Shown here piece after piece: positions 1 through 64,000 of a stretch of 64,000 nucleotides of DNA. This stretch comes from Paenibacillus sp. Soil750 (GTDB taxonomy: Bacteria > Bacillota > Bacilli > Paenibacillales > NBRC-103111): NCBI RefSeq assembly GCF_001428045.1, contig NZ_LMSD01000001.1, forward strand, positions 372,001 through 436,000. Direction: 5' to 3'. The position numbers were made by a program, and so were the translations under genes. Position 1 is the first letter of the stretch; the number at the start of each line of letters is the position of its first letter. The notes below the pieces were generated by a model. That model was not told the origin of the DNA, made no database searches, and saw only the letters and a program-made list of their open reading frames with translations.

Positions 1-1032
1 TATCGAAATGTAGATCGAACGAAGATTCAATTCGACTTTCTAACTTGCAAACCAGGAGCCTATGATTCGGAGATTACCGAGATGGGAGGGATTATTCATA
101 GAATCCCCTACGTGTCGGATAGTGGACACGCGAAATATATCCAAGCCTTAGATCAATTCTTCGTTAATCATGCAAGCTACAGGATTGTTCATGCTCATAT
201 GGATAAAATGAGTGGTTTTGTATTACGTTCAGCCAAGAAGGCTGATATTCCCATTCGCATTGCACATAGTCACAATACAAGCAGTGAAGGCGGCGTAGCG
301 GCTAAAGCTTATAAATGGTTTGCAGGTACATTCATCGCTTCCTGTGCCACTCATTTCCTGGCTTGCTCGAATATGGCAGCACAATGGTTATTCGCTAATC
401 AGCGGAGCAAAGTGATGTTGATGAAGAATGGGATCGAGAGTGAGCAATTTGCGTATTCACCATTGGTAAGAGAGCAAATAAGACGAGAACTGCAGCTTCC
501 TCCTGAGGCATTCGTGCTCGGACATGTTGGCAGGTTCAACCATCAGAAGAACCACGCTTTTCTCATCGACGTATTTGCCCAATTGAATCGAGAGAAACCC
601 AATACGATGCTTGTACTAGCAGGTGATGGACCACTCCGAGAAGAGATGGAGAGAAAAGTGAAGTCTCTTGCTTTGCAGCATAAAGTCAAATTTCTTGGTG
701 TGCGTAGTGATATTGCACATTTACTCCAGGGACTAGATATGTTTGTATTTCCCTCTTTACATGAAGGCTTGCCGGTGACACTCATTGAGGCACAAGGTGC
801 TGGACTACCTTGCATGATCTCGGATGAGATTACGCAGGAAGTGGATATGGGTATTCGATTGGTAGAACGATTGCCGCTAGCTGATAAAGAGATTTGGGTT
901 CATCAAATGAAGGTTGTGATGGCCAGAAACAAATCAAGACGCATTCCTGCTTCATCTTTATCCAACCAGGGGTATGATATCCGCAATACGGCGGCTTGGA
1001 CCGAAGGTTTTTATCTAGGTATTTCGAGGTGA
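1..1032 (+). CDS. GT4 family glycosyltransferase (EpsF-like), 5' end outside window
   Basis: The reading frame is open from base 1, so the gene starts upstream of the window; 343 residues are visible. The N-terminal stretch YRNVDRTKIQFDFL is typical of EpsF-type exopolysaccharide glycosyltransferases. The C-terminal GT-B half carries the GHVGRFNHQKNH donor-site motif and an EX7E signature (EGLPVTLIE), as in retaining GT4 enzymes that use nucleotide-sugar donors at the cytoplasmic membrane face. It is followed 4 bp later by a GT2 gene in the same direction, which suggests one operon. The exact sugar transferred cannot be read from the sequence. Confidence 0.9.
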   Translation, partial: YRNVDRTKIQFDFLTCKPGAYDSEITEMGGIIHRIPYVSDSGHAKYIQALDQFFVNHASYRIVHAHMDKMSGFVLRSAKKADIPIRIAHSHNTSSEGGVAAKAYKWFAGTFIASCATHFLACSNMAAQWLFANQRSKVMLMKNGIESEQFAYSPLVREQIRRELQLPPEAFVLGHVGRFNHQKNHAFLIDVFAQLNREKPNTMLVLAGDGPLREEMERKVKSLALQHKVKFLGVRSDIAHLLQGLDMFVFPSLHEGLPVTLIEAQGAGLPCMISDEITQEVDMGIRLVERLPLADKEIWVHQMKVVMARNKSRRIPASSLSNQGYDIRNTAAWTEGFYLGISR

Positions 1033-1036
1033 TGAG

Positions 1037-1921
1037 ATGACCAAGCTTACTGTTTTTACACCAACATATAATCGTGCGTACTGTCTTCCGATCTGTTATG
1101 AGAATTTAAAAAAGCAAACCTCTAAAGATTTCGTATGGCTCATCATTGACGATGGCTCTACAGATGACACAGAGCAGGTAGTAGCTGGCTGGATCGCAGA
1201 AAATGTGATTCAGATCCGATACCACCGTCAGGATAATCAAGGTATGCATGGTGCGCACAATACAGCCTATCAATTGATTGATACAGAACTGAATGTATGC
1301 ATTGATTCGGATGACTATATGCCACCGAATGCGGTAGAACACATTCTCACTTTCTGGAAGGCACATGGCAGCGAGCAGGTTAGCGGTATTATCGGGCTTG
1401 ATTCCTTTACGGATGGGCGAATTATTGGTACTAAATTGCCAGTATCACTCAAGCGATCGACGCTTTTTGAGTTGTATAGTAAGCACGGCGTGACAGGTGA
1501 TAAGAAGCTGGTGTATCGAAGCGAGTTAACACGAGCTTATCCGTACCCCATTTTCGAAAATGAGAAATATGTAGGTCTAGCGTACAAGTATTATAAGTTG
1601 GATCAACAGTATGAAATGCTTCTTTTGAACGAAGTACTCTGCTGTGTAGAATACTTACCTGATGGCTCTTCCATGAACATGTTGAGGCAGTATTTGAAAA
1701 ATCCAAAAGGCTTCGCCTTTTATCGTAAAGAGCTTATGAAACTCCCCCTAGCAAGTGTAATGTTTAAATTTAAACAATCCATACACTTTGTATCCAGCAG
1801 CATAATGGCAGGTAATCGCAGATTCATGATGGAATCACCCGCTAAACTCCTCACATTGCTGGCTATCCCTTTTGGTATTCTACTTTATTGGTATGTAAGC
1901 AGGAAAACAAGGATCTCATAA
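1037..1921 (+). CDS. GT2 family glycosyltransferase
   Basis: A 294-residue GT-A enzyme. The N-terminus has the family pattern FTPTYNR, then IDDGS (about residues 37-41) and the metal-binding DSDD (about 90-93), the usual nucleotide-sugar binding elements of inverting GT2 transferases. A single hydrophobic segment near residues 270-288 should anchor it to the membrane. Its ATG lies four bases after the stop of the upstream GT4 gene, with AGGTGATGAG in front, so translation is probably coupled. By position it would add a sugar to the lipid-linked exopolysaccharide repeat unit; the donor is unknown. Confidence 0.9.
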   Translation: MTKLTVFTPTYNRAYCLPICYENLKKQTSKDFVWLIIDDGSTDDTEQVVAGWIAENVIQIRYHRQDNQGMHGAHNTAYQLIDTELNVCIDSDDYMPPNAVEHILTFWKAHGSEQVSGIIGLDSFTDGRIIGTKLPVSLKRSTLFELYSKHGVTGDKKLVYRSELTRAYPYPIFENEKYVGLAYKYYKLDQQYEMLLLNEVLCCVEYLPDGSSMNMLRQYLKNPKGFAFYRKELMKLPLASVMFKFKQSIHFVSSSIMAGNRRFMMESPAKLLTLLAIPFGILLYWYVSRKTRIS

Positions 1922-1940
1922 GATTCGAAAGGAACCTCTC

Positions 1941-3014
1941 ATGGCAATTATTTGGCTTAACTTAGTCGTTGTCTATCTCGCATCTTACTTTTCCAGACAC
2001 ATAGCCAAGCCTGTTCCTACTGGGTATGGTCAGCTATGGATGAAGCCTAATCAATGGCTGACGGCTATTGTGATGGTAACTTTCGCATTGATAGCGGGAC
2101 TTCGTAATAACATCGGCGATACGGTTTTTTATATTCACTCTTATAGGATTAGTAATTTTACTTGGGCAGAAGTCATGGCTGAGAAGGATATTGGCTTCGG
2201 TATTTTACAAATGATCTTGAAATCAATAACAGATAATCCCCAACCGCTCATTTTTATTACGGCATTAGTAACTAACGTACTTATTGTCTATGTCTTGTAC
2301 AAGTATTCTAAACTTTTTGAATTAAGTGTGTATATCTACATAACATCAGGTCTCTATATCGTTTCGATGAATGGAATTCGGCAATTTTTGGCTTCGGCTA
2401 TTGTATTCGCAGCCACTAAATATTTATTCGAAGGAAATTGGAAAAAGTATTTCCTAGTTGTAGTGTTTGCCTCTTTTTTCCATGGAAGTGCCCTCATCCT
2501 GATTCCCATTTATTACATTGTCAGAAGAAAAGCTTGGACATCCTCAACCATCGTGCTTCTCGCAGGTTCAGTCATTTTGATAGTTGGTTACAGTGTGATT
2601 TCGAATGCAATTTTCTCGGCTATTGCAGATACCCATTATAGTGAGTATCAGAATTTTCAAGAAGGCGGTGCCAACATCATTCGGGTAGCCATAAGTGCGG
2701 TGCCGCTGGTATTTGCCTTTTTAGGAAGACACAAACTTAGAGAGATATTTCCATATGGTGATTACGTTGTTAACATGTCGCTATTAAATTTCGTTGTTAT
2801 GGCTATCGCGACACAAAATTGGATCTTTGCGCGTTTTACGATCTATTTTGGCTTATACAATGTGATCTTAATGTCATGGGTAATTAGTTTATTTGCTAAG
2901 AAACAGCAGAAATTAGTCTATTACTTGGTCATCGGTTTTTACTTCGTCTACTTCTATTATGAAAATGTTGTTACCTTGGACATTATTTACAAAAGCGATT
3001 TTCTAAAATTCTAA
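1941..3014 (+). CDS. EpsG family membrane protein, probable exopolysaccharide polymerase
   Basis: A 357-residue polytopic protein with about ten hydrophobic segments. It has the EpsG-family pattern of an early AGLRNNIGDT motif (near residue 50) and NGIRQFLASAIVFAA in the middle, features of the EpsG/Wzy-like polymerases that join repeat units outside the membrane. It sits between glycosyltransferase genes and galE, as expected in an eps operon, with an AGGAACC ribosome-binding site. The distinction between polymerase and ligase activity is inferred from the family. Confidence 0.85.
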   Translation: MAIIWLNLVVVYLASYFSRHIAKPVPTGYGQLWMKPNQWLTAIVMVTFALIAGLRNNIGDTVFYIHSYRISNFTWAEVMAEKDIGFGILQMILKSITDNPQPLIFITALVTNVLIVYVLYKYSKLFELSVYIYITSGLYIVSMNGIRQFLASAIVFAATKYLFEGNWKKYFLVVVFASFFHGSALILIPIYYIVRRKAWTSSTIVLLAGSVILIVGYSVISNAIFSAIADTHYSEYQNFQEGGANIIRVAISAVPLVFAFLGRHKLREIFPYGDYVVNMSLLNFVVMAIATQNWIFARFTIYFGLYNVILMSWVISLFAKKQQKLVYYLVIGFYFVYFYYENVVTLDIIYKSDFLKF

Positions 3015-3037
3015 CTATCTAGTAGGAGGGTATCTGA

Positions 3038-4075
3038 ATGTCGATTCTTGTAACAGGTGGAGCTGGTTATATTGGGAGTCACACGTGTGTGGAGTTATTG
3101 AATGCAGGGTACGAAATCGTTGTTGTTGATAATCTTAGCAATAGCAGTTCGGAATCATTAAGTCGAGTAAAAGAGCTAACGGGAAAGGACTTTGAGTTCT
3201 ATCCAATTAATTTGTTGCATCGACAGGACTTGGAGAGCGTGTTTAAGCGGCATTCCATAGAAGCTGTGATTCATTTAGCGGGACTGAAGGCTGTCGGCGA
3301 GTCGGTTTCCTTGCCATTACGCTACTACCATAATAATATCTCTGGTTCCATTGTACTTTACGAGCTTATGCAGGAGCATGGAGTGAAGAATATCGTATTT
3401 AGTTCTTCGGCTACTGTGTATGGGACGTCGGGAAGTGTTCCAATTACAGAAGACTCTCCATTAGGCGCAACTAATGCCTATGGGCGAACAAAGCTGATGA
3501 TCGAAGAGATGATGAGAGATCTTCATGTATCAGATCCAACTTGGAGTATCGCACTTCTGCGATATTTTAATCCAATTGGGGCACATAGCAGCGGACGATT
3601 AGGTGAAGATCCCAATGGGATCCCTAATAATCTGATGCCCTATATCACGCAGGTAGCTGTAGGTGCGCTGAAGGAACTACAGGTATATGGCAATGATTAC
3701 GCAACATCAGACGGTACAGGTGTAAGAGATTATCTCCATGTGGTAGATCTAGCTCGCGGACATTTGAAAGCGCTAGAGAAGGTCATCGCAACCACAGGGG
3801 TTGAGGCGTACAATCTGGGAACGGGACAAGGATATAGTGTATTGGAAATGGTCAAAGCTTTCGAACGCGTAACTGGAAGGAACGTTCCTTATAAGATAAC
3901 TTCACGCAGGACTGGCGACATCGGTGTATGTTATTCAGACCCAACCAAAGCGGAACGAGAGTTAGGATGGATTGCATACAAGGGTATTGATGAGATGTGT
4001 CTGGATTCGTGGCGTTGGCAAACCTACAATCCACAGGGCTATCTAGAGGCGAATGAAGTGGCTGCAAATCTATGA
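3038..4075 (+). CDS. galE: UDP-glucose 4-epimerase
   Basis: A 345-residue short-chain dehydrogenase-type epimerase that interconverts UDP-glucose and UDP-galactose using bound NAD. The NAD motif GGAGYIGSHT is at residues 7-16, followed by DNLSNSS, the FSSSATVYG strand with the catalytic serine region and the YGRTK catalytic Tyr/Lys pair near residue 150. The length is normal for GalE. The ribosome-binding site AGGAGGG precedes the ATG. Its place inside the operon suggests it supplies UDP-galactose or UDP-GalNAc to the neighbouring transferases. Confidence 0.96.
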   Translation: MSILVTGGAGYIGSHTCVELLNAGYEIVVVDNLSNSSSESLSRVKELTGKDFEFYPINLLHRQDLESVFKRHSIEAVIHLAGLKAVGESVSLPLRYYHNNISGSIVLYELMQEHGVKNIVFSSSATVYGTSGSVPITEDSPLGATNAYGRTKLMIEEMMRDLHVSDPTWSIALLRYFNPIGAHSSGRLGEDPNGIPNNLMPYITQVAVGALKELQVYGNDYATSDGTGVRDYLHVVDLARGHLKALEKVIATTGVEAYNLGTGQGYSVLEMVKAFERVTGRNVPYKITSRRTGDIGVCYSDPTKAERELGWIAYKGIDEMCLDSWRWQTYNPQGYLEANEVAANL

Positions 4076-4153
4076 ATAAGCAGATTACGAACCAAACTAC
4101 CCATCAATTCTGTCATATCCGCTACATGTGGATGATCTTAAGGAGGAACAGTT

Positions 4154-5125
4154 TTGTCAATCGCTAGTGCATGGAATCTAAAGAGATTTCAAAGTTGGAT
4201 GGCTCTGTTGCGCCAAGGAATGGTTGTATCTACTTGGTCGATAAAGGTATTTCGATCAGACCATTTTATTTCAACGGAGCCACAGTATCAACAATTAACC
4301 ATTCCTAGTTTGCAAGCTTCTGATGTAACGGATGTGCCCGCGGAATTTGTTGCTGATCCATTCATAATCCAGCATGAATCTGACTATTTTCTTTTCTTTG
4401 AAATTTTGAATAAGGCATCTGGTCAAGGGGAGATTGGCGTTGCTACGAGTACAGATGGAATGACATGGAAATATGGTCGTGTCGTGCTGCGTGAGAAATT
4501 CCATTTATCGTATCCACAAGTATTTAAACATAATAACGAATTCTTCATGCTGCCTGAAACTGCCGAATCGGATCGGGTAATTTTATATAAAGCCAAGAAT
4601 TTCCCATTTGAATGGGAGGTACATTGCGATCTGTTGAAGGGCAATTACTTGGATCCATCCCTTGTGCAATATAATGGCAAGTGGTGGATGTTTACAGGGA
4701 CGGAAGAGGACAATTTTCATGTGTTCTATTCGGATCATTTAGTAGGACCCTGGACGGAGCATCCTCAAAGTCCAATCATTTCAAATAACGATAAGATCAG
4801 TAGACCAGGAGGAAGACTGATTATTTCGGATGGATGTGTGCATAGATATACGCAAGCAGATTATCCACATTATGGTGAGTCAGTCCGAGTATTTAAAGTG
4901 AATAAGCTAACTGAGCAGGAATATGTGGAAGAAGAGGTTTCCCTTATTTTGAGTGGATCCAAGGAAGAGAAAGATTGGCGCAAGGATGGCATGCATCATA
5001 TCGACCAACTTTTACTAAAGGATAATAAATGGCTAATTGCCGTGGATGGTCATACGTTTAAAAATATGAATTATATCCTTTGGAAGCTGGACCGAATGAA
5101 ATCAAAGCTTTTTAGTCAAGTTTAA
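4154..5125 (+). CDS. Beta-propeller sugar transferase-like protein (GIPC transferase N-domain / GH43-like fold)
   Basis: A 323-residue protein with no signal peptide. Repeated blade motifs are visible, including VADPFI followed by [40 protein letters not shown] and SRPGGRLI. This pattern matches the five-bladed propeller annotated as the glucosamine inositolphosphorylceramide transferase 1 N-terminal domain, which resembles GH43 hydrolases. The start is TTG, eight bases after AGGAGG at 4141-4146. The cytoplasmic location and position between galE and a phosphoglycosyltransferase point to a role in building the polymer, but the reaction is unknown. Confidence 0.7.
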
Positions 5126-5141
5126 TAGGAGTAGATCCATT

Positions 5142-5738
5142 ATGAAAAGAGTGTTTGATGTCTGTGTTGCTATCTCATTATTACTGCTATTTCTACCGAT
5201 TATCGGTATCGTTGCCCTTCTAATTAAGCTGAAGCTTGGATCGCCGGTCATCTTTAAGCAGCAAAGACCAGGCTTACATGAAAAGCCAATCAATATATTA
5301 AAGCTGCGATCCATGACGGATGCTAGAGATAGTGAGGGTAATCTATTGCCGGATTCAATGAGATTGACTGCTTTTGGCAGTTTTCTTAGAAAATTCAGCC
5401 TAGATGAATTGTTACAATTAGTCAATGTGATCAAAGGTGATTTGAGCCTAGTTGGGCCAAGGCCGCTATTGATGGATTATTTATCCCTGTATTCCGAAGA
5501 ACAAGCGAAGCGGCATCTTGTCCGACCTGGGATTACGGGGTGGGCGCAGGTGCACGGTAGAAATGCAATTTCGTGGGAAGAGAAATTTAAACTCGATATT
5601 TGGTACGTAGAGAATAGAAGCTTTATGTTGGATCTCAAAATATTGGTGTTAACGGTTGGCAAAGTCGTGAAATCAGAAGGCGTCAGTCATGGGAATCATG
5701 TAACGATGGAGAAATTCTCAGGATCAAATTTGTCATGA
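5142..5738 (+). CDS. Phosphoglycosyltransferase, EpsL/PglC type (bacterial sugar transferase)
   Basis: A 198-residue monotopic phosphoglycosyltransferase that moves a sugar-1-phosphate from UDP-sugar to undecaprenyl phosphate to start a repeat unit. It has one N-terminal re-entrant hydrophobic segment, then [31 protein letters not shown] and [13 protein letters not shown], the standard motifs of the family; the catalytic Asp-Glu dyad is in LDEL. The length matches PglC/EpsL rather than the longer WbaP form. It is followed directly by acetyltransferase and aminotransferase genes, the same order as epsL-epsM-epsN in Bacillus subtilis. Confidence 0.93.
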
Positions 5739-5742
5739 AGCG

Positions 5743-6387
5743 ATGTGGACTTGTGTGAATATTGTTGTGATTGGCGAGGGTGGTCATAGCAAGGTTATTA
5801 GGGATATTATTCGATCCAAGGAAGCAAATCAAATCGTAGCAATTCTAGATGATAAGTATACGGAATTCATATCCATAGATGGCTTGTATCAGGGGCCAGT
5901 CTCCTCAGCCCATCAATTGATTGAACTTGGTTATGAGTTGAAATGGGTGGTTGCTATTGGCAATAACGAACGAAGGAAGTCCATTTTTACGAAATTAGGT
6001 CTACCTCATGAGGACTACGCAACCCTTATCCATGAGACAGCCGTCATTAGTCCAAGTGCTTCTCTAGGTCATGGCTCCGTCATTATGGCTAATGCGGTTA
6101 TTAATGCAGATGCCCATATTGGACACCATACCATTATTAATACGGGATCCATCGTCGAACATGACTGTCGGATTGCGGACTATGTTCATCTTGCACCTAA
6201 GGCAACGTTGACAGGTGCTGTTGTGATCAAAGAAGGAAGCATGATAGGAGCAGGAGCGACAATTATCCCTGGGAAACAGGTTGGCGAATGGGCCACAGTA
6301 GGAGCGGGAGCTACGGTTATCCGTGATATTCCTTCATTTCGAACAGCAATTGGGACCCCTGCAATACTGATTCAGAATAAAGAGTGA
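5743..6387 (+). CDS. Sugar O/N-acetyltransferase, EpsM/PglD type (NeuD family)
   Basis: A 214-residue protein with an N-terminal nucleotide-binding half (VVIGEGGHSKV) and a C-terminal left-handed beta-helix made of hexapeptide repeats (for example GHGSVIMANAVINADAHIG). The catalytic His of the PglD family lies in EHDCRI. PglD/EpsM acetylates UDP-4-amino sugars. The gene starts 4 bp after the phosphoglycosyltransferase stop; GTG at 5755 (MNIVVIGEGG) is an alternative start, since neither has a clear ribosome-binding site. With the next gene it probably makes a UDP-diacetylated amino sugar. Confidence 0.9.
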   Translation: MWTCVNIVVIGEGGHSKVIRDIIRSKEANQIVAILDDKYTEFISIDGLYQGPVSSAHQLIELGYELKWVVAIGNNERRKSIFTKLGLPHEDYATLIHETAVISPSASLGHGSVIMANAVINADAHIGHHTIINTGSIVEHDCRIADYVHLAPKATLTGAVVIKEGSMIGAGATIIPGKQVGEWATVGAGATVIRDIPSFRTAIGTPAILIQNKE

Positions 6388-6408
6388 TTGAAAGGTGTGG
6401 ATGAATTT

Positions 6409-7578
6409 ATGTTTGCCAACAAAAAAAGAATCTATCTTTCTCCCCCGCATATGAGTGGTAATGAAATGGCGTTTATCCAGGAGGCTTTTGATACAAATTG
6501 GATCGCTCCGCTAGGCCCGCATGTCGATGCCTTCGAGAAAGAGATAGCAAGCCATGTTGGTCTTGTTGATGCGGCAGCAGTTAGTTCGGGTACAGCGGCC
6601 ATACACTTAGCATTGCGACTATTGGATGTTGCTGAAGGGGATACCGTCTTTTGTTCAAGCCTAACGTTTGTTGCTAGTGCTAATCCGATAGTTTATTTGG
6701 GCGCAACACCTGTATTTATTGATTCAGAACCAGAAACCTGGAACATGTCTCCACAGGCATTAGAACGTGCCTTATATGAAGCTGCGCTTAACGGGAAATT
6801 GCCCAAAGCGATTATCGTTGTTAATCTATATGGTCAAAGTGCCAAAATGGACGAAATCGTGGCGCTGTGTAAATTATTTCATGTACCCATTATTGAAGAC
6901 GCGGCAGAATCCTTAGGATCGACCTATAAAGGAAGAGCAAGCGGTTCATTTGGAAAGTTTGGCGTCTATTCCTTTAATGGGAATAAGATTATTTCCACAT
7001 CAGGCGGCGGCATGTTGGTGTCGAACGATGTGGATGGGCTGAATAAAGCACGCTTTCTAGCTACACAAGCACGAGATTATGCCCTGCATTATCAGCATAG
7101 TCAGATGGGTTACAACTATCGGATGAGTAATATATTGGCAGGAGTTGGCCGTGCTCAGCTTGCGGTTTTGGAAGAAAGAGTGATCGCTAGACGAGTTGTA
7201 TTTGAACGCTATTATCACGCATTAGCCCATTTGCCAGGCATTCAGTTTATGCCGGAGTTACCGAATACAAGGTCGAATCGTTGGTTGACAGCATTGACAG
7301 TCGATGCGAAAGAAGCCGGCGTATCCGTGGAGACATTAATAGAACTCCTGGCGGTAGAGAATATCGAGGCTCGTCTCGTTTGGAAGCCGCTGCATATGCA
7401 GCCTCTATTTGAAGGGATTGCTTATTATCCACATAGTGACAGCGACAATGTGTCAGAGCGATTATTCCAATCAGGTTTATGTCTGCCTTCGGGTTCAAGT
7501 ATGACGGAAGAAGAGCAAGATCGGGTCATTACCTGTATTCAGAAATCCATCCTTAAAGCCAAAAGTATTAGTGCTTAA
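6409..7578 (+). CDS. DegT/DnrJ/EryC1/StrS aminotransferase, EpsN/PglE type
   Basis: A PLP-dependent sugar aminotransferase of 389 residues that would convert a UDP-4-keto sugar to the 4-amino sugar. Visible motifs are SSGTAAIHLAL near the phosphate-binding loop, EDAAESLGS (Asp contacting the PLP ring) and SFNGNKIIS, whose Lys forms the Schiff base. The ATG at 6409 is chosen because AAAGGTG lies 11 bp upstream and the protein then begins with the usual MFANKKRIYLSPPHMSG. A TTG at 6388, directly after the preceding stop, is possible. It completes an EpsL-EpsM-EpsN-like trio at the end of this operon. Confidence 0.93.
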   Translation: MFANKKRIYLSPPHMSGNEMAFIQEAFDTNWIAPLGPHVDAFEKEIASHVGLVDAAAVSSGTAAIHLALRLLDVAEGDTVFCSSLTFVASANPIVYLGATPVFIDSEPETWNMSPQALERALYEAALNGKLPKAIIVVNLYGQSAKMDEIVALCKLFHVPIIEDAAESLGSTYKGRASGSFGKFGVYSFNGNKIISTSGGGMLVSNDVDGLNKARFLATQARDYALHYQHSQMGYNYRMSNILAGVGRAQLAVLEERVIARRVVFERYYHALAHLPGIQFMPELPNTRSNRWLTALTVDAKEAGVSVETLIELLAVENIEARLVWKPLHMQPLFEGIAYYPHSDSDNVSERLFQSGLCLPSGSSMTEEEQDRVITCIQKSILKAKSISA

Positions 7579-7587
7579 CTAATTGGC

Positions 7588-7755
7588 TTATGAATTTTCG
7601 TCTATTTTCATACGATGATGAATTATTTTCTGAAATAGTGTTATTTTCATTTGTGCGTCCAGGCAATCCCGATAGAGGATATAGTTGTAGTCATGCATGA
7701 ATTTATGGTACCTACGTATCACCTTTCTCCATACGTTTATCCAAAATGAAGTCAT
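7588..7755 (-). CDS. Small hypothetical protein, 55 aa
   Basis: A short gene on the opposite strand between the eps operon and glmS. The support is a strong ribosome-binding site GGGAGG at 7770-7765, nine bases before the ATG at 7755, and a compact helical, basic and aromatic-rich product (MTSFWINVWRKVIRRYHKF at the N-terminus). It has no signal peptide or known motif that I recognise. Its upstream region is shared with the glmS promoter and its SinR-type operator, so it may be co-regulated. The function is unknown. Confidence 0.55.
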   Translation of the reverse strand: MTSFWINVWRKVIRRYHKFMHDYNYILYRDCLDAQMKITLFQKIIHHRMKIDENS

Positions 7756-7793
7756 GGCATGATTCCTCCCTTCTGTACAAACGTATGAATAAA

Positions 7794-7823
7794 TAGACAA
7801 ATCTATTCAGTTATTCCTAAATA
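7794..7823 (+). promoter_or_regulatory. Predicted sigma-A promoter of glmS-slrR-like operon
   Basis: TAGACA at 7794-7799 and TAAATA at 7818-7823 are separated by 18 bp. The start point would lie near 7830, just before the SinR-type dyad. Both boxes deviate from consensus, so this is a moderate prediction. Confidence 0.4.
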
Positions 7824-7833
7824 CTGCCTTATT

Positions 7834-7849
7834 GTTCTTTATTGAGAAT
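7834..7849 (+). promoter_or_regulatory. SinR-type operator upstream of glmS
   Basis: GTTCTTTATTGAGAAT is an imperfect inverted repeat whose left arm is the GTTCTYT consensus known for Bacillus subtilis SinR. It lies between the predicted promoter and the glmS ribosome-binding site. Near-identical sequences occur upstream of sinR (10100 and 10123) and of the secreted-protein gene (12167). Confidence 0.7.
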
Positions 7850-7871
7850 TGAGATTGGGGAGGTAATGCGA

Positions 7872-9680
7872 ATGTGCGGAATTGTAGGATATATTGGCAG
7901 TCAGGATGCGAAGGAAATACTGGTCAAGGGACTAGAAAAGCTTGAATATCGAGGGTATGATTCTTCGGGTATTGCTATTCTAAACGAGAGCGGCCTACAT
8001 CTGTATAAAGAAAAAGGTCGAATTGCGGCACTTCGCGAAGTTATTGATTCGGAGCAAGGGGCGCGGATGGGAATTGGTCATACAAGATGGGCAACGCATG
8101 GCAAACCAAGTAAGCGCAATGCACATCCTCATCAAAGTCACAATGGTAGATTCACGGTCGTACATAATGGTGTGATTGAGAATTATCAAGAGCTGAAGGA
8201 GAACTCCCTTGCTCATATTCCATTCTCTAGTGATACGGACACGGAAGTCATTGTACAAAAGATGGAGCAACTTGTGGAAAGTGGATTATCTGTCGAGGAG
8301 GCTTTTCGGCAATTGCTTCTAGCAATTAAAGGTTCATATGCTGTTGCTGTATTAGATAGTCAGGACACAGAAACCATTTATGTTGGCAAAAATAAAAGTC
8401 CTTTACTCATCGGTCTTGGATCCGATTTCCATGTTATTGCGAGCGATGCGATGGCGATGCTGCAGCTTACGAATCAATTCGTCGAATTGATGGATGAAGA
8501 GATGGTTATTCTTCGCCAGCATTCCAAAACAATTAAGAACTTAGATGGTGAAACGATTCAAAGAAGACCATTTCAAGTAAAACTGGATGCCAGCGATATA
8601 GAGAAAGGTTTATACCCGCACTATATGCTCAAGGAGATTGACGAGCAGCCAGTGGTTATTCGCAAGGTAATATCCAAATATCAGGATGGCCAGGGGGGAA
8701 TCTTGATTGACCCTCAGTTGCGCGAACGTATGACAATGGCGGATCGCATCTATATCATTGCTTGTGGAACCAGTTATCACGCTGGTTTAGTTGGTAAGCA
8801 ACTGATCGAGAAGATCGCTAACATCCCAGTTGAAGCCCATATCGCCAGCGAGTTTCTGTATAACAGGCCTATCTTGTCCGCGAATCCGCTGTTTATCTTT
8901 ATTTCGCAGAGCGGCGAAACGGCAGATAGCCGAGGTGTATTGGTTGCGATTAAACAGATAGGGTATCCTACCGTTACGATTACTAACGTACCAGGATCGA
9001 CACTATCTCGTGAAGCGGATTATACGTTACTCACGCATGCAGGACCAGAGATTGCTGTAGCTTCAACGAAAGCCTACACAGCGCAAATTGCTGTATTAGC
9101 GTTGCTTGCCTTCGATAGTGTAAGAGAGAAAGGCATGGAGCAGTTGTATGGTATTAACCCTTTTCATGAGCTGAGTATCGCCGCGAACGCTATGGAAATT
9201 CTGATTAATAAGAAAGAGATGATGGAAGAAGTCGTTTGGAAATATCTCACTTCCTCCCGAAATTGTTTCTTCATTGGCAGAGGGGTAGATTATTATGTTG
9301 CATTAGAAGGCGCCTTAAAGCTGAAGGAGATATCGTACATCCAAGCTGAAGGGTTCGCAGGTGGGGAACTCAAGCACGGCACAATTGCCTTAGTTGAGGA
9401 GGGGACACCTGCCATTGCTCTCATTACACAGTCACATATTCGTGCGAATGTTCGAAGCAATGTGCAAGAAATCATGGCACGTGGTGCCAATGTGTGTATG
9501 ATTACCATGGAAGGATCAGAGGAGAGAGGCGATCAGATTGTGCTGCCTGCCGTCCAAGAGCTGCTAACCCCTTTGGTGTCAGTGATTCCATTACAATTAA
9601 TTTCTTATTATGCAGCTAAATATCGGGGCTGTGATATTGATAAGCCCAGAAATCTTGCCAAAAGTGTCACTGTGGAGTGA
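7872..9680 (+). CDS. glmS: Glutamine--fructose-6-phosphate aminotransferase (isomerizing)
   Basis: A 602-residue enzyme making glucosamine-6-phosphate from fructose-6-phosphate and glutamine. The start at 7872 is fixed by chemistry: the product begins MCGIVGYIG so that Cys2 becomes the N-terminal nucleophile, and GGGGAGG at 7857-7863 is correctly spaced. The glutaminase domain (about 1-240) has TRWATHG and HNGVIEN; two SIS domains follow ([17 protein letters not shown]) and the C-terminus ends NLAKSVTVE as in the family. No glmS ribozyme is recognisable upstream; a SinR-type operator is there instead. It is probably a paralogue that supplies UDP-GlcNAc for exopolysaccharide. Confidence 0.96.
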
Positions 9681-9688
9681 TGATAACG

Positions 9689-10036
9689 ATGATTGGTCAC
9701 AATATATCGAGTATTCGTAAGCAAAGGGGGTATACATTGTCCGAGCTCTCGGAACGGACAGGTATTTCCAAGTCCTATTTAAGCAACATTGAGAGGAATT
9801 TGAAACAGAATCCTTCCATTCATGTAATCGAGAAAATTGCTTTGGTTCTCAAGGTTGATCTGAAAATACTTTTGAAAATTGCTGTAGAAGTGGAAACCAA
9901 TCAGCAGCTTGATCAAGAATGGATGGATTTTATTGCAGACTTGAAAAAATCAGGCATTAAAAAGGAACGGATCCATGAGTTGAAAATATTGATAGAGTTT
10001 ATGAAATGGCATAATGACAAAATAACGAGTGTCTGA
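9689..10036 (+). CDS. SinR/SlrR-like transcriptional regulator
   Basis: A 115-residue protein with an N-terminal XRE helix-turn-helix (MIGHNISSIRKQRGYTLSEL, then SKSYLSNIER) very close to SinR. A C-terminal SinI/SinR-type dimerisation helix pair (QLDQEWMDFI) follows. The ATG at 9689 aligns with the SinR start; GGAG at 9674-9677 serves it. It follows glmS by 8 bp, so both genes should share the SinR-controlled promoter. In Bacillus subtilis slrR is itself repressed by SinR and its product forms heteromers with SinR; this gene is the positional and sequence candidate for that role. A hairpin terminator at 10072 ends the unit. Confidence 0.85.
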   Translation: MIGHNISSIRKQRGYTLSELSERTGISKSYLSNIERNLKQNPSIHVIEKIALVLKVDLKILLKIAVEVETNQQLDQEWMDFIADLKKSGIKKERIHELKILIEFMKWHNDKITSV

Positions 10037-10071
10037 TGAGATCATTTGAACTTATTCATGATAGCGAAGTA

Positions 10072-10099
10072 AACACTAGCCCCTCAGGGGGCTAGTGTT
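10072..10099 (+). terminator. Rho-independent-type hairpin after slrR-like gene
   Basis: AACACTAGCCCC and GGGGCTAGTGTT form a 12-bp perfect stem with a very short loop. The following bases GTTCTTTATT are T-rich and are also the first SinR-type operator of sinR, so terminator and operator abut. Confidence 0.75.
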
Positions 10100-10138
10100 G
10101 TTCTTTATTGGGAACAATATTTGTTCTTTAATAGGAAT
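10100..10138 (+). promoter_or_regulatory. Two tandem SinR-type operators at the sinR promoter
   Basis: GTTCTTTATTGGGAAC at 10100-10115 is a dyad with perfect GTTC/GAAC ends, and GTTCTTTAATAGGAAT at 10123-10138 is a second copy 23 bp downstream, about two helical turns. The second copy overlaps the predicted -35 region of sinR. The arrangement suggests autoregulation by SinR or control by the SlrR-like paralogue. Confidence 0.75.
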
Positions 10139-10149
10139 TCTGTTATACT
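10121..10149 (+). promoter_or_regulatory. Predicted sinR promoter
   Basis: TTGTTC at 10121-10126 and TATACT at 10144-10149 are separated by 17 bp. The -35 box is weak and lies inside the second SinR-type dyad. Confidence 0.5.
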
Positions 10150-10189
10150 TATAGGAGCAACTATTACATTTTAAAAGGGAAGATCTAAT

Positions 10190-10531
10190 ATGATTGGTAA
10201 ACGCGTACAACAATTAAGGAAAGAAAAGGGCCTGTCCCTCACAGAATTAGCTGAGCGGGCAGGTGTGGCCAAATCGTATATTAGCAGCCTAGAGCGAGAT
10301 ATCCAAAAGAATCCTTCTATCCAGTTTCTAGAGAAGATTGCAGCTGTACTAAAAGTGCCTGTCGACAGACTTATTGATGATCAAGAAGAGATAGCTGTAG
10401 GTGAGCGAGAGTTAGATGAGGAATGGTATGAAATTATTAAAGAAGCAATGACTTCTGGTGTAGATAAGCAGCAATTTCGGGAGTTTTTGGATTTCAATAA
10501 ATGGAGAATGAAACGGCCTAACGATGAATAG
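10190..10531 (+). CDS. sinR: Biofilm master repressor SinR
   Basis: A 113-residue protein that can be aligned along its whole length with Bacillus subtilis SinR. The XRE DNA-binding domain (about 1-65) contains SLTELAERAGVAKSYISSLE and NPSIQFLEKIAAVLKVPVD. The C-terminal SinI-binding helices contain ELDEEWYEIIKEAMTSGV and FREFLDFNKWR. SinR represses matrix genes by binding GTTCTYT sites, and such sites occur at this promoter and two others nearby. The ribosome-binding site is AAAAGGGAAG. The gene for its antagonist SinI lies just downstream on the other strand, unlike the sinI-sinR tandem order of Bacillus subtilis. Confidence 0.94.
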   Translation: MIGKRVQQLRKEKGLSLTELAERAGVAKSYISSLERDIQKNPSIQFLEKIAAVLKVPVDRLIDDQEEIAVGERELDEEWYEIIKEAMTSGVDKQQFREFLDFNKWRMKRPNDE

Positions 10532-10550
10532 CTAGCATTGCTATGTAAAC

Positions 10551-10730
10551 TTATGGGGACATGCAAGGATCATTTTCATTTGTGATTTGTGCTAGTTTCT
10601 TGGGTTGGAAGGGGCTTCTTAAGAATGCGCGGATATCTTCCATGGTAAGTCCCATCTTACGAGCACTCATAATAAGATTGATCCACTCTGCGTCATACTC
10701 TTCTATTTCCATTTGCTTTAGCATATTCAC
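10551..10730 (-). CDS. sinI: SinI-like anti-repressor
   Basis: A 59-residue protein containing the Sin domain: YDAEWINLIMSARKMGLTMEDIRAFLR corresponds closely to the SinR-binding helices of SinI (split here: YDAEWINLIMSARK, then MGLTMEDIRAFLR). It lacks a DNA-binding domain, so it should act by forming a heterodimer with SinR. GTG at 10730 is preferred because GGAGGGG ends six bases upstream; ATG at 10724 is possible. The gene is convergent with sinR, with 19 bp between stop codons. A GATAC-N5-GTATC dyad lies just upstream of the start. Confidence 0.85.
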   Translation of the reverse strand: MNMLKQMEIEEYDAEWINLIMSARKMGLTMEDIRAFLRSPFQPKKLAQITNENDPCMSP

Positions 10731-10759
10731 AACCGACCCCTCCAAAACTTTCTGTGTAA

Positions 10760-10774
10760 GATACGCTTTGTATC
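10760..10774. promoter_or_regulatory. GATAC-N5-GTATC dyad (copy 1), sinI promoter
   Basis: GATACGCTTTGTATC has perfect 5-bp arms. On the minus strand it begins about 10 bp after the predicted sinI -10 box, covering the start-point region, which is a typical repressor position. Confidence 0.65.
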
Positions 10775-10783
10775 GTTATATGT

Positions 10784-10812
10784 ATTATCGCATGTTTTTT
10801 CTCCGAAATCAA
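10784..10812 (-). promoter_or_regulatory. Predicted sinI promoter
   Basis: On the minus strand TTGATT (10812-10807) and GATAAT (10789-10784) are separated by 17 bp. Transcription would start near 10776 and run into sinI through the dyad at 10760-10774. Confidence 0.5.
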
Positions 10813-10830
10813 TCCCGTTCACATTAAAAT

Positions 10831-10845
10831 TATACAAACTGTATC
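10831..10845. promoter_or_regulatory. TATAC-N5-GTATC dyad (copy 2)
   Basis: TATACAAACTGTATC is a one-mismatch copy in the divergent region between sinI and the phosphoesterase gene. It contains a minus-strand TATAAT at one edge. A different palindrome, TTGTAT-GTG-ATACAA, lies at 10875-10889. Confidence 0.5.
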
Positions 10846-10921
10846 ATGAATCGAGAAGGGGATTATGTATTATTTTGTATGTGATACAAGTCTTTAGACC
10901 TAGTTAGGAGGCGGACGCAGC

Positions 10922-11788
10922 ATGGACGATACCCCCTTAAGTCGCAGGTCATTCCTCAAGCATAGTCTATTGGCGGTTGGTTCTCTAGGGATATTAGCGG
11001 GGATGAGCGGTGCATATGGTATTTTCGGTGAGCCGAATTGGATCCAGACAACGACGGTCAAACTAGCATACAAGCGTTATCCAGCTTCGTTCGCGGGTAT
11101 GCGAATCGTACAGTTCAGCGATACCCATATTAGCAAGTATTATGGCTTAGCTCATTTAACTAGATTGGCCCAGCTGCTGCAGCGACAAGAACCTGACATC
11201 CTTGTTTTTACTGGCGATTTATTTGATTCCAGACAAGGCGAAATATCGAATGACGTGATTCCCATTCTATCTCAGCTTCATGCGACATATGGGAAATTTG
11301 CGGTACTAGGCAATCATGATCTGCGTATGGATGCGACACGAATAACGGAGGTATTGGAGCAATCTGGTTTTAAAGTACTCGTCAATGGAAGCCAGAGAAT
11401 CAGCCGAGGAGATGAAAGTATTCATATCGTCGGTGTGGATGAGATGTTCCATGGTAAACCTAATCTACCACTCGCCCTAAAAGGGATAGACCAAGATGAA
11501 TTCGTCCTCTTGCTCGCACATGAGCCTGATTTTGCGGACTTGGCTTCGAGCTATGCTGTCGATTTACAACTTTCCGGCCACAGTCATGGTGGGCAGATTC
11601 GTATCCCTTTCTATGGAAGTGTATTCACACCAGACCTAGGCCAGAAGTACTCGATAGGTTTGTATAACTTTGACGGAACGGAGTTCCATGTGTACACCAA
11701 TCGGGGTATTGGTACGACCTTATTACCGATTCGATTCAATTGCCGACCTGAAATTACTGTATTCGTCCTGGAGACGAAGCTCATATAA
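10922..11788 (+). CDS. Tat-exported metallophosphoesterase (YkuE-like)
   Basis: A 288-residue calcineurin-like phosphoesterase. The N-terminus has a twin-arginine motif SRRSFLK followed by a hydrophobic stretch, so it should be exported folded by Tat, as for Bacillus subtilis YkuE. Metal-binding motifs occur in order: FSDTHIS, TGDLFDS, GNHDLR, AHEPDF and GHSHGGQ. The family acts on phosphodiester bonds outside the membrane; the natural substrate is uncertain. It is a single gene with AGGAGGCGG upstream and a hairpin terminator at 11792. Confidence 0.92.
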   Translation: MDDTPLSRRSFLKHSLLAVGSLGILAGMSGAYGIFGEPNWIQTTTVKLAYKRYPASFAGMRIVQFSDTHISKYYGLAHLTRLAQLLQRQEPDILVFTGDLFDSRQGEISNDVIPILSQLHATYGKFAVLGNHDLRMDATRITEVLEQSGFKVLVNGSQRISRGDESIHIVGVDEMFHGKPNLPLALKGIDQDEFVLLLAHEPDFADLASSYAVDLQLSGHSHGGQIRIPFYGSVFTPDLGQKYSIGLYNFDGTEFHVYTNRGIGTTLLPIRFNCRPEITVFVLETKLI

Positions 11789-11791
11789 ATG

Positions 11792-11833
11792 TAAAACCTC
11801 CGCTGCTATGAAAATGAAGCAACGGAGGTTTTA
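11792..11833. terminator. Bidirectional terminator between convergent genes
   Basis: TAAAACCTCCG (11792-11802) pairs with CGGAGGTTTTA (11823-11833), with A-rich and T-rich flanks in both directions. It serves the phosphoesterase gene and the convergent secreted-protein gene, whose stop is at 11839. Confidence 0.8.
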
Positions 11834-11838
11834 TTTGC

Positions 11839-12129
11839 CTAATAACAGAACCACTTCTTCCAAATATCCAGCGAACTAATAGCTTCATCCGATTCCCAGT
11901 CGACATCATTAAAATCTTGATGATTCCAGCTTGCGATAAAATCATTTAATTCGGCATTCACTTCGGTGGGATCGTTGAAAAAATTTGTGAAAAAGTGATA
12001 AAAACTATGAGGGCTACTTTGCAAATGATTGTCAGAGTTACTTGTACCTGATGATGCTGACGAATAGGCGGGAAACATAATTGCGCTAGAGAGTAGAAGA
12101 ATAAAAGGTAGTTTGAGAAATTTAAACAT
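11839..12129 (-). CDS. Small secreted protein under a SinR-type operator, candidate matrix protein
   Basis: A 96-residue protein with a clear Sec signal peptide (MFKFLKLPFILLLSSAIMFP, cleavage likely near AYSSA). The mature part is acidic and aromatic-rich (HSFYHFFTNFF, WNHQDFNDVDWESDE). I recognise no domain. The ATG at 12129 is chosen because GGGAGG ends eight bases upstream; GTG at 12135 would be too close. Its promoter has a perfect TATAAT and a SinR-type dyad over the start point. In Bacillus subtilis SinR represses secreted matrix proteins such as TapA and TasA, so a matrix or signalling role is inferred, not shown. Confidence 0.75.
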   Translation of the reverse strand: MFKFLKLPFILLLSSAIMFPAYSSASSGTSNSDNHLQSSPHSFYHFFTNFFNDPTEVNAELNDFIASWNHQDFNDVDWESDEAISSLDIWKKWFCY

Positions 12130-12166
12130 TTTCACGGCCTCCCTTCTTGAATAGTAACTGAAAATT

Positions 12167-12182
12167 GTTCTTTATTAAGAAT
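12167..12182 (-). promoter_or_regulatory. SinR-type operator of the secreted-protein gene
   Basis: GTTCTTTATTAAGAAT on the plus strand is the same dyad as at glmS and sinR. It begins at the -10 box of the minus-strand gene and covers the start point. An additional GTTCTC half-site on the minus strand (12210-12205) overlaps the -35 box. Confidence 0.75.
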
Positions 12183-12209
12183 TATACAGCAAATAATAGG
12201 TTTTGAGAA
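12181..12209 (-). promoter_or_regulatory. Predicted promoter of the secreted-protein gene
   Basis: On the minus strand TTCTCA (12209-12204) and a perfect TATAAT (12186-12181) are 17 bp apart. Both elements touch SinR-type sequences. Confidence 0.6.
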
Positions 12210-12241
12210 CGGTGAAAGCATAGATCATTTCTTAATTTTAT

Positions 12242-12256
12242 GATACAATATGTAAC
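12242..12256. promoter_or_regulatory. GATAC-N5-GTAAC dyad (copy 3)
   Basis: GATACAATATGTAAC lies between the secreted-protein gene and the recombinase gene. A plus-strand TACAAT -10-like box lies within it. Confidence 0.5.
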
Positions 12257-12312
12257 ATGATAGATGAAAAGGGAGTGGTATGCCAATAAAATGATAGCTC
12301 CACATATCAATA

Positions 12313-12327
12313 GATACATATCGTAAC
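12313..12327. promoter_or_regulatory. GATAC-N5-GTAAC dyad (copy 4)
   Basis: GATACATATCGTAAC lies 41 bp before the recombinase start. The identical 15-mer occurs again at 15489, upstream of the second polysaccharide operon. Confidence 0.55.
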
Positions 12328-12368
12328 ATATCCTATGAAACTAATTAAGGTCATGTGAGGTGCTACTC

Positions 12369-12875
12369 ATGCAAGTTGTTCAACCAATTAGAGAACAAGA
12401 GAAAATTGAGCAAATTCAGGAAGTGTTGAAAGAACAATCGGTTCGTGACTGGCTGCTTTTCACAATTGGAATTAATTCAGGACTCCATCTTAGTGATATT
12501 CTCTATTTAAAAGTAAAAGATGTAACGGATCGAAATATTGTGAGTGTAAGAGAGGAGAAAACGGGGAAAGTAAAGACATTCCAGCTTTCTTCGCAGCTGA
12601 AGGCTTATATTAAGGAATATGTCCAATATATGGATGAAGACAATTACTTATTTCCTTCCCAGCGTACAGGTCACCCTATTAAGCGAATTCGTGTTTATCG
12701 GATTCTTAATCAGGCTGCAAAGCAGGTAGGCTTAACAGATATAGGTACGCATACCCTTCGTAAGACCTATGGCTATCATTACTACCTCAAAACGAGAAAT
12801 GTCTCTGTACTTAGAGATTTGTTTAATCAGTCAGCACCATCCGTGACTTTAAAGTATATTGGTGTCAACAACTAA
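12369..12875 (+). CDS. Catalytic-domain-only tyrosine recombinase
   Basis: A 168-residue protein corresponding to only the catalytic domain of phage-type integrases. The first Arg position is replaced in NSGLHLSDILYLKVKD (usually G-R/L pattern), but HTLRKTYGYHYY matches the HxxR box and the C-terminal LKYIGVN supplies the nucleophilic Tyr. There is no N-terminal arm- or core-binding domain. ATG at 12369 is preferred because GTGAGG ends eight bases upstream. No att repeat or cargo was found nearby, so it may be a stand-alone inversion or resolution enzyme or a domesticated DNA-binding protein. Two GATAC dyads precede it. Confidence 0.75.
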   Translation: MQVVQPIREQEKIEQIQEVLKEQSVRDWLLFTIGINSGLHLSDILYLKVKDVTDRNIVSVREEKTGKVKTFQLSSQLKAYIKEYVQYMDEDNYLFPSQRTGHPIKRIRVYRILNQAAKQVGLTDIGTHTLRKTYGYHYYLKTRNVSVLRDLFNQSAPSVTLKYIGVNN

Positions 12876-12880
12876 TGGAA

Positions 12881-12928
12881 GGCTGAGCGTTGAGAGCAGC
12901 TAGTAATTACTCTAATGAACGCTCAGCC
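12881..12928. terminator. Inverted repeat between convergent recombinase and XRE genes
   Basis: GGCTGAGCGTT (12881-12891) pairs perfectly with AACGCTCAGCC (12918-12928). The right arm lies within the last codons of the minus-strand XRE gene. There is no strong T-run, so the termination role is uncertain. Confidence 0.45.
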
Positions 12929-13275
12929 CTAACAAAAGCAATAAATCTTCTTGCTTCCTCGGCAGATAATCGTTTTCCATCCACTGTTAATGAAAACTTC
13001 TGTAGTATACCCTCGTCTGTTAAATCCAAATTTTCGACAAAGTCTCGTACATCTTCATCCAAAACCGTTTGTTGATGGTTTGTACGCCCTAGCAAATAAT
13101 CAATAGAAACATTGAAAAAATTTGCAATCTTATTAATAGTTTCATAATCAGGTTCGCGGCGATTGGTCTCATAGTGAGACAGGGATGCTCTGGAAATACC
13201 TATTTTGACGGATAAGTCCTCTTGGGTTAGTCCTCTTTTTTCACGTAAGAGTGCAATTCGATCTCCGTATTTCAG
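12907..13275 (-). CDS. XRE family transcriptional regulator, probable CTG start
   Basis: The frame encodes a full XRE domain (KYGDRIALLREKRGLTQEDL, SRASLSHYETNRREPDYETI, FFNVSIDYLLGRT) plus a C-terminal tail (LTDEGILQKFSLTVDGKR, LSAEEARRFIAFVR) seen in Bacillota repressors. No ATG, GTG or TTG lies between the upstream in-frame TGA and the conserved domain. CTG at 13275-13273 sits nine bases after TGAGGA and gives LKYGDRIALL, where relatives have MKYGDRI. That yields 122 residues. The recognition helix resembles the PBSX repressor Xre. Three GATAC dyads lie between it and the divergent gene at 13506, suggesting autoregulation. Confidence 0.75.
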   Translation of the reverse strand: MKYGDRIALLREKRGLTQEDLSVKIGISRASLSHYETNRREPDYETINKIANFFNVSIDYLLGRTNHQQTVLDEDVRDFVENLDLTDEGILQKFSLTVDGKRLSAEEARRFIAFVRAERSLE

Positions 13276-13379
13276 CTTGATCAGTCCTCACTGTTCATAA
13301 TCATTCAATTATTATATCCACTATCATTAACGAAATATACCAGAAGATAATTATAACAAAGCAGAGATTCATTTGACTA

Positions 13380-13394
13380 GATACAAAATGTATT
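13380..13394. promoter_or_regulatory. GATAC-N5-GTATT dyad (copy 5)
   Basis: GATACAAAATGTATT is in the divergent region of the XRE gene, just upstream of a possible minus-strand promoter (TAGTCA ... TATAAT). Confidence 0.55.
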
Positions 13395-13413
13395 TGAAAT
13401 AATTAATAACCTC

Positions 13414-13442
13414 TTGATAAGTTACGAAATGTATCATATAAT
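13414..13442 (+). promoter_or_regulatory. Predicted strong promoter of the 13506 gene with operator in the spacer
   Basis: TTGATA (13414-13419) and TATAAT (13437-13442) are separated by exactly 17 bp, and the GTTACGAAATGTATC dyad fills the spacer. The layout is the same as at 15146-15174, including the preceding CCTC. Confidence 0.75.
13421..13435. promoter_or_regulatory. GTTAC-N5-GTATC dyad (copy 6)
   Basis: GTTACGAAATGTATC lies between the -35 and -10 boxes of the 13506 promoter, so bound protein would block RNA polymerase. Confidence 0.65.
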
Positions 13443-13450
13443 GAATATTA

Positions 13451-13465
13451 TATACATATTGTAAC
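13451..13465. promoter_or_regulatory. TATAC-N5-GTAAC dyad (copy 7)
   Basis: TATACATATTGTAAC lies immediately downstream of the -10 box of the 13506 promoter, covering the start-point region, 30 bp from copy 6. Confidence 0.55.
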
Positions 13466-13505
13466 AGGTTACGACATTTAGTCATACATTAAGGGGTGGG
13501 AATAG

Positions 13506-13697
13506 ATGATTAATTATGAAAAAGTATTTTGTGTCGAATGCAATGCAATGATGGATAAGTGCTATGCCAAAAAGATTTTTAAGACAGGCTACTACCATAC
13601 AACAATTCCATTGGCCCATTGTATGAAATGCGAGACCATGCAACCTATTTATTTTCCGAGTTATGTTGAAGGAATGGCTGTTGCGAGTTGGATTTGA
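13506..13697 (+). CDS. Small zinc-ribbon-like protein, 63 aa
   Basis: The product has two CxxC pairs, VECNAM preceded by Cys (C9 and C12) and HCMKCETM (C39 and C42), spaced as in a small zinc ribbon or treble clef. It has no signal peptide. The ribosome-binding site AAGGGGTGGG and a near-consensus promoter with a GATAC-type operator support a real, tightly regulated gene. A long hairpin terminator follows. The function is unknown; its divergent position next to the XRE gene suggests it is a primary target. Confidence 0.75.
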   Translation: MINYEKVFCVECNAMMDKCYAKKIFKTGYYHTTIPLAHCMKCETMQPIYFPSYVEGMAVASWI

Positions 13698-13748
13698 TCG
13701 GATAAGGCGGGAGCAGCATGAGAGACATGAAATGGACTTGTGATCACC

Positions 13749-13800
13749 AATAAGCCACGTTCTCTTAGTTGGATAAGAGACGTGGCTTATTATTTGTTTT
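13749..13800 (+). terminator. Strong hairpin terminator after the zinc-ribbon gene
   Basis: An 18-bp stem, AATAAGCCACGT plus CTCTTA pairing with TAAGAG plus ACGTGGCTTATT, has one bulged base and is followed by TATTTGTTTT. Confidence 0.85.
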
Positions 13801-13826
13801 CTTTCTTGTATTTCTATAATCTCGAT

Positions 13827-13841
13827 GATACAATACGTATC
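13827..13841. promoter_or_regulatory. GATAC-N5-GTATC dyad (copy 8), LCP gene promoter
   Basis: GATACAATACGTATC has perfect arms. It lies seven bases after a perfect TATAAT (13815-13820), at the expected start point of the LCP gene. Confidence 0.65.
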
Positions 13842-13872
13842 TAATAAATAGGGAAGTTAAAGGAGTGACTAC

Positions 13873-14871
13873 ATGCGTCGTTGGGTAGTGTACACTGCAG
13901 GCTGTCTCTTTGTTGGAATCATCGGGGGGGGATTAGGTGTTTATTGGAAATATGAGCCCGTTCGTCATTTTGAGCAAGTAGATGTGCCCGTTTTAAGCCG
14001 ACCATCGGTTCCTATTGAGGAAGGAGTGACGGTCATTCAGCCTAAAGTTGCAGTAGAGCCAACACTTCAAGTTACGCAGCAAGTACCTGCTAAACCGATA
14101 AAATCATTCAATGTGCTTCTTCTTGGGACAGATGCCAGAGGTGATGAGAACGCTAGATCGGATGTTGTAATCGTTATGCACATTATTCCCAGCACGCGTA
14201 AAATCAATATGATTTCCATCCCCAGAGACAGTCGCGTCTACATAGAAGGTGTGGGATACACCAAAATAAACCATGCTCATATCCTTGGTGAGATGCGGGG
14301 AGGTAACGAGGAGGGGACGAAAGAAGCGCTTCAAACCGTATCCAATTTTCTAGATGTACCGATCAATTATTACATGAAGACGAATTTTAAAGGTTTTGAG
14401 GATTTCATCGATACCATTGGCGGCGTAAATGTAGAGGTTGAAAATGATATATATTTACTTCATTCTGGTGTGACACTACCTCAAGGAAAGCAGCATATTG
14501 ATGGCAAATTGGCGCTGAGCTTAGCAAGAGAACGATATGCTTTTGCGAATGGAGATTTCGACAGGCAGAGCGAGCAAACACAGCTATTAAAAACAGTTGC
14601 GACAGAAATATTAAGACCAGAGCATATTGGAGAAATCGCAGGTTTGTTATCAAAGGTCAAGAAAGATATGGTGGATACCAATTTCCAGGATAACGATATC
14701 ATTAGCTTAGCCTGGCTGTTTAAAGGAATGACAGCAGATGATTTTACAACCAAGCAAGTTCCTGGCCAAAGTGGCTATGAGATGGATCCTTTAGTCCATT
14801 CACGGTTATATTATTGGATTCCGGATATGGTGAAGGTGAAGGAAATCAGCGCTACGTTATTTAAAGATTAA
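13873..14871 (+). CDS. LytR-CpsA-Psr (LCP) family glycopolymer ligase
   Basis: A 332-residue protein with a short cytoplasmic N-terminus, one transmembrane segment (about residues 6-25) and a large extracellular LCP domain starting near residue 78. Family motifs are visible: LLLGTDARGDENARSDVV, SIPRDSRVYIEG and the later LARERYAFANGDFDRQ with its conserved Arg and Asp residues. LCP enzymes transfer undecaprenyl-linked glycopolymers to peptidoglycan. Located just before a polysaccharide operon, it may attach that polymer to the wall. The ribosome-binding site is AAAGGAGTG, and a GATAC dyad overlaps its promoter. Confidence 0.93.
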   Translation: MRRWVVYTAGCLFVGIIGGGLGVYWKYEPVRHFEQVDVPVLSRPSVPIEEGVTVIQPKVAVEPTLQVTQQVPAKPIKSFNVLLLGTDARGDENARSDVVIVMHIIPSTRKINMISIPRDSRVYIEGVGYTKINHAHILGEMRGGNEEGTKEALQTVSNFLDVPINYYMKTNFKGFEDFIDTIGGVNVEVENDIYLLHSGVTLPQGKQHIDGKLALSLARERYAFANGDFDRQSEQTQLLKTVATEILRPEHIGEIAGLLSKVKKDMVDTNFQDNDIISLAWLFKGMTADDFTTKQVPGQSGYEMDPLVHSRLYYWIPDMVKVKEISATLFKD

Positions 14872-14909
14872 AGTTATGCGGTCAAAAAAGAACCAACTTT
14901 CGCACTTTA

Positions 14910-14924
14910 GATACGATTCGTATC
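14910..14924. promoter_or_regulatory. GATAC-N5-GTATC dyad (copy 9)
   Basis: GATACGATTCGTATC is palindromic over seven bases on each side, the most symmetrical copy. No clear promoter boxes surround it. Confidence 0.6.
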
Positions 14925-15145
14925 TGAGTGATTGGAATTGTTTTTTAAAAAAATGAACATCGTACGAGAGCCGCTGATTCTATCAGACTTGGGTGCGCTT
15001 ACAAGATTTCTTGCTCAAATCTATACAGGATTCTGAGCATATCCGAGGGTTTACGGGCATAACTTTGAAAACAGATGATGTAATTTTCACATGTGCTATA
15101 CAAGTTTTGAGGATCTATTGAACTTTCTTATTTTGTGAAATCCTC

Positions 15146-15174
15146 TTGACAAGATACGAGATGTATCATAAATT
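15146..15174 (+). promoter_or_regulatory. Predicted promoter with perfect TTGACA and operator in the spacer
   Basis: TTGACA (15146-15151) is followed after 17 bp by TAAATT (15169-15174), and the GATACGAGATGTATC dyad occupies the spacer. It should drive the 50-residue ORF and possibly the polysaccharide operon beyond. Confidence 0.65.
15153..15167. promoter_or_regulatory. GATAC-N5-GTATC dyad (copy 10)
   Basis: GATACGAGATGTATC lies precisely between the -35 and -10 boxes, as copy 6 does at 13421. Confidence 0.65.
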
Positions 15175-15234
15175 GAAAGCAGAATTAAAGCGAAATGTCA
15201 TAAAACATAACATGATCAGGAGTGGTGCTCTTTT

Positions 15235-15387
15235 ATGGAAAAAGATAAGCCAGTTACACTTGAGATTAAAGATGTTTTAAGACATTTGGGACTGGATTTG
15301 CAACAGTTTCTGTTGTGGAAAGAAGGCCAGTCGAAGAAACCCCTCCAAGCTAATCCCAACAATGCTCCCCTCACTCCCGAGCGATAA
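15235..15387 (+). CDS. Small hypothetical protein, 50 aa
   Basis: ATG at 15235 opens a 50-codon frame (MEKDKPVTLEIKDVLRHLGL at the start) ending at TAA 15385-15387. AGGAG lies 12 bases upstream and a strong regulated promoter about 60 bp upstream. The N-terminal half is predicted helical and amphipathic; the C-terminal half is Pro/Asn-rich. It resembles small anti-repressor or checkpoint peptides in size only. The function is unknown. The same transcript may continue to the operon at 15521, as no terminator is visible between them. Confidence 0.5.
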   Translation: MEKDKPVTLEIKDVLRHLGLDLQQFLLWKEGQSKKPLQANPNNAPLTPER

Positions 15388-15488
15388 CAAACATCGCATC
15401 GCGTCCAAACAATCCCCTATAAACTCATTTACGTACGCCACACTAGTCGCACATGGAAGTCAGCACCTGTTGTAGTCAGGCTCAAGAT

Positions 15489-15503
15489 GATACATATCGT
15501 AAC
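15489..15503. promoter_or_regulatory. GATAC-N5-GTAAC dyad (copy 11) before the polysaccharide operon
   Basis: GATACATATCGTAAC ends only 17 bases before the start codon at 15521 and just ahead of its ribosome-binding site AAGGAGGGG. It is identical to copy 4. Confidence 0.6.
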
Positions 15504-15520
15504 ATTAAGGAGGGGAATAG

Positions 15521-15961
15521 ATGACTACATCGTTTGCTGAAGGATCAGAAATGGTTTTGAGATACCCTTGTTATGGTTTGATGAATATTAAACAGATTGA
15601 TGGGCGAATGCTGGAATCCAAGTATACGCCGTTCAAAGTGATCGACATTAGTCCTTCGCAAATGGGCTTCACTTCTTATTTAAGTCTACCCATAAATGAA
15701 AATGTGATTTGGTGTTTCCAATTTAAGTTTCATAACGAAGACATATCGTTAAGCGGGGTGCTTCGTGAAAGAAGCCAGTTAGAGAATGGCTATGTCTATG
15801 CCGTGGAGTGGTTGGAGGAAGAAACCCCGACAGGGGCCATTGTGCTCCAAACTCTCCGTTATTGGGAGCATCAATTTAAGAATGAATTTGAGAAAGCCGT
15901 GCGTGGTTATCTCAATGCCATGGAGCTGACCAATAAGACAACAATGGATGTTTCATGCTGA
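15521..15961 (+). CDS. PilZ-like protein heading the polysaccharide operon
   Basis: A 146-residue cytoplasmic protein. An Arg in VLRYPC and the motif VIDISPSQMGFTS recall the RxxxR and D/NxSxxG signatures of c-di-GMP-binding PilZ domains, followed by beta-strand patterns (SLSGVLRERSQ, YVYAVEW). The second motif is stretched relative to the consensus, so ligand binding is uncertain. The reading frame overlaps the phosphatase gene by seven bases, so the two are translationally coupled. A PilZ protein here would offer c-di-GMP control of polymer synthesis. Confidence 0.55.
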   Translation: MTTSFAEGSEMVLRYPCYGLMNIKQIDGRMLESKYTPFKVIDISPSQMGFTSYLSLPINENVIWCFQFKFHNEDISLSGVLRERSQLENGYVYAVEWLEEETPTGAIVLQTLRYWEHQFKNEFEKAVRGYLNAMELTNKTTMDVSC

Positions 15962-16722
15962 TTGATACACATTGTCATATCTTACCTGGTATGGATGATG
16001 GCGCTAGAACATGGGATGAAGCAATCGAAATGGCTCAATTTGCTTTCAGTGAAGGTATTCATACCATCGTGGCCACGCCTCACCATGGTGATGGAAGACA
16101 CGACAATATTGCAGAGAAGGTTGATCTTGCTGTTCAAGAGCTGAATGATGAGCTTGAGACGCGTCGTATTCCCGTTCGTATCCTTCCAGGCCAAGAAGTT
16201 AGAGTCTCTAAGGGACTTCTTCTTGACTTGGATGCAGGATGCATTCGAACACTGAATCATAGCCAGTATGTCTTGCTTGAGCTGCCTCCAACAGGTATTC
16301 CTAGTTATTTTGACGAGGTCTTGTATGAATTGCACGTACTTGGTTTAACAGTTATCCTCGCACATCCGGAAAGGCAGCTTGATTTTATAGTAAATCCCCG
16401 CTTGCTTCACAGCTACGTGGAACAGGGATGCCTGTGCCAGATTACTTCGCAGTCCTTGATGGGACGATTTGGTCGCAAAATACAAAAGTTCGCCATGTAT
16501 GTGTGCAAATCGCAATTAGCTCATTTGATCGCTTCGGATGCGCATAATTTGGCCAGTAGGAGGAGTAATTTAGCAGAAGCTTTTTCGTATTTGGAAAAGG
16601 TTCAGGGTCGTAAAGCTCTGGAGAGGTATTCCATTAACGCGGCATGTGTCATACGAAATGAGACGATCGTGACGGAGACCATTCCATATAAACGGAGGTT
16701 GTGGTCTCTACCATTACATTAA
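15955..16722 (+). CDS. PHP-family tyrosine-protein phosphatase (CpsB/YwqE type)
   Basis: A 255-residue manganese-dependent phosphatase that removes phosphate from the tyrosine cluster of the cognate BY-kinase. The PHP metal motifs are visible: IDTHCHILPGMDDG at the N-terminus, ATPHHGDGRH, PGQEVR, ILAHPER and ASDAHN. The length is normal. It lies two genes before the kinase, in the usual order for Wzy-type capsule or exopolysaccharide operons. The ATG overlaps the preceding gene. Confidence 0.94.
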   Translation: MLIDTHCHILPGMDDGARTWDEAIEMAQFAFSEGIHTIVATPHHGDGRHDNIAEKVDLAVQELNDELETRRIPVRILPGQEVRVSKGLLLDLDAGCIRTLNHSQYVLLELPPTGIPSYFDEVLYELHVLGLTVILAHPERQLDFIVNPRLLHSYVEQGCLCQITSQSLMGRFGRKIQKFAMYVCKSQLAHLIASDAHNLASRRSNLAEAFSYLEKVQGRKALERYSINAACVIRNETIVTETIPYKRRLWSLPLH

Positions 16723-16737
16723 CTATTGGAGGTCACA

Positions 16738-17493
16738 ATGGAAATTGAACTCAGACAATATTTGACCATTGTTCAAAAAAAGATAGGGTTGATTGCAAGC
16801 ATTGTGCTCTTGGCAAGTGTAGTGACTGGGCTTGTGAGCTACTATTTGATAGCTCCCCTGTATGAAGCGAGTTCTAAGATCATCGTCAATAAATCGTCGG
16901 ACATTCAAGGAAGGGATAATCTCGATTACGATTCCATACGGACGAATGCGTTGTTGATTAAGACCTATAAGGAAATTATTCTAACCCCTGCCATCCTCGA
17001 TAATGTGGTTGCGAAGTATCCAGAGCTTGGTGTGACAAGCGCTGAGCTCATGGACATGATTCTTGTGAGTTCAACGGTGGATACGCAAGTGATGACCATA
17101 TCAATTAGAAGTTTATCAGCAGAGAAGGCAGCTAAGACAGTGAATGCCGTCTCCGAAGTATTCAAGAATACAATACCTTCGATTATGAAGGTAGATAATG
17201 TTGTTATTTTGAATGAAGCAAAGCCCGAGGATAATCAAGGTCCTGTTTCACCCCATATGATCATGAATGTGGCGATCGCATTCGTCCTGTCCCTCATGTT
17301 TGCTGTTGGCCTCGTGTTCCTCTTAGATTATTTGGATGATTCCATCCAGTCGGAAGTCGACATTGAACAATATCTTGGCTTACCTACACTTGCAACCATT
17401 TCTAGAGTAAAGCCAGAAGACATGCTAAGCAAAGCTCCTTCTAAATCACATAGAAAGGTAGGCGATACGGTATATGCGAACGCTAATCAATAG
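16738..17493 (+). CDS. Polysaccharide chain-length determinant / BY-kinase adaptor (Wzz, YwqC/CapA type)
   Basis: A 251-residue Wzz-domain protein with two transmembrane segments (about residues 18-40 and 172-196) flanking an extracellular loop. The Pro-containing motif before TM2 is present (PEDNQGPVSPHM). The short cytoplasmic C-terminus would activate the separate kinase encoded next. ATG at 16738 is used because GGAGG at 16728-16732 is well placed; an in-frame TTG at 16726 overlaps that site. It overlaps the kinase gene by 20 bp. Confidence 0.92.
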   Translation: MEIELRQYLTIVQKKIGLIASIVLLASVVTGLVSYYLIAPLYEASSKIIVNKSSDIQGRDNLDYDSIRTNALLIKTYKEIILTPAILDNVVAKYPELGVTSAELMDMILVSSTVDTQVMTISIRSLSAEKAAKTVNAVSEVFKNTIPSIMKVDNVVILNEAKPEDNQGPVSPHMIMNVAIAFVLSLMFAVGLVFLLDYLDDSIQSEVDIEQYLGLPTLATISRVKPEDMLSKAPSKSHRKVGDTVYANANQ

Positions 17494-18163
17494 GCATCAG
17501 CTCATTACGGAATTGCATCCTAAATCTCATGTGTCCGAATCTTATCGAACCTTAAGAACGAACATTCAGTTTTCATCCATTGACCGCATCATGAAGACGA
17601 TTCTAGTTACATCGGCGCAGCCTGGAGAAGGGAAATCAACAACAGCTGCGAACTTATCCGTTGCCTACGCACAAGAGGGGAAGAAGGTACTTATTGTTGA
17701 TGCTGATTTACGTAAGCCAACCATTCATCATTATTTTGGTGTGTCGAATCGGTATGGTTTGACTAGCGCCATTGTGAATCGAACTCAATTTGATGAGTTT
17801 ATCAGTGAGACGTCGATTGAGAATTTATCTCTGATTACCTCTGGTCCCATTCCTCCAAACCCATCTGAATTGCTAATGTCACAGAAAATGACCGCTTTCC
17901 TGGAAGAAATGACAGCCAGATTTGATGTCATCATTATTGATTCACCGCCAACATTAGCAGTGGCAGACGCACAAATTTTAGCAACCAAATGTGATGGTGT
18001 TGTCATGGTCATTAGTGATGGGAAAGTCAAACGAGATATGGCAAGAAAGGCTATTCATAACTTAGAAAGGGTTCAGGCAAAGATTCTAGGTGTCGTCCTC
18101 AACAACAAACGTCATAGGAAAAGTGACGCTGCCTATTATTACTATTATGGAGATAAGGAATAA
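17474..18163 (+). CDS. BY-type tyrosine kinase (CpsD/CapB/YwqD type)
   Basis: A 229-residue bacterial tyrosine kinase without its own membrane domain. It has Walker A (SAQPGEGKSTTAANL), Walker A' (VLIVDADLRKP), Walker B (VIIIDSPPT) and a C-terminal autophosphorylation cluster AAYYYYYGDKE. Phosphorylation cycles of this cluster, reversed by the PHP phosphatase encoded upstream, control chain length and export. It overlaps the adaptor gene by 20 bp, consistent with 1:1 expression. Confidence 0.95.
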   Translation: MRTLINRHQLITELHPKSHVSESYRTLRTNIQFSSIDRIMKTILVTSAQPGEGKSTTAANLSVAYAQEGKKVLIVDADLRKPTIHHYFGVSNRYGLTSAIVNRTQFDEFISETSIENLSLITSGPIPPNPSELLMSQKMTAFLEEMTARFDVIIIDSPPTLAVADAQILATKCDGVVMVISDGKVKRDMARKAIHNLERVQAKILGVVLNNKRHRKSDAAYYYYYGDKE

Positions 18164-18273
18164 CTAGTTAAAAGATCGAGTCGTGTTGTTTTCATCAAGA
18201 AGACAGCATGCCTGGTTTTTTTAAAACCAACAAAAGAAGCTAAATAGAGAAGAGATATTAGGAGGAGTATTGG

Positions 18274-19167
18274 ATGGAGAGAACAGTAAGGAAAGCAATT
18301 ATTCCTGCAGCTGGTTTAGGGACCCGATTTTTACCCGCAACGAAAGCGATGCCGAAAGAAATGCTGCCCATTGTCGATAAGCCGACCATTCAATACATCG
18401 TTGAAGAAGCTGTTGAATCAGGAATTGAAGACATCATCATTGTGACGGGGAAAGGAAAGCGCGCCATCGAGGACCATTTCGACAATGCCTTTGAATTAGA
18501 ATACAGCTTAGCGGAGAAAGGCAAGTTGGAGCTTCTTGAGGAAATTCTGAGGCCGGCCAAAGTAGACATTCATTATATTCGTCAAAAGGAAGCGAAAGGA
18601 CTTGGTCATGCCGTTTGGTGTGCGCGTCGCTTTATTGGTAACGAGCCCTTCGCTGTGTTGCTAGGTGATGATATTGTAACTGCGGACGTACCTTGCTTGA
18701 AACAATTGATGAATCAATATGAACGAACGCAATGCTCCGTAATTGGCGTGCAGCCTGTTTCTGAGGAAGAAACCAAACGTTATGGCATCATTGATCCTGT
18801 GAATAGGAATGGGAAATTGTATCAAGTTCGCAATCTTGTGGAAAAACCACAACCAGGGACTGCGCCTTCCAAGCTTGCCATTATGGGACGCTACATTCTT
18901 ACGCCAGAAATATTTGAATTTCTCGACCTTCAGGAACGTGGTGCAGGAGGAGAGATCCAACTGACGGATGCCATTTCGAAACTGAATGAGATACAGAATG
19001 TGTATGCCTATCATTTTAATGGGATTAGGTATGATGTGGGTGAAAAGCTCGGGTTTATCCTTACTTCGTTAGATTTCGCTCTTCGGAACAATGAGCTTAG
19101 GGTGCCACTGTTACAGGCGCTCAATGAAGTGCTGAAACGTGAAAAGTCACCTCGCGCGATTGGTTAG
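18274..19167 (+). CDS. galU: UTP--glucose-1-phosphate uridylyltransferase
   Basis: A 297-residue nucleotidyltransferase making UDP-glucose. The N-terminal motif [26 protein letters not shown] and following VDKPTIQY are diagnostic (first part: [18 protein letters not shown]). LLGDDIV carries the metal-binding Asp. The ribosome-binding site AGGAGGAG precedes the ATG. Its place in the operon, after the kinase, indicates a dedicated precursor supply; with galE in the neighbouring operon it also provides UDP-galactose. Confidence 0.96.
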
Positions 19168-19178
19168 GAGGGAAACCA

Positions 19179-19871
19179 ATGTCTAAATTATCCAACGATT
19201 CATCGGTGATCGAAGCAAACCAATACTATCCTAGAACGAGATGGAAAAACGCAGATAGCTCCATGGTTTACTATTTAATTGCTAAACGAGTATTGGATAT
19301 TATAGGTGCATGTTTTGGACTTCTTTGTTGCTTGCCCTTGTTCATTGTGCTGGCTATTCGTATGAAGTTAGAAGATCCGAAGGGATCCATATTCTTTTAT
19401 CAGCAGCGAGTAGGTAAAGACGAGAAAGTATTCAACATGTACAAGTTTAGATCGATGGTATCGAATGCAGAAGAACTTCTTGCGGATCTACTCGATCAAA
19501 ATGAAGTGGAAGGTCATATGTTTAAAATGAAAGAAGACCCCCGTATTACCAAAGTCGGGAAATTTATGCGAAAAACAAGTATGGATGAACTTCCACAATT
19601 ATGGAATGTGTTGAAAGGGGATATGAGTTTAGTAGGGCCTAGACCGCCACTCCTTCGTGAGGTTGAGCAGTACAGCTCCTATCATAAGCAACGTTTGCAA
19701 GTTACTCCTGGGTGTACGGGGTTATGGCAGGTTAGTGGGAGGAACGATGTTGGATTTGAGGAAATGGTGGAATTGGATTTGACTTATATTCGTGAGCGGA
19801 AAATCTCATTTGAATTAAAAATCATTCTGAAAACATTTAGCGCCTTGCTCGGTTCTAAAAATGCTTATTAA
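19179..19871 (+). CDS. Initiating sugar-phosphate transferase (WbaP/CpsE catalytic type)
   Basis: A 230-residue phosphoglycosyltransferase with one N-terminal hydrophobic segment (about residues 36-60) and the catalytic motifs FFYQQRVGKDEK, MYKFRSMV, RKTSMDELPQLWN, SLVGPRPP and PGCTGLWQVSGRN. It lacks the extra transmembrane domain of full-length WbaP. It should transfer a hexose-1-phosphate to undecaprenyl phosphate, starting the repeat unit of this second operon. A paralogous but distinct enzyme is at 5142, so two separate polymers are likely. Confidence 0.94.
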   Translation: MSKLSNDSSVIEANQYYPRTRWKNADSSMVYYLIAKRVLDIIGACFGLLCCLPLFIVLAIRMKLEDPKGSIFFYQQRVGKDEKVFNMYKFRSMVSNAEELLADLLDQNEVEGHMFKMKEDPRITKVGKFMRKTSMDELPQLWNVLKGDMSLVGPRPPLLREVEQYSSYHKQRLQVTPGCTGLWQVSGRNDVGFEEMVELDLTYIRERKISFELKIILKTFSALLGSKNAY

Positions 19872-19901
19872 TTGAAGTCTGAATTCGTTCATTTGATTGA
19901 T

Positions 19902-19937
19902 GATAACTGGGGATGTGCCGTGCATTGCCCAGTTATC
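19902..19937. repeat. Intra-operon inverted repeat
   Basis: GATAACTGGG (19902-19911) pairs perfectly with CCCAGTTATC (19928-19937). An A-run follows instead of a T-run, so it is more likely an RNA-stability or attenuating hairpin than a full terminator. Confidence 0.5.
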
Positions 19938-19958
19938 CCCAAAAAGGAGAGAGCTTAG

Positions 19959-20417
19959 ATGAAGATCTGTTTAGCTAGTTCCACTGGAGGACACTTGGGT
20001 GAATTGAAGAAGATCATTCCAGCAGTTGCTGAACATAACTACTTTATTATTACAGAGCAGAGCGAGATGAGTCGGACTCTGAAAAACCAAGAAAGGGTTT
20101 ATTTCTTAGCACAGCAGGAAAGAAAAAATCTCTTTCTAATTCTTCATCTACTCCTTAATTTGTTAATGTCCTTGTATATCTTAGTCAAAGAGAGGCCTAA
20201 AGTAATAATAACTACCGGAGCGGGCGCTGTACTTGGACTCTGCTTGCTAGGGAAAATGTTCGGGTCGAAAATTGTGTACATTGAAAGCTTTGCTAAAGTG
20301 TATACATCGAGTGTAACCGGTAGGTTCATTTATAAAATTGCAGATCAATTTTATATTCAATGGGAGCAATTAAGAGACGTTTATCCGGAAGGGACGTACA
20401 GGGGGAGCTTATATTGA
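19959..20417 (+). CDS. PssD/Cps14F-like (Alg14-type) glycosyltransferase subunit
   Basis: A 152-residue membrane-associated protein. It starts MKICLASSTGGHLGEL, has a central hydrophobic stretch (LILHLLLNLLMSLYILV) and then VIITTGAGAV and VYIESFAKV, the features of Alg14-type subunits that bring the catalytic Alg13-like partner to the membrane. The partner gene follows with a 4-bp overlap. Together they would add one sugar, often galactose or glucuronic acid, to the lipid-linked intermediate. Confidence 0.92.
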   Translation: MKICLASSTGGHLGELKKIIPAVAEHNYFIITEQSEMSRTLKNQERVYFLAQQERKNLFLILHLLLNLLMSLYILVKERPKVIITTGAGAVLGLCLLGKMFGSKIVYIESFAKVYTSSVTGRFIYKIADQFYIQWEQLRDVYPEGTYRGSLY

Positions 20418-20896
20418 TCCTTATAACGGTAGGTACGCAGAGATTTCAATTCAATCGCTTATTACGTGCAGTAGATCTATTAGTAGAAGAAGGCGTATTG
20501 ACAGATTCCGTTATCGCCCAGATTGGATATTCGGATTATAAGCCCAGGCATTATCCGTATTCCGACTTTTACGAACTAGATGACATAGCTAAATTAACCA
20601 AAGAGTGCGACGTATGCATTACGCATGGTGGAATCGGATCTATTCTCAATGCGCTCAATTGTGGGAAAAAAGTTATTGTTATGCCTAGAAAAAAGATATT
20701 AGGCGAACATGTAGATGATCATCAATCCGAAATTTCATCTGCTTTTCAAGAAAAAGGATACATTCAGGTTGCAGAAAACGTGGATCAATTAAGGCTTCTT
20801 GTTTCGGAGATCGATCATCTGCACTTCAACACATACATACAAGAGGAATCCAACCTCCTTTACGCAATTAAGGCATATATCCAAACCTTAGGATAG
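20414..20896 (+). CDS. PssE/Cps14G-like (Alg13-type) glycosyltransferase catalytic subunit
   Basis: A 160-residue GT28 C-terminal-type domain: ILITVGTQRFQFNRLL at the start, CDVCITHGGIGSI and KKVIVMPRKKILGEHVDDHQ later, the UDP-sugar binding loop. TTG at 20414 is chosen because AGGGGGAG lies seven bases upstream, the TTGA overlap gives coupling to pssD, and the product then starts as its homologues do. An upstream in-frame ATG at 20360 would add unrelated residues. It forms a two-subunit enzyme with the preceding protein. Confidence 0.92.
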   Translation: MILITVGTQRFQFNRLLRAVDLLVEEGVLTDSVIAQIGYSDYKPRHYPYSDFYELDDIAKLTKECDVCITHGGIGSILNALNCGKKVIVMPRKKILGEHVDDHQSEISSAFQEKGYIQVAENVDQLRLLVSEIDHLHFNTYIQEESNLLYAIKAYIQTLG

Positions 20897-20908
20897 GAGG
20901 GGAGCCAG

Positions 20909-21967
20909 ATGAAATCCAAGATACTTGTGGTAGGTTCATCGTTAAAGGATATGGGTGGAATCGTTACGGTCATAAGAAATATTGAGCAATCGAATCTCAC
21001 GGAAAGCTATGAGCTAACTAGAGTGGAAACTTACATTACAGGGAGCGTACTAGCACGATTGCACATTTTCATAGTAGGTCTAATTCGCTATCTATATCAA
21101 TTGTTTTGGAATCGGCCAGATATCGTTCATATTCATATGTCCAATGGAGGGAGCTTTTACAGGAAATCCATGATGGTGATGATTGGTAAAATAGTCAGAG
21201 TTCCCATCATCCTGCACATACATGCAGCAAGCTTCGATGATTTTTATAATCACAATTGGTTTCAAAAGAGATATTGTCAGTTCATCCTAAATCGCGTTGA
21301 TTTATTAGTGGTTTTATCGCAAGAATGGAAAAAATATTTCTCTACCATTGTTCCACATAGGAAAATAGAGATTCTTTATAACGGGGTTTTTAAAATGGAG
21401 GAGCAAGTTAGCCGGACGAATTCTACACCCACTTGTCTTTTCCTAGGGAGATTGGGAGAGCGAAAGGGAGTATATGATCTGCTTCTAGCCATTAAAAAAT
21501 TGAAAGAAAAAGAAGTTAAAAGTAAGTTCTTATTAGCTGGTGATGGCGAAATTACGGAAGTGAAACAACTACTAAAAGACTATCAAATCGAGGATATGGT
21601 TGAAGTGCTAGGTTGGATTAACGTACATGAGAAGGAAGAATTGCTAAGAAAAGCAGATATGCTAGTGCTGCCCTCCTACCATGAAGGGTTGCCAATGGCC
21701 ATCTTAGAAGCTATGAATTTTTCATTGCCGGTTATTTCAACTTACGTAGGAGGAATACCTGAGCTTATCCAACATGGGGAAAATGGTTATCTCAATGAGC
21801 CCGGTGACATCGAGGGACTAACGAAATCACTGGAAATTCTAATTCACGACCAGAACACGATTGTTACAATGGGAGAGAAGAACAGGACATTGATTCATAA
21901 TCAATTCGATATCAATATGCTGATGAAAGAATTATCACACATGTATCAAAGGCTTATTTTAAAATGA
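20909..21967 (+). CDS. GT4 family glycosyltransferase
   Basis: A 352-residue GT-B enzyme. The N-terminal domain contains DMGGIVTVI and HIHMSNGGSFYRKS; the C-terminal domain contains CLFLGRLGERKGVYDLL and an EX7E motif in YHEGLPMAILEAMN. The length and motifs are standard for retaining glycosyltransferases of exopolysaccharide operons. AGGAGGGGAGC precedes the ATG, 12 bp after the pssE-like stop. The donor sugar is unknown. Confidence 0.93.
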   Translation: MKSKILVVGSSLKDMGGIVTVIRNIEQSNLTESYELTRVETYITGSVLARLHIFIVGLIRYLYQLFWNRPDIVHIHMSNGGSFYRKSMMVMIGKIVRVPIILHIHAASFDDFYNHNWFQKRYCQFILNRVDLLVVLSQEWKKYFSTIVPHRKIEILYNGVFKMEEQVSRTNSTPTCLFLGRLGERKGVYDLLLAIKKLKEKEVKSKFLLAGDGEITEVKQLLKDYQIEDMVEVLGWINVHEKEELLRKADMLVLPSYHEGLPMAILEAMNFSLPVISTYVGGIPELIQHGENGYLNEPGDIEGLTKSLEILIHDQNTIVTMGEKNRTLIHNQFDINMLMKELSHMYQRLILK

Positions 21968-21996
21968 CAAATAGCATCTAAAAGGAATGATTCATA

Positions 21997-23331
21997 ATGA
22001 GCCTAACGATGAGAGGTATCTTGTGCTTTTTCTTATTTATGTTTGCCCAGGATCTAATAACCATCAATATGAACAGCACGTTAGGCAGCTATTTATCTTA
22101 CATGGACGAATTCTTCATTATAGGAAGCATAGGTATCATTATGGTTAAATCAAATTTTAGAATTAAGAAAAGTACATTGATCTTGTCGTTAGTTACGATA
22201 GGGGTGCTGTTTTTTGGACTGCTGTCAAGTACCATTCATCAAGTGCCAATAAGTACAACGGTAGCAGGTGGATTATTAACGATTAAAGGGTTTTTATTAT
22301 TTTTTATTTTTAAAAACCTAACGATGAACGAAAATAATATTCGGCAACTGATACGTTTTTTTAAGGTTCTTGGTGGGTTGGCAGCTGTTTTTGCGCTTGT
22401 TGATCTCTTATTCCATGAGCAGTTTCGAAATTTCTTGCATACGAATAATCTGTTAGATGCGAGATCTAATTTAGTAAGTGTGCAATCATTTTTTATTCAT
22501 CCAGGTACATATGGCTGGTTTATGGTATTTGTAGGTCTGTACTATTTATCGCATTATCTCGTTCACAAACCCAAAAAATCACTCATCTATACGATTGTTT
22601 TCTTTATACTTGCGTTTCTTTCGCTGCGATTTAAGGTGTTGCTGGCAATAGCCGTTATCTTAACTTTAGTTGCCATGAAGAAACGCATCTATACGGCAGC
22701 ACTTGCGTGCGTAGGCATCATCATCTACTTGTTTTTTGGAGACATGATAAACAATCTGACCATGTTAACCATAGACAGATACATTTCCGTAGATTATATG
22801 GACTCGGCTCGTAAAGCCTTGTATCACACGGGATTTACAATTGGCCTTCATGATTTTCCGCTAGGGGAAGGATTCGGGAGATTCGGGAGTTGGATCGCTA
22901 GAGTGGACTACAGTCCTGTTTATTATGAATATGGTTTGCAAAGTGTATACGGTTTGAGCCCTGATGATCCGAAGTGGGCAACCGATACGTACTGGCCATC
23001 GATTATTGGTGAGGTTGGCATTCTGGGAACCATCCTATTTATTTCTTTCTTTATCTACGTCATGAGAGGGATTTATGTGAAATTACATGATGCAGGAGTT
23101 AGCAAGAATGGGAAAGTATTTCTCCTCTTTTCTTTATTTATCATCATTCAGAGCTTGGTAGAATCGTTAGGGGAGCAAATATTTAATGGCTCTCCACAGT
23201 ATATTTTTATTTTTGCGGTCATGGGCATGGCAGCCTCTCAAGTTGAAAAAGGAGATCACTTACTAAATAGTCAGGCGAGCGTACAACTCTATGCCAAAAG
23301 GAAGTATTCCTATGACTCGAGTACTGTTTAA
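21997..23331 (+). CDS. Polysaccharide polymerase (Wzy-like, O-antigen ligase family)
   Basis: A 444-residue integral membrane protein with about eleven hydrophobic segments and one large extracellular loop (about residues 255-330, containing PLGEGFGRFGSW) before the last membrane segments, the usual topology of Wzy and O-antigen ligase proteins. It is the only polymerase candidate in the second operon. The last 20 bp overlap the flippase gene if that gene starts at 23312. Family assignment rests on topology and position, since Wzy sequences are poorly conserved. Confidence 0.82.
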   Translation: MSLTMRGILCFFLFMFAQDLITINMNSTLGSYLSYMDEFFIIGSIGIIMVKSNFRIKKSTLILSLVTIGVLFFGLLSSTIHQVPISTTVAGGLLTIKGFLLFFIFKNLTMNENNIRQLIRFFKVLGGLAAVFALVDLLFHEQFRNFLHTNNLLDARSNLVSVQSFFIHPGTYGWFMVFVGLYYLSHYLVHKPKKSLIYTIVFFILAFLSLRFKVLLAIAVILTLVAMKKRIYTAALACVGIIIYLFFGDMINNLTMLTIDRYISVDYMDSARKALYHTGFTIGLHDFPLGEGFGRFGSWIARVDYSPVYYEYGLQSVYGLSPDDPKWATDTYWPSIIGEVGILGTILFISFFIYVMRGIYVKLHDAGVSKNGKVFLLFSLFIIIQSLVESLGEQIFNGSPQYIFIFAVMGMAASQVEKGDHLLNSQASVQLYAKRKYSYDSSTV

Positions 23332-24868
23332 AACGGGGCTAGTCTTATTTTTGATCACCATAGTAAGTAAGTTACTCGGATTTACAAGGGAGATATTGAT
23401 AGCCAAAAATTACGGGACTTCTTCACTGGCAGATGCTTATTACGTTGCGTTAACGCCAACTATGTTAGCTATCACATTCTCCTTTACACTTAGCAGCGTG
23501 TTTCTTCCCTTATTCGTTAATTTTGCTTCGGATAAAAGAAAATCGAATCTATTTACGAACAATGTGTTATTCCTGTTTTTGGCTATTTTTATTGTGGCTT
23601 ATACGTTGGTAATCGTATTTACACAACATTTTATTCATCTACTTGCGCCTGGCTTAACAGAGGAAGCGGAAGCCATGGCCATAACGCTAGTGAGAATATT
23701 ATTCCCTCTCGTATTTATTGTCATCGCCATTCAGATCTATACCTTAATGTTGAATACATTTCATGATTATATGGCTTCAGCAGCTAGCATCCTCCCCAAT
23801 AACCTCATTATTATTGCCTATCTTTGGTTATTCGCAGATAAGTACGGGATTGTTGGCGTTGCCGTTATAACGCTGGTCTCCTATGTCCTACAACTTGTCA
23901 TACTTTACTTACTGATTAAAGGTCATCAATATAAAGTCGTCAGAAATGTGGAGCTTTGGAGTTCAAACTCTAAGACATTCTTGCTATTGCTCTATCCGAT
24001 CATGATTAGCTCTGGCTTCACGCAATTTAATTCCGTCGTAGACCGGATATTGGCTTCAGGCATCTCTGAGGGAGCAATTGCTGCTCTGTCCTATGCCTTT
24101 AATTTAAGGGGGATAGCGACCGGCATCTGTATTACCCCCGTAATTACACTTACGTTCCCTGAACTATCACGGCTTTCACATAACCAAGATTACGAGAAAG
24201 TTAGTACACTAACGCACAATAGTTTGTTTTCACTGTTCATTCTCTTAATGCCTCTAACCGTCATATTCATGTCTTTTAGTCATGTCATCGTCCAAACACT
24301 TTTAGAAAGAGGAAGTTTTGATGCGCAAGCCACGGCAATGACTTCAGCTATTTTTTGGGCCTACTCCATAGGGATCATTGCCATTGGGTTCAGAGAGGTC
24401 ACATTGAGAGCTTTCTATAGTTACGGAGATACGAAAACACCGACCTATATTATGATTTCTGGCACATTGGTGAACATTGTTCTCAGTTTCATTTTAGTGA
24501 AAACGATGGGTATCATAGGGCTCGGGTTATCAGCAAGTATGGCATTTATCGTCACAGCTGTTATTACGGCTATCTTACTAAAAAAGAAAAAAGATTTCGT
24601 GTGGTCGAAAGATTTTATCCGAAAAATGATTAAACTCTCTGTGGCCATGGGAGGATGCGGATTAGCCATCTATTTGCTAAAGCTGGTTCATTTGTTCGGA
24701 AGCTTATTCGTAATGAATACATTTTACACGGTTATTGGATTGAGCTTATACACGCTGTTAGCCTACTTCACTTTTATTGCTCTATTACTTGTCATGAAAG
24801 AAGATGACCTTATCGTCTTCATGAAAAAGCTAATCTTTCATAGGAAAAAGGAGATGAAGCTAGGATGA
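23312..24868 (+). CDS. MurJ/MviN-type lipid-linked oligosaccharide flippase
   Basis: A 518-residue polytopic protein with about 14 membrane segments. SKLLGFTREILIAKNYGTS near the N-terminus and PNNLIIIAYLW are typical of the MurJ branch of the MVF family, and LERGSFDAQAT is another MurJ signature. In this operon it most likely acts as Wzx for the repeat unit rather than as the lipid II flippase. ATG at 23312 is used because AAAAGGAAG stands upstream; ATG at 23291 has none. It overlaps the next gene by ATGA. Confidence 0.88.
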   Translation: MTRVLFKTGLVLFLITIVSKLLGFTREILIAKNYGTSSLADAYYVALTPTMLAITFSFTLSSVFLPLFVNFASDKRKSNLFTNNVLFLFLAIFIVAYTLVIVFTQHFIHLLAPGLTEEAEAMAITLVRILFPLVFIVIAIQIYTLMLNTFHDYMASAASILPNNLIIIAYLWLFADKYGIVGVAVITLVSYVLQLVILYLLIKGHQYKVVRNVELWSSNSKTFLLLLYPIMISSGFTQFNSVVDRILASGISEGAIAALSYAFNLRGIATGICITPVITLTFPELSRLSHNQDYEKVSTLTHNSLFSLFILLMPLTVIFMSFSHVIVQTLLERGSFDAQATAMTSAIFWAYSIGIIAIGFREVTLRAFYSYGDTKTPTYIMISGTLVNIVLSFILVKTMGIIGLGLSASMAFIVTAVITAILLKKKKDFVWSKDFIRKMIKLSVAMGGCGLAIYLLKLVHLFGSLFVMNTFYTVIGLSLYTLLAYFTFIALLLVMKEDDLIVFMKKLIFHRKKEMKLG

Positions 24869-26073
24869 ATATCTTAATTATTAATGCCCATTCCTCCAAG
24901 AATAAAGGAGATGCAGGAATTGTACTTTCGATGATTGATGCGATCAAAAAACACAATATCGATTGCAGTATTCGCATTCATAGTAGATTCCCAGAGATAG
25001 ATAATGAATTTTATGAAGAACAGGTTACTTCTTGTGTAGATAATGTTTCGATTGACCCCGATACTTCGAAAATAGAAAAGATTGGATCGGTATTGAGGCT
25101 GCTGCCTTATTTGAAGAACCTAAGAAAAATAAAGTCAGATGATTATGAATGGGCGGATGTGGTGGTCAGTTGTGGAGGAGGATTTTTACTTTCACACAGA
25201 TTTAGTGTCGCGCTTATGCAGCATTTGGTTCAGATTAAAACCGCTTTTAACTACGGCAAGCCAGTTGTTATTTATTCGCAATCCATTGGCCCTTTTTATA
25301 ATACCTATATGCAAAAGTTGGCGAAGGAGATTCTCGATCAGGTAGATCGCATTTTTCTGAGAGAAGCTGTTTCCAAACGATGGCTTGAGAAAATCGGGTG
25401 TAGGAACGAAAACGTGGTATTAGTGCCTGATTCCGCCTTTTCTATGCAGGAAGTTAGTTCTCCACGGATAGATAGCATGATGGAGAGAATCAAGGAGTCA
25501 CATGAAGGGCCTATTATTGGGTTCACGGTTAGGGATTGGAATTTTCCAGAGATGAAGGATACGCAAGCTTATCGGTCCAAGTATATTGCAAGTATCCGAT
25601 ATGCGATTCAGTATATTCATCAGGCCTATAAGGGGAAGGTATTGTTAATGCCTCAAGTGCTGGGGCCTAATGCCTTTAATGATGATAGAATCATCAGCAG
25701 AGAAGTGCTAGAAGGAGTAGACACTCGTATTGCTGAATTGTTGGAGTTTGATTTCCACCCCCGGGAATTAAAATATTTATATTCTAAAATGGATATGTTT
25801 GTTGGGACTAGAATGCACTCCAATATTTTTGCTCTCTCCAATCATATACCCACTGTCGCCATCAATTATGAACATAAAACGAGAGGCATTATGGAAATGC
25901 TTGGTTTACATGACTTTGTGGTAGATATCTCCGATATTGAACCCGAGTCTTTCATACAGATGATCCATCATTGTTGGCAAAATAGGCAGGAATTAAGGGT
26001 TAAACTTGCGAAAGAAATTCCGCTTGTTGTGGAAGAAGCAGAGTTGCCAGCCCAAATTCTTAAAGTTCTATAA
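24865..26073 (+). CDS. Polysaccharide pyruvyl transferase family protein
   Basis: A 402-residue member of the CsaB/WcaK-type pyruvyl transferase family. Visible motifs are AHSSKNKGDAGIVLS at the N-terminus, SCGGGFLLS, YSQSIGPF, VLVPDSAFS, and the C-terminal GTRMHSNIFAL and AINYEHKTRG. It would transfer pyruvate from phosphoenolpyruvate to a sugar, making a ketal that adds negative charge to the polymer. The ATGA overlap with the flippase gene indicates coupling. EpsI of Bacillus subtilis is a relative. Confidence 0.92.
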   Translation: MNILIINAHSSKNKGDAGIVLSMIDAIKKHNIDCSIRIHSRFPEIDNEFYEEQVTSCVDNVSIDPDTSKIEKIGSVLRLLPYLKNLRKIKSDDYEWADVVVSCGGGFLLSHRFSVALMQHLVQIKTAFNYGKPVVIYSQSIGPFYNTYMQKLAKEILDQVDRIFLREAVSKRWLEKIGCRNENVVLVPDSAFSMQEVSSPRIDSMMERIKESHEGPIIGFTVRDWNFPEMKDTQAYRSKYIASIRYAIQYIHQAYKGKVLLMPQVLGPNAFNDDRIISREVLEGVDTRIAELLEFDFHPRELKYLYSKMDMFVGTRMHSNIFALSNHIPTVAINYEHKTRGIMEMLGLHDFVVDISDIEPESFIQMIHHCWQNRQELRVKLAKEIPLVVEEAELPAQILKVL

Positions 26074-26113
26074 ATGAGCCTAACCAAATGGATATATAAA
26101 GGGGTGAGATGCC

Positions 26114-26668
26114 TTGATTGCCTATCTAAGAGCTGACATTCATCGTTATGTAAAAGTAGGAAACCATGTTAGTTTATTATCGAAAATGAAAATGCTATTT
26201 CTGCATGAGCCTATGTGGTATCTCATCATCTATCGAGCAGGGAGTTATGTGAAAGATCATTTTAGGATTCCAGTTATTAAACAATTGTTATATTTCATTC
26301 TGTTTATCCTTCATAAATTCGTTTCAATTGTGATGGGCATTCAAATTCCGCTCGGAACCAAAATTGGCAAAGGGGTCTATTTGCCTCATTACGGCACGAT
26401 CGTGGTTCATCGGGATACCATCATCGGTGAGAATTGCAATATTGGACAAGGAGTTACAATCGGGATTGCCGGCAGAGGGGAGAAGAAAGGAGTGCCACAA
26501 ATAGGAAATAAGGTTTATATCGCACCTGGCGCCAAAATTATTGGAAAAATAGTTGTTGGTAATAATGTGATGATTGGTGCGAATTCGGTCGTAACGAAAG
26601 ATGTGCCTGATAACGCCGTTGTTGCAGGTGTGCCAGCCAAAATTATTAGTTACAAGGGATGGGAATAG
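26114..26668 (+). CDS. Serine O-acetyltransferase-like hexapeptide acetyltransferase
   Basis: A 184-residue protein with an N-terminal helical part (IAYLRADIHRYV, WYLIIYRAGSYV) and a C-terminal left-handed beta-helix (GVYLPHYGTIVVHRDTIIG, GVTIGIAGRGEKKGVP, GANSVVTKDVPDNAVVAGVP). It resembles CysE but lacks the full CysE N-terminal domain, as is common for EPS-linked acetyltransferases that decorate sugars. The start is TTG with AAAGGGGTGAG upstream. It is the last gene of the operon and is followed by a strong terminator. Confidence 0.88.
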   Translation: MIAYLRADIHRYVKVGNHVSLLSKMKMLFLHEPMWYLIIYRAGSYVKDHFRIPVIKQLLYFILFILHKFVSIVMGIQIPLGTKIGKGVYLPHYGTIVVHRDTIIGENCNIGQGVTIGIAGRGEKKGVPQIGNKVYIAPGAKIIGKIVVGNNVMIGANSVVTKDVPDNAVVAGVPAKIISYKGWE

Positions 26669-26675
26669 ACTCGAA

Positions 26676-26715
26676 AAAACACGCGCTCTTGATAAAAGAG
26701 GGCGTGTTTTCTTCA
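26676..26715. terminator. Terminator ending the second polysaccharide operon
   Basis: AAAACACGCGCTCTT (26676-26690) pairs with AAGAGGGCGTGTTTT (26696-26710) with a single mismatch. The A and T flanks let it work for the convergent DUF2621 gene as well. Confidence 0.85.
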
Positions 26716-26719
26716 TTTT

Positions 26720-27148
26720 CTAGTTCAATAAATGCTTGAACGCGCTGTAATCAATCTTTTGCTTTTCGAGAAAACTCGTCAAGCTCCGATAGTCTCGTTT
26801 CGGCGTTGCAAGTATGTAACCTTCGATACAGTGTTCTCGTGTGACCTCATTCGCATTGGCCTCTAAAGCTACTTGTCCGATACGCGCGGCGATGGAATGC
26901 TTGGCAATATCACGGAACGCTGTCGGGACAGGTGATACTAATTGGTCGAGAAATGCTTTGGAATCCGCTGTCCATAGATGTCGAGACGTGTCCACATAAT
27001 GATTTTGCCAATCGAGTTTGGACTTGCCGTCCTCTTTGGGAAGGACCTTAATAAACTTGCGGAACATGAAGAACCCGCCGATGGACATGAATGCAAGCAA
27101 CACGCATACCCAGAAAATGATGAAATACATAAAGAAATCATTTGCCAT
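26720..27148 (-). CDS. DUF2621 family membrane protein (YneK-like)
   Basis: A 142-residue protein with one N-terminal transmembrane segment (about residues 6-29) and a cytoplasmic domain containing WTADSKAFLDQLVSPVPTAFR and ARIGQVALEANANEVTREHC. The latter resembles the light-independent protochlorophyllide reductase-like helical module found in DUF2621 proteins of Bacillota. The biochemical function is not known. It is transcribed alone, divergent from nfo. Confidence 0.85.
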   Translation of the reverse strand: MANDFFMYFIIFWVCVLLAFMSIGGFFMFRKFIKVLPKEDGKSKLDWQNHYVDTSRHLWTADSKAFLDQLVSPVPTAFRDIAKHSIAARIGQVALEANANEVTREHCIEGYILATPKRDYRSLTSFLEKQKIDYSAFKHLLN

Positions 27149-27272
27149 TTATTTGTCACCTCACTAATTGTCTTCAATAAAGATAGTAAGAATTATACCT
27201 TATTTCTAGATTTCTTGCGACAATACGAGTAAAATAGGAGGGTAGCAGCTACTAATAAAGGAGTTATGAACT

Positions 27273-28400
27273 ATGCCGAAAATTGGATCACACGTTTCCT
27301 TCTCAGATAAAGGCTTACTAAATGCAGCAGAAGAAGCCGTTTCCTACGGATCATCCACGTTTATGATATACACGGGCGCACCGCAAAATACGCGCCGTAA
27401 ACCGATCGAAGAGCAGTATATTGAAGAAGGCAAAGCTGTAATGGACAAGCATGCGATGAATGAAATCGTTGTTCATGCACCTTACATTATCAACTTGGGT
27501 TCTTATAAGGAAGATACTTTCGAGCTTGCCGTACGTTTCCTTCAAGAAGAAATCCGCCGGACGGATTACATTGGCGTTCGCAATATCGTGCTTCATCCAG
27601 GTGCTTATACGGACAAGGATGCAGACTATGGGATTGCTAGAATTGCTGATGGCTTGAATGAAGTACTCTCTGGGGTTAAAGATACGAACGTTAATATCGC
27701 TTTGGAAACCATGGCTGGCAAAGGGACCGAAATTGGCCGCAGCTTTGAAGAAATCGCGGAAATCATGGAGCGCGTAGAGTTCAACAATAAGTTGACGGTA
27801 TGTATGGATACTTGCCATATTCACGATGCTGGGTATGATATCGTGAATGATTTGGACGGCGTACTGCATCATTTTGATCGTACGATCGGCCTTGAGAAGC
27901 TCGGTGTCATACATTTGAATGACAGTAAGAATGCGCGCGGGGCGGCCAAGGATCGCCACGCACCGCTAGGTTCAGGGTGGATTGGCTTTGAAGCGATGAA
28001 CAACATTGCGAACCATGAGAAGCTGCAACATTTGCCAATGATCTTAGAGACACCTTGGATTGGAAAAGAAGACAAAACACAACGTCCGATGTATGAAGCG
28101 GAAATTGCGTTGCTTTCCGGAAACTTAAGTGGTCGTTTTGGCGGCGAGTTCCTGGATCAAGTGGAGCGAATTGACTTTTTGATGAACAAAAAAGATATTC
28201 ACTACCGTGACTTCGTTCTTAAAACATGGGAATTGCTCAAGAATGATGCCAAAGCGAAGAAAGCGGATGGACGTGAGCCGCTGGAACGTTTATATGATAT
28301 TCTTCATGAGGAACGCCTTTTCGCTGATCTAAGCGAAGAACAAATCAATCAACGATTGATTGTCTGGCTTGCTGGAAATGACATCTTGAAGAAGGCTTAA
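27273..28400 (+). CDS. nfo: Deoxyribonuclease IV (endonuclease IV) with C-terminal extension
   Basis: A 375-residue AP endonuclease that cuts 5' of abasic sites in base-excision repair. The TIM-barrel signatures are present: [66 protein letters not shown] and LETPWIG. Typical enzymes have roughly 280-300 residues; here about 100 extra residues follow the barrel (from [17 protein letters not shown]), rich in charged helices. The extension has no motif I recognise. AATAAAGGAG precedes the start. Confidence 0.94.
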
Positions 28401-28435
28401 GTTTCACATAGACAGAAATTGCTAGGGGGATACAG

Positions 28436-29335
28436 ATGGAAGCGGGAACCACGAACAGCTCAACTCGCCGGGAGAGCGAATTGATGAATAGAGCAAGAAT
28501 GCTAATTTCTTGCCCGGATCAACCGGGTATTGTAGCAGCCGTATCGCAATTTCTATTTGAATATGGTGCGAACATTGTGCAATCGGATCAGTACACGATG
28601 GATCCAGAGGGTGGCATGTTTTTCATCCGAATTGAATTCGATTTAGCGGAATTGGCGAGTCGCGTAGAGACATTAAGAGCGGATTTCTCCACTCTTGCTG
28701 AGAAGTTCTCGATGGATTGGAGCCTTTCCCTGGCAAGTCAGAAGAAGCGGATTGCGATCTTCGTTTCGAAGGAAGACCATGCCTTGCTCGAACTATTATG
28801 GCATTGGCGTGCAGGAGATCTCAAAGCGGATATTGCGATGGTAATCTCTAACCACAATGATATGCGTTCTCTAGTGGAGCCCTTCGGGATTCCATTTCAT
28901 CACATTCCAGTTACCGCGGCAACCAAAGCAGAGGCGGAACAGCGCCAGCTTGAGGTTATTGGTGATGGCGTCGATGCGATTGTACTTGCTCGCTATATGC
29001 AGATCGTTTCCCCTTCATTTATCCAAAATTACGCAAATCGCATCATCAATATTCATCACTCCTTCTTACCTGCTTTTGTAGGCGGTAAGCCTTATGCGCA
29101 AGCGCATAACCGCGGAGTTAAGATTATTGGTGCGACAGCGCATTATGTGACGGACGAGCTAGACGCCGGACCAATTATTGAGCAGGACGTCCAGCGGGTA
29201 AGTCATCGGGATAATGTTGAGGATTTGAAAAGAATTGGTCGTCACATCGAACGAATCGTTCTTGCACGTGCAGTAGCTTGGCATGTTGAGGATCGCATTA
29301 TCGTCCACAATAATAAAACGGTTGTTTTTAACTAG
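28436..29335 (+). CDS. purU: Formyltetrahydrofolate deformylase
   Basis: A 299-residue enzyme hydrolysing 10-formyl-THF to formate and THF. It has an N-terminal ACT domain (LISCPDQPGIVAAVSQFL) and a formyltransferase domain with HHIPVTAATKAEAE, LARYMQIVSPSF, NIHHSFLPAFVGGKPY and the catalytic DELDAGPIIEQDV. ATG at 28436 has TAGGGGGA upstream. It adds 16 residues before the usual core, so ATG at 28484 is a possible alternative. It sits 35 bp after nfo without functional linkage. Confidence 0.94.
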   Translation: MEAGTTNSSTRRESELMNRARMLISCPDQPGIVAAVSQFLFEYGANIVQSDQYTMDPEGGMFFIRIEFDLAELASRVETLRADFSTLAEKFSMDWSLSLASQKKRIAIFVSKEDHALLELLWHWRAGDLKADIAMVISNHNDMRSLVEPFGIPFHHIPVTAATKAEAEQRQLEVIGDGVDAIVLARYMQIVSPSFIQNYANRIINIHHSFLPAFVGGKPYAQAHNRGVKIIGATAHYVTDELDAGPIIEQDVQRVSHRDNVEDLKRIGRHIERIVLARAVAWHVEDRIIVHNNKTVVFN

Positions 29336-29343
29336 TGTAAAGC

Positions 29344-29371
29344 AGGTTGTGCCCAGTTATGGGTACAGCCT
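29344..29371 (+). terminator. Weak terminator after purU
   Basis: AGGTTGTGCCC can pair with GGGTACAGCCT using two G-U pairs, followed by ATTTATATA. Confidence 0.5.
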
Positions 29372-29522
29372 ATTTATATATAGGCGAGAAGTATAACGTT
29401 TTAACGGGTTATTGTGGCAAAGCCTTAAAGCAAATGGTACAATAATGCAAGCGAGTAAAGTCACTTGTATGTACAAGTTAATTGGCTGATGAAAATACAG
29501 AATTGATGGAGGTAAATATCGA

Positions 29523-31544
29523 ATGACAGCATCAAACAAAACAATTGAACAATTAGCCGTCGACACGATCCGTACTCTCGGTATCGACGCGGTTGAGAAA
29601 GCCAAATCAGGCCACCCAGGTATGGTAATGGGAGCTGCACCAATGGCATACGTGCTGTGGAAACAGCATATGAAACACAATCCTTCGAATCCTAAATGGG
29701 TAAACCGTGACCGTTTCGTTCTATCTGCAGGACACGGATCCATGCTTCTATATAGCTTGCTTCACCTATGTGGCTATGATCTGCCAATGGAAGAGATCAA
29801 GAACTTCCGCCAATGGGGAAGCAAAACCCCTGGTCACCCAGAGTATGGTCACACGGCAGGTGTTGATGCAACGACAGGTCCACTTGGACAAGGCGTTGGT
29901 ATGGCTGTCGGTATGGCGATGGCTGAAGCTCACTTGAGAGAGACTTACAACAAAGAAAACTTCCCAGTTATCGATCATTACACGTACGCAATTTGCGGCG
30001 ATGGCGATATGATGGAGGGTGTTTCCTCTGAAGCGGTTTCCCTTGCAGCTCATTTGAAATTGGGTAAATTGATCATGATGTACGATTCCAATGATATTTC
30101 GCTTGATGGCGAATTGAATATGGCGTTCTCTGAAAACGTGCAAGCACGTTTCGAAGCTTACGGCTGGCAAGTTATTCGCGTAGAAGAGCAGAATGACCTT
30201 GCAGCAATCTCCAAGGCGATTGCTGAAGCGAAGGCTGATACAACTCGTCCTACGTTGATTGAAGTGAAAACGACAATCGGTTTCGGTTCCCCGAACAAAG
30301 GTGGTAAAGGTGGTCACGTTGGACCTCACGGTTCCCCACTTGGCGGCGACGAAGTGAAATTGACGAAACAAGCGTATGGCTGGCCGGAAGAGCCGGATTT
30401 CCTTGTTCCGGATGAAGTTCGTGCACACTATGCTGAAATTGGGCAAGAAGGTGCTGCTGCTGAAGAAGCTTGGAGCAACCTGTTGAACGATTACATCAAA
30501 GCGTACCCAGAGCTTGGCAACCAATTCAGCGCTGCAGTGAATGGTGAGCTTCCAGCTGGTTGGGATGCTGATCTTCCTAAATACACAACAGAAGACAAGC
30601 CTATGGCTACGCGTGTTGCTTCTGGTAATGCGATCAATGCCGTTGCAGGTAAATTGCCGCAATTAATCGGGGGTTCCGCAGATCTAGCGAGCTCGAACAA
30701 CACAATGATCAAAGGCGAAGCCAACTACAGCGCTAGCAACTATGCTGGTCGCAACGTATGGTTCGGTGTTCGTGAGTTCGGTATGGGTACAGCAATGAAT
30801 GGTATGGCGCTTCATGGCGGTGTTAAAGTATACGGAGCAACATTCTTCGTATTCTCCGACTACCTGCGTGCTTCCATCCGTCTTGCAGCACTTATGCAGC
30901 TTCCTGTTATTTATGTTCTAACGCATGATAGTATCGCTGTTGGTGAAGATGGACCGACGCATGAGCCGATCGAGCAATTGCCGGCACTTCGCGTTATTCC
31001 AGGCATCACAGTCATCCGTCCTGCTGATGGTAACGAAACGTCTGAAGCTTGGCGTTATGCGATTGCAGAAGCGAAAGGTCCAGTTGCGCTTGTCTTGACT
31101 CGTCAAAACTTGCCGATCCTTCCAGGTACGGTTGAAGGAGCTAAAGCAAACCTAAGCAAAGGCGGATACGTGGTATCTGACGCTGCAAACGGTCAACCGG
31201 ATGCACAAATCCTAGCAACTGGTTCCGAAGTACAACTGGCTGTAGCTGCTCAGAAATTGCTGCAAGCCGAAGGCATCAACGTTCGCGTTGTCAGCTTACC
31301 GAGCTTGGAACTATTCGAGAAGCAATCCAAAGAATACAAAGATTCCGTTATCTTACCAGGCGTGAAGAAGCGTCTTGCTGTTGAGATGGCGTACCCACTT
31401 GGCTGGGAGCGTTATACAGGCGACGAGGGTTCAATCCTAGGAATCTCCACTTTCGGCGCATCCGCACCAGGGGATACCGTTCTTAGAGAATACGGCTTCT
31501 CACCAGAGAACGTTGCAGCACGCGTGAAAGCTTTGTTGGGTTAA
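29523..31544 (+). CDS. tkt: Transketolase
   Basis: A 673-residue thiamine diphosphate enzyme of the pentose phosphate pathway. [17 protein letters not shown], the ThDP motif [14 protein letters not shown] ending in a Gly/Asn region, [20 protein letters not shown] and [21 protein letters not shown] are all present. The length is normal. AGGAGGTA-like sequence (ATGGAGGTAAATATCG) lies upstream. Codon use is more regular than in neighbouring genes, as expected for a highly expressed enzyme. Confidence 0.97.
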
Positions 31545-31622
31545 TATAATGGCAGGGGCTCAGCTTGTCTGGGCCTCGGCTTGCATTTATTCATAGCCAT
31601 TTTAGAGGGGGAACTATTAATC

Positions 31623-31940
31623 ATGTCCAGCTTTGAAAATGTAACCGTACTTACGAAAGCCAACGTTTATTTCGATGGAAAAGTAACAAGCCGCACTGTG
31701 CAATTCGCAGACGGCACGAAAAAGACACTAGGCATCCTGCTTCCAGGTGAATATGAATTCGGAACAGATGTGAAAGAAATCATGGAAATTCAAGCTGGTG
31801 AGCTGAACGTATTGCTTCCAGGCAGCACAGAGTGGATTACAATCAGTGGTCAAGGTGAGTTCACCGTGCCTGCTAACGCAAAATTCAAGCTCGAAGTGAA
31901 AACAGTGAGCGACTATATCTGTTCGTATATTGCTGAGTAA
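31623..31940 (+). CDS. ppnP: Pyrimidine/purine nucleoside phosphorylase PpnP (DUF1255)
   Basis: A 105-residue single-domain cupin. [45 protein letters not shown] and [13 protein letters not shown] match the PpnP/YaiE family, which phosphorolyses several nucleosides. ATG at 31623 gives the family N-terminus and has GAGGGGGAA upstream; an in-frame ATG at 31581 would add unrelated residues. A strong terminator follows. Confidence 0.92.
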
Positions 31941-31970
31941 TCACGCGGCGCGTCGAATGCTTTAAAGACA

Positions 31971-32022
31971 AAAACCATACATCGTAATTGAACATTATGT
32001 TCAATGGATGTATGTTTTTTTT
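31971..32022 (+). terminator. Strong terminator after ppnP
   Basis: CATACATC pairs with GATGTATG around an inner TTGAACAT/ATGTTCAA stem and is followed by eight T residues. It overlaps the end of the convergent minus-strand gene. Confidence 0.88.
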
Positions 32023-32398
32023 ATTTGGAAGACCAGCTATACAAAGAGCGGATCTCCATCTGCAGCACCTCTTCGATGTCGGTCATGCGAATCCATAGTT
32101 GCTGGATTGAAGGGTACTCATCGAGTAGGAGCGTATGTCGTTGCTTTATTCGTGAGAGGCTGATCCCAAAAGATGCAGGACGTGCAGGATTGACGATGAG
32201 GTCTTCAATCAGCACGGTTATTCCGGCTTCTAGCTCGGGGATTTCTTCCATATGAAGCTGCTGAAAAGGAGCGCTTATCGGAATATAAAGGGTTGTCTTA
32301 CTAAAGTCGAGTTCGTTAGGCTGAAAACGCAGCGCCATGATCGATGGTTGTATGCGCTCTTCATGAAAGTCATAAAAGACGGCTAGCTTGACGATCAG
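32021..32398 (-). CDS. Hypothetical protein downstream of the ImmA-like gene, possible CTG start
   Basis: The frame certainly covers 32021-32338 (105 residues from an ATG with no good ribosome-binding site), but coding-like sequence (IVKLAVFYDFHEERIQPSI) continues upstream to a TGA. No ATG, GTG or TTG occurs there. CTG at 32398 lies five bases after GGAGG, inside the end of the ImmA-like gene, and gives 125 residues. No domain is recognised; the C-terminal half is helical and acidic. It is probably the last gene of the repressor/protease operon. Confidence 0.55.
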   Translation of the reverse strand: MIVKLAVFYDFHEERIQPSIMALRFQPNELDFSKTTLYIPISAPFQQLHMEEIPELEAGITVLIEDLIVNPARPASFGISLSRIKQRHTLLLDEYPSIQQLWIRMTDIEEVLQMEIRSLYSWSSK

Positions 32399-33002
32399 CC
32401 ATTCCTCCTTTTCGCTGTAATTGCTCGAGCTTGTTCATGATGGCGCGGGTTGCGTCAGACCAGTTGGCTGAGTCGTACGTCCTCACTTGACTCTGTGAAA
32501 ATTGTTGGTATTCATGATCCAGAATCCCTTGCAGGACGCGCCGCTGGATTTGTTCGATGCGTTCATTGGCAAGCCGATAGGTAACCTGAAACTCTTCAGA
32601 AAGAAAGGCGACCATTTCATTCTTTTGTTCAGGCAGCGATAGTTTCTTCAGCATGGAAATAGGAATAGCCGCGTAGAGCTGGAACGCTGATGCATCCTGC
32701 TCTTGCCAATCAACATAGCGATCAGGCATCACCATCTGGTTCCCGGAATGACGAAGTACATGACAAAGCTCATGCAGGAAGTCCTCCCACTGTTCTTTGA
32801 CGGATAAGCGGCGGTCAACATTGATGCTGAACAGTCCATCTTTTTCTATGGCCATGCTGTTCATATCCATCGTGTAAACCCAAATATGCAGCTTAGCAGC
32901 CAAGTTCGTCATAGTGAGTTGAGCTGGTGATGTGATGCTAAGTTGACTATATAAAGCCTCTACCCATTGCTCAAGAGAGGTCGATTGGTAATGAGTGAAC
33001 AG
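32370..33002 (-). CDS. ImmA/IrrE-type metallopeptidase, possible CTG start
   Basis: The product contains the zinc motif LHELCHVLRH (HExxH) followed by a downstream acidic helix (WQEQDASAFQLYAAIP), the hallmark of ImmA/IrrE proteases that cleave phage-type XRE repressors after a signal. ATG at 32912 would remove the first helix. Coding-like sequence upstream (FTHYQSTSLEQWVEALYSQ) matches the usual N-terminus, and CTG at 33002 stands seven bases after GAGGTG, giving 210 residues. The XRE repressor gene directly upstream is the expected target. Confidence 0.8.
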   Translation of the reverse strand: MFTHYQSTSLEQWVEALYSQLSITSPAQLTMTNLAAKLHIWVYTMDMNSMAIEKDGLFSINVDRRLSVKEQWEDFLHELCHVLRHSGNQMVMPDRYVDWQEQDASAFQLYAAIPISMLKKLSLPEQKNEMVAFLSEEFQVTYRLANERIEQIQRRVLQGILDHEYQQFSQSQVRTYDSANWSDATRAIMNKLEQLQRKGGMADRQASRLL

Positions 33003-33050
33003 GTGAATACACCTCGCTTTAAGAATGTATGTTCGCTTATTTGTGGTAAA

Positions 33051-33070
33051 GAAAAGCCCGTCAGGGCTTA
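33051..33070 (-). terminator. Short hairpin between XRE and ImmA-like genes
   Basis: On the minus strand AAGCCC-TGAC-GGGCTT is followed by TTCTTT. It could reduce read-through from the repressor gene into the protease gene. Confidence 0.6.
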
Positions 33071-33098
33071 GCTTTACGTTATTAAAAGATTACCCAGA

Positions 33099-33503
33099 TT
33101 ACTGCTGGCTGTCAGGTGTTCGGTTCTGCTGCTGCTCCTTGATAAAGTTCCAGAAGCGGAGCATTTCGTCGCGGCGCTCTTTGGGAGCGTTTTTGAAGTC
33201 TTTAAAAAATAAGCTCACATCAGGGTCATCGACTTCGTCAAGACCGTCTCCAGATAAGCTATCGAGTGACTCCTCTTCCGTTGGAGCAAATCCAGCAAGC
33301 AGCAGAAGCTCGTCCTTCTCAGCTATACGAAGCGCATCTGCTAAGGCAATAACCGTTTCCCTTGAGGGATTGAAGCGGTTATTTTCTATGGAGTTAATAA
33401 ATGAATAACTAACACCGGACCGTTCGCCAAGCTCTCTGAGGGAATAATTATTCATCTTTCGCAGATCCCGGATTCGGATGCCGAATTGCACCATATCTTT
33501 CAT
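33099..33503 (-). CDS. Phage-type XRE family repressor
   Basis: A 134-residue protein with an N-terminal helix-turn-helix (IRIRDLRKMNNYSLRELGER, SGVSYSFINSIENNRFNPS) and a variable C-terminal region ending in a helix (KERRDEMLRFWNFIKEQQ). ATG at 33503 is chosen because AGGTGAT lies just upstream; ORF-extending codons further upstream lack this. A promoter (TTGTTT, 18 bp, TACAAT on the minus strand at 33552-33523) and GTTTTGAAT-type palindromes flank it. It should repress both itself and the divergent ArpU-like gene and be removed by the ImmA-like protease. Confidence 0.88.
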   Translation of the reverse strand: MKDMVQFGIRIRDLRKMNNYSLRELGERSGVSYSFINSIENNRFNPSRETVIALADALRIAEKDELLLLAGFAPTEEESLDSLSGDGLDEVDDPDVSLFFKDFKNAPKERRDEMLRFWNFIKEQQQNRTPDSQQ

Positions 33504-33564
33504 CGTTTGATCACCTGGTTCTATTGTAAATGGTGAGCGGTGCAAAAAACAAGGGGAGATCATC

Positions 33565-33591
33565 AAAAAGTTTTGAATATCAAAACTTTTT
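33565..33591. promoter_or_regulatory. Phage-module operator 1
   Basis: A perfect 27-bp palindrome: AAAAAG, TTTTGA, ATA centre, TCAAAA, CTTTTT. The core GTTTTGAATATCAAAAC at 33570-33586 lies between the divergent repressor and ArpU-like promoters. Confidence 0.75.
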
Positions 33592-33594
33592 GTG

Positions 33595-33623
33595 TTGAAA
33601 TTTTAAACAAGACAACGTATGAT
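33595..33623 (+). promoter_or_regulatory. Predicted promoter of the ArpU-like gene
   Basis: TTGAAA (33595-33600) and TATGAT (33618-33623) are 17 bp apart. Operator 1 lies just upstream and operator 2 just downstream, so the promoter is bracketed. Confidence 0.7.
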
Positions 33624-33625
33624 GT

Positions 33626-33642
33626 GTTTAGAATTTCAAAAC
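33626..33642. promoter_or_regulatory. Phage-module operator 2
   Basis: GTTTAGAATTTCAAAAC differs from a perfect palindrome at one position and sits three bases after the -10 box of the ArpU-like gene. Confidence 0.7.
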
Positions 33643-33668
33643 GACAAATTTTAGGAGATGATCAAGGG

Positions 33669-34097
33669 ATGGTAGAACGTATTTTGAATATAGAGCAAGT
33701 AGAGATTGATCGCCGAGCAACACGCAAAAGGGTGGAAAGTGTACTTGAAGCTGTGCGTATGTATCGAGCGATGGGGGATGTAAGAAAAGGAAATGAAGCT
33801 ATTTCCGCTAGGAATCAATGGTTCAAAGTGGCGGAGCACACAGCTCCTTACCAGTCGGGATCAGATGAACACATGCGAGGTATATGTGAGGAAGTGGAGC
33901 AGGCCATATCTCGGCTGGACGAGCAAGAGCAGGGAATTATCCGGGAACGTTATTTAAAAAGGGACAAGACGTTCGACTTTCTGTTGTTTCATGAGCTTAA
34001 TTTGAGTGAGCGTACGTATCGACGGATGAAGGCTAGAGCGATCGAGAAGCTAGCGTACATGCTGCGGTTGGAAGTGAAGCTCAACAAGGGTAACTAA
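33669..34097 (+). CDS. ArpU/RinA-like phage transcriptional activator
   Basis: A 142-residue protein of the ArpU type, sigma-factor-like regulators that switch on phage late or lysis genes. It has an N-terminal helical region (DRRATRKRVESVLEAVRMY) and a C-terminal region-4-like helix-turn-helix (DFLLFHELNLSERTYRRMKA, RAIEKLAYML). ATG at 33669 gives the family start; AGGAG lies 12 bases upstream. Upstream in-frame codons run through the operators and are not coding. It precedes the holin gene by about 190 bp. Confidence 0.85.
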   Translation: MVERILNIEQVEIDRRATRKRVESVLEAVRMYRAMGDVRKGNEAISARNQWFKVAEHTAPYQSGSDEHMRGICEEVEQAISRLDEQEQGIIRERYLKRDKTFDFLLFHELNLSERTYRRMKARAIEKLAYMLRLEVKLNKGN

Positions 34098-34249
34098 GAG
34101 TTGGCCATTTATTGGCAGTTCACCTAAAATATGGCGTGGTATGATCGATGTGTAGCCAAGTTAGGGAGGTGATGTTGCTGAGAAGTTGCACAAGAAACCG
34201 TTCCGGCGGAGGTGTAAGGAGTGAAGATATGTTTTGAAAAGAAAAAAAT

Positions 34250-34266
34250 GTTTTGAATTTCAAAAC
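34250..34266. promoter_or_regulatory. Phage-module operator 3, before the holin gene
   Basis: GTTTTGAATTTCAAAAC is a perfect 17-bp palindrome 22 bp before the holin start codon; a half copy, GTTTTGAAAAG, is at 34231. It implies direct repression of the lysis genes as well. Confidence 0.72.
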
Positions 34267-34288
34267 ACCGAAAAGAAAGGAGCAACAC

Positions 34289-34687
34289 ATGAACAATTTT
34301 GGATTTAACCTGTTTTCAGACACGTTTGGAGTCGTTGTGACTTACACTTTAGGTGAGTGGAGTGAGATTATCAGTCTATTTTTTATGGCGATAACCGTCG
34401 AATATGTTACCGGCATTGCCGCCTCGATGAAAGAACAGCAAGGGTCTATCAGTCAATATGGGTTTTGGAGACTGGCGCGCAAAGGACTGATGCTGCTTGT
34501 CATTATGCTGGCTCATCGCATGGATATTCTCTTGGATACAGACCTCATGATGACAGGTGCTATCTATTTTTACTTGGCTAATGAGTTCATTTCGATTACG
34601 GAAAATTACGGACGTTTAGGTCTGCCTCTTCCTGTGTTTTTGAAGCAAATGATTCAAGTTTTGCGGAGCAAGGGGGAAGGTTTATGA
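34289..34687 (+). CDS. Phage holin family protein
   Basis: A 132-residue protein of the toxin-secretion/phage-lysis holin family. It has three or four hydrophobic segments, with the family motif MAITVEYVTGIAASM in the first third and TGAIYFYLANEFISITENYGRLGLPLP near the C-terminus (split: TGAIYFYLANEF, ENYGRLGLPLP). Holins form membrane lesions that let the endolysin reach the wall. ATG at 34289 follows GAAAGGAGC. The stop overlaps the next start (ATGA). Confidence 0.9.
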   Translation: MNNFGFNLFSDTFGVVVTYTLGEWSEIISLFFMAITVEYVTGIAASMKEQQGSISQYGFWRLARKGLMLLVIMLAHRMDILLDTDLMMTGAIYFYLANEFISITENYGRLGLPLPVFLKQMIQVLRSKGEGL

Positions 34688-35019
34688 ACAAGGAAGCATT
34701 TATTGAGCAAATTGCGCCTGCCGCACAAGCAAATATGCTGGCATTTGGAATTTTAGCTAGTGTGACTACGGCCCAGGCTATTCTGGAAAGTGGTTGGGGG
34801 CTGCAGCAAGCAGGATATGCGACAGATCCACACTATGCGGACAAGCTAATTACAATTATTGAGGGAAGTGATCTGACACGTTTTGATCAAGTTGAAGAAG
34901 AAAGGGAGTATTTGATGAGTTCGGATGATGCCAATAAAATGATTAACTTTTTATCTGCTGCTTGGATGAGTACGGAGGATGTCGAAGCTAGTGAAGAGTT
35001 TCCACCGTCTAGCCAATGA
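34684..35019 (+). CDS. Internally deleted glucosaminidase (endolysin remnant)
   Basis: A 111-residue protein that begins like a glucosaminidase lysin (EAFIEQIAPAAQANML, TTAQAILESGWG, which contains the catalytic Glu) and then jumps directly to the end of that domain (QQAGYATDPHYADKLITIIE). Homologues normally have some 80-100 residues between these two blocks, including the NLFGIK region. The reading frame is kept across the junction. The remaining C-terminus is acidic and unrelated. The enzyme is probably inactive or altered. It is coupled to the holin gene. Confidence 0.8.
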   Translation: MNKEAFIEQIAPAAQANMLAFGILASVTTAQAILESGWGLQQAGYATDPHYADKLITIIEGSDLTRFDQVEEEREYLMSSDDANKMINFLSAAWMSTEDVEASEEFPPSSQ

Positions 35020-35075
35020 GCTTCGTAAAGTGTCAAGCCAGATGTGAACCGCCTAATTGCAGTAGAATTCAAAAA

Positions 35076-35120
35076 GAACACCGCCACTTCCATTTAAGGA
35101 AAGAACGGTGTTCTATTTTC
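35076..35120. terminator. Terminator at the end of the lysis module
   Basis: AGAACACCG (35076-35084) pairs with CGGTGTTCT (35107-35115), followed by ATTTTCTATT; an A-run on the left supports use by the convergent gene too. Confidence 0.8.
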
Positions 35121-35132
35121 TATTAATAGTTC

Positions 35133-36416
35133 TTACACCGCACTTGCAATATGATCCTCAATATACTGCTCCAGCTTAATCCGTACATACGGCGGCAAGC
35201 CGGACAGCATACAACCATAGCGGAAACTGCGTCCTTCGGTCACGATGCGAATGACACGACCCGTGATCGGAGGTAATCCAGCTTCCTGAGGGAAGTGGAT
35301 GACGACGAACATATCCGGCGCAAGCAGCACATTTGTTGTGATCTGAAGCCCGCTTTCGGATAAATCGAAAAGGGTTCCGTCAATATTTTGACCGGAGAAA
35401 GAACCTTCTTGCTCCCATTGGTAAATGGACAGCTTCAAGTTAATATCCAGCTGCACCCGTGTATTCTTACGACGTTCGCGACCAGACAGAGGCGAAGCCG
35501 GTTTTGACACTTCCGAAACAGGCTCACTAGGCTTAACAACCTCTTGTCCCATCCATTCCTCGTAGCACTTAATGACAGCGCTAAGATCTTCTTCACCTAA
35601 GCCTTTGCTTAGGCCGATCTGGAACAGATTGGTAGCGGATTGCAGCATTGGCGTCGGTAATTGAAATTTACCCGTTATTTCTTGCGCGAGCAGCAAATCT
35701 TTCAGCATCAGCTTCAAGGAGAATTGATTGCTGAAATCGCGATCGAGAATTTTATCGCCTTTGAGCTCGACTTGCTTGCTATTGGCTCCGCCAGAGCGGA
35801 CGATTTCTAAGAATTGGCTAGGGTGAATCCCAGCTTTTGTTGCAATAGACAGGCCTTCGGCAAGTCCTGCAAGATTAATCCCGACCATCGTATTGTGAGC
35901 GAGCTTGGCATAGGAACCAGAACCGCTCGGCCCTAGGTAAAGAGCTTTGCTGCCAAGTACGTGGAACAATTCTTGCTGCTCCTCGAATACTTCTCGGCTG
36001 CCGCCAACCATGAACGTAAGCGTACCTGCTTCAGCAGCGGGCTTCGTACCTGTAACAGGCGCGTCGAGGAAGTCGACGAAATGCGCTGCGAGCTCTTCAG
36101 CGAGCTTTTGACTTGTTTGGGGAGATACGGTACTGGTGTCAATTATCGTGAGTGCCGGGTGGATACCGCTCAGAATACCCTGCTCACTGTAAAATGTTTC
36201 GAGAAGCGCAGCATCATTGCTGAGCATTGTAAATAGGACATCTGAGCTGCGAGCGACTTCCGCAGGTGTGAGGCCAACCTCAGCCCCCATTTGCCCAAGC
36301 TCGTCCGCTTTGCCAGCAGTACGATTATACACAGTTACCATAAACCCTTTTTGAATAAGGTTAGCAGCCATGGGTCTACCCATTGTGCCAAGTCCAATAA
36401 AGCCGATACGTTTCAT
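35133..36416 (-). CDS. Beta-hydroxyacid dehydrogenase fused to a PilZ domain
   Basis: A 427-residue protein with two parts. Residues 1 to about 290 are a complete 3-hydroxyisobutyrate/tartronate-semialdehyde-type dehydrogenase: GFIGLGTMGRPMAANL at the N-terminus, DAPVTGTKPAAEAGTLTFMV and the catalytic-Lys motif GSGSYAKLAHN. After a Ser/Pro/Glu linker (about 293-311), residues 312-427 form a PilZ domain with RRKNTR and DLSESGLQI, matching the RxxxR and DxSxxG c-di-GMP-binding motifs. The fusion is in one continuous frame. It suggests c-di-GMP control of a metabolic oxidoreductase, or use of the dehydrogenase fold as a sensor. Confidence 0.9.
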   Translation of the reverse strand: MKRIGFIGLGTMGRPMAANLIQKGFMVTVYNRTAGKADELGQMGAEVGLTPAEVARSSDVLFTMLSNDAALLETFYSEQGILSGIHPALTIIDTSTVSPQTSQKLAEELAAHFVDFLDAPVTGTKPAAEAGTLTFMVGGSREVFEEQQELFHVLGSKALYLGPSGSGSYAKLAHNTMVGINLAGLAEGLSIATKAGIHPSQFLEIVRSGGANSKQVELKGDKILDRDFSNQFSLKLMLKDLLLAQEITGKFQLPTPMLQSATNLFQIGLSKGLGEEDLSAVIKCYEEWMGQEVVKPSEPVSEVSKPASPLSGRERRKNTRVQLDINLKLSIYQWEQEGSFSGQNIDGTLFDLSESGLQITTNVLLAPDMFVVIHFPQEAGLPPITGRVIRIVTEGRSFRYGCMLSGLPPYVRIKLEQYIEDHIASAV

Positions 36417-36540
36417 GTCCTCACCTCTGACTTCATTTTAGCATGGGAATTAATACCTGTGAATTCCTTTCTCGCTTGCTTTTAGACAAGCAAATAAGTA
36501 TGCTAGGAAAAGGTGAAAAATAGAGATGGAGGCGAACCTA

Positions 36541-37896
36541 TTGAGTAAAAAATTACAATTTGATTACAGCAAGGCATTATCCTTTCTATCCCAGCATGAG
36601 GTCGATTATTTGTCGGCTCAAGTGGAGCTAGCCCATGATCAGCTTCATAACAAAACAGGCGCAGGTTCTGATTATTTAGGATGGGTAGATCTTCCTGAGA
36701 ACTACAATCGTGAAGAGTTTGCCCGCATTCAAGCGTCCGCGAAGCAAATTCAATCGGATTCCGACGTGCTTGTCGTGATCGGTATTGGTGGTTCCTATCT
36801 AGGTGCACGTGCTGCGCTAGAAATGTTGTCTCATTCTTTTTATAACATTTTGCCAAAAGATAAACGTAAAACACCTGAGATTTATTTCGTAGGAAATAAC
36901 ATCTCTTCTACATATGTCACACACTTGCTTCAGTTACTTGAAGGCAAAGATTTCTCCGTGAACGTAATCTCCAAATCCGGTACAACAACGGAGCCAGCTA
37001 TTGCTTTCCGTATTTTCCGCGAACTATTGGAGAAGAAGTACGGTAAGGAAGCCGCTCGCAAACGGATCTATGCAACAACGGATCAAGAGAAAGGCGCTCT
37101 CAAAACTTTGGCAACAGCAGAAGGCTACGAAACTTTCGTTATTCCGGATGATGTTGGTGGACGTTACTCCGTGCTAACAGCGGTTGGCTTACTGCCAATT
37201 GCGACTGCTGGCATTGACGTTGAAGCGATCATGAAAGGTGCGGCAGATGCGCAGCAAGAGTTCTCGAATCCAAAGCTGAGCGAAAACCAAGCTTACCAAT
37301 ATGCAGCTGTTCGTAACTCCTTGTATCGTAAAGGGAAAACGATTGAAATCCTCGTTAACTATGAGCCGTCCTTGCACTTCGTATCGGAGTGGTGGAAGCA
37401 ATTGTTCGGTGAGAGCGAAGGGAAGGACTACAAAGGGATTTATCCTGCTTCCGTAGACTTCTCAACGGATCTTCACTCCATGGGACAGTTCGTTCAAGAT
37501 GGTAATCGCATTTTGTTCGAAACGGTTATCCAAGTTGACCAAGTGGCTGATCATATCACGATCGGTACAGATAGCGATGATCTGGATGGTCTGAATTTCC
37601 TTAGCGGCAAAACGATGGATTTCGTAAACAAGAAGGCATTCCAAGGCACGATGCTTGCGCACACGGACGGTCAAGTACCGAACCTGATCGTAACATTGCC
37701 GGATATGACGCCTTACTCTTTCGGATACATGGTCTATTTCTTTGAAAAAGCATGCGGCATCAGCGGCTATTTGATGGGTGTGAATCCGTTCGATCAACCG
37801 GGTGTTGAAGCATACAAAAAGAACATGTTTGCTCTCTTAGGCAAGCCTGGCTATGAGAAAGAAAAAGCGGAACTTGAAGCTCGTTTGCAGCAGTAA
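36541..37896 (+). CDS. pgi: Glucose-6-phosphate isomerase
   Basis: A 451-residue glycolytic isomerase closely similar to the Bacillus type. [70 protein letters not shown] and [15 protein letters not shown] are diagnostic. TTG at 36541 is preferred because GGAGG is eight bases upstream and the product then begins [15 protein letters not shown] at 36526 overlaps that ribosome-binding site. It is divergent from the PilZ fusion gene and ends at a clear terminator. Confidence 0.96.
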
Positions 37897-37911
37897 TTAG
37901 CAACTCACAAT

Positions 37912-37947
37912 AAAAACGATCAATCCTATCGGATAGGTCGTTTTTTT
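37912..37947 (+). terminator. Terminator after pgi
   Basis: AAAACGA and TCGTTTT flank an inner CCTAT/ATAGG stem, followed by a run of T residues. Confidence 0.85.
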
Positions 37948-38061
37948 GCACCTTTTTTTCCATTATTTATGTGGTAAATTTTCTTTCTATATTGTCGAAG
38001 TCTAATGTTGTGTGTAGAATATAGTGAAACAGTTGTTTCCTTCTACCGAGAAAGGTTGGCT

Positions 38062-38703
38062 ATGCTAGCACATTATCGCACAATCCATTCGTATGGTTCG
38101 TCTGAGATTATCATCAAGAAGTCACGTTTCATCGGTCATGCTAAACCCGTAGAGTCAGAAGAAGAAGCAATCCAGTTTATTGAAGCGATCAAGAAAGAAC
38201 ACAGAGCGGCTACGCATAATTGCAGTGCGTATATCATTGGGGAGCGGGATCAAATCCAGAAGCAATCCGATGATGGAGAACCCAGCGGTACCGCAGGGAA
38301 GCCGATTCTGGAAGTGATGAAGCATCAAGGGCTCAAGAATACCGTTGTCGTAGTTACTCGTTATTTTGGTGGCATCATGTTAGGTGCTGGCGGACTTATT
38401 CGCGCTTATACGGATGGGGCTGTGGCAGGCATAGAAGCAGGAAAGCCGATTTATAAAGTAAATCATCAGCTCGTGCTGATTGAAGTCGATTATACATGGT
38501 ATGGCAAGCTGGAAAACGAACTGAGAAATCAAGGGATGCTGTTAGGGGATATTGGGTTTACGGACAAAGTAACCGTTCCTTGTTATCCTTTAGCTGCTGA
38601 AGCGGAAGCATTCATGAATTGGGCAACTGATGTTACACAAGGTCAAAGCTTGATCGTCGCTGGTGAGAACGAATACATCGTTCACGAGAGCTTGCCTGAA
38701 TAG
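38062..38703 (+). CDS. YigZ/IMPACT family protein (YvyE-like)
   Basis: A 213-residue protein with an N-terminal UPF0029/Impact domain (SRFIGHAKPVESEEEA, THNCSAYIIG, DDGEPSGTAGKPILE, TRYFGGIMLGAGGLIRAY) and a C-terminal DUF1949 domain. ATG at 38062 with AGAAAGG upstream gives the usual length. Related proteins have been linked to translation or proteolysis, but the bacterial function is not settled. It is followed by a TetR gene 58 bp later. Confidence 0.93.
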   Translation: MLAHYRTIHSYGSSEIIIKKSRFIGHAKPVESEEEAIQFIEAIKKEHRAATHNCSAYIIGERDQIQKQSDDGEPSGTAGKPILEVMKHQGLKNTVVVVTRYFGGIMLGAGGLIRAYTDGAVAGIEAGKPIYKVNHQLVLIEVDYTWYGKLENELRNQGMLLGDIGFTDKVTVPCYPLAAEAEAFMNWATDVTQGQSLIVAGENEYIVHESLPE

Positions 38704-38761
38704 GCAGGCTCCCAGAAGACCCAACAAATTTCATATGAGCTGAGGATGCGGAGGGATAGGA

Positions 38762-39418
38762 ATGGCTAGGAAAGCAGTCGCGCAAGAGCTTAGCAGAGAA
38801 CGAATTCTTACAGAGGCGCGGGAATTATTCGCTACTTTCGGCTATCGCGCTTTAACGATGCGAAGCATTGCTAAAGCAATGGGGTACAGTCATGGTGCGT
38901 TATATTACCATTTTAATGAAAAAGCTGAATTATTTTATGCACTAATTAAAGACGATTTTGCCTTACTGCTGCAGCGTCAGCGGGAAATGATTGTTCGTGA
39001 GCATGGGTTTAGCGTGAATTTGCTTCAAAAGTTAATGATGGAATTCGTCTGGTTTGGTTTAAGCAATCCAAATCACTACGAAATGATGTTTATGATTAAC
39101 GAGCCAGAACTACAGCAGTACTCGCGTACCGAACAAGCGCAGTGCTTGGACATGTTTGCCATTGTGATTCGTGAAGTGATGGCAGATCAGCCAGGAGCTG
39201 AGAGTCGGAAGTTTACACTTCCATGGAATTTGTTCATGTCTTTACATGGCTTTATTTCCTATTGTATTCAGTTTAAGCTATCATACGAGGATGCACGTAA
39301 ATTGGCTGACGAGCATATTCGCCTTATCTGCGTTAGCCTGGATGTCGATTCAGCTGAATTGCAACGTCCGCTAGTCAAAATGGTTGGGCCGAATGTACTT
39401 AAATCCATCGTGATATAG
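38762..39418 (+). CDS. TetR/AcrR family transcriptional regulator
   Basis: A 218-residue regulator with the N-terminal TetR helix-turn-helix (ILTEARELFATFGYRALTMR, SIAKAMGYSHGALYYHF) and a C-terminal ligand domain (LMMEFVWFGLSNPNHYEMMF) resembling the TetR_C_33/WHG group. The ATG follows GGAGGGATAGG. There is no adjacent transporter gene, so its target is not evident. Confidence 0.92.
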   Translation: MARKAVAQELSRERILTEARELFATFGYRALTMRSIAKAMGYSHGALYYHFNEKAELFYALIKDDFALLLQRQREMIVREHGFSVNLLQKLMMEFVWFGLSNPNHYEMMFMINEPELQQYSRTEQAQCLDMFAIVIREVMADQPGAESRKFTLPWNLFMSLHGFISYCIQFKLSYEDARKLADEHIRLICVSLDVDSAELQRPLVKMVGPNVLKSIVI

Positions 39419-39428
39419 AAGAAATAAG

Positions 39429-39461
39429 GAAGCGAGACGATCTGTCTTTGCTTCTTTTTTT
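39429..39461 (+). terminator. Terminator after the TetR gene
   Basis: GAAGCGAGAC pairs with GTCTTTGCTTC around GATCT, followed by seven T residues. Confidence 0.75.
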
Positions 39462-39543
39462 GCATAAGGAGACAAACTGTATTTTACATTACCCTGTATG
39501 TGCTTTAAAATGATGGAAAGACAGCGATGGAAGGATGATTACA

Positions 39544-39768
39544 TTGGATTTGAATATATGGTCGGAAGCAAACGTTGAATTTATGTTTGAAGGTATTACG
39601 AGAAAGCTGCGCATGGCAACAGGAGGATCCATTAAAGCCTCCAACGTGAAAGAAGAAAAATACGAGGATTTGAAGGATCTTTATGATATGGTCACGAGCA
39701 AGGATCGTTTCAGCATTAGCGAGATTGATGCGATTACAACCGAACTTGGGAAAATTCGCAAAGCCTAG
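39544..39768 (+). CDS. DUF1128 / UPF0435 family protein (YfkK-like)
   Basis: A 74-residue protein matching the UPF0435 family: FEGITRKLRMATGGSIKASN, YEDLKDLYDMVTSKDRFSIS and ITTELGKIRKA. TTG at 39544 is preferred because GGAAGG ends nine bases upstream; ATG at 39535 directly abuts the ribosome-binding site. It is small, all-helical and of unknown function, widely conserved in Bacillaceae and Paenibacillaceae. Confidence 0.88.
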   Translation: MDLNIWSEANVEFMFEGITRKLRMATGGSIKASNVKEEKYEDLKDLYDMVTSKDRFSISEIDAITTELGKIRKA

Positions 39769-39950
39769 TAGACCTATACTTATCCTAAAAGCATACCGCC
39801 TCACCCCATAAGCCTGCCGCTGTTTCTGACCTTGTGTTGGAAGAGCGGTTTTTTGTTGGGATTTCGCCCCAAGCCCCAACTTGGAACTACGGGGGGAGCA
39901 GCGCGGGGGTTGGATTGATCACTCTCGCTCATCGCTCCCTTTTCTCAAAA

Positions 39951-40125
39951 ATGCAAAAATACAACCTTTATCACTAAGTTATGGTTGAAATTGGTAAATG
40001 CGTGCAAAAAGGCAACCTTTTTAACGTGTTTAAGGATAATCTCCTGAAATCACTCCAAATTGATGCCTATTTGCATCAATTTCCAATTACGCTGGGGAAA
40101 CCTACTCTAAAAGTGCTCTTTTGCA
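39951..40125. repeat. Repeat array A: TGCAAAAA-type units, two direct and two inverted
   Basis: Direct copies ATGCAAAAATACAACCTTT (39951) and GTGCAAAAAGGCAACCTTT (40002) are 51 bp apart. Inverted, more divergent copies end at 40075 (TGCAAATAGGCATCAATTT on the minus strand) and 40125 (TGCAAAAGAGCACTTTTAG on the minus strand), 50 bp apart. Confidence 0.65.
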
Positions 40126-40228
40126 TTTTAGCAGGTTCTCTTCATCCTCACTACTCTCCAGTTACCCTTCAGTTACTCTCCTTACCCTCCTGTCTCGTCC
40201 CTCCTTGTCGGTCGCCAGTCATCCTTGA

Positions 40229-40414
40229 TTAACTGGATTCTCTACATCTATTTCAAGCTAAATCTCCGATTTTGGAAAATAACTGGATTTTCTCCCGTTA
40301 ATATCAGCAAATTTTATCGAACTGGTCATACCTAGCAAAATTAGCTGTAGGAAATCCAGTTAAACTCCAGCAATGCTAGATATCCCCGAAATTAGTTGTA
40401 GAATATCCAGTTAA
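40229..40414. repeat. Repeat array B: TAACTGGATTTTCTCCAGTT-type units, two direct and two inverted
   Basis: Direct 23-bp copies begin at 40229 and 40279 (50 bp apart), and inverted copies end at 40363 and 40414 (51 bp apart). The consensus TAACTGGATTTTCTCCAGTT is itself an imperfect palindrome. Four further copies occur at 48994-49180. Confidence 0.75.
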
Positions 40415-40524
40415 TCGATCCAAGTAACCCCAGCATGATCCCATGAGTTCCAACTGAGGCAGCCGACTTCTTTTTTTAGCGATGCTAGTGACCGCCAAAT
40501 GCTAAATACAGCAGCTGAATCCCA

Positions 40525-41055
40525 TCAATCGGCACTCGGGGATTCAGTGAGCTCCAACCGCCAATCGTTACATTGCATGAAATGTCCTAGTGGATACTCG
40601 AATTCACACTCGCTCATCAGCGTAAAGTTAAGCTTGCGACACACAGCATTCGATGCTGGATTGTGAATCGAGGGGAAAGCATGCATCCACCGAAATTTAG
40701 CCTCGGAACTCGCATGGGAAATAGCTGCCTGTAAGGCGCTACTGGCTAGTCCTCGCCCTTGAAATTCGGGAAGCACACTCCAACCGACTTCGTAAACATA
40801 TTCCCCTTGCCAATGGCTGTCCCAGTATCCAATACTACCCACGGCTTCACGATCAGGCAGCAGTACGATGCTAAACATGTGGCCCTTGCCTTTGCCGCTG
40901 ATTTCCAGATAGCGTTTGTGGCGAATTGCCAGCTGCTCCTCTGTTTCCGGACCCCCCAGATGTTCCATCATCTCAGGAGCATTGATAAGCCGCAGAAGTT
41001 CAAGATCCGATTCAGACCAAGGAAAGATACTAACCTGTGACACTTTCTCTGACAT
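40525..41055 (-). CDS. GNAT family N-acetyltransferase
   Basis: A 176-residue acetyltransferase of the RimJ/RimL-like type. The acetyl-CoA motif A is seen in VLPEFQGRGLASSALQAAI (R/Q-x-x-G-x-G/A), and SNAVCRKLNFTLMSECEFEY matches motif B. The substrate is not predictable. It stands alone on the minus strand, next to the repeat arrays. Confidence 0.88.
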   Translation of the reverse strand: MSEKVSQVSIFPWSESDLELLRLINAPEMMEHLGGPETEEQLAIRHKRYLEISGKGKGHMFSIVLLPDREAVGSIGYWDSHWQGEYVYEVGWSVLPEFQGRGLASSALQAAISHASSEAKFRWMHAFPSIHNPASNAVCRKLNFTLMSECEFEYPLGHFMQCNDWRLELTESPSAD

Positions 41056-41219
41056 TTTCTCACTCCTAACATACGTAGTAATCTAGCAATTGAGTTCTGC
41101 TGCTATCTCTATCATATTGGAACGTATGTTCCGTGACAAGTCATCATCCAATTCACATACATACAATCCTTCCGCCAAGGACAAAATAGGTAGAAATTGG
41201 CACATAAGGAGACGTAACA

Positions 41220-42767
41220 TTGACGCATCATGGAGAGGCTTCCGCCGCTACTTTACCGCAATTCCCTAAGTCATTCTGGCTCGATTCTGTCGACAAGCTC
41301 CCTCAGTTTCCTGCCCTGGCTGCTGATTTGAAGACCGATGTAGTCGTCATTGGCGCAGGTATTACTGGAATTACAACGGCGTATTTACTCGCAAAGCGAG
41401 GCGTTAAGGTTGTTGTACTGAATGCCGGTCCAATCCTAGAAGGAACGACGGGACACACGACCGCCAAAATTACAACGCAACATGGACTCATATATCATGA
41501 GTTTCTTTCCCATTTTGGAGAGGAGAAGACTCGTCTATATTATGAAGCGAATCAAGAAGCGCTGATACTGATTAAACAAACGATTACTGAGCTAGACATC
41601 GACTGTCAGCTTACTGATGAAGACGCTTATCTCTATACGAGTGAAGATGATTATTTAAACCAACTACAGGACGAATACATGGCCTATGGGCAACTGCAAA
41701 TCGGTGGTGATTATCTGGAATCAACGCCTCTGCCTTTCGCGACGAAAGCAGCCATTCGATTAAAGGGGCAAGCTAGGTTCAATCCTGTGCCTTACCTGAT
41801 CAGACTCCTTCAGGAGATTACGAAGCTGGGTGGTCAGATTTATGAGGGAACAACCGTCGTAGGTGCGACCCATGAACAACCATCCATTGTCAAAACAAAG
41901 CAAGGGCATCAAGTTACTTGCAATTATGTGGTCACAGCCTCCCATTATCCGTTTAACGATATCAAGGGAGCGTATTTCACTCGCCTGCATGCGGAGAAAT
42001 CGTATGTGATTGCAGCGCGCACGGAGAAAGCTTACCCTGGGGGGATGTACATCAACGTGGAGCAGCCAACTCGCTCTCTTCGTGCTGTCACCATCCATGG
42101 GGAACCAGCGGTTCTTATCGGCGGTGAGGGTCATAAGACAGGGCAAGGTCTATGTACGCATCAGTATTATGAAAATCTTCAGAAGTTCGGCGAGGACAAG
42201 TTCGGTCTCCAGGAGATTTTGTATCGTTGGTCGGCTCAAGATGTGTTCACACTGGATAAAATGCCCTATATTGGACAACAATTTTCCGATGCTCCACACC
42301 TCCTCATGGCGACTGGCTTTCGCAAATGGGGAATGACGACCAGCATGGTAGCGGCGCTGCTAAATACGAAGATTGTTCTAGGGGAGAAGAGTCCCTACGA
42401 AGAAGTATTTACACCGCATCGTTTCCATGCCGATCCGAGTATTAAAACATTTGTCATGCAGAATGCCAACGTCGCTAAAGAGTTTGTTGATGGCAAGTTT
42501 GATTTGCTGCATAAGCAACCTGAAGAACTGTCACCTGATGAAGGGGCCGTCGTCAGCGTGAAGGGGAAGAGAGCTGGTGCGTACAGAGAACCGAATGGAG
42601 AACTGCACGTGGTCGATACGACTTGTACCCATTTGGGGTGTGAAGTCGATTGGAATGAAGCGGAGCGAACATGGGATTGCCCATGCCACGGCTCTAGATA
42701 TTCCTTTCAAGGTGATGTGATTGAAGGACCCGCCAAAAAGGCGCTTACCAAACTGACCGTAGAGTAA
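41220..42767 (+). CDS. FAD-dependent oxidoreductase with C-terminal Rieske domain
   Basis: A 515-residue two-domain protein. The N-terminal DAO-type flavoprotein has the dinucleotide motif VVVIGAGITGITTAYLLAKR (about residues 39-58) and TGHTTAKITTQHGLIY, typical of this family. The C-terminal Rieske domain has CTHLGC and CPCHGS, the four ligands of a 2Fe-2S cluster. Such fusions occur in many Bacillota; the electron donor and substrate are unknown. The start is TTG, eight bases after AAGGAG. Confidence 0.93.
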   Translation: MTHHGEASAATLPQFPKSFWLDSVDKLPQFPALAADLKTDVVVIGAGITGITTAYLLAKRGVKVVVLNAGPILEGTTGHTTAKITTQHGLIYHEFLSHFGEEKTRLYYEANQEALILIKQTITELDIDCQLTDEDAYLYTSEDDYLNQLQDEYMAYGQLQIGGDYLESTPLPFATKAAIRLKGQARFNPVPYLIRLLQEITKLGGQIYEGTTVVGATHEQPSIVKTKQGHQVTCNYVVTASHYPFNDIKGAYFTRLHAEKSYVIAARTEKAYPGGMYINVEQPTRSLRAVTIHGEPAVLIGGEGHKTGQGLCTHQYYENLQKFGEDKFGLQEILYRWSAQDVFTLDKMPYIGQQFSDAPHLLMATGFRKWGMTTSMVAALLNTKIVLGEKSPYEEVFTPHRFHADPSIKTFVMQNANVAKEFVDGKFDLLHKQPEELSPDEGAVVSVKGKRAGAYREPNGELHVVDTTCTHLGCEVDWNEAERTWDCPCHGSRYSFQGDVIEGPAKKALTKLTVE

Positions 42768-42892
42768 CTAGCCCCCTCAGGACATGAGCGTATTTTTGTA
42801 TGAAAATGGACAGCTATCCATGCGATGTTACCCCATATGCCATACACTGTAGAGCAATGTATCTCTATTGGGTGAAGAGGAGGTGGACGTTC

Positions 42893-43225
42893 GTGGCATC
42901 CAGAATTCGTAAAGAAGAAGTTCGTAAATTGATCGGGAAAGATATTTTGGCTGTTAAGAAAGATGGTACACAGGTAACTGGTAAATTGGTGCGGATCAGT
43001 GGTAACACGTTGATGGTTTCTCCACAAAGTGGAAAAAAAGTGCAAGTAAAAGCGATTATTCCATTGGTTTTATTTGACCTATTAGCAATCGGTACAGCAC
43101 CTTACGCGTATGGTGGATTCGGCGGTGGCTTTGGTTATGGTGGCGGCTTTGGTGGTGGCTTTGGCCCTGGCTTTGGCCCTGGCTTTGGCTTTGGCGGTTT
43201 CGGTGGTCCAGGACTCTGGTTCTGA
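42893..43225 (+). CDS. Small protein with beta-domain and Gly/Phe-rich tail
   Basis: A 110-residue protein. The first 65 residues (RKEEVRKLIGKDILAVKKDG, TVTGKLVRISGNTLMVSP-like) look like a small beta-barrel; the last 40 are almost only Gly, Phe, Tyr and Pro in GGF/GFGPGF repeats. GTG at 42893 is used because AGGAGGTGG is six bases upstream. Low-complexity GGF tails are common in spore-coat and surface proteins, and spore genes lie next to it, but no direct evidence links it to the coat. Confidence 0.75.
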   Translation: MASRIRKEEVRKLIGKDILAVKKDGTQVTGKLVRISGNTLMVSPQSGKKVQVKAIIPLVLFDLLAIGTAPYAYGGFGGGFGYGGGFGGGFGPGFGPGFGFGGFGGPGLWF

Positions 43226-43237
43226 TCATCGTGCTCG

Positions 43238-43269
43238 AAGACTCTTTCCTTCTGGGAAGAGTCTTTTTT
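43238..43269 (+). terminator. Terminator after the Gly-rich protein gene
   Basis: AAGACTCTTTCC pairs with GGGAAGAGTCTT (one mismatch) around TTCT, followed by T residues. Confidence 0.88.
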
Positions 43270-43401
43270 CATTTGGATAAAGCATCTTCGAAGGCCGCAC
43301 CATTTCCCTGCTCACTGAATAGGCTAAGATACAGGTTTACGGCAGGATCCCGTGCATGAGGGAATGGCCCTAGAACCAATCGCGGACAGGGAGTGAGCAG
43401 C

Positions 43402-43644
43402 ATGCCGAGTTCCATCGTGTTTAACATGATCAATATTAATAATCAGAATACGAATGCAACGATCGGGATTGGTGAGAATGCACAATCCAGCTGGGATTCC
43501 CATAGTAAAAACAATTACGGCACCGGTGAATTCATCGGTAATTCGATCGCCTGCAACTTCGTCAATACCATCTTTGATAATGACTTTATTGATGCACCTA
43601 TTAATGATCAAGACTTTAAACCAGCCATAACGAACCAAGTTTAA
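43402..43644 (+). CDS. GerPA/GerPF-like spore germination protein
   Basis: An 80-residue protein of the gerPA/gerPF family. It has the family layout: an initial beta-strand (IVFNMININN), a GIGENAQSSWDSHSKNNYG segment with small polar residues, and a C-terminal NTIFDNDFIDAP, comparable to the NxxDxDxID ending of GerP proteins. GerP proteins are needed for germinants to pass the spore coat. ATG at 43402 has AGGGAGTG upstream. It is paired with a paralogue 19 bp downstream. Confidence 0.75.
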   Translation: MPSSIVFNMININNQNTNATIGIGENAQSSWDSHSKNNYGTGEFIGNSIACNFVNTIFDNDFIDAPINDQDFKPAITNQV

Positions 43645-43663
43645 ATGAAGGGTGGTCGAAGCG

Positions 43664-43924
43664 ATGCTGAATCTGCCCGGACCGTTAGACCCGCCATTGA
43701 TTCAATTTGATTCGATTCATGTTAATTCGATTGCCGATGCTTCTGGTATATTCATTGGTACGAACGCACAAGTGAATTGGTCAACGAGCAGTAAAAGCAA
43801 TAGTGGTCTTGGTGAAGTGAGTGGTGAACATAACATGGTGTGGAACAATATAAACACCGTGTACGATAACGATATTATTGATGCACCATATACCAAGGGT
43901 GATTTGATTATTGGCCGTGTTTGA
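43664..43924 (+). CDS. GerPA/GerPF-like spore germination protein
   Basis: An 86-residue paralogue of the preceding protein, with a Pro-rich start (LNLPGPLDPP), then QFDSIHVNSIADASGIFIG, SSKSNSGLGEVSGEHN and NTVYDNDIIDAPY. The shared pattern is small-residue-rich GxGE..G..N followed by an acidic end. ATG at 43664 follows AAGGGTGG. Both genes likely form a two-gene sporulation transcript ending at the hairpin at 43929. Confidence 0.75.
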   Translation: MLNLPGPLDPPLIQFDSIHVNSIADASGIFIGTNAQVNWSTSSKSNSGLGEVSGEHNMVWNNINTVYDNDIIDAPYTKGDLIIGRV

Positions 43925-43928
43925 AAAT

Positions 43929-43970
43929 AAAGCTCCGCGGGCAGCCTTACTCGGCCGTTTGCGGAGCTTT
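43929..43970. terminator. Bidirectional hairpin between convergent GerP-like genes
   Basis: AAAGCTCCGC (43929-43938) pairs perfectly with GCGGAGCTTT (43961-43970). The right arm lies in the last codons of the minus-strand GerP-like gene. Confidence 0.75.
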
Positions 43971-44297
43971 CGTCGTTTCATCTGTTGGAGGTGGAGAGGC
44001 AGCTGCTGTGGTGTAGCCCGACGCTTGCGCTTGCACCGTTATCATCTCTTGCAGCCACTCTGGCGTATCGTTATCGCCGACATTGAGCATGTCGAGGAAG
44101 TCGGAATCGTTTAGCATCGAACGGGTACCGACCAATTGGTTATGGTCGCCTTCGACGGCGCCAAAGCCTTGAACCGTTTTTTGATTACTTTGAAAATCAG
44201 TGGGCCAATTATTTCCCATGTTGATGCAGGATGCACTTTCCACAGATCCAATCCGGATCGAACCGATGATAAAGGTTGGAGACATGAATGATGACAC
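43947..44297 (-). CDS. GerP-like spore germination protein with C-terminal tail
   Basis: A 116-residue member of the same family: IIGSIRIGSVESASCINMGN, GFGAVEGDHNQLVGTRSMLN and SDFLDMLN. It then continues with about 40 extra residues rich in Thr, Ala and Pro, absent from typical GerPA/PF. GTG at 44297 is chosen because GAGGTG lies seven bases upstream; ATG at 44285 is possible. It follows the gerPC-like gene after 17 bp. Confidence 0.7.
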   Translation of the reverse strand: MSSFMSPTFIIGSIRIGSVESASCINMGNNWPTDFQSNQKTVQGFGAVEGDHNQLVGTRSMLNDSDFLDMLNVGDNDTPEWLQEMITVQAQASGYTTAAASPPPTDETTKAPQTAE

Positions 44298-44314
44298 AGT
44301 CAATCACCTCATCT

Positions 44315-44803
44315 TTATACTTTTGACGACTGGGGAGGGGTGTAACGGTAGCCGGTTGAGGTTCGCTCAGGACCGGAACCCTCTTGCATAGGCGACGAAT
44401 GCGAGTGACCGTCTGACGCACGCTCCTGTCGCGGTTCTTTGGTGACCTGAGAACGCTGGAATGCCTTATCCACGGCCTCATCCTGCGCTTTCCCATTCGG
44501 TTTAGCACCGAAATTGTTGCCCAAGTTCAACGAACCGCTAAGCTCCTTAATGTCGAGATGATCGAGTCGAAACGTTAAGTTTTCGAGAACTGGCTGATGG
44601 ACGTGCAGATTATCGATATGAATGCGCGGATGCTTAGCAGAGAGGTCGGCTAACTGTTCCTCCAATTTCCGCAGCCGCTGTTCCAATAAGTGAACGGTTT
44701 GCGTTTGTGGGCTTGGAATAGTCTCGTTTCTCATCAAAGGTTTGGGAGTGGCGTTAGAGGGTCCAGTTGGAGGCGGCGACGTTTTCTTTTTTTGAAACCA
44801 CAT
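44315..44803 (-). CDS. gerPC: GerPC-like spore germination protein
   Basis: A 162-residue protein with the GerPC core: a coiled-coil helix (LLEQRLRKLEEQLADLSAKH) leading to RIHIDNLHVHQ, LTFRLDHLDIKELSGSLNLG. The Bacillus gerPC product has the same IHIDxxxYKFDxLxVETLxGTLNIG-like ending. A Pro-rich N-terminus and a polar C-terminal tail are added here. It lies between two GerPF-like genes, as in a gerP operon, though gerPB, gerPD and gerPE equivalents were not identified. Confidence 0.8.
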   Translation of the reverse strand: MWFQKKKTSPPPTGPSNATPKPLMRNETIPSPQTQTVHLLEQRLRKLEEQLADLSAKHPRIHIDNLHVHQPVLENLTFRLDHLDIKELSGSLNLGNNFGAKPNGKAQDEAVDKAFQRSQVTKEPRQERASDGHSHSSPMQEGSGPERTSTGYRYTPPQSSKV

Positions 44804-44811
44804 AGGTTAGG

Positions 44812-45030
44812 TCAGCTCTTTCGTGTATTCGGTTTAACATCAAATGTATCATTATCCAGGACTGTGTGCTTCCCGCCCAACACCACATTGTGATCGCCTG
44901 TCAATTCACCGATCCCTTGATTCGTCTTGGCTGAATGCCGCCTTCCACTGATCCGATTGCTGCCCTTGTTAACGCTAGAATTTTCCGTTATGTCATCAAT
45001 ATGAATGGATTGAAATTGGATCCGAACCAT
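44812..45030 (-). CDS. GerPF-like spore germination protein
   Basis: A 72-residue protein with QFQSIHIDDITENSSVNKGS, GIGELTGDHNVVLGGKHTVL and DNDTFDV, matching the family pattern. ATG at 45030 is seven bases after GGAGGG; upstream in-frame codons lack such a site. It is the first gene of the minus-strand gerP-like set and lies 8 bp before gerPC. Confidence 0.75.
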   Translation of the reverse strand: MVRIQFQSIHIDDITENSSVNKGSNRISGRRHSAKTNQGIGELTGDHNVVLGGKHTVLDNDTFDVKPNTRKS

Positions 45031-45179
45031 GGTCATTCCCTCCAAATCCTCTAATTCAGCGTCTCCTTTCCATGTATATGGGGACAAAGGCAGAATCATT
45101 TCTTTTTTTGCAAAACAAAAAGATCACCGTGGCTCCTCCTTCATGAAAGGGAGTAGGCAATCTTTCTTCAACCGTTGTC

Positions 45180-45623
45180 TCAAGTAAACTGTATGGGAAT
45201 AACCTTCTCGCCATCGGGTGGAGCAAGCGGAATACGGATGATAAGCAGCCCATTATGATACTGTGCTCGCATCTGATCGGTCAAAGCTCTACCAGGTAAG
45301 CGGATCGCTCGCTCAAATGTGCCAAAATAGCGCTCAGACAGCCGCATTTGCTCATCACTGACCTGATAAGGCCGAACGAGCATCCCTCTGATTAAGAGGG
45401 ACTGGTCGCGGAAGGATAGCTGGATGTTCTCTTGGGATGACAACCCTGGCACCTCAGCGACCACAACGAGTTCCTGAGGCGTTTCATACATATCAACTCG
45501 GGGTCCGGTTAGCGGAATAATACTGGCAATGTCCTGCCAGAACTCGGGGCCTAGCACATCGCCGGCTTGCGCCGACAGTCCCTTCCAATCGGGTTTTGAC
45601 GAACGATTGCCTGGAGGATTCAT
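45180..45623 (-). CDS. Hsp20/alpha-crystallin family small heat-shock protein
   Basis: A 147-residue protein with an alpha-crystallin domain: RVDMYETPQELVVVAEVPGL, SLLIRG, YFGTFERAIRLPGR and YHNGLLIIRIP. The conserved A-x-x-x-N-G-L motif appears as AQYHNGLL. The family prevents aggregation of unfolded proteins; in spore formers, some members are coat-associated, and the gene neighbours here are spore genes. Confidence 0.9.
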   Translation of the reverse strand: MNPPGNRSSKPDWKGLSAQAGDVLGPEFWQDIASIIPLTGPRVDMYETPQELVVVAEVPGLSSQENIQLSFRDQSLLIRGMLVRPYQVSDEQMRLSERYFGTFERAIRLPGRALTDQMRAQYHNGLLIIRIPLAPPDGEKVIPIQFT

Positions 45624-45732
45624 CTGCCATCATCACCTGACTTCACCATTAAAAGTAGAGCTGCAAGCAGCTTGCTACTAGTTTATGTGAGGATGCGTCG
45701 GATTATGGCTGACATCTAAATGCGGGATATGC

Positions 45733-46026
45733 TTATTGCCCAGGAGGACGCTGATTCGCCATCTGCTGCTGTGCCATGCGAACGAGTTCTCGCACCATCG
45801 CGCCGCCGATTGGACCACCTACTCTGCCGGCATCTTCTGAGCTGAGGTTCCCATTATAGCCTTGTTGCAAGGGAACACCAAGTGTACGGGCAACCTCGTA
45901 TTTGACAAGATCAGGTCGTTCAGGATTTACGGCATACCCTTGATTTTGCATAACGTGGGCTTTGAGCAGCCCTAAGCCATGTTCGGATCCGGGCACCATA
46001 GCCCGGTTTCTTCTTCTTCGTGACAT
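45733..46026 (-). CDS. Alpha/beta-type small acid-soluble spore protein
   Basis: A 97-residue SASP that coats DNA in the spore. The conserved motifs KYEVARTLGVPLQQGYNGNL and the GPR cleavage-like and DNA-binding end SSEDAGRVGGPIGGAMVREL are present. The N-terminus has an unusual SRRRRNRAMVPGSE run, a little longer and more basic than classic SspA/B. ATG at 46026 follows GAGGTG by seven bases. Confidence 0.93.
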   Translation of the reverse strand: MSRRRRNRAMVPGSEHGLGLLKAHVMQNQGYAVNPERPDLVKYEVARTLGVPLQQGYNGNLSSEDAGRVGGPIGGAMVRELVRMAQQQMANQRPPGQ

Positions 46027-46046
46027 CGTCAATCACCTCTTAGGTG

Positions 46047-46499
46047 TTAGGATGCCCTGCCTTTTTTCGAATCATGAGTACGGAAGGTGAAATATTTATG
46101 CCCGATATAATTGCCAATCGTGTACAAGCCATTCCCTACAAGTATCGCACCGTTATGGAGCCAGTTCGTGCTGGCATTAGGGAGATAGGAACTGATCGCT
46201 TCGGCAAGCAGCCAGCTGATCCCATACGATAATCCATAACAGATGAGTATGACAAGTGCAAATTTCCACCAACTGCTGCCTATGCTGGCTTTGGAGCGAA
46301 AGGTAAACGTACGGTTAAGCAGATAACTCACTACCGCACCGATCGTATTGCCGCCAAAGGTCGATAACCAATAATTCAGATCTAGTAGGTTAAAAAGAGC
46401 AAAGCTGGCGGATAAACCCACCAACGTATTCAACACACCAACGAGTAAGAAACGTGCAAAGCTGCCTGTTAGTAAGGATTTGAGTGGAGTGGACGTCAT
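46047..46499 (-). CDS. GtrA family membrane protein
   Basis: A 150-residue protein with four transmembrane segments. FARFLLVGVLNTLVGLSASF near the N-terminus and NRTFTFRSK and HKYFTFR at the loop ends are GtrA signatures. GtrA-like proteins are thought to help move polyprenyl-phosphate-linked sugars across the membrane. It is encoded 4 bp after a matching GtrB-like glycosyltransferase, so the two probably form a glycosylation module. Confidence 0.9.
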   Translation of the reverse strand: MTSTPLKSLLTGSFARFLLVGVLNTLVGLSASFALFNLLDLNYWLSTFGGNTIGAVVSYLLNRTFTFRSKASIGSSWWKFALVILICYGLSYGISWLLAEAISSYLPNASTNWLHNGAILVGNGLYTIGNYIGHKYFTFRTHDSKKGRAS

Positions 46500-46503
46500 C
46501 CAA

Positions 46504-47514
46504 TTACCGCCTTGCAGATGCAGGTTGGCTCGCCTGCGAAGTGACGGTTTCCTGCCCCTGAGTTTGCTCGGTTAATTCCTTTTCGATAACGAAAAGCGGG
46601 CGCTGCTTCACTTCTTTATAAATTTTACCTATGTATTCGCCGATCAAACCAATCGCAAGAAGCTGCACACCGCCAATGAACCAGACAGAGAGAATAAGTG
46701 AAGTCCAACCCGTAACGTTCTCGCCAAGTAATTTGCCTACAATCGCATAAATAGCAGCAACCACACTAAGTGCGAAGAGCAGAAAGCCCATCACCGTAAC
46801 CAAACGAATGGGAGTTACACTGAAGGATGTGATGCCATCGAAGGCAAAAGCGAGCATTTTGCGCAGCGGATATTTGGATTCACCAGCAAATCGTTCCTTC
46901 CGGTCATAATAGACCTGTGTAGAAGGAAATCCTAGCAGAGGGACTAAGCCGCGGAGGAATAAATTAACCTCTTGAAACTTCTCCAAATTATCGAGAGTAC
47001 GCTTGCTCATTAAGCGGAAATCCGCATGATTGTATTGAATTTTAACACCTAGTGAGGTCATGAGTTTATAAAAGCCTTGCGCAGTAGCTCGCTTGAAAAA
47101 GGTATCAGCTGAACGATCCTGACGGATCCCGTAGACAATATCGTAGCCTTCATGGAATTTCACTAGAAATTCACGAATGACAGAAGTATCATCTTGCAGG
47201 TCCGCATCGATGGAAACGACACAGTCGGAATACGCTTTCGCTTTCAGAAGTCCGGCGAGTAAAGCGCTTTGATGACCGGCATTTTTGGCCAGTTTAAGCC
47301 CAGTAATGAATGGATTGGAAAGGTGGAATCGCTCGATTAGCGACCATGTTGCATCTTTACTGCCATCATCTACAAATAATACCGTACTACCCAGGGCAAT
47401 CAATTGATCTGTAATGAGAGAATCTAATACTTCACTGAGTTGAAAGACAGTTTCGGGGAGGACTTCTTCTTCGTTATAACAAGGGACCACAATGGTCAAA
47501 ATCGGTTTAGACAC
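46504..47514 (-). CDS. Polyprenyl-phosphate glycosyltransferase (GtrB/DPM1-like GT2)
   Basis: A 336-residue GT2 enzyme with VVPCYNEEEVLPET, FVDDGSKD, SIDADLQDD and HADFRLMSKR in the catalytic domain. Two C-terminal transmembrane segments (about 233-257 and 267-292) follow, with a short polar tail. It would transfer a sugar from a nucleotide donor to undecaprenyl phosphate. The sugar is then flipped, probably by the GtrA-like partner, for decorating a cell-envelope polymer not identified here. Confidence 0.93.
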   Translation of the reverse strand: MSKPILTIVVPCYNEEEVLPETVFQLSEVLDSLITDQLIALGSTVLFVDDGSKDATWSLIERFHLSNPFITGLKLAKNAGHQSALLAGLLKAKAYSDCVVSIDADLQDDTSVIREFLVKFHEGYDIVYGIRQDRSADTFFKRATAQGFYKLMTSLGVKIQYNHADFRLMSKRTLDNLEKFQEVNLFLRGLVPLLGFPSTQVYYDRKERFAGESKYPLRKMLAFAFDGITSFSVTPIRLVTVMGFLLFALSVVAAIYAIVGKLLGENVTGWTSLILSVWFIGGVQLLAIGLIGEYIGKIYKEVKQRPLFVIEKELTEQTQGQETVTSQASQPASARR

Positions 47515-47597
47515 AATACCTCGTCTCCGTCCTAAGTAGGGAATAGATGAAATTCATGCTTAAGCTTTTATTATAGCTAAAAGGACTAGAAAAAGTA

Positions 47598-47632
47598 AGC
47601 GGCTGGAACGGAATCACCGTCCCAGCCGCTGT
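47598..47632 (-). terminator. Terminator after the YjcZ-type gene
   Basis: AGCGGCTGG (47598-47606) pairs with CCAGCCGCT (47622-47630) with an inner ACGG/CCGT stem; on the minus strand TTACTTTTTCTAG follows. Confidence 0.8.
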
Positions 47633-47645
47633 CTTACAATCTATA

Positions 47646-47756
47646 TTACCAGCCAAACCCGAACGTACTAAGAACGATAACCAAGAGGACGTATAGAACG
47701 AGGACTACTGCAGTGCTTGAATAACCTACGCCGCCAGTTCCGCAACCACAACTCAT
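47646..47756 (-). CDS. YjcZ family sporulation protein
   Basis: A 36-residue peptide: a Gly/Cys-rich start (MSCGCGTGGVGYSS) and a single hydrophobic helix (AVVLVLYVLLVIVLSTFGFG). This is the layout of YjcZ-type sporulation peptides. GGGAGGG sits six to nine bases before the ATG at 47756. Longer upstream reading in the same frame lacks coding character. Confidence 0.82.
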   Translation of the reverse strand: MSCGCGTGGVGYSSTAVVLVLYVLLVIVLSTFGFGW

Positions 47757-48009
47757 GTCAATCCCTCCCTTCACAAAATTACTATATGTCATCTGACTAG
47801 AAGGTGTATGGATGAATGACCCGCATGCGGAATAAATAATTGGGCAACGTGTCCATTTTGTGGGACTGGTAGGGGATGAGTACTCAAAGTTGGAAGAAGC
47901 GATACAAGGACAGTTGAATAGGCACAGGGAAGGGAATAACGAATGAAGGTGAGGCAACGAACAGTAAAGGGATGAGGGGACATAAAGGAGAAAGGAGGTA
48001 AGGAGACAG

Positions 48010-48795
48010 ATGCGTTATGAGGAACGTCAGCCAGATGAGACATTGCAGCGATATATTAAATGTTATTGGTATTTGGAGCGGGATTACAGCGCGGCGGAAG
48101 AGTGGGAAACCCTGTGGCCAGATGGCTGCCAAGAGTTGATTTTTCATTATGGAGCCGATTATTCAATCGGTGGGCAAGTTCTGCCAAGGGCATTTTTTAT
48201 CGGAACACTTTCCCGCTATCATCCACTTACCGCAGAAGGTCCTATTCGTTTATTCGGCGTGCGATTGCTGCCATGGGGGTTGCGTGCCTTCAAAGAGATG
48301 GACCATCGTGCATTGATTGATAAGTTTCTTCCGCTCGCTGATTTATTTCCCGAGCATGAACTTGTCGAGCTCGTTCCGCAGCTAGCCGAGGCAGATTTGG
48401 ATGAAGGGATTGCTTTGCTGACGGATTATCTCTATCGTCATTTTCAACCAGAAACCAAGCATGCCGCGATGATTAATATATTGTCCAAACTATATCGCAC
48501 ACCGATGGAGCAGGATGTTCCTATCAGCGTCGTCGAGAGTGGATACTCTCAGCGGCATTTTGAACGGATTTGTTCAGAGCTCGTAGGGATGTCACCTAAG
48601 CGATTAAATTCTGTGTCTCGTTTTAACTTGGCTCGACTCCAGATTTTCTTCAACCCAACGATGGATATCACGAGCTGCATGGGCCAGTTCGGCTATCATG
48701 ATTATGCGCACTTTTCCAAGGAATTTAAGAGATGTCTTGGAATTACACCGACGGCGTATAAGAAGTGGTTGTTGGGGCTTGGAGTGGTGCGTTGA
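48010..48795 (+). CDS. AraC family transcriptional regulator
   Basis: A 261-residue regulator. The N-terminal ligand-type domain (YIKCYWYLERD, LWPDGCQELIFHYG, FFIGTLSRYHPL) matches the DUF6597 group, and the C-terminal AraC DNA-binding domain has SQRHFERICSELVGMSPKRL and FGYHDYAHFSKEFKRCLGIT. AAAGGAGGTAAGGAGA stands upstream of the ATG. There is no neighbouring target gene in the same direction. Confidence 0.9.
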   Translation: MRYEERQPDETLQRYIKCYWYLERDYSAAEEWETLWPDGCQELIFHYGADYSIGGQVLPRAFFIGTLSRYHPLTAEGPIRLFGVRLLPWGLRAFKEMDHRALIDKFLPLADLFPEHELVELVPQLAEADLDEGIALLTDYLYRHFQPETKHAAMINILSKLYRTPMEQDVPISVVESGYSQRHFERICSELVGMSPKRLNSVSRFNLARLQIFFNPTMDITSCMGQFGYHDYAHFSKEFKRCLGITPTAYKKWLLGLGVVR

Positions 48796-49208
48796 TGGTT
48801 AATGAGTGACAGCTGATACATATCGACATAGGGACACAAGTGACGCAATTGATACAGTAGATCAAGCGACATGGCTTCGGAGCGGCATCTGTACTACTGA
48901 CGTAACCCTCCGGAATCGAGAAAAGCGACCATCCGCCCCCTCGATCTATCTGATTTTGCAGAAACACTTGCCTTCAGATAGTCGCATAGGAAAATAACTG
49001 GATTTTCTCCATCTAATTAAGGAGTATTTGGGCGAATTTGTGAAGTAGCTGTATTTTCTCCAGTTAATATTAGCCATTTCCTTCTACAGGAGAGAAATAG
49101 GTGAAATTAACTGGAGTTTTTCCATTTAAATACCAAAAACTTGGAGTAGTGTCGAAAATAGCTGGAGTTTTTACAGTTAAAGTTGCAGGGGGAGCGGGGT
49201 GCCACGAA
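48796..49208. other. Gene-free region with a repeat array
   Basis: No credible gene is seen in these 413 bp. The right half is filled by four direct copies of the TAACTGGATTTT-type repeat. A lone GATACATATCGACAT at 48815 resembles half of the island operator but has a broken right arm. Confidence 0.65.
48994..49180 (+). repeat. Repeat array C: four direct TAACTGGATTTT-type copies
   Basis: Copies of the 23-bp unit begin at 48994, 49045, 49107 and 49158, with spacings of 51, 62 and 51 bp. They include ATAACTGGATTTTCTCCATC, GTAGCTGTATTTTCTCCAGT, TTAACTGGAGTTTTTCCATT and ATAGCTGGAGTTTTTACAGT, the same family as array B. Confidence 0.75.
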
Positions 49209-49814
49209 TTAGGATAGGGTTTCCCACTTCGCCCACATTTCCCTAGGGTTCAACTCGTAAACCTCATTTTCCCGAAACATAAACTGGTGCATAATCAACT
49301 CGCGGCGCAAGGTTGCGAAATCTGGATGATAGTTTTTGAGGTAGAGGTTAAGCTCTTTTTCGGCGTAGGATCGGCCTTTTTCTAGTTCAGCAACTAGATG
49401 CTCTAGGACAATCAGCTTTTTCTTGAGCTGGGCTGGAATATGTTTGAGCTTACCATCTAACGTGAAAAAGTTCCGTAAAACAGACTTCTGAAGATTTAAA
49501 TTTTTGTCTTCCGTTTCCATGGATGCGGGAGCCTCCTTTTTATTTTTGAAAATCAGGTCAGCTGTCGTCTGACCGTAGCTGCGAATGGAAGCGTCATTCA
49601 AGGTGAAATAAATCGTGTTTTTATCACGACGCTCATGAATCAAGTTGGCTTCGCGAAGTTTTGAGGCATGGTGGGTAACGGTCGCGGGAGTTACGCTCAG
49701 CTTCTCTGCGAGAGTTTGCCCATTGGATTCGCCGTCCGCTAACAAAATAAGCATGCGAATACGCGTAGCATCTGACATTGCTTTGTGATAGGTGAGGATT
49801 TTATCCAATTGCAT
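49209..49814 (-). CDS. ArsR-type regulator with DUF2087 domain
   Basis: A 201-residue protein with an N-terminal winged helix (DATRIRMLILLADGESNGQT, LAEKLSVTPATVTHHASKLR) and a C-terminal DUF2087 module (FFTLDGKLKHIPAQLKKKLI, LRRELIMHQFMFRENEVYEL). It lacks the Cys metal site of classic ArsR. Tandem TCTAATTAGA palindromes precede the gene and should be its operators. It is divergent from mqnB, which it may also regulate. Confidence 0.9.
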   Translation of the reverse strand: MQLDKILTYHKAMSDATRIRMLILLADGESNGQTLAEKLSVTPATVTHHASKLREANLIHERRDKNTIYFTLNDASIRSYGQTTADLIFKNKKEAPASMETEDKNLNLQKSVLRNFFTLDGKLKHIPAQLKKKLIVLEHLVAELEKGRSYAEKELNLYLKNYHPDFATLRRELIMHQFMFRENEVYELNPREMWAKWETLS

Positions 49815-49834
49815 ATGAGAACAACTCCTAAAAA

Positions 49835-49860
49835 TCTAATTAGACATAAATCTAATTAGA
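49835..49860. promoter_or_regulatory. Tandem TCTAATTAGA palindromes in the arsR-mqnB divergent region
   Basis: Two perfect 10-bp palindromes TCTAATTAGA at 49835-49844 and 49851-49860 are 16 bp apart, and a half copy (AATTAGA) follows at about 49870. Position and symmetry suggest binding of the ArsR-type regulator. Confidence 0.65.
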
Positions 49861-49958
49861 TATTAATTAAATTAGATGGATGTGTCAAGCGTGAAAGTTT
49901 CTTTCTGGACAGGGGTCATGTAAAATACGAGATAGAAGTCAAAGCTTAAAGGGGAAGA

Positions 49959-50600
49959 ATGATGCGAATACTCGTCATGACAGCAGTCGCTCCTGAACGA
50001 GATGCCATACAGCGCGGTCTTGGTCAGGATAGCAGATTTCAATATGCGTTAGCCGGTGTGGGGCTTGCCGCGGCGGCAGTGAACGGTGCTCTTGAGCTTG
50101 CCAAAGCCGATTATGACCTATTGATTATCGCGGGTATTGCAGGCGGCTTCGTAGGTCAAGCGGACATTGGCTCGCTTGTTATTGCGAGCGAAATCATCGC
50201 CGCCGATCTTGGTGTTGAGCTGCTGGATGGCTTCAGCAGCTTGGACGAGCTGGGCTTCGGGACTACGCGCATCAGCGCGAATGCCGAACTGGCCCAGCGT
50301 GTGACGGCGGCGCTGCAAGCCGCCGGCCTGCAGGCGCAAGCGGCGCCGGTGCTGACGGTGGCAACAGCCACCGGAACAGCGGCAACCGCCGCTGCGTTGG
50401 CTGCGCGCGTGCCTGGCGCTGCCGCCGAAGCCATGGAAGGCTTCGGCATAGCGACAGCTGCGCAGCAGCGCGGCGTGCCTGTGCTGGAGATCCGCGCGAT
50501 CTCCAACGCGGTCGGGCCGCGAGACCGAGACGCCTGGCGGATCGGTGATGCCTTGAAAGCTTTAGAAGCAGCAGGTTCAGTCTTAGCGGAGGTGCTTTAA
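49959..50600 (+). CDS. mqnB: Futalosine hydrolase
   Basis: A 213-residue nucleosidase-type enzyme of the futalosine route to menaquinone, releasing hypoxanthine (or adenine) from futalosine. RILVMTAVAPERDAI, IIAGIAGGFVGQADIGSLVI, EAMEGFGIATAA and ISNAVGPRDRDAW match MqnB. The middle of the gene (about 50230-50520) is Ala-rich and much richer in GC than neighbouring genes. AAAGGGG precedes two adjacent ATG codons; the second (49962) is equally possible. mqnD follows directly. Confidence 0.93.
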   Translation: MMRILVMTAVAPERDAIQRGLGQDSRFQYALAGVGLAAAAVNGALELAKADYDLLIIAGIAGGFVGQADIGSLVIASEIIAADLGVELLDGFSSLDELGFGTTRISANAELAQRVTAALQAAGLQAQAAPVLTVATATGTAATAAALAARVPGAAAEAMEGFGIATAAQQRGVPVLEIRAISNAVGPRDRDAWRIGDALKALEAAGSVLAEVL

Positions 50601-50601
50601 T

Positions 50602-51441
50602 ATGAAAATAGCGTTCTCACCTTGTCCAAACGATACCTTTGTTTTCCATGCCTGGGCGCATGGCTTAATCCCAGGTGCACCAGAGCTCGATGTCCTCTAC
50701 GCGGACATCGATATTACGAACCGTCTGGCCGCCGAAGGCACAGGCCCCGACGTGCTCAAAATCTCCTACGCAGCACTCCCGTGGGTGCTGCAGGATTACG
50801 CCCTGCTGCCCTGCGGCGGCGCCTTGGGCAGAGGCTGCGGCCCGCTTGTGCTGACGCAGCCAAGCGAAGGAGCGGCTAACCCGGCTGCCCTTAGCGGCCG
50901 CCGAGTTGCCGTGCCAAGCGAACGCTCGACGGCGTACTTACTGTTCCGCCTATGGGCAGAACAGAACGTGCCTGGCGGCGTTGGCGAAATCGTGGTCATG
51001 CCGTTTCACGAGATCATGCCCGCCGTGCGGGACGGCCTTATCGATGCCGGCCTCGTCATTCATGAAGCCCGGTTTACTTACCCGTCGTACGGGTTAGCGC
51101 TTCTAACAGATTTGGGTAGCTGGTGGGAGCAAGACACCGGGCTGCCAATCCCACTGGGCGCCATCATCGCTAGGCGCACCATGGATTTGGAGGCACTCGC
51201 GGGCTGGGCTCGCGCCTCCGTTGAGTACGCGTGGGCGCATCCAGAAGCTTCGCGCGACTACGTCATGCAGCACGCGCAGGAGATGGATCCGCAGGTCGCG
51301 CAGCAGCACATCGACCTATATGTCAACGAATTCACCGCTGATCTCGGCGATAGCGGCTATGGCGCTGTCTTAACCTTGCTCCAGCGTGCAGCGGAGACAG
51401 GTCTTGTGCCGCAGATGGATTATGCGGCTTTATTGAAATAG
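50602..51441 (+). CDS. mqnD: 1,4-dihydroxy-6-naphthoate synthase
   Basis: A 279-residue MqnD-family enzyme that converts cyclic dehypoxanthinyl futalosine to 1,4-dihydroxy-6-naphthoate. IAFSPCPNDTFVFHAWAHGL, KISYAALPWVL, GCGPLVL and GLVIHEARFTYPSYGL are diagnostic. It begins 1 bp after the mqnB stop, with GGAGGTGC just upstream of the ATG. mqnA and mqnC are not in the window. GC content is raised as in mqnB. Confidence 0.94.
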   Translation: MKIAFSPCPNDTFVFHAWAHGLIPGAPELDVLYADIDITNRLAAEGTGPDVLKISYAALPWVLQDYALLPCGGALGRGCGPLVLTQPSEGAANPAALSGRRVAVPSERSTAYLLFRLWAEQNVPGGVGEIVVMPFHEIMPAVRDGLIDAGLVIHEARFTYPSYGLALLTDLGSWWEQDTGLPIPLGAIIARRTMDLEALAGWARASVEYAWAHPEASRDYVMQHAQEMDPQVAQQHIDLYVNEFTADLGDSGYGAVLTLLQRAAETGLVPQMDYAALLK

Positions 51442-51455
51442 CATTGGAATACAAG

Positions 51456-51506
51456 AGGCTGTCTTCCCCGTAGATAAAATCTACTTGGAAAGACAGCCTT
51501 TTTGTT
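51456..51506 (+). terminator. Terminator after mqnBD
   Basis: AGGCTGTCTT (51456-51465) pairs with AAGACAGCCT (51490-51499) over an inner GTAGAT/ATCTAC stem, followed by TTTTTG. Confidence 0.9.
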
Positions 51507-51691
51507 TTATCTTACCCGAGCTTCCCCACCATAGTGATGTAAATACATGCCTCCGTAACTCCGCGCAATACTCCTCATTAGAGTTTTTTACGCACTCAAA
51601 TATAAAGTAAAGTTAAAGTAGATTTGTAGTCATCGAGCAATCATAATTGGCGTATGCAAGAACACTTAGGTTATGAGGTGAATGATTTAGC

Positions 51692-53449
51692 ATGCCATCG
51701 AAGCTATTTTTATCCTTACGGGGCAAGTTCATTATTTTATTTGCTTTGCTCATTACGGTTCCCTTCTTTATTAGCGGGTGGATTACCTACTATCAATATA
51801 TCTCGAATGTTGAAGAGGATTCCCGCAGATATACGCGCCAAATTATTGAGCAGGTCCAGATTAATCTTGATCGATATATGAAAGACATGGATCGCATTAC
51901 GATGGCGCCATATTATAACCAAAACGTAATGAATATTCTGAGAAAACACCCAAGGCAAAGTAACCCCGTATTTGTGACTTCCGATGAATACAGCAAGATG
52001 AATTTAATGATTTCTTCACTCACATTTGATCGAAGTGAGATAAGGAGTATCTTAATTTTTGCGCTTGATGGGAACTTGTTTAGCAACTTGGAGACTACCG
52101 TTGATCGATACTGGGAAGCTTTAAGCAACCCGTGGATGGCAGATGTTCAGAAGGGGGACGGTTCAATTGTCATATTACCGCCTCACGACGCAGGTTACTA
52201 TTTGGATGGCACAGAAAAGGTTATTTCCATTGCACGTGTTGTTAGAGAAATTTCCACCAATGAATATTTGGGGATCGTGAAGGTTGATCTAACTGAGATG
52301 GGTTTCAAAAGCTTGTTAGATTCCACGAATTATAACGGCAAAAGTCAAATTTATATTTCGGATCGTAATGGTGATGTGATCTACCCGATTGATGGGGTGG
52401 ATATGGATAGTTCATTGAGCTGGAAGGAAATTAACAACAGCAGAGAACAAATTTCAGCAAAGGTAAGCTCTGAATTCTCGGGTATGCAAGTGACGGGCTT
52501 TATTCCGAAGAGTGAGGTAACCGCGGGAGCTCGCAAGCTAGTGAGGTCTACGATTATCGTTTCGGTTATTTCTATGCTAGTTGCGTACCTCTTAGCCGTT
52601 GTAGCCTCAAGCCGATTAGTGAAGCCGATTCGACATCTTCAGAAGAAAATGAAAAAGGTGCAAATGGGTGATTTTGGGGAACGAGCTGAAGTCGCCTCCC
52701 ATGATGAAATTGGCCATCTGACAGGCGGCTTTAACATGATGGTAACAGAAATCGAGCGCCTGATTAAAGAGGTGTATGAAAGCAAGCTTCGTGAAAAGGA
52801 TGCCCAGCTATCGACGCTCGAGAGTCAAATTAATCCCCATTTCATCTACAATACGCTGGAATCGATCAACCTGATGGCTCTGGAGTCGAATCATCCTAAG
52901 CTATCAAGTGTTGTCGTCAGTTTAGGCAGGCTGCTGCGATTTACGGTAGATAAGGATGAGCGCCTTGTCTATCTGAAGGACGAGCTGTTATTCGTGGAAT
53001 CCTATATTCAGATTCAGTCGTATCGATTAGGTGGACAGCTTCAGATGGAGCTTGATGTTGACATGGGGCACGAGGAGTATCTCGTTCCCAAATTAATGCT
53101 TCAGCCTTTGATCGAAAATGTCATTGAGCATGCCATGGAAGAGGACCCTGTCATCGTCCGAATCGCCACATATTTAGAAGAGGATCACTTTGTCATCACT
53201 GTTTCAGACGACGGTAAGGGGATTAGCGAGGAAAGAATGAGGCAGGTAGAAGCTCATATCTACAAGGAAAGCAACGAACACGGCGCAAGGGATGGCTTCG
53301 GTTTTAAGAAGAAAGGCTTCGCACTGCGAAATGTTCACTGGCGAATCCGACTCTTGTTCGGAACGGAATATGGGTTGTTTTTGGATAAAACCGATAGGCA
53401 TGGCACTCATTTTATTGTGAAAATTCCATTGCAGTGGGAAGGGGAATGA
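51692..53449 (+). CDS. YesM-type sensor histidine kinase
   Basis: A 585-residue membrane kinase. It has a first transmembrane segment at about residues 13-35, an extracellular sensor domain (dCache-like), a second segment near 290-310, a HAMP linker (SRLVKPIRHLQKKMKKVQMG), the phosphoacceptor motif INPHFIYNTLESINLMA (His near 382) and a C-terminal HATPase_c domain (VPKLMLQPLIENVIEHA, VSDDGKGI). It is cotranscribed with the next gene. Neighbouring sugar-importer genes suggest it senses an extracellular carbohydrate or its binding protein. Confidence 0.95.
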   Translation: MPSKLFLSLRGKFIILFALLITVPFFISGWITYYQYISNVEEDSRRYTRQIIEQVQINLDRYMKDMDRITMAPYYNQNVMNILRKHPRQSNPVFVTSDEYSKMNLMISSLTFDRSEIRSILIFALDGNLFSNLETTVDRYWEALSNPWMADVQKGDGSIVILPPHDAGYYLDGTEKVISIARVVREISTNEYLGIVKVDLTEMGFKSLLDSTNYNGKSQIYISDRNGDVIYPIDGVDMDSSLSWKEINNSREQISAKVSSEFSGMQVTGFIPKSEVTAGARKLVRSTIIVSVISMLVAYLLAVVASSRLVKPIRHLQKKMKKVQMGDFGERAEVASHDEIGHLTGGFNMMVTEIERLIKEVYESKLREKDAQLSTLESQINPHFIYNTLESINLMALESNHPKLSSVVVSLGRLLRFTVDKDERLVYLKDELLFVESYIQIQSYRLGGQLQMELDVDMGHEEYLVPKLMLQPLIENVIEHAMEEDPVIVRIATYLEEDHFVITVSDDGKGISEERMRQVEAHIYKESNEHGARDGFGFKKKGFALRNVHWRIRLLFGTEYGLFLDKTDRHGTHFIVKIPLQWEGE

Positions 53450-53452
53450 CCA

Positions 53453-54193
53453 ATGCTTCGAATTTTATTAGTTGAGGATGAGATTAATCTTCGGAATGGT
53501 TTTCGTCATTTACTTGAGCATATCATAGGCGGGGTTCAGGTGGTTGGGGGGATGTCCAATGGCCTGGAGGCGATTGAATGGCTGAAGACAAATACGACAG
53601 ATGCCGTCATTACTGATATCCGTATGAAGGAAATGAACGGGATTGAGATGATGCGGAGGCTTAGTGACCAATACCCTGAACTGCCAGTTGTTATCGTTAG
53701 CGGGTACAGTGATTTTGAATATGCACGGGACGCACTAAGGTATCATGCTGCGGATTATTTATTGAAGCCTGTAGACAAGGCTGAACTAGCCATTGTTATA
53801 GATCGATTAAAGAAGGATCTCCTCAAAAATAATCCCTTGCAAGCTGAAATTGCCTCTTCTGCAAAGGAAGGGCAAGAGGAGCGACAAATCATAAGAAAAG
53901 TTAAGGAGCTTATCGACAGTCATCTAGATCAGAACATCTCACTGCAATACTTGGCTGATCAGGTTTTCTTAAACCATAGATATTTGTCCGCATTGTTCAA
54001 GTCCGAAACGGGACAGAACCTATCGGAATACTTGACGCAGCGCCGAATAGAGAAGGCTAAGCAGCTATTAAAGACGACACATATGAAGGTTCAAGACATC
54101 GGAAGAATGTCGGGATATCCCAATGGCAAGTATTTCATGTCTTTATTTAAGCAAGTCGTTGGGTTGACGCCATCCGAATTTCGAGACCAATAG
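53453..54193 (+). CDS. YesN-type response regulator (receiver plus AraC domain)
   Basis: A 246-residue regulator. The receiver domain has EDE at residues 8-10, the phosphoacceptor Asp55 in VITDIRMKEMNG, and the Lys in YLLKPVDK. The C-terminal AraC domain contains HRYLSALFKSETGQNLSEYL and GYPNGKYFMSLFKQVVGLTP. It is compact compared with many YesN-like proteins, with only a short linker. Its gene begins 3 bp after the kinase stop. It likely activates the binding-protein promoter downstream. Confidence 0.95.
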   Translation: MLRILLVEDEINLRNGFRHLLEHIIGGVQVVGGMSNGLEAIEWLKTNTTDAVITDIRMKEMNGIEMMRRLSDQYPELPVVIVSGYSDFEYARDALRYHAADYLLKPVDKAELAIVIDRLKKDLLKNNPLQAEIASSAKEGQEERQIIRKVKELIDSHLDQNISLQYLADQVFLNHRYLSALFKSETGQNLSEYLTQRRIEKAKQLLKTTHMKVQDIGRMSGYPNGKYFMSLFKQVVGLTPSEFRDQ

Positions 54194-54287
54194 GAGTACG
54201 AATATTCATGCAGATTTTAAAACCAATATCGATACAATTCGAACCTATTCTGAATTTTAGGCCATAAAAGAGCGGGTTCGTTTTCTT

Positions 54288-54313
54288 TATAATAAAGTTT
54301 GTAAACGTTTCAC
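54288..54313 (+). promoter_or_regulatory. Predicted promoter region of the sugar-uptake operon
   Basis: A perfect TATAAT (54288-54293) has no good -35 box 17 bp upstream, as expected for an activator-dependent promoter. GTAAACGTTTCAC at 54301-54313 resembles a catabolite-responsive element but is one base short of the usual symmetry, so CcpA control is only possible. Confidence 0.4.
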
Positions 54314-54353
54314 TGAAGCGGTTACATAATACAAATTAAAGGGGAACCCGAAT

Positions 54354-55673
54354 ATGAATAAAAAGTTTAGCTTACTTATGGGCACGCTGCTAGTCACAAC
54401 GTCAGTCGTAACTGCCTGCGGTACCAAAACAGATACGCCGGCAGCAACCGGAGCTACAACAGCACCAAGTTCGTCAACAGAGGTGAAAGCTCAGAAGCCT
54501 GTCACACTGAAATTCAGCATATGGGGCAACGACACGCACAAGAAAATGTATGAGGATATGATTGCCAAATACAAGGAGAAAAACCCGAACATTAGCGTGG
54601 AGATTACGATCATTCCTTTTGCTGACTACCAGCAGAAACTATCGATCATGCAAGCATCAAATTCAGCTCCAGATGTCGCATGGCTCGCAGAACGTATGAT
54701 TCCGCAATTCATTCAGGGCAGTCAGCTTCTTGATGTTACTTCTTTGAAAGCGGATACGGCGTATAAATTTGATGAGGTATATCCGACAACGCTTGAATTG
54801 TTAACCAAAGACAGTAAAATCTATGGCATTCCATTTTCTACACCTACATCGATGATCTACTACAACAAAACAATGTTCAAAGCAAAAGGACTGGCAACGC
54901 CAACTGAGCTGTATAAGCAAGGGAAATGGAACTATGAGGAGTTCCTCAAAGCGGCAAAGACATTAGCTGACCCTGGAAAGGGTGTATATGGAACGAATTT
55001 TGTGCGCAATGGCTGGACCAACTGGCCGGATGCCCTGCAAACAGTGTTTAATTCATACGGTGCCGAACTGTTAAGTAAAGATGGTACGAAGTTTACTTTG
55101 AACTCCAAAGAGGGCGAGCAGGCGCTTCAGTTGTATTCGGATATGATCTTCAAGGATAAAGTGCATCCGAAGCCAGGGGATCAAACGACGTTCGACACGG
55201 GGAAAATTGCCATGCAAAAGGAATTGTTCAGCTATATGGGTAAAGCTAAGGCGATCAAAGACTTCGAGTGGGATATCGCTCCATTGCCTCAAGGGCCTAA
55301 AGGTGCGGGCACTACAATGGGATATGCTGGCGTTGTCGTTATGAAGGATAGTAAATTCCCGAAAGAAGCAACGGACTTCTTAAAATATATTACCAATAGT
55401 GAGAATATGAACATTACGAGCCAGTATTTCGTGCCAAGCCGCAAGTCGATTTTGGAATCGGAGTCATTCCTAAAGCAAGGGCCATCACCTGAGAGTGTGA
55501 AGCTTGCCGTCATCGATCAAATGGTAGGCGCTACAACGTTGCCAGCTCACAAAAATTGGCAGCAAATTGATACGAAGATGCAAACGATTCTTGATTTGCT
55601 CTATGCGCAGTCGGGCACGGTGAAGGATGTATTGACCAAAGCCGAAAGTGAAGTAAGCCCGTTGCTTAAATAA
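54354..55673 (+). CDS. ABC transporter sugar-binding lipoprotein (family 1)
   Basis: A 439-residue extracellular binding protein. The N-terminal signal ends in the lipobox VTAC with Cys22 as the lipidated residue, then a Thr/Ser/Ala linker. LKFSIWGNDTHKKMYEDMIA, NSAPDVAWLAE, YGIPFSTPTSMIYYNKTMF and KATDFLKYIT-like segments are typical of SBP_bac_1 proteins for oligosaccharides. It precedes two permease genes; no ATPase gene is nearby, so a shared MsmX-type ATPase is likely. Confidence 0.94.
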   Translation: MNKKFSLLMGTLLVTTSVVTACGTKTDTPAATGATTAPSSSTEVKAQKPVTLKFSIWGNDTHKKMYEDMIAKYKEKNPNISVEITIIPFADYQQKLSIMQASNSAPDVAWLAERMIPQFIQGSQLLDVTSLKADTAYKFDEVYPTTLELLTKDSKIYGIPFSTPTSMIYYNKTMFKAKGLATPTELYKQGKWNYEEFLKAAKTLADPGKGVYGTNFVRNGWTNWPDALQTVFNSYGAELLSKDGTKFTLNSKEGEQALQLYSDMIFKDKVHPKPGDQTTFDTGKIAMQKELFSYMGKAKAIKDFEWDIAPLPQGPKGAGTTMGYAGVVVMKDSKFPKEATDFLKYITNSENMNITSQYFVPSRKSILESESFLKQGPSPESVKLAVIDQMVGATTLPAHKNWQQIDTKMQTILDLLYAQSGTVKDVLTKAESEVSPLLK

Positions 55674-55853
55674 AGAAACGTCACGGTAGTGGAGAAGTTT
55701 AGAGTAGAAGAAGGGTCTGAACGCGAGCGATGACCGGATTCTGACTAGATGCCTGAGCATGAGTCAGATCCCTTTTACTCGAAGCTTCTTGCACTGCTAT
55801 GGATTTCGTGCGCTTATTGATCGAATAACTTACAGAGAACGGAGAGAAACAAC

Positions 55854-56810
55854 ATGGATTCCGCAGGTGCGAAATTGACCCCATCCCTGCAGACAGGGCA
55901 ACCCGTTTCCATCCGGAAACGTGCCAAGAGCCGCCTTGCTTCAAGTGGGGCATGGTATGCATACTTATTTATTTCTCCGATGGTACTCGGATATATCATC
56001 TTCTTATTGGTTCCAATCGTGGCTGCATTTGGCATGAGCTTCACCAATTACTCTCTCCTTCACGATACGGAGTATGTAGGGTTGGATAACTACGAGAAAG
56101 CGTTTCTGAACGACCCTTTATTTTGGAAGACGGTATGGAACACATTGTACTTTTCGGCGGGGCTCATTCCCTTGAATTTAATGCTCGCACTTGGTTTAGC
56201 TCTTCTATTAAATAGAAAAATACCAGGAATCAGCCTGTTTCGAACCGCTATATTCACGCCGGTTGTGACTTCGATTGTCGTATGGGCGATTGTGTGGAAA
56301 TACATTTTTGCGACGGATGCTGGCTTGGTCAATCAAATACTGCTGTTATTTAACATTCAGGGACCCGCATGGCTTTACAATTTTGGCTTGGCGATGCCAG
56401 TAGTTATCGTAGTCAGCGTATTGAAGAATGTAGGTCTGAATATGGTGATTTTCCTTGCTGCGTTGCAGGAGGTTCCCAAAATGTACTACGAAGCTGCCAA
56501 GATTGACGGAGCCTCGCGCATGAGAACCTTCTGGAATATCACCTTTCCGATGATCTCACCAGCGTTTTTCCTGGCGCTTATCCTAACCTTAATCGGTTCG
56601 CTGAAGGTATTCTCCCAAATCCAAGTCATGACGGACGGTGGTCCGGGGACTAGCACCTATGTGCTTGTGTACTATATTTATCAGCAGGCATTTAAGCAAT
56701 TTGAATTCGGTTACGCATCTTCAATCGCTTTCATCTTGTTTTTCCTAGTACTGGTCTTGACCATCGTGCAATGGAATATGAGAAAAAGGTGGGTGCATCA
56801 TGAACAATAA
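55854..56810 (+). CDS. Sugar ABC transporter permease (MalF/UgpA type)
   Basis: A 318-residue permease with six transmembrane segments. The EAA cytoplasmic loop that contacts the ATPase is EVPKMYYEAAKIDGASRMRT, followed by FWNITFPMISP. The N-terminus carries about 25 extra polar residues before the first segment. AACGGAGAGA precedes the ATG. The end overlaps the second permease gene by 11 bp. Confidence 0.95.
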   Translation: MDSAGAKLTPSLQTGQPVSIRKRAKSRLASSGAWYAYLFISPMVLGYIIFLLVPIVAAFGMSFTNYSLLHDTEYVGLDNYEKAFLNDPLFWKTVWNTLYFSAGLIPLNLMLALGLALLLNRKIPGISLFRTAIFTPVVTSIVVWAIVWKYIFATDAGLVNQILLLFNIQGPAWLYNFGLAMPVVIVVSVLKNVGLNMVIFLAALQEVPKMYYEAAKIDGASRMRTFWNITFPMISPAFFLALILTLIGSLKVFSQIQVMTDGGPGTSTYVLVYYIYQQAFKQFEFGYASSIAFILFFLVLVLTIVQWNMRKRWVHHEQ

Positions 56811-57642
56811 CCAACAGGGCATACTTCGAAATCTGCCTATTTATACAGTGCTTTCCCTTATATCACTCGTTATCTTGTTTCCATTCCTGTGGATGATCAC
56901 GACTTCACTTAAGGATCCGACAAAAATATTTCTGTTTCCGCCGCAATGGATTCCTGATCCCATTTCCTGGTCCAATTTTAAGCAGGTTTTCGTTAAACAG
57001 CCTGAGTTTCCTCTTTACTTCTTCAATAGCGCTTATATAGCCATCGTGGTTACCATAGCTACTTGCTTGTTTGCGGCACTGGCTGGGTATGCGTTTGGCA
57101 AGATGAATTTTCGTTTCAAGAATATCATCTTCCTCATCCTGCTGACCGGCATGATGATTCCGACTGAAGTAACGGCGATTCCGATGTTCGTGTGGATGTC
57201 TAAGCTGCATCTGACCGACACACACTTCCCGTTAATTGTTCCTTCCGTATTAGGTGCAGGCGGAATATTCGGCGTATTTTTACTACGCCAATTTTTCATC
57301 ATGGTACCTGATGAGCTGGAGGAAGCGGCGAAAATTGATGGCTGCACACCATGGACAACATTCTGGCGTATCATGCTTCCGCTTTCTACGCCGGCGTTAT
57401 CCACGCTCGCTATTTTTACATTTCTTCACAGCTGGGATAACTATTTCGATCCGCTGATCTACATTAGCGATAATAAATTATTTACTTTACCTGTTGGACT
57501 CAAGTTATTCACGGATACGGCAGGGACGGATTGGCACTTATTGATGGCAGCCTCCGTTATGGCGACTGTTCCCCTATTGCTTGTTTTCTTTATCGCCCAG
57601 AAGCGATTTATCGAAGGTGTAGCTTTGACTGGTTTGAAATAA
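56800..57642 (+). CDS. Sugar ABC transporter permease (MalG/UgpE type)
   Basis: A 280-residue permease with six transmembrane segments. The EAA loop is PDELEEAAKIDGCTPWTTFW followed by RIMLPLSTPAL. It pairs with the upstream permease to form the channel of the importer. The overlap with the previous gene indicates translational coupling. The C-terminus (KRFIEGVALTGLK) is typical. Confidence 0.95.
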   Translation: MNNNQQGILRNLPIYTVLSLISLVILFPFLWMITTSLKDPTKIFLFPPQWIPDPISWSNFKQVFVKQPEFPLYFFNSAYIAIVVTIATCLFAALAGYAFGKMNFRFKNIIFLILLTGMMIPTEVTAIPMFVWMSKLHLTDTHFPLIVPSVLGAGGIFGVFLLRQFFIMVPDELEEAAKIDGCTPWTTFWRIMLPLSTPALSTLAIFTFLHSWDNYFDPLIYISDNKLFTLPVGLKLFTDTAGTDWHLLMAASVMATVPLLLVFFIAQKRFIEGVALTGLK

Positions 57643-57681
57643 GTAGAGAAGACAATTTACCATTAAAAAGGAGCAAGACTG

Positions 57682-60600
57682 ATGCTAAAAAAAGCGATAG
57701 CCAGTTTGATATGTTTTATCATGGTGCTGAGCATTGTAGTCGTTGTTAAACCTAAACCTGCGTCCGCTTTAGCGGGTTTTCCAATTTTCAAATATCAGGG
57801 TCAAGTCTTGGATCCACTGAAATTAAAGTATAATCCTACAGACGAGATTATATTTCCGCAGGTTATTAACGCGAGGGAACATATCGCGAATCCGTTAGGC
57901 AATTATTATTTGTACTATGCTCCTCACGATGCGCCAGGAGGAATTAATCTGGCTTATTCCGATTCCTTGGACGGGCCCTGGACGGAATACGAGGCTAACC
58001 CATTAATCGCCAATGTCTGGTCTCCTCATTACAGTGTGTCACACGTGTCCTCACCGTATATGATATGGAACGATGCAGCTCAGAAATTTTACATGTATTA
58101 CCATGGGGAAAATACGACGACAAGGATTGCCTCAACCTTAGACGGCATCAACTTTACGTATGAGCAAAAAGCGCTTGGCACTAGTGATTTTGTTGGCTTG
58201 ATGGAAACCTCCTATGCCAAGGTGTTCAAGTATACGATTCCCTCCAAAAATAATATTTACATCATGCTGCTGATGGGTAATACCACAGCGAATAAAAGAA
58301 ACATTTATCTGGCATGGTCGAATGATGGTCTCAGCTGGACAACACAAAAGAATCCATTGATTACTTCCAATGCATCTGAAGGAACAAATTTGTCCGGTCC
58401 CACTTATTTTCCATGGAATGGCAAGCATTATGTAGCTTACCATGCGTCTTCGGGCAATGTGCATATCACCGAGGTTGGTGCTAATTTTGACCTGGAGAAT
58501 CATCTGGGCATATTGCATGACTCTGATGACGTGATTGACCGGGGACGAACAGCCTCGGCTAACTTTGTATATGACGGCGAAGACTTATACATGTTCTATG
58601 AGCAAGGCGACCGTTTAGGCGGCGTGCTTGCCTATGCAAAGATGGACCCGAATGCAGTTGAGCCTATAGACGAGATACCTCCACTACCGCCAGGTCTATT
58701 CAAATATTTTAATGACGATATGAATAAGTATTCACGAGGCTGGTCCAAATTGGTCAATGGCCCTGGCTCCGTAACGCAAGATAGCGGGAATGTGAAAATT
58801 ATAGACTCGAGCACCGCTTTTTCAACCTATTTACTAAAAACCGATTTCACGCCTTTGGTGGGAGCCTTCACCGTAGAGTATAGAGCCAAGGTAAATACCG
58901 CAAACACCTTAAATGAATTTACAATCAGAAGCGGTAATTATCAGATCGGACTTTATTTAAAGTATGGCACACAAGGTACGGCACAAAATAAAGCAAGCAG
59001 CCCAGTCAAGACAACTACTTTGGATACAACCGTGTATCATGATTACAGAGTAGTTGTTCACGCTAATTATACGTATGACTTATACATTGACGGTCAACTA
59101 GCCTGGGCTGGAGCAGCCAGTTTAGGTACCGGCGGCAATGTGATGAAAATTGGCGGAGACACGTCTCCTATCGCTGATATTACTTTGGACCATGTCAAAA
59201 TGGGCAGTGGCGAAATCATTCCAGGAACAGCGGTAATTAATACGGTATCACCCGTTGACGTGAATACGTATGTCAACGTTGCTCCAACATTGCCTTCAAC
59301 CGTTTCTGTTACGTATAGTGACGAGTCGGTCGAAACGCTGCCGGTTACGTGGGACAGCCTAACACCTGTTCAATATGCGGCAGAAGGTACCTTTACTATT
59401 CAAGGAACTGTAGCAGGGACAGCCATACGAGCAGAGGCGCATATCACTGTAGGAGCTACTCCGGCTGCTATTGTCAGCTTCGAGCCTAAGTTGGTTACGA
59501 CCGCTGTAGGAGCAGCGCCAGTATTGCCTACTCATGTGACTGCTGTGTACGACGATCAGTCGCAAAAATCACACCCTGTCATCTGGGATACTGTGGCACC
59601 ATCGCAATATGCGCAGGCAGGAAGCTTTGTTGTGTATGGTTCAGTAGAGGGGACAGATGTGAGAGCGGAGGCTCAAGTCACTGTCAATCCTAACCCGGTG
59701 ATTGTTAGTATCAATCCGATTGGCGTGTTAACAAGTAAAGGTATAGCGCCAGTGCTTCCTACCGTAGTAACAGCCGTGTATGATGATCAATCGACTTCAT
59801 CGCAGTCCGTTACATGGGATCTCGTGGATGCTTCTCAGTATGCTGCGGCAGGTTCGTTTGTGGTCCAAGGAGATGTTGCAGGCACAAGCATTCGCGCAGT
59901 AGCGAATATTACGGTAACGGAAATTCCAGCTGTTATTCTATCGATTGAGCCTGTAGCCGTAAGCACGACAACAGGGGTAGCGCCGATATTACCGACGGTT
60001 GTAACAGCCGTATATGATAATCAGCTAACCTCACAGCTTCAGGTTGTTTGGGACAACATCGCTCCAACGCTTTATGCCCAAGCAGGTAACTTTGTCGTTC
60101 ATGGATCAGTAGCCGGAACTGCGCTGCAAGCGACGGCGAATATAACGGTGACGAGCAAAGACAATGGGGAGAACACAGATGATACGACGGACGATACGTC
60201 TAACGGATCGGGTAGCGGCGGCGGTGTCATCACTGTACCTGTTAAAGAAGAGCCCAAGGATCCGAAAACATCCACAGTAATAATTCAAGATCTAGACATG
60301 GTTAAAGCCATTGAGGGAGCTGTTAACGGAACGATAAGCTTAAGTGTTTCAGCAGAGTCGACAACGAAGAAGCTTGTCATACAAGTTCCTGTTGCGTTGC
60401 TGAACAAAGCGGATGCGAACCAAGTGAAACAGATTGCATTCCATGCAGGCGACTCTAAGGTCATCCTACCTCTTCAAGCATTGAAGCAACAGGCGGGGAC
60501 TGATGCGAAGAATATTCAGGTTGTCGTAACGAACGTTGAACAAGGAGCACTTTCCGAGCAGGTAAGACAGTCCATTGGGAGCGGTAGTGTATTCCAATTT

Positions 60601-61377
60601 GACTTGCAAGTGGATGGAAAGTCGACGAAGAACTTGAGTACCGAGGGTGCCCGCATAGCCGTCAACTATACGCTGAAACCAGGAGAATCTCCAGAGAAAG
60701 TAATCGTAAGCTATGTGAACGCATCAGGAAAGTTAGAGGTACTTGTGAATGGGGCTTACAATGCAGCTACAGGACAAGTGGAGTTCACTACTGCAGAGCT
60801 TGGCAACTATGCTGTATTCTACAAGGATGTTACCTTCCAAGACATCGGCGAAGTATCTTGGGCGCAAGCGAGTATTGACGCTTTGGCAGCGAGGGAAATA
60901 ATCCGTGGTGTGAGTGAGGCGAGCTTTGTACCTAATAGCCCGGTTACAAGAGCAGAGTTCGTGACACTGCTGATGAGAGCTTTCGGCTTCGATCATGAAC
61001 AAGCGACGTCAAACACCTTCTCAGACATTGATCAGGAAGATTGGTACTACAGCTCTACTGCGACAGCTAGGCAGCTTGGTATCATAAGTGGCAGAGAAGA
61101 CGGAAGCTTTGGTGCAGGGGATGAGATATCCAGACAAGATATGACGGTTATGGCTTATCGTACTTTACTGGCACTAAAAGCAAGCATACAGACGAATGCT
61201 GGCTCCAAGGAATTTAACGATTCGGCTGAAATCGCCGATTATGCGGCAGAAGCAGTCATCACCATGCAAAAAGCAGGTATCCTTGAAGGAAGTGATGGCA
61301 GCTTTATGCCGAACGACAACACGACAAGAGCGCAAGCGGCTGTGATCATTTACCGTTTATTGAATAAGTTAAAATAA
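57682..61377 (+). CDS. Large SLH-anchored surface protein with GH43-like propeller and Big_4 repeats
   Basis: A 1231-residue multidomain protein. Domains in order are a Sec signal (1-31, ending ASALA), a GH43/GH32-like five-bladed propeller (about 35-330, with NYYLYYAPHD, SSPYMIWND, GPTYFPWNGKHY) and a concanavalin-like domain (about 335-510). Four Big_4-type Ig repeats of about 80 residues start near 513, 593, 673 and 751. An acidic Gly/Ser linker follows near 826-855, then an unassigned domain, and three SLH motifs (1051-1231, e.g. FQDIGEVSWAQASIDALAAR) for wall attachment. It is probably the polysaccharide-degrading or -binding partner of the upstream importer. Confidence 0.9.
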   Translation: MLKKAIASLICFIMVLSIVVVVKPKPASALAGFPIFKYQGQVLDPLKLKYNPTDEIIFPQVINAREHIANPLGNYYLYYAPHDAPGGINLAYSDSLDGPWTEYEANPLIANVWSPHYSVSHVSSPYMIWNDAAQKFYMYYHGENTTTRIASTLDGINFTYEQKALGTSDFVGLMETSYAKVFKYTIPSKNNIYIMLLMGNTTANKRNIYLAWSNDGLSWTTQKNPLITSNASEGTNLSGPTYFPWNGKHYVAYHASSGNVHITEVGANFDLENHLGILHDSDDVIDRGRTASANFVYDGEDLYMFYEQGDRLGGVLAYAKMDPNAVEPIDEIPPLPPGLFKYFNDDMNKYSRGWSKLVNGPGSVTQDSGNVKIIDSSTAFSTYLLKTDFTPLVGAFTVEYRAKVNTANTLNEFTIRSGNYQIGLYLKYGTQGTAQNKASSPVKTTTLDTTVYHDYRVVVHANYTYDLYIDGQLAWAGAASLGTGGNVMKIGGDTSPIADITLDHVKMGSGEIIPGTAVINTVSPVDVNTYVNVAPTLPSTVSVTYSDESVETLPVTWDSLTPVQYAAEGTFTIQGTVAGTAIRAEAHITVGATPAAIVSFEPKLVTTAVGAAPVLPTHVTAVYDDQSQKSHPVIWDTVAPSQYAQAGSFVVYGSVEGTDVRAEAQVTVNPNPVIVSINPIGVLTSKGIAPVLPTVVTAVYDDQSTSSQSVTWDLVDASQYAAAGSFVVQGDVAGTSIRAVANITVTEIPAVILSIEPVAVSTTTGVAPILPTVVTAVYDNQLTSQLQVVWDNIAPTLYAQAGNFVVHGSVAGTALQATANITVTSKDNGENTDDTTDDTSNGSGSGGGVITVPVKEEPKDPKTSTVIIQDLDMVKAIEGAVNGTISLSVSAESTTKKLVIQVPVALLNKADANQVKQIAFHAGDSKVILPLQALKQQAGTDAKNIQVVVTNVEQGALSEQVRQSIGSGSVFQFDLQVDGKSTKNLSTEGARIAVNYTLKPGESPEKVIVSYVNASGKLEVLVNGAYNAATGQVEFTTAELGNYAVFYKDVTFQDIGEVSWAQASIDALAAREIIRGVSEASFVPNSPVTRAEFVTLLMRAFGFDHEQATSNTFSDIDQEDWYYSSTATARQLGIISGREDGSFGAGDEISRQDMTVMAYRTLLALKASIQTNAGSKEFNDSAEIADYAAEAVITMQKAGILEGSDGSFMPNDNTTRAQAAVIIYRLLNKLK

Positions 61378-61400
61378 TAGAACGATCGACAACTAAAAAA

Positions 61401-61447
61401 AGGACTGCCGCCAAAGCTTCGAATTCACGAACCTTGGCGGCAGTCCT
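61401..61447. terminator. Bidirectional terminator
   Basis: A perfect 14-bp stem, AGGACTGCCGCCAA (61401-61414) with TTGGCGGCAGTCCT (61434-61447), has a run of A residues on its left, so it works best for the convergent minus-strand gene and also closes the SLH gene. Confidence 0.88.
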
Positions 61448-61513
61448 ATATTGATTTGAATCCATGTTGTGTATTCCAAGTTAAATACTTGGGAAAGGAC
61501 GCTAATCCCAACC

Positions 61514-62470
61514 CTACCCGATCACATTCACCGACCGACCCGCTACAAAACTCCGCGCATTACTGCTCGCAACAGCCATCAACCGAGCTCTAGCTTCTTT
61601 CGTTGCCCATGCGATATGCGGTGTAATAATTACATTCTGAGCATGCAGCAAGGGGTTATCTGGCTTTGGCGGTTCGACCGTCAGAACGTCAAGCCCCGCA
61701 CCAGCGAGGCGACCTTCGTTCAAAGCTTGCGCGACATCCGCCTCGTTAAGCAATCCACCTCTGGCTGTATTAATCAGAATGGCCGACGGTTTCATCATAC
61801 CAATCCGCTCCGCATTGATCAGCTCATTCGTAGCTGGGGTCAGCGGACAATGCAAGCTAACCACATCAGCACGCTGGAGCAGTTCCTCAAGCGATACCCA
61901 TTCTATGCCTTCCACCGGTTGTGGCACACTTCGTCCGCTCCCTGTGGCAATGACCTTCATACCCATCGCCCCAGCAATGAGCGCCGTTTGTTTGCCAATT
62001 TGGCCAAGACCGATTAGTCCCATCGTTTGGCCACTTAACTCGATGAGAGGGGAGACACTGTAGAAGAAATCAGCCGATCCAGCCCAATCCCCCTGAAGCA
62101 CGCTGTCACTATGGCGCTGCACGCGGTGGCAGAACTCCAACAGGAGTGCAAAAACTAACTGAGCAACCGAATGCGTACTATATGCGGGCACATTAGTAAC
62201 AATAATCCCCTGAGTCTTCGCGGCTTGGATATCCACAATATTGTAGCCAGTCGCCAAAACACCGACATATCTCAATTTAGGCAGTTTCTCCAGCGTTTGT
62301 GCAGAGAGAGGTGTTTTGTTCGTCAGCACCATGTCTGCCTGTGCGGCGCGTTCTACAATCTCGGACTCAGATGTACGTTCATAGACCGTCAACTCGCCTA
62401 GCGCTTGTAAACCACTCCAGTCCAGATCGCCTGGATTTAACGTATAACCATCAAGTACAACAATGTTCAT
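61514..62470 (-). CDS. D-2-hydroxyacid dehydrogenase (NAD-dependent)
   Basis: A 318-residue enzyme of the D-isomer-specific 2-hydroxyacid dehydrogenase family. The Rossmann motif GLIGLGQIGKQTALIAGAMG, VSLHCPLTPATNELI, NTARGGLLNEADVAQAL and the catalytic His in ITPHIAWATKEAR are seen. It is most like glycerate/hydroxypyruvate reductases, but the substrate is not certain. The RluA-type gene lies 42 bp upstream on the same strand. Confidence 0.93.
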   Translation of the reverse strand: MNIVVLDGYTLNPGDLDWSGLQALGELTVYERTSESEIVERAAQADMVLTNKTPLSAQTLEKLPKLRYVGVLATGYNIVDIQAAKTQGIIVTNVPAYSTHSVAQLVFALLLEFCHRVQRHSDSVLQGDWAGSADFFYSVSPLIELSGQTMGLIGLGQIGKQTALIAGAMGMKVIATGSGRSVPQPVEGIEWVSLEELLQRADVVSLHCPLTPATNELINAERIGMMKPSAILINTARGGLLNEADVAQALNEGRLAGAGLDVLTVEPPKPDNPLLHAQNVIITPHIAWATKEARARLMAVASSNARSFVAGRSVNVIG

Positions 62471-62512
62471 CTCTCTACTCCTTTTGTTGGTTTGCCCAAT
62501 CCTTCACGCACT

Positions 62513-63523
62513 TTACTTCTTCACACCCGGCTCTTTAAAAGGGTTCAAAAACACCTTCGGTATATGCGTCTCGAAACGCATTAACTTACCTGTCGTCGGG
62601 TGCAAAAAGGCTAGCACACGCGCATGCAGACCAAGTCGATTGATCTCCTTCGATTTGGACCCATACTTTTTATCCCCAGCAACGGGGTGCCCGATATCCT
62701 GCATATGAACGCGAATCTGGTTTTTGCGTCCGGTCTCCAAGTTCACTTCAAGCAGAGAGAAGCTCTTATTCGCTTGCAGCGTTTTGTAATGCGTAACCGC
62801 ATGCTGTCCGTCGTTCGGGTACGGTGTGGAGAACATTTTGAGCGATTTCGCGTGTTCCTTGAGCCAGGAAGAAATCTTTCCTTCAGGCTTGCGTACCATA
62901 CCTTCCACTAAAGCCACATACGTCCGCTCTTTGACGCTCTCTTGCCACGTGTTCTGTAGGTGCTGCTGCGCCTGTTCGTTTTTGGCAAACATCATCACAC
63001 CCGATGTATCCCGATCTAGGCGATGAACAACAAAAATTCGCGCCTTCGGATCATGATTCCGCACATGCGCCGTAAGCTGGCGGTAGGCTGTGATTTGATT
63101 CTCCTGTGTATCCGTTGCAATGGATAGAAGGCCTGCATCCTTTTGAATGACAATAACATCGTGATCTTCGTGTAAAATCGTCATCCCTGCTAGCGGAATA
63201 TCCTCCACAACTTTATCCTTGTTGATCGTGACCGTCATTTCCGGTTGCAAGGGGTGATTATAAGCCGTCACCGCTTTACCATTCACGGCCACTTGTCCAC
63301 GAGCGAGGATAGCCTTAACCGCATTTCGACCTAGACTCGATAGTTTTTCCAACAAAAAAGGCAGAAGCTCAGTAGGTTCCTTCACCGTATACTGGCGAGT
63401 ACTCGACTCCTGACCACCTTTAGCAGTACCTGCTTGCGTTGACTGGATTTGTGCTTTATTCGTTCCGAATTTAGGTTTATGGCTGAGGCTTCCTTTTGGA
63501 CGTGAACCTTGTTTCTTTTGCAT
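62513..63523 (-). CDS. RluA family RNA pseudouridine synthase
   Basis: A 336-residue enzyme. A basic N-terminal tail (QKKQGSRPKGSLSHKPKFGT) precedes an S4 RNA-binding domain (LGRNAVKAILARGQVAVNGK), then the catalytic domain with VVHRLDRDTSGVMMFAKNEQ (the catalytic Asp is in HRLDRDTSG), LETGRKNQIRVHMQDIGHPV and LHARVLAFLHPTTG. It isomerises uridines in rRNA or tRNA; the precise site cannot be read. GGAGGTA stands upstream. Confidence 0.94.
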   Translation of the reverse strand: MQKKQGSRPKGSLSHKPKFGTNKAQIQSTQAGTAKGGQESSTRQYTVKEPTELLPFLLEKLSSLGRNAVKAILARGQVAVNGKAVTAYNHPLQPEMTVTINKDKVVEDIPLAGMTILHEDHDVIVIQKDAGLLSIATDTQENQITAYRQLTAHVRNHDPKARIFVVHRLDRDTSGVMMFAKNEQAQQHLQNTWQESVKERTYVALVEGMVRKPEGKISSWLKEHAKSLKMFSTPYPNDGQHAVTHYKTLQANKSFSLLEVNLETGRKNQIRVHMQDIGHPVAGDKKYGSKSKEINRLGLHARVLAFLHPTTGKLMRFETHIPKVFLNPFKEPGVKK

Positions 63524-63626
63524 ATTATAAATACCTCCTAGTACGATGGCTTACCATCCGGTCAGTTCATTCGACCTCCAATATACCACGTTCATAAAAG
63601 CAAATGAAATGATCGCCTCGTTAAAA

Positions 63627-64000
63627 TTAACCCTGCAACTTCTGAATCGTACTCCCTGTGAAAAAATCCCCCTGCAGCCGCACATGCTCAAAAGGTAAAT
63701 GCGGGTTGGCAATCCGCCATAGCATGCGATCAGCTGCGCGGTAGCCGGCCTCTCGAATCGGCAGCTGAGGGCGAGAGCAGAGCGGCAGTGTGTCGCTTTG
63801 CTCATTCAAAAGCGCAACCAGCGAGCATTGCTGAGGCACGTTAACCCCTAATCGACGAAGGGTGTGATACACAGGCGCAGCTTCTTCATCAATGCCACAA
63901 ATGACTGCCGTTGGCTGGCGTAGCTGATATTTCTGCTGAAAATCCACCAACCACCCCTCCGAACCATCTCGCTCTATCGCGTGCTCACCAGGATCAACCG
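63627..64000 (-). CDS. LacI-type regulator, ligand-binding C-terminal part, cut by window edge
   Basis: The frame is open to the right edge, so the N-terminus lies outside the window; 124 residues are visible. AVICGIDEEAAPVYHTLRRL, GVNVPQQCSLVALL and the later AGYRAADRMLWRIANP match the C-terminal half of the periplasmic-binding-like domain of LacI or AraR-type repressors. The predicted DNA-binding domain is not seen. An in-frame TTG at 63950 is an internal codon. Confidence 0.78.
   Translation of the reverse strand, partial: VDPGEHAIERDGSEGWLVDFQQKYQLRQPTAVICGIDEEAAPVYHTLRRLGVNVPQQCSLVALLNEQSDTLPLCSRPQLPIREAGYRAADRMLWRIANPHLPFEHVRLQGDFFTGSTIQKLQG

Follow-up and report, generated by a model that had tools for sequence, protein, structure and literature searches.

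In silico analysis of a 64,000-nucleotide stretch of the Paenibacillus sp. Soil750 genome (hereafter the window) revealed a cluster of 15-bp palindromes which, with high confidence, represent the operators of a regulon governed by the XRE protein encoded among them. XRE would be a phage-type repressor that was turned into a chromosomal regulator in the Paenibacillaceae and that, by sitting on promoters, would shut its own region together with surrounding genes for surface polymers and biofilm control. It is considered probable that such a domesticated repressor runs an exo-polymer regulon that is conserved and, as a graded part of this reading, receives c-di-GMP input through a solo homologue of the repressor's C-terminal domain. 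We lean, if narrowly, towards the fuller reading that this homologue is a riboswitch-made decoy of the repressor's own pairing domain, by which an RNA would sense c-di-GMP and set the domesticated phage repressor over a family-wide biofilm and exo-polymer regulon.

The initial annotation had described eleven palindrome copies, all of them intergenic, and a coordinate check of the window located every copy at the position claimed. The consensus proposed for them, GATAC-N5-GTATC/GTAAC, is exact, on either strand, in eight of the eleven, the copies at 10831, 13380 and 13451 being off by one or two flank bases, while a relaxed consensus, KWTACR-N3-YGTAWM, matches ten, the exception being the copy at 13380, which ends in T. 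The operator copies, given without strand, are as follows:

10760..10774, GATACGCTTTGTATC, 15 bp upstream of the SinI-like gene
10831..10845, TATACAAACTGTATC, overlapping the -10 of a promoter-like site at 10818-10847 (+)
12242..12256, GATACAATATGTAAC, with the next copy 71 bp on
12313..12327, GATACATATCGTAAC, upstream of the recombinase
13380..13394, GATACAAAATGTATT, adjoining the -35 of a promoter-like site on the XRE strand (13379-13350)
13421..13435, GTTACGAAATGTATC, in the 17-bp spacer of a promoter at 13414-13442 (+)
13451..13465, TATACATATTGTAAC, 30 bp past the copy at 13421
13827..13841, GATACAATACGTATC, upstream of the LCP gene
14910..14924, GATACGATTCGTATC
15153..15167, GATACGAGATGTATC, in the 17-bp spacer of a promoter at 15146-15174 (+)
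15489..15503, GATACATATCGTAAC, preceding the second polysaccharide operon with its PilZ-like first gene

The placement of the copies at 13421 and 15153 within promoter spacers, as originally proposed, was borne out (TTGATA-17-TATAAT and TTGACA-17-TAAATT, respectively). Promoter-like sites were not commoner than chance (20 as compared to 17.1 in shuffles), and from the promoter scan only the overlap of the best such sites with operators was used. The set distances between paired operators suggest cooperative binding of XRE.

A genome-wide scan returned 58 matches to the relaxed consensus, ten of which fall in the 4,744-bp stretch spanned by the copies (the island), where 0.033 would be expected (binomial P 2e-22); the reversed control of this consensus yielded 37 matches genome-wide, so that many of the relaxed matches outside the island may be due to chance. 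Across the window, 51 matches to GATAC-N5-GTATC with up to two mismatches were counted as compared to 23.7 expected. The proposed confinement of the operator to the island holds for the window, whose only relaxed matches are those in the island, but not for the genome, in which ten perfect copies of GATACRWNWYGTATC comprise three in the island and seven single copies elsewhere, five of the latter being intergenic. Operator single copies outside the island precede surface-protein genes.

The proposed binder is encoded among the palindromes:

12907..13275, minus strand, XRE repressor of 122 residues, likely CTG start, with HTH at 1-65 and C-terminal domain at 71-121

It carries a Cro/CI-type HTH domain (HTH_3, E 2.5e-19), and GATAC-N5-GTATC operators adjoin its own gene. 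In 80 loci around XRE orthologues 365 sites were found as compared to 9 for reversed controls, 138 of them within 1 kb upstream of XRE, and in 61 of the 80 loci a site is located no more than 400 bp upstream of the XRE gene. Among 104 family genomes, perfect sites were present in 94 of the 95 with a close XRE orthologue as compared to two of the nine without one, these being raw counts that ignore kinship and in which G022, with a split XRE gene (best E 1.8e-33), was entered as having XRE and G031 and G035, with matches of similar E, as being without it. Under a strict cut, with G022 entered as without XRE, sites were present in 93 of 94 genomes with XRE (751 sites) as compared to three of ten without (16 sites), kinship again being ignored; G048 is one XRE-bearing genome that has no perfect site. 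The motif thus tracks the XRE gene across both the 80 loci and the 104 genomes, which supports the initial view of XRE as the likely binder, and on this comparative evidence XRE (12910-13275) almost certainly binds the 15-bp palindromes.

Other candidate binders are encoded close by. The short tyrosine recombinase at 12360-12875 lies inside the cluster with two sites upstream of its gene, and the palindromes might accordingly be read as its recognition or crossover sites within an invertible-promoter system. This is extremely improbable, as 54 of the 80 XRE loci contain no recombinase match and yet sites persist in 53 of these, 49 of the 54 having a site within 400 bp upstream of XRE; moreover, a search around the 71-bp operator pairs found no longer direct repeats flanking them. 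The two SinR-like HTH proteins encoded at 9677-10531 are also close at hand, and one bears a SinI-type domain, but binding by either is likewise very unlikely: the SinR-like protein at 10190 has no match in 45 of the 80 loci, 44 of which nevertheless hold sites, and SinR-type sites read GTTCTYT, unlike the palindrome.

With XRE as the preferred binder, the genes adjoining the operators become its probable targets, and those named in the initial annotation recur with sites in relatives. In the count over 81 loci, intergenic was taken as outside called ORFs of at least 100 residues. The probable targets are:

10551..10745, minus strand, SinI-like antirepressor gene (PF08671, E 3.4e-11); site-adjoining SinI-like genes in 9 other loci
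10922..11788, plus strand, calcineurin-like phosphoesterase; upstream sites in 20 of 81 loci
11839..12135, minus strand, small secreted protein; upstream sites in 16 of 81 loci
12360..12875, plus strand, short tyrosine recombinase (PF00589, E 4.3e-22); 22 of 81 loci
13506..13697, plus strand, 63-residue CxxC (zinc-ribbon-like) protein; 18 of 81 loci
13873..14871, plus strand, LCP ligase (PF03816, E 3.3e-41); 11 of 81 loci
15235..15387, plus strand, 50-residue ORF; 21 of 81 loci
15521..15961, plus strand, PilZ-like 146-residue protein heading the second polysaccharide operon; 28 of 81 loci

The window copy of the PilZ-like protein scored 12.7 bits with PF07238 against a cut-off of 22.5, while six of its relatives comprised two above the cut-off (28.8 and 30.4), three below it and one without a match. 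The 50-residue ORF family was considered as kin of the XRE C-terminal domain, which the profile comparison did not bear out (hhalign probability 12.5%). In one genome (G008, with 30 sites, 22 of which were examined) the regulon seems to have expanded, taking in secreted glycosidases along with a cohesin-dockerin protein.

PBSX Xre binds similar 15-bp palindromes, and genomic association bears out the resemblance of XRE to this repressor noted in the initial annotation: among 80 viral-contig loci with the operator, there are 11 whose encoded repressor carries SRARYSHYENGRSEPD as compared to SRASLSHYETNRREPD in XRE. PBSX Xre-type prophage repressors hence share with XRE the operator and a near-identical recognition stretch, and in many viral contigs the repressor gene is accompanied by two to four operators. 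In contrast to these, the XRE gene is set among polysaccharide and biofilm genes, its regulon consists of surface genes and its C-terminal domain is different, the PHROG matches being N-terminal and reaching residue 88 at most. XRE matched 511 phage records, with 33-40% identity among the 40 matches listed, and a search of the ten proteins of the 9.7-16 kb region for phage structural genes found none, and one integrase-family gene. Structural matches over full-length XRE superpose poorly (rmsd 8-11), the HTH alone fitting; the fold of the C-terminal domain is not called new, because the VIA-align rows barely cover that domain.

Outside the window, another contig encodes a 62-residue solo protein with homology to the C-terminal domain of XRE (G000:C12:1128220-1128408), and the gene for this protein is preceded by a c-di-GMP-I riboswitch (RF01051; G000:C12:1128079-1128177) scoring 73.2 bits against a gathering score of 35. 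A profile of 25 solo proteins, built without XRE rows, aligned by hhalign to XRE columns 71-118 with a probability of 98.8%, an E of 5e-17 and 40% identity, and L21, L23, L41, F49, F52 and E56 are invariant across the solo and XRE groups (36 rows). Of the 30 loci matching best, 29 combine riboswitch and solo domain, with the full RF01051 aptamer scoring 67 to 81 bits in these 29, as compared to a single one among nine weaker loci of the solo domain (from ten stretches, L202 having been dropped as a repeat of L187). Modelling of 27 of the 29 leaders, L186 and L188 being without a clear ribosome site, predicted that c-di-GMP switches translation of the solo protein off. The solo-domain model gave no PDB match at E 0.001, and the alignment behind the protein's predicted fold contained eight XRE rows.

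It is rather likely that XRE is acted upon by the solo domain, with c-di-GMP in control. The solo protein would most likely pair with the XRE C-terminal domain and disarm the repressor as SinI does SinR, and therefore the c-di-GMP level would set how tightly the regulon is shut. Provided that it acts on XRE, an antirepressor role is, by analogy and to about the same degree, the one to be favoured over a co-repressor role, given that the better-known precedents of cut-down pairing domains, SinI foremost (1b0n), are antagonists. An antirepressor combined with the modelled off-switch would mean that high c-di-GMP tightens repression, contrary to the promotion of matrix production with which c-di-GMP is usually associated. 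That usual sign, with matrix genes promoted by c-di-GMP, would be obtained if the solo domain were instead a co-repressor that joins XRE and strengthens repression, high c-di-GMP then opening the regulon by turning the solo domain off, an arrangement we regard as unlikely in view of the SinI-type precedents. It is also possible, albeit doubtful, that the solo domain works on something other than XRE, the kinship reflecting ancestry only: its gene is on a different contig, the 10 kb around that gene yielded no operator, its identity to the XRE domain is only approximately 40% and its weaker relatives mostly lack the riboswitch. Against this stand the six invariant residues and the PilZ-like gene inside the XRE regulon, a second link to c-di-GMP. 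In many genomes with XRE and sites no riboswitch-linked solo protein was found, and the regulon can therefore work without it.

The proposed pairing of XRE and the solo protein resembles SinR-SinI of Bacillus in that an HTH repressor has a C-terminal domain which also occurs as a separate small protein, and in its biofilm-type targets. It differs in its operator, in the c-di-GMP riboswitch ahead of the solo protein and in that the solo protein, as judged by its kinship to the XRE C-terminal domain, is without a SinI-type domain, no match to PF08671 being found in XRE at E 0.01. In passages of a Paenibacillus EPS paper SinR is mentioned only for Bacillus subtilis (PMC7911366). Among the nearest solved relatives by sequence is 9sf2 (XRE residues 4-119, E 9e-12), an arbitrium-phage repressor whose structure was determined together with AimX, a small protein; judged by PDB titles, such repressors are like XRE in combining an HTH repressor with a small partner, but AimX is driven by peptide signalling and not by c-di-GMP. 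According to a review, one phage's AimX acts on MazF and on a further phage protein (PMC11323111). In the open-licence literature, subscription papers being mostly outside that scope, we found neither a description of the XRE-operator and solo-domain system nor an earlier report of a c-di-GMP-I riboswitch placed, as here, before a solo regulator domain.

Beyond the initial annotation, the analysis adds the solo homologue and the riboswitch that precedes it, the PilZ-like character of one target and the single sites outside the island. As the operator is readable in nearly all XRE-bearing genomes of the family, members of the XRE regulon can be read off from each of these. Riboswitch and solo domain together represent a candidate route from c-di-GMP to transcription in Paenibacillus which, if true, would form a chain from an RNA sensor through a protein decoy to the control of many operons, and by which a phage-type repressor would have become a lifestyle switch.

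All eleven 15-bp sites annotated between 10760 and 15503 of the window were recovered at their positions, and all lie between genes. The pattern proposed for them, GATAC-N5-GTATC/GTAAC, describes eight of the eleven when both strands are counted and does not fit the other three, while a relaxed palindrome, KWTACR-N3-YGTAWM, fits ten. In the 8.3 Mb genome the relaxed pattern occurs at 58 places, as compared to 37 for the same pattern reversed (the control), and ten of the 58 fall within the 4,744 bases of the island where 0.033 would be expected. The initial annotation had described the sites as confined to this island; they are concentrated there but not confined, as genome-wide seven of ten perfect copies stand singly at other places, five of these being intergenic. 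Genes downstream of such single sites encode a collagen-binding-domain surface protein, a DUF5658 protein, a TPR/L,D-transpeptidase protein and an SLH protein, and in the related genome G008 a DUF5658 gene is preceded by a site and a TPR gene by a close site pair, matching the arrangement in Soil750. Distances between neighbouring sites are mostly 29-37 bp (39 cases), 71 bp (23) or 91-92 bp (9).

XRE, a 122-residue HTH protein (window 12907-13275, minus strand; HTH_3 match, E 2.5e-19) encoded inside the site cluster, had been put forward as the likely binder, a role favoured by the co-occurrence of sites and XRE genes across 80 loci and 104 genomes. In the 80 loci, the best of 167 relatives from a scan of named genomes, the pattern occurs 365 times and its reversed version 9 times, and the kilobase upstream of XRE accounts for 138 of the 365 sites; at least one site is present in 79 of the loci, and in 61 a site lies at most 400 bp upstream of XRE. 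Of 104 genomes of the family, 95 have a close XRE, and 94 of these are positive, with 764 perfect sites in total versus 22 controls; the nine others, three of which are incomplete assemblies (68-85%), contain 3 versus 1 and two are positive (Fisher P 1e-8, with related genomes counted as independent). The XRE gene of G022 is split over two frames, and scoring it as absent gives 93/94 versus 3/10 positive genomes (P 4e-8, on the same counting of related genomes as independent); G048 carries XRE but no perfect site. Of the 80 loci, 54 lack the recombinase and 45 a SinR-like gene, and sites are still found in 53 and 44 of these, respectively. XRE was present in all 30 genus genomes searched, that of Soil750 among them, and is 100% identical in named loci of Paenibacillus oryzisoli and P. 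qinlingensis. Its frame begins (window 13275-13273, minus strand) without ATG, GTG or TTG; the aligned first residue is CTG in the window and in 13/80 loci and TTG in 4/80, and translation likely starts at a non-standard CTG, perhaps a weak one.

The PBSX prophage repressor Xre binds 15-mers of this type. The likeness of XRE to this repressor, noted earlier, is upheld by association. A viral-contig scan with one exact operator version returned at least 80 loci; among those listed, the site is at most 600 bp away from an XRE-like gene in 28 of 80, versus 5.2 expected by position, the contigs being related and not independent. Eleven of the 80 listed encode SRARYSHYENGRSEPD, as compared to SRASLSHYETNRREPD in the window XRE, and many of the viral contigs carry two to four operators. 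In many of them (L251, L264, L266, L273, L302 and others) the same operators also surround a second, oppositely oriented HTH gene, similar to a Cro-type partner. XRE resembles phage Xre repressors in operator and HTH kind, the original PBSX Xre operator work being cited in PMC11172241. No prophage setting for the XRE gene was found among ten proteins scanned, and XRE is therefore labelled phage-type rather than classed as a phage repressor.

When the window is added to the 80 loci, giving 81, simple gene calls place 350 of 375 sites between genes. The sites precede the following genes.

Genes downstream of sites, with the number of loci out of 81
XRE itself: 62
PilZ-like gene (assignment based on relatives): 28
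Recombinase: 22
50-residue ORF: 21
Phosphoesterase: 20
CxxC protein: 18
Wzz: 18
Small secreted protein: 16
LCP: 11

A merged gene cluster is downstream of sites in 25 loci, with SinI-like genes in nine and XRE paralogues and SinR-like HTH genes making up the remainder; the SinI-like gene of the window, whose start is 15 bp away from site 10760, was overlooked by the gene caller behind these counts. Sites 13421 and 15153 fill promoter spacers, as had been annotated, and site 10831 overlaps a promoter -10, which argues that the sites mediate repression. The small secreted protein (window 11839-12135, minus strand) lies under an operator; its relatives differ in length, often with asparagine-rich stretches, and nearly all those listed at full length have IWKKWFCY as their last residues. 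G008 (L219-L238) contains 30 perfect operators, and among the 22 examined some precede genes for GH2, GH3, GH10, GH35 and LamG proteins, a cohesin-dockerin protein and a solute-binding protein, so that the regulon of this genome seems extended to exo-enzymes. Inverted GTTCTTT/GGAACA-type repeats (window 10100-10165) that precede the SinR-like gene at 10190 resemble the SinR site, and self-control of this gene through them is possible.

Outside the window, the Soil750 genome encodes a 62-residue solo protein that matches XRE residues 74-119. A profile of 25 solo proteins, containing no XRE rows, matched XRE columns 71-118 with a probability of 98.8% (E 5e-17, 40% identity). No NCBIfam match was found for the solo protein, the PilZ-like protein or the 50-, 63- and 96-residue proteins. 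Directly 5′ of the solo gene is a c-di-GMP-I riboswitch (73.2 bits), one of five found in this genome (G000), the others being located as follows.

c-di-GMP-I riboswitch, contig C5:173445
c-di-GMP-I riboswitch, contig C42:395713
c-di-GMP-I riboswitch, contig C23:239463
c-di-GMP-I riboswitch, contig C12:1055337

A riboswitch lies just upstream on the same strand in 29 of the 30 best-matching solo loci, including 25/25 genus loci, and in one of nine weaker candidates; inside the window none scored above Rfam gathering scores. At one riboswitch-solo locus a divergent 60-residue ORF (L152:4822-5004, minus strand) bears a slight by-eye likeness to the 50-residue ORF of the window.

Just 3′ of the aptamer, an alignment of 21 leaders shows an invariant GCCTCC, which can pair with the GGAGG of the ribosome-binding site. 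An alternative helix of 8 bp, 94.6% paired, shares two G with aptamer helix P1; 20 cells are changed on both sides (0/500 shuffles as many), with both-sided changes in four of eight pairs (23/500), while P1 is 100% paired with both-sided change in only one of four (34/500). When P1 was forced in 27 leaders, modelled without ligand or pseudoknots, mean exposure of the ribosome site fell from 0.70 to 0.16, versus 0.44 with shuffled linkers; exposure dropped in 26 leaders and was below 0.2 in 22, and leaders L177-L179 fit the model poorly. As forced P1 hides the ribosome site, the model predicts a translational off-switch.

XRE would probably shut its promoters, the solo domain would probably pair with the XRE C-terminal domain, and c-di-GMP would probably lower the amount of solo domain. 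XRE and the solo domain are proposed to work like SinR and SinI, although no SinI-type domain was found in XRE. SinI acting on SinR provides a precedent for an antirepressor, as does a phage repressor solved with AimX, which is among the nearest solved relatives of XRE by sequence (identified by PDB titles), and by these analogies we lean towards the solo domain being an antirepressor, with a co-repressor only somewhat less probable. If it is a co-repressor, its lower amount at high c-di-GMP would open the regulon, the commoner sign for matrix genes, while as an antirepressor, the reading we prefer, high c-di-GMP would lead to tighter repression.
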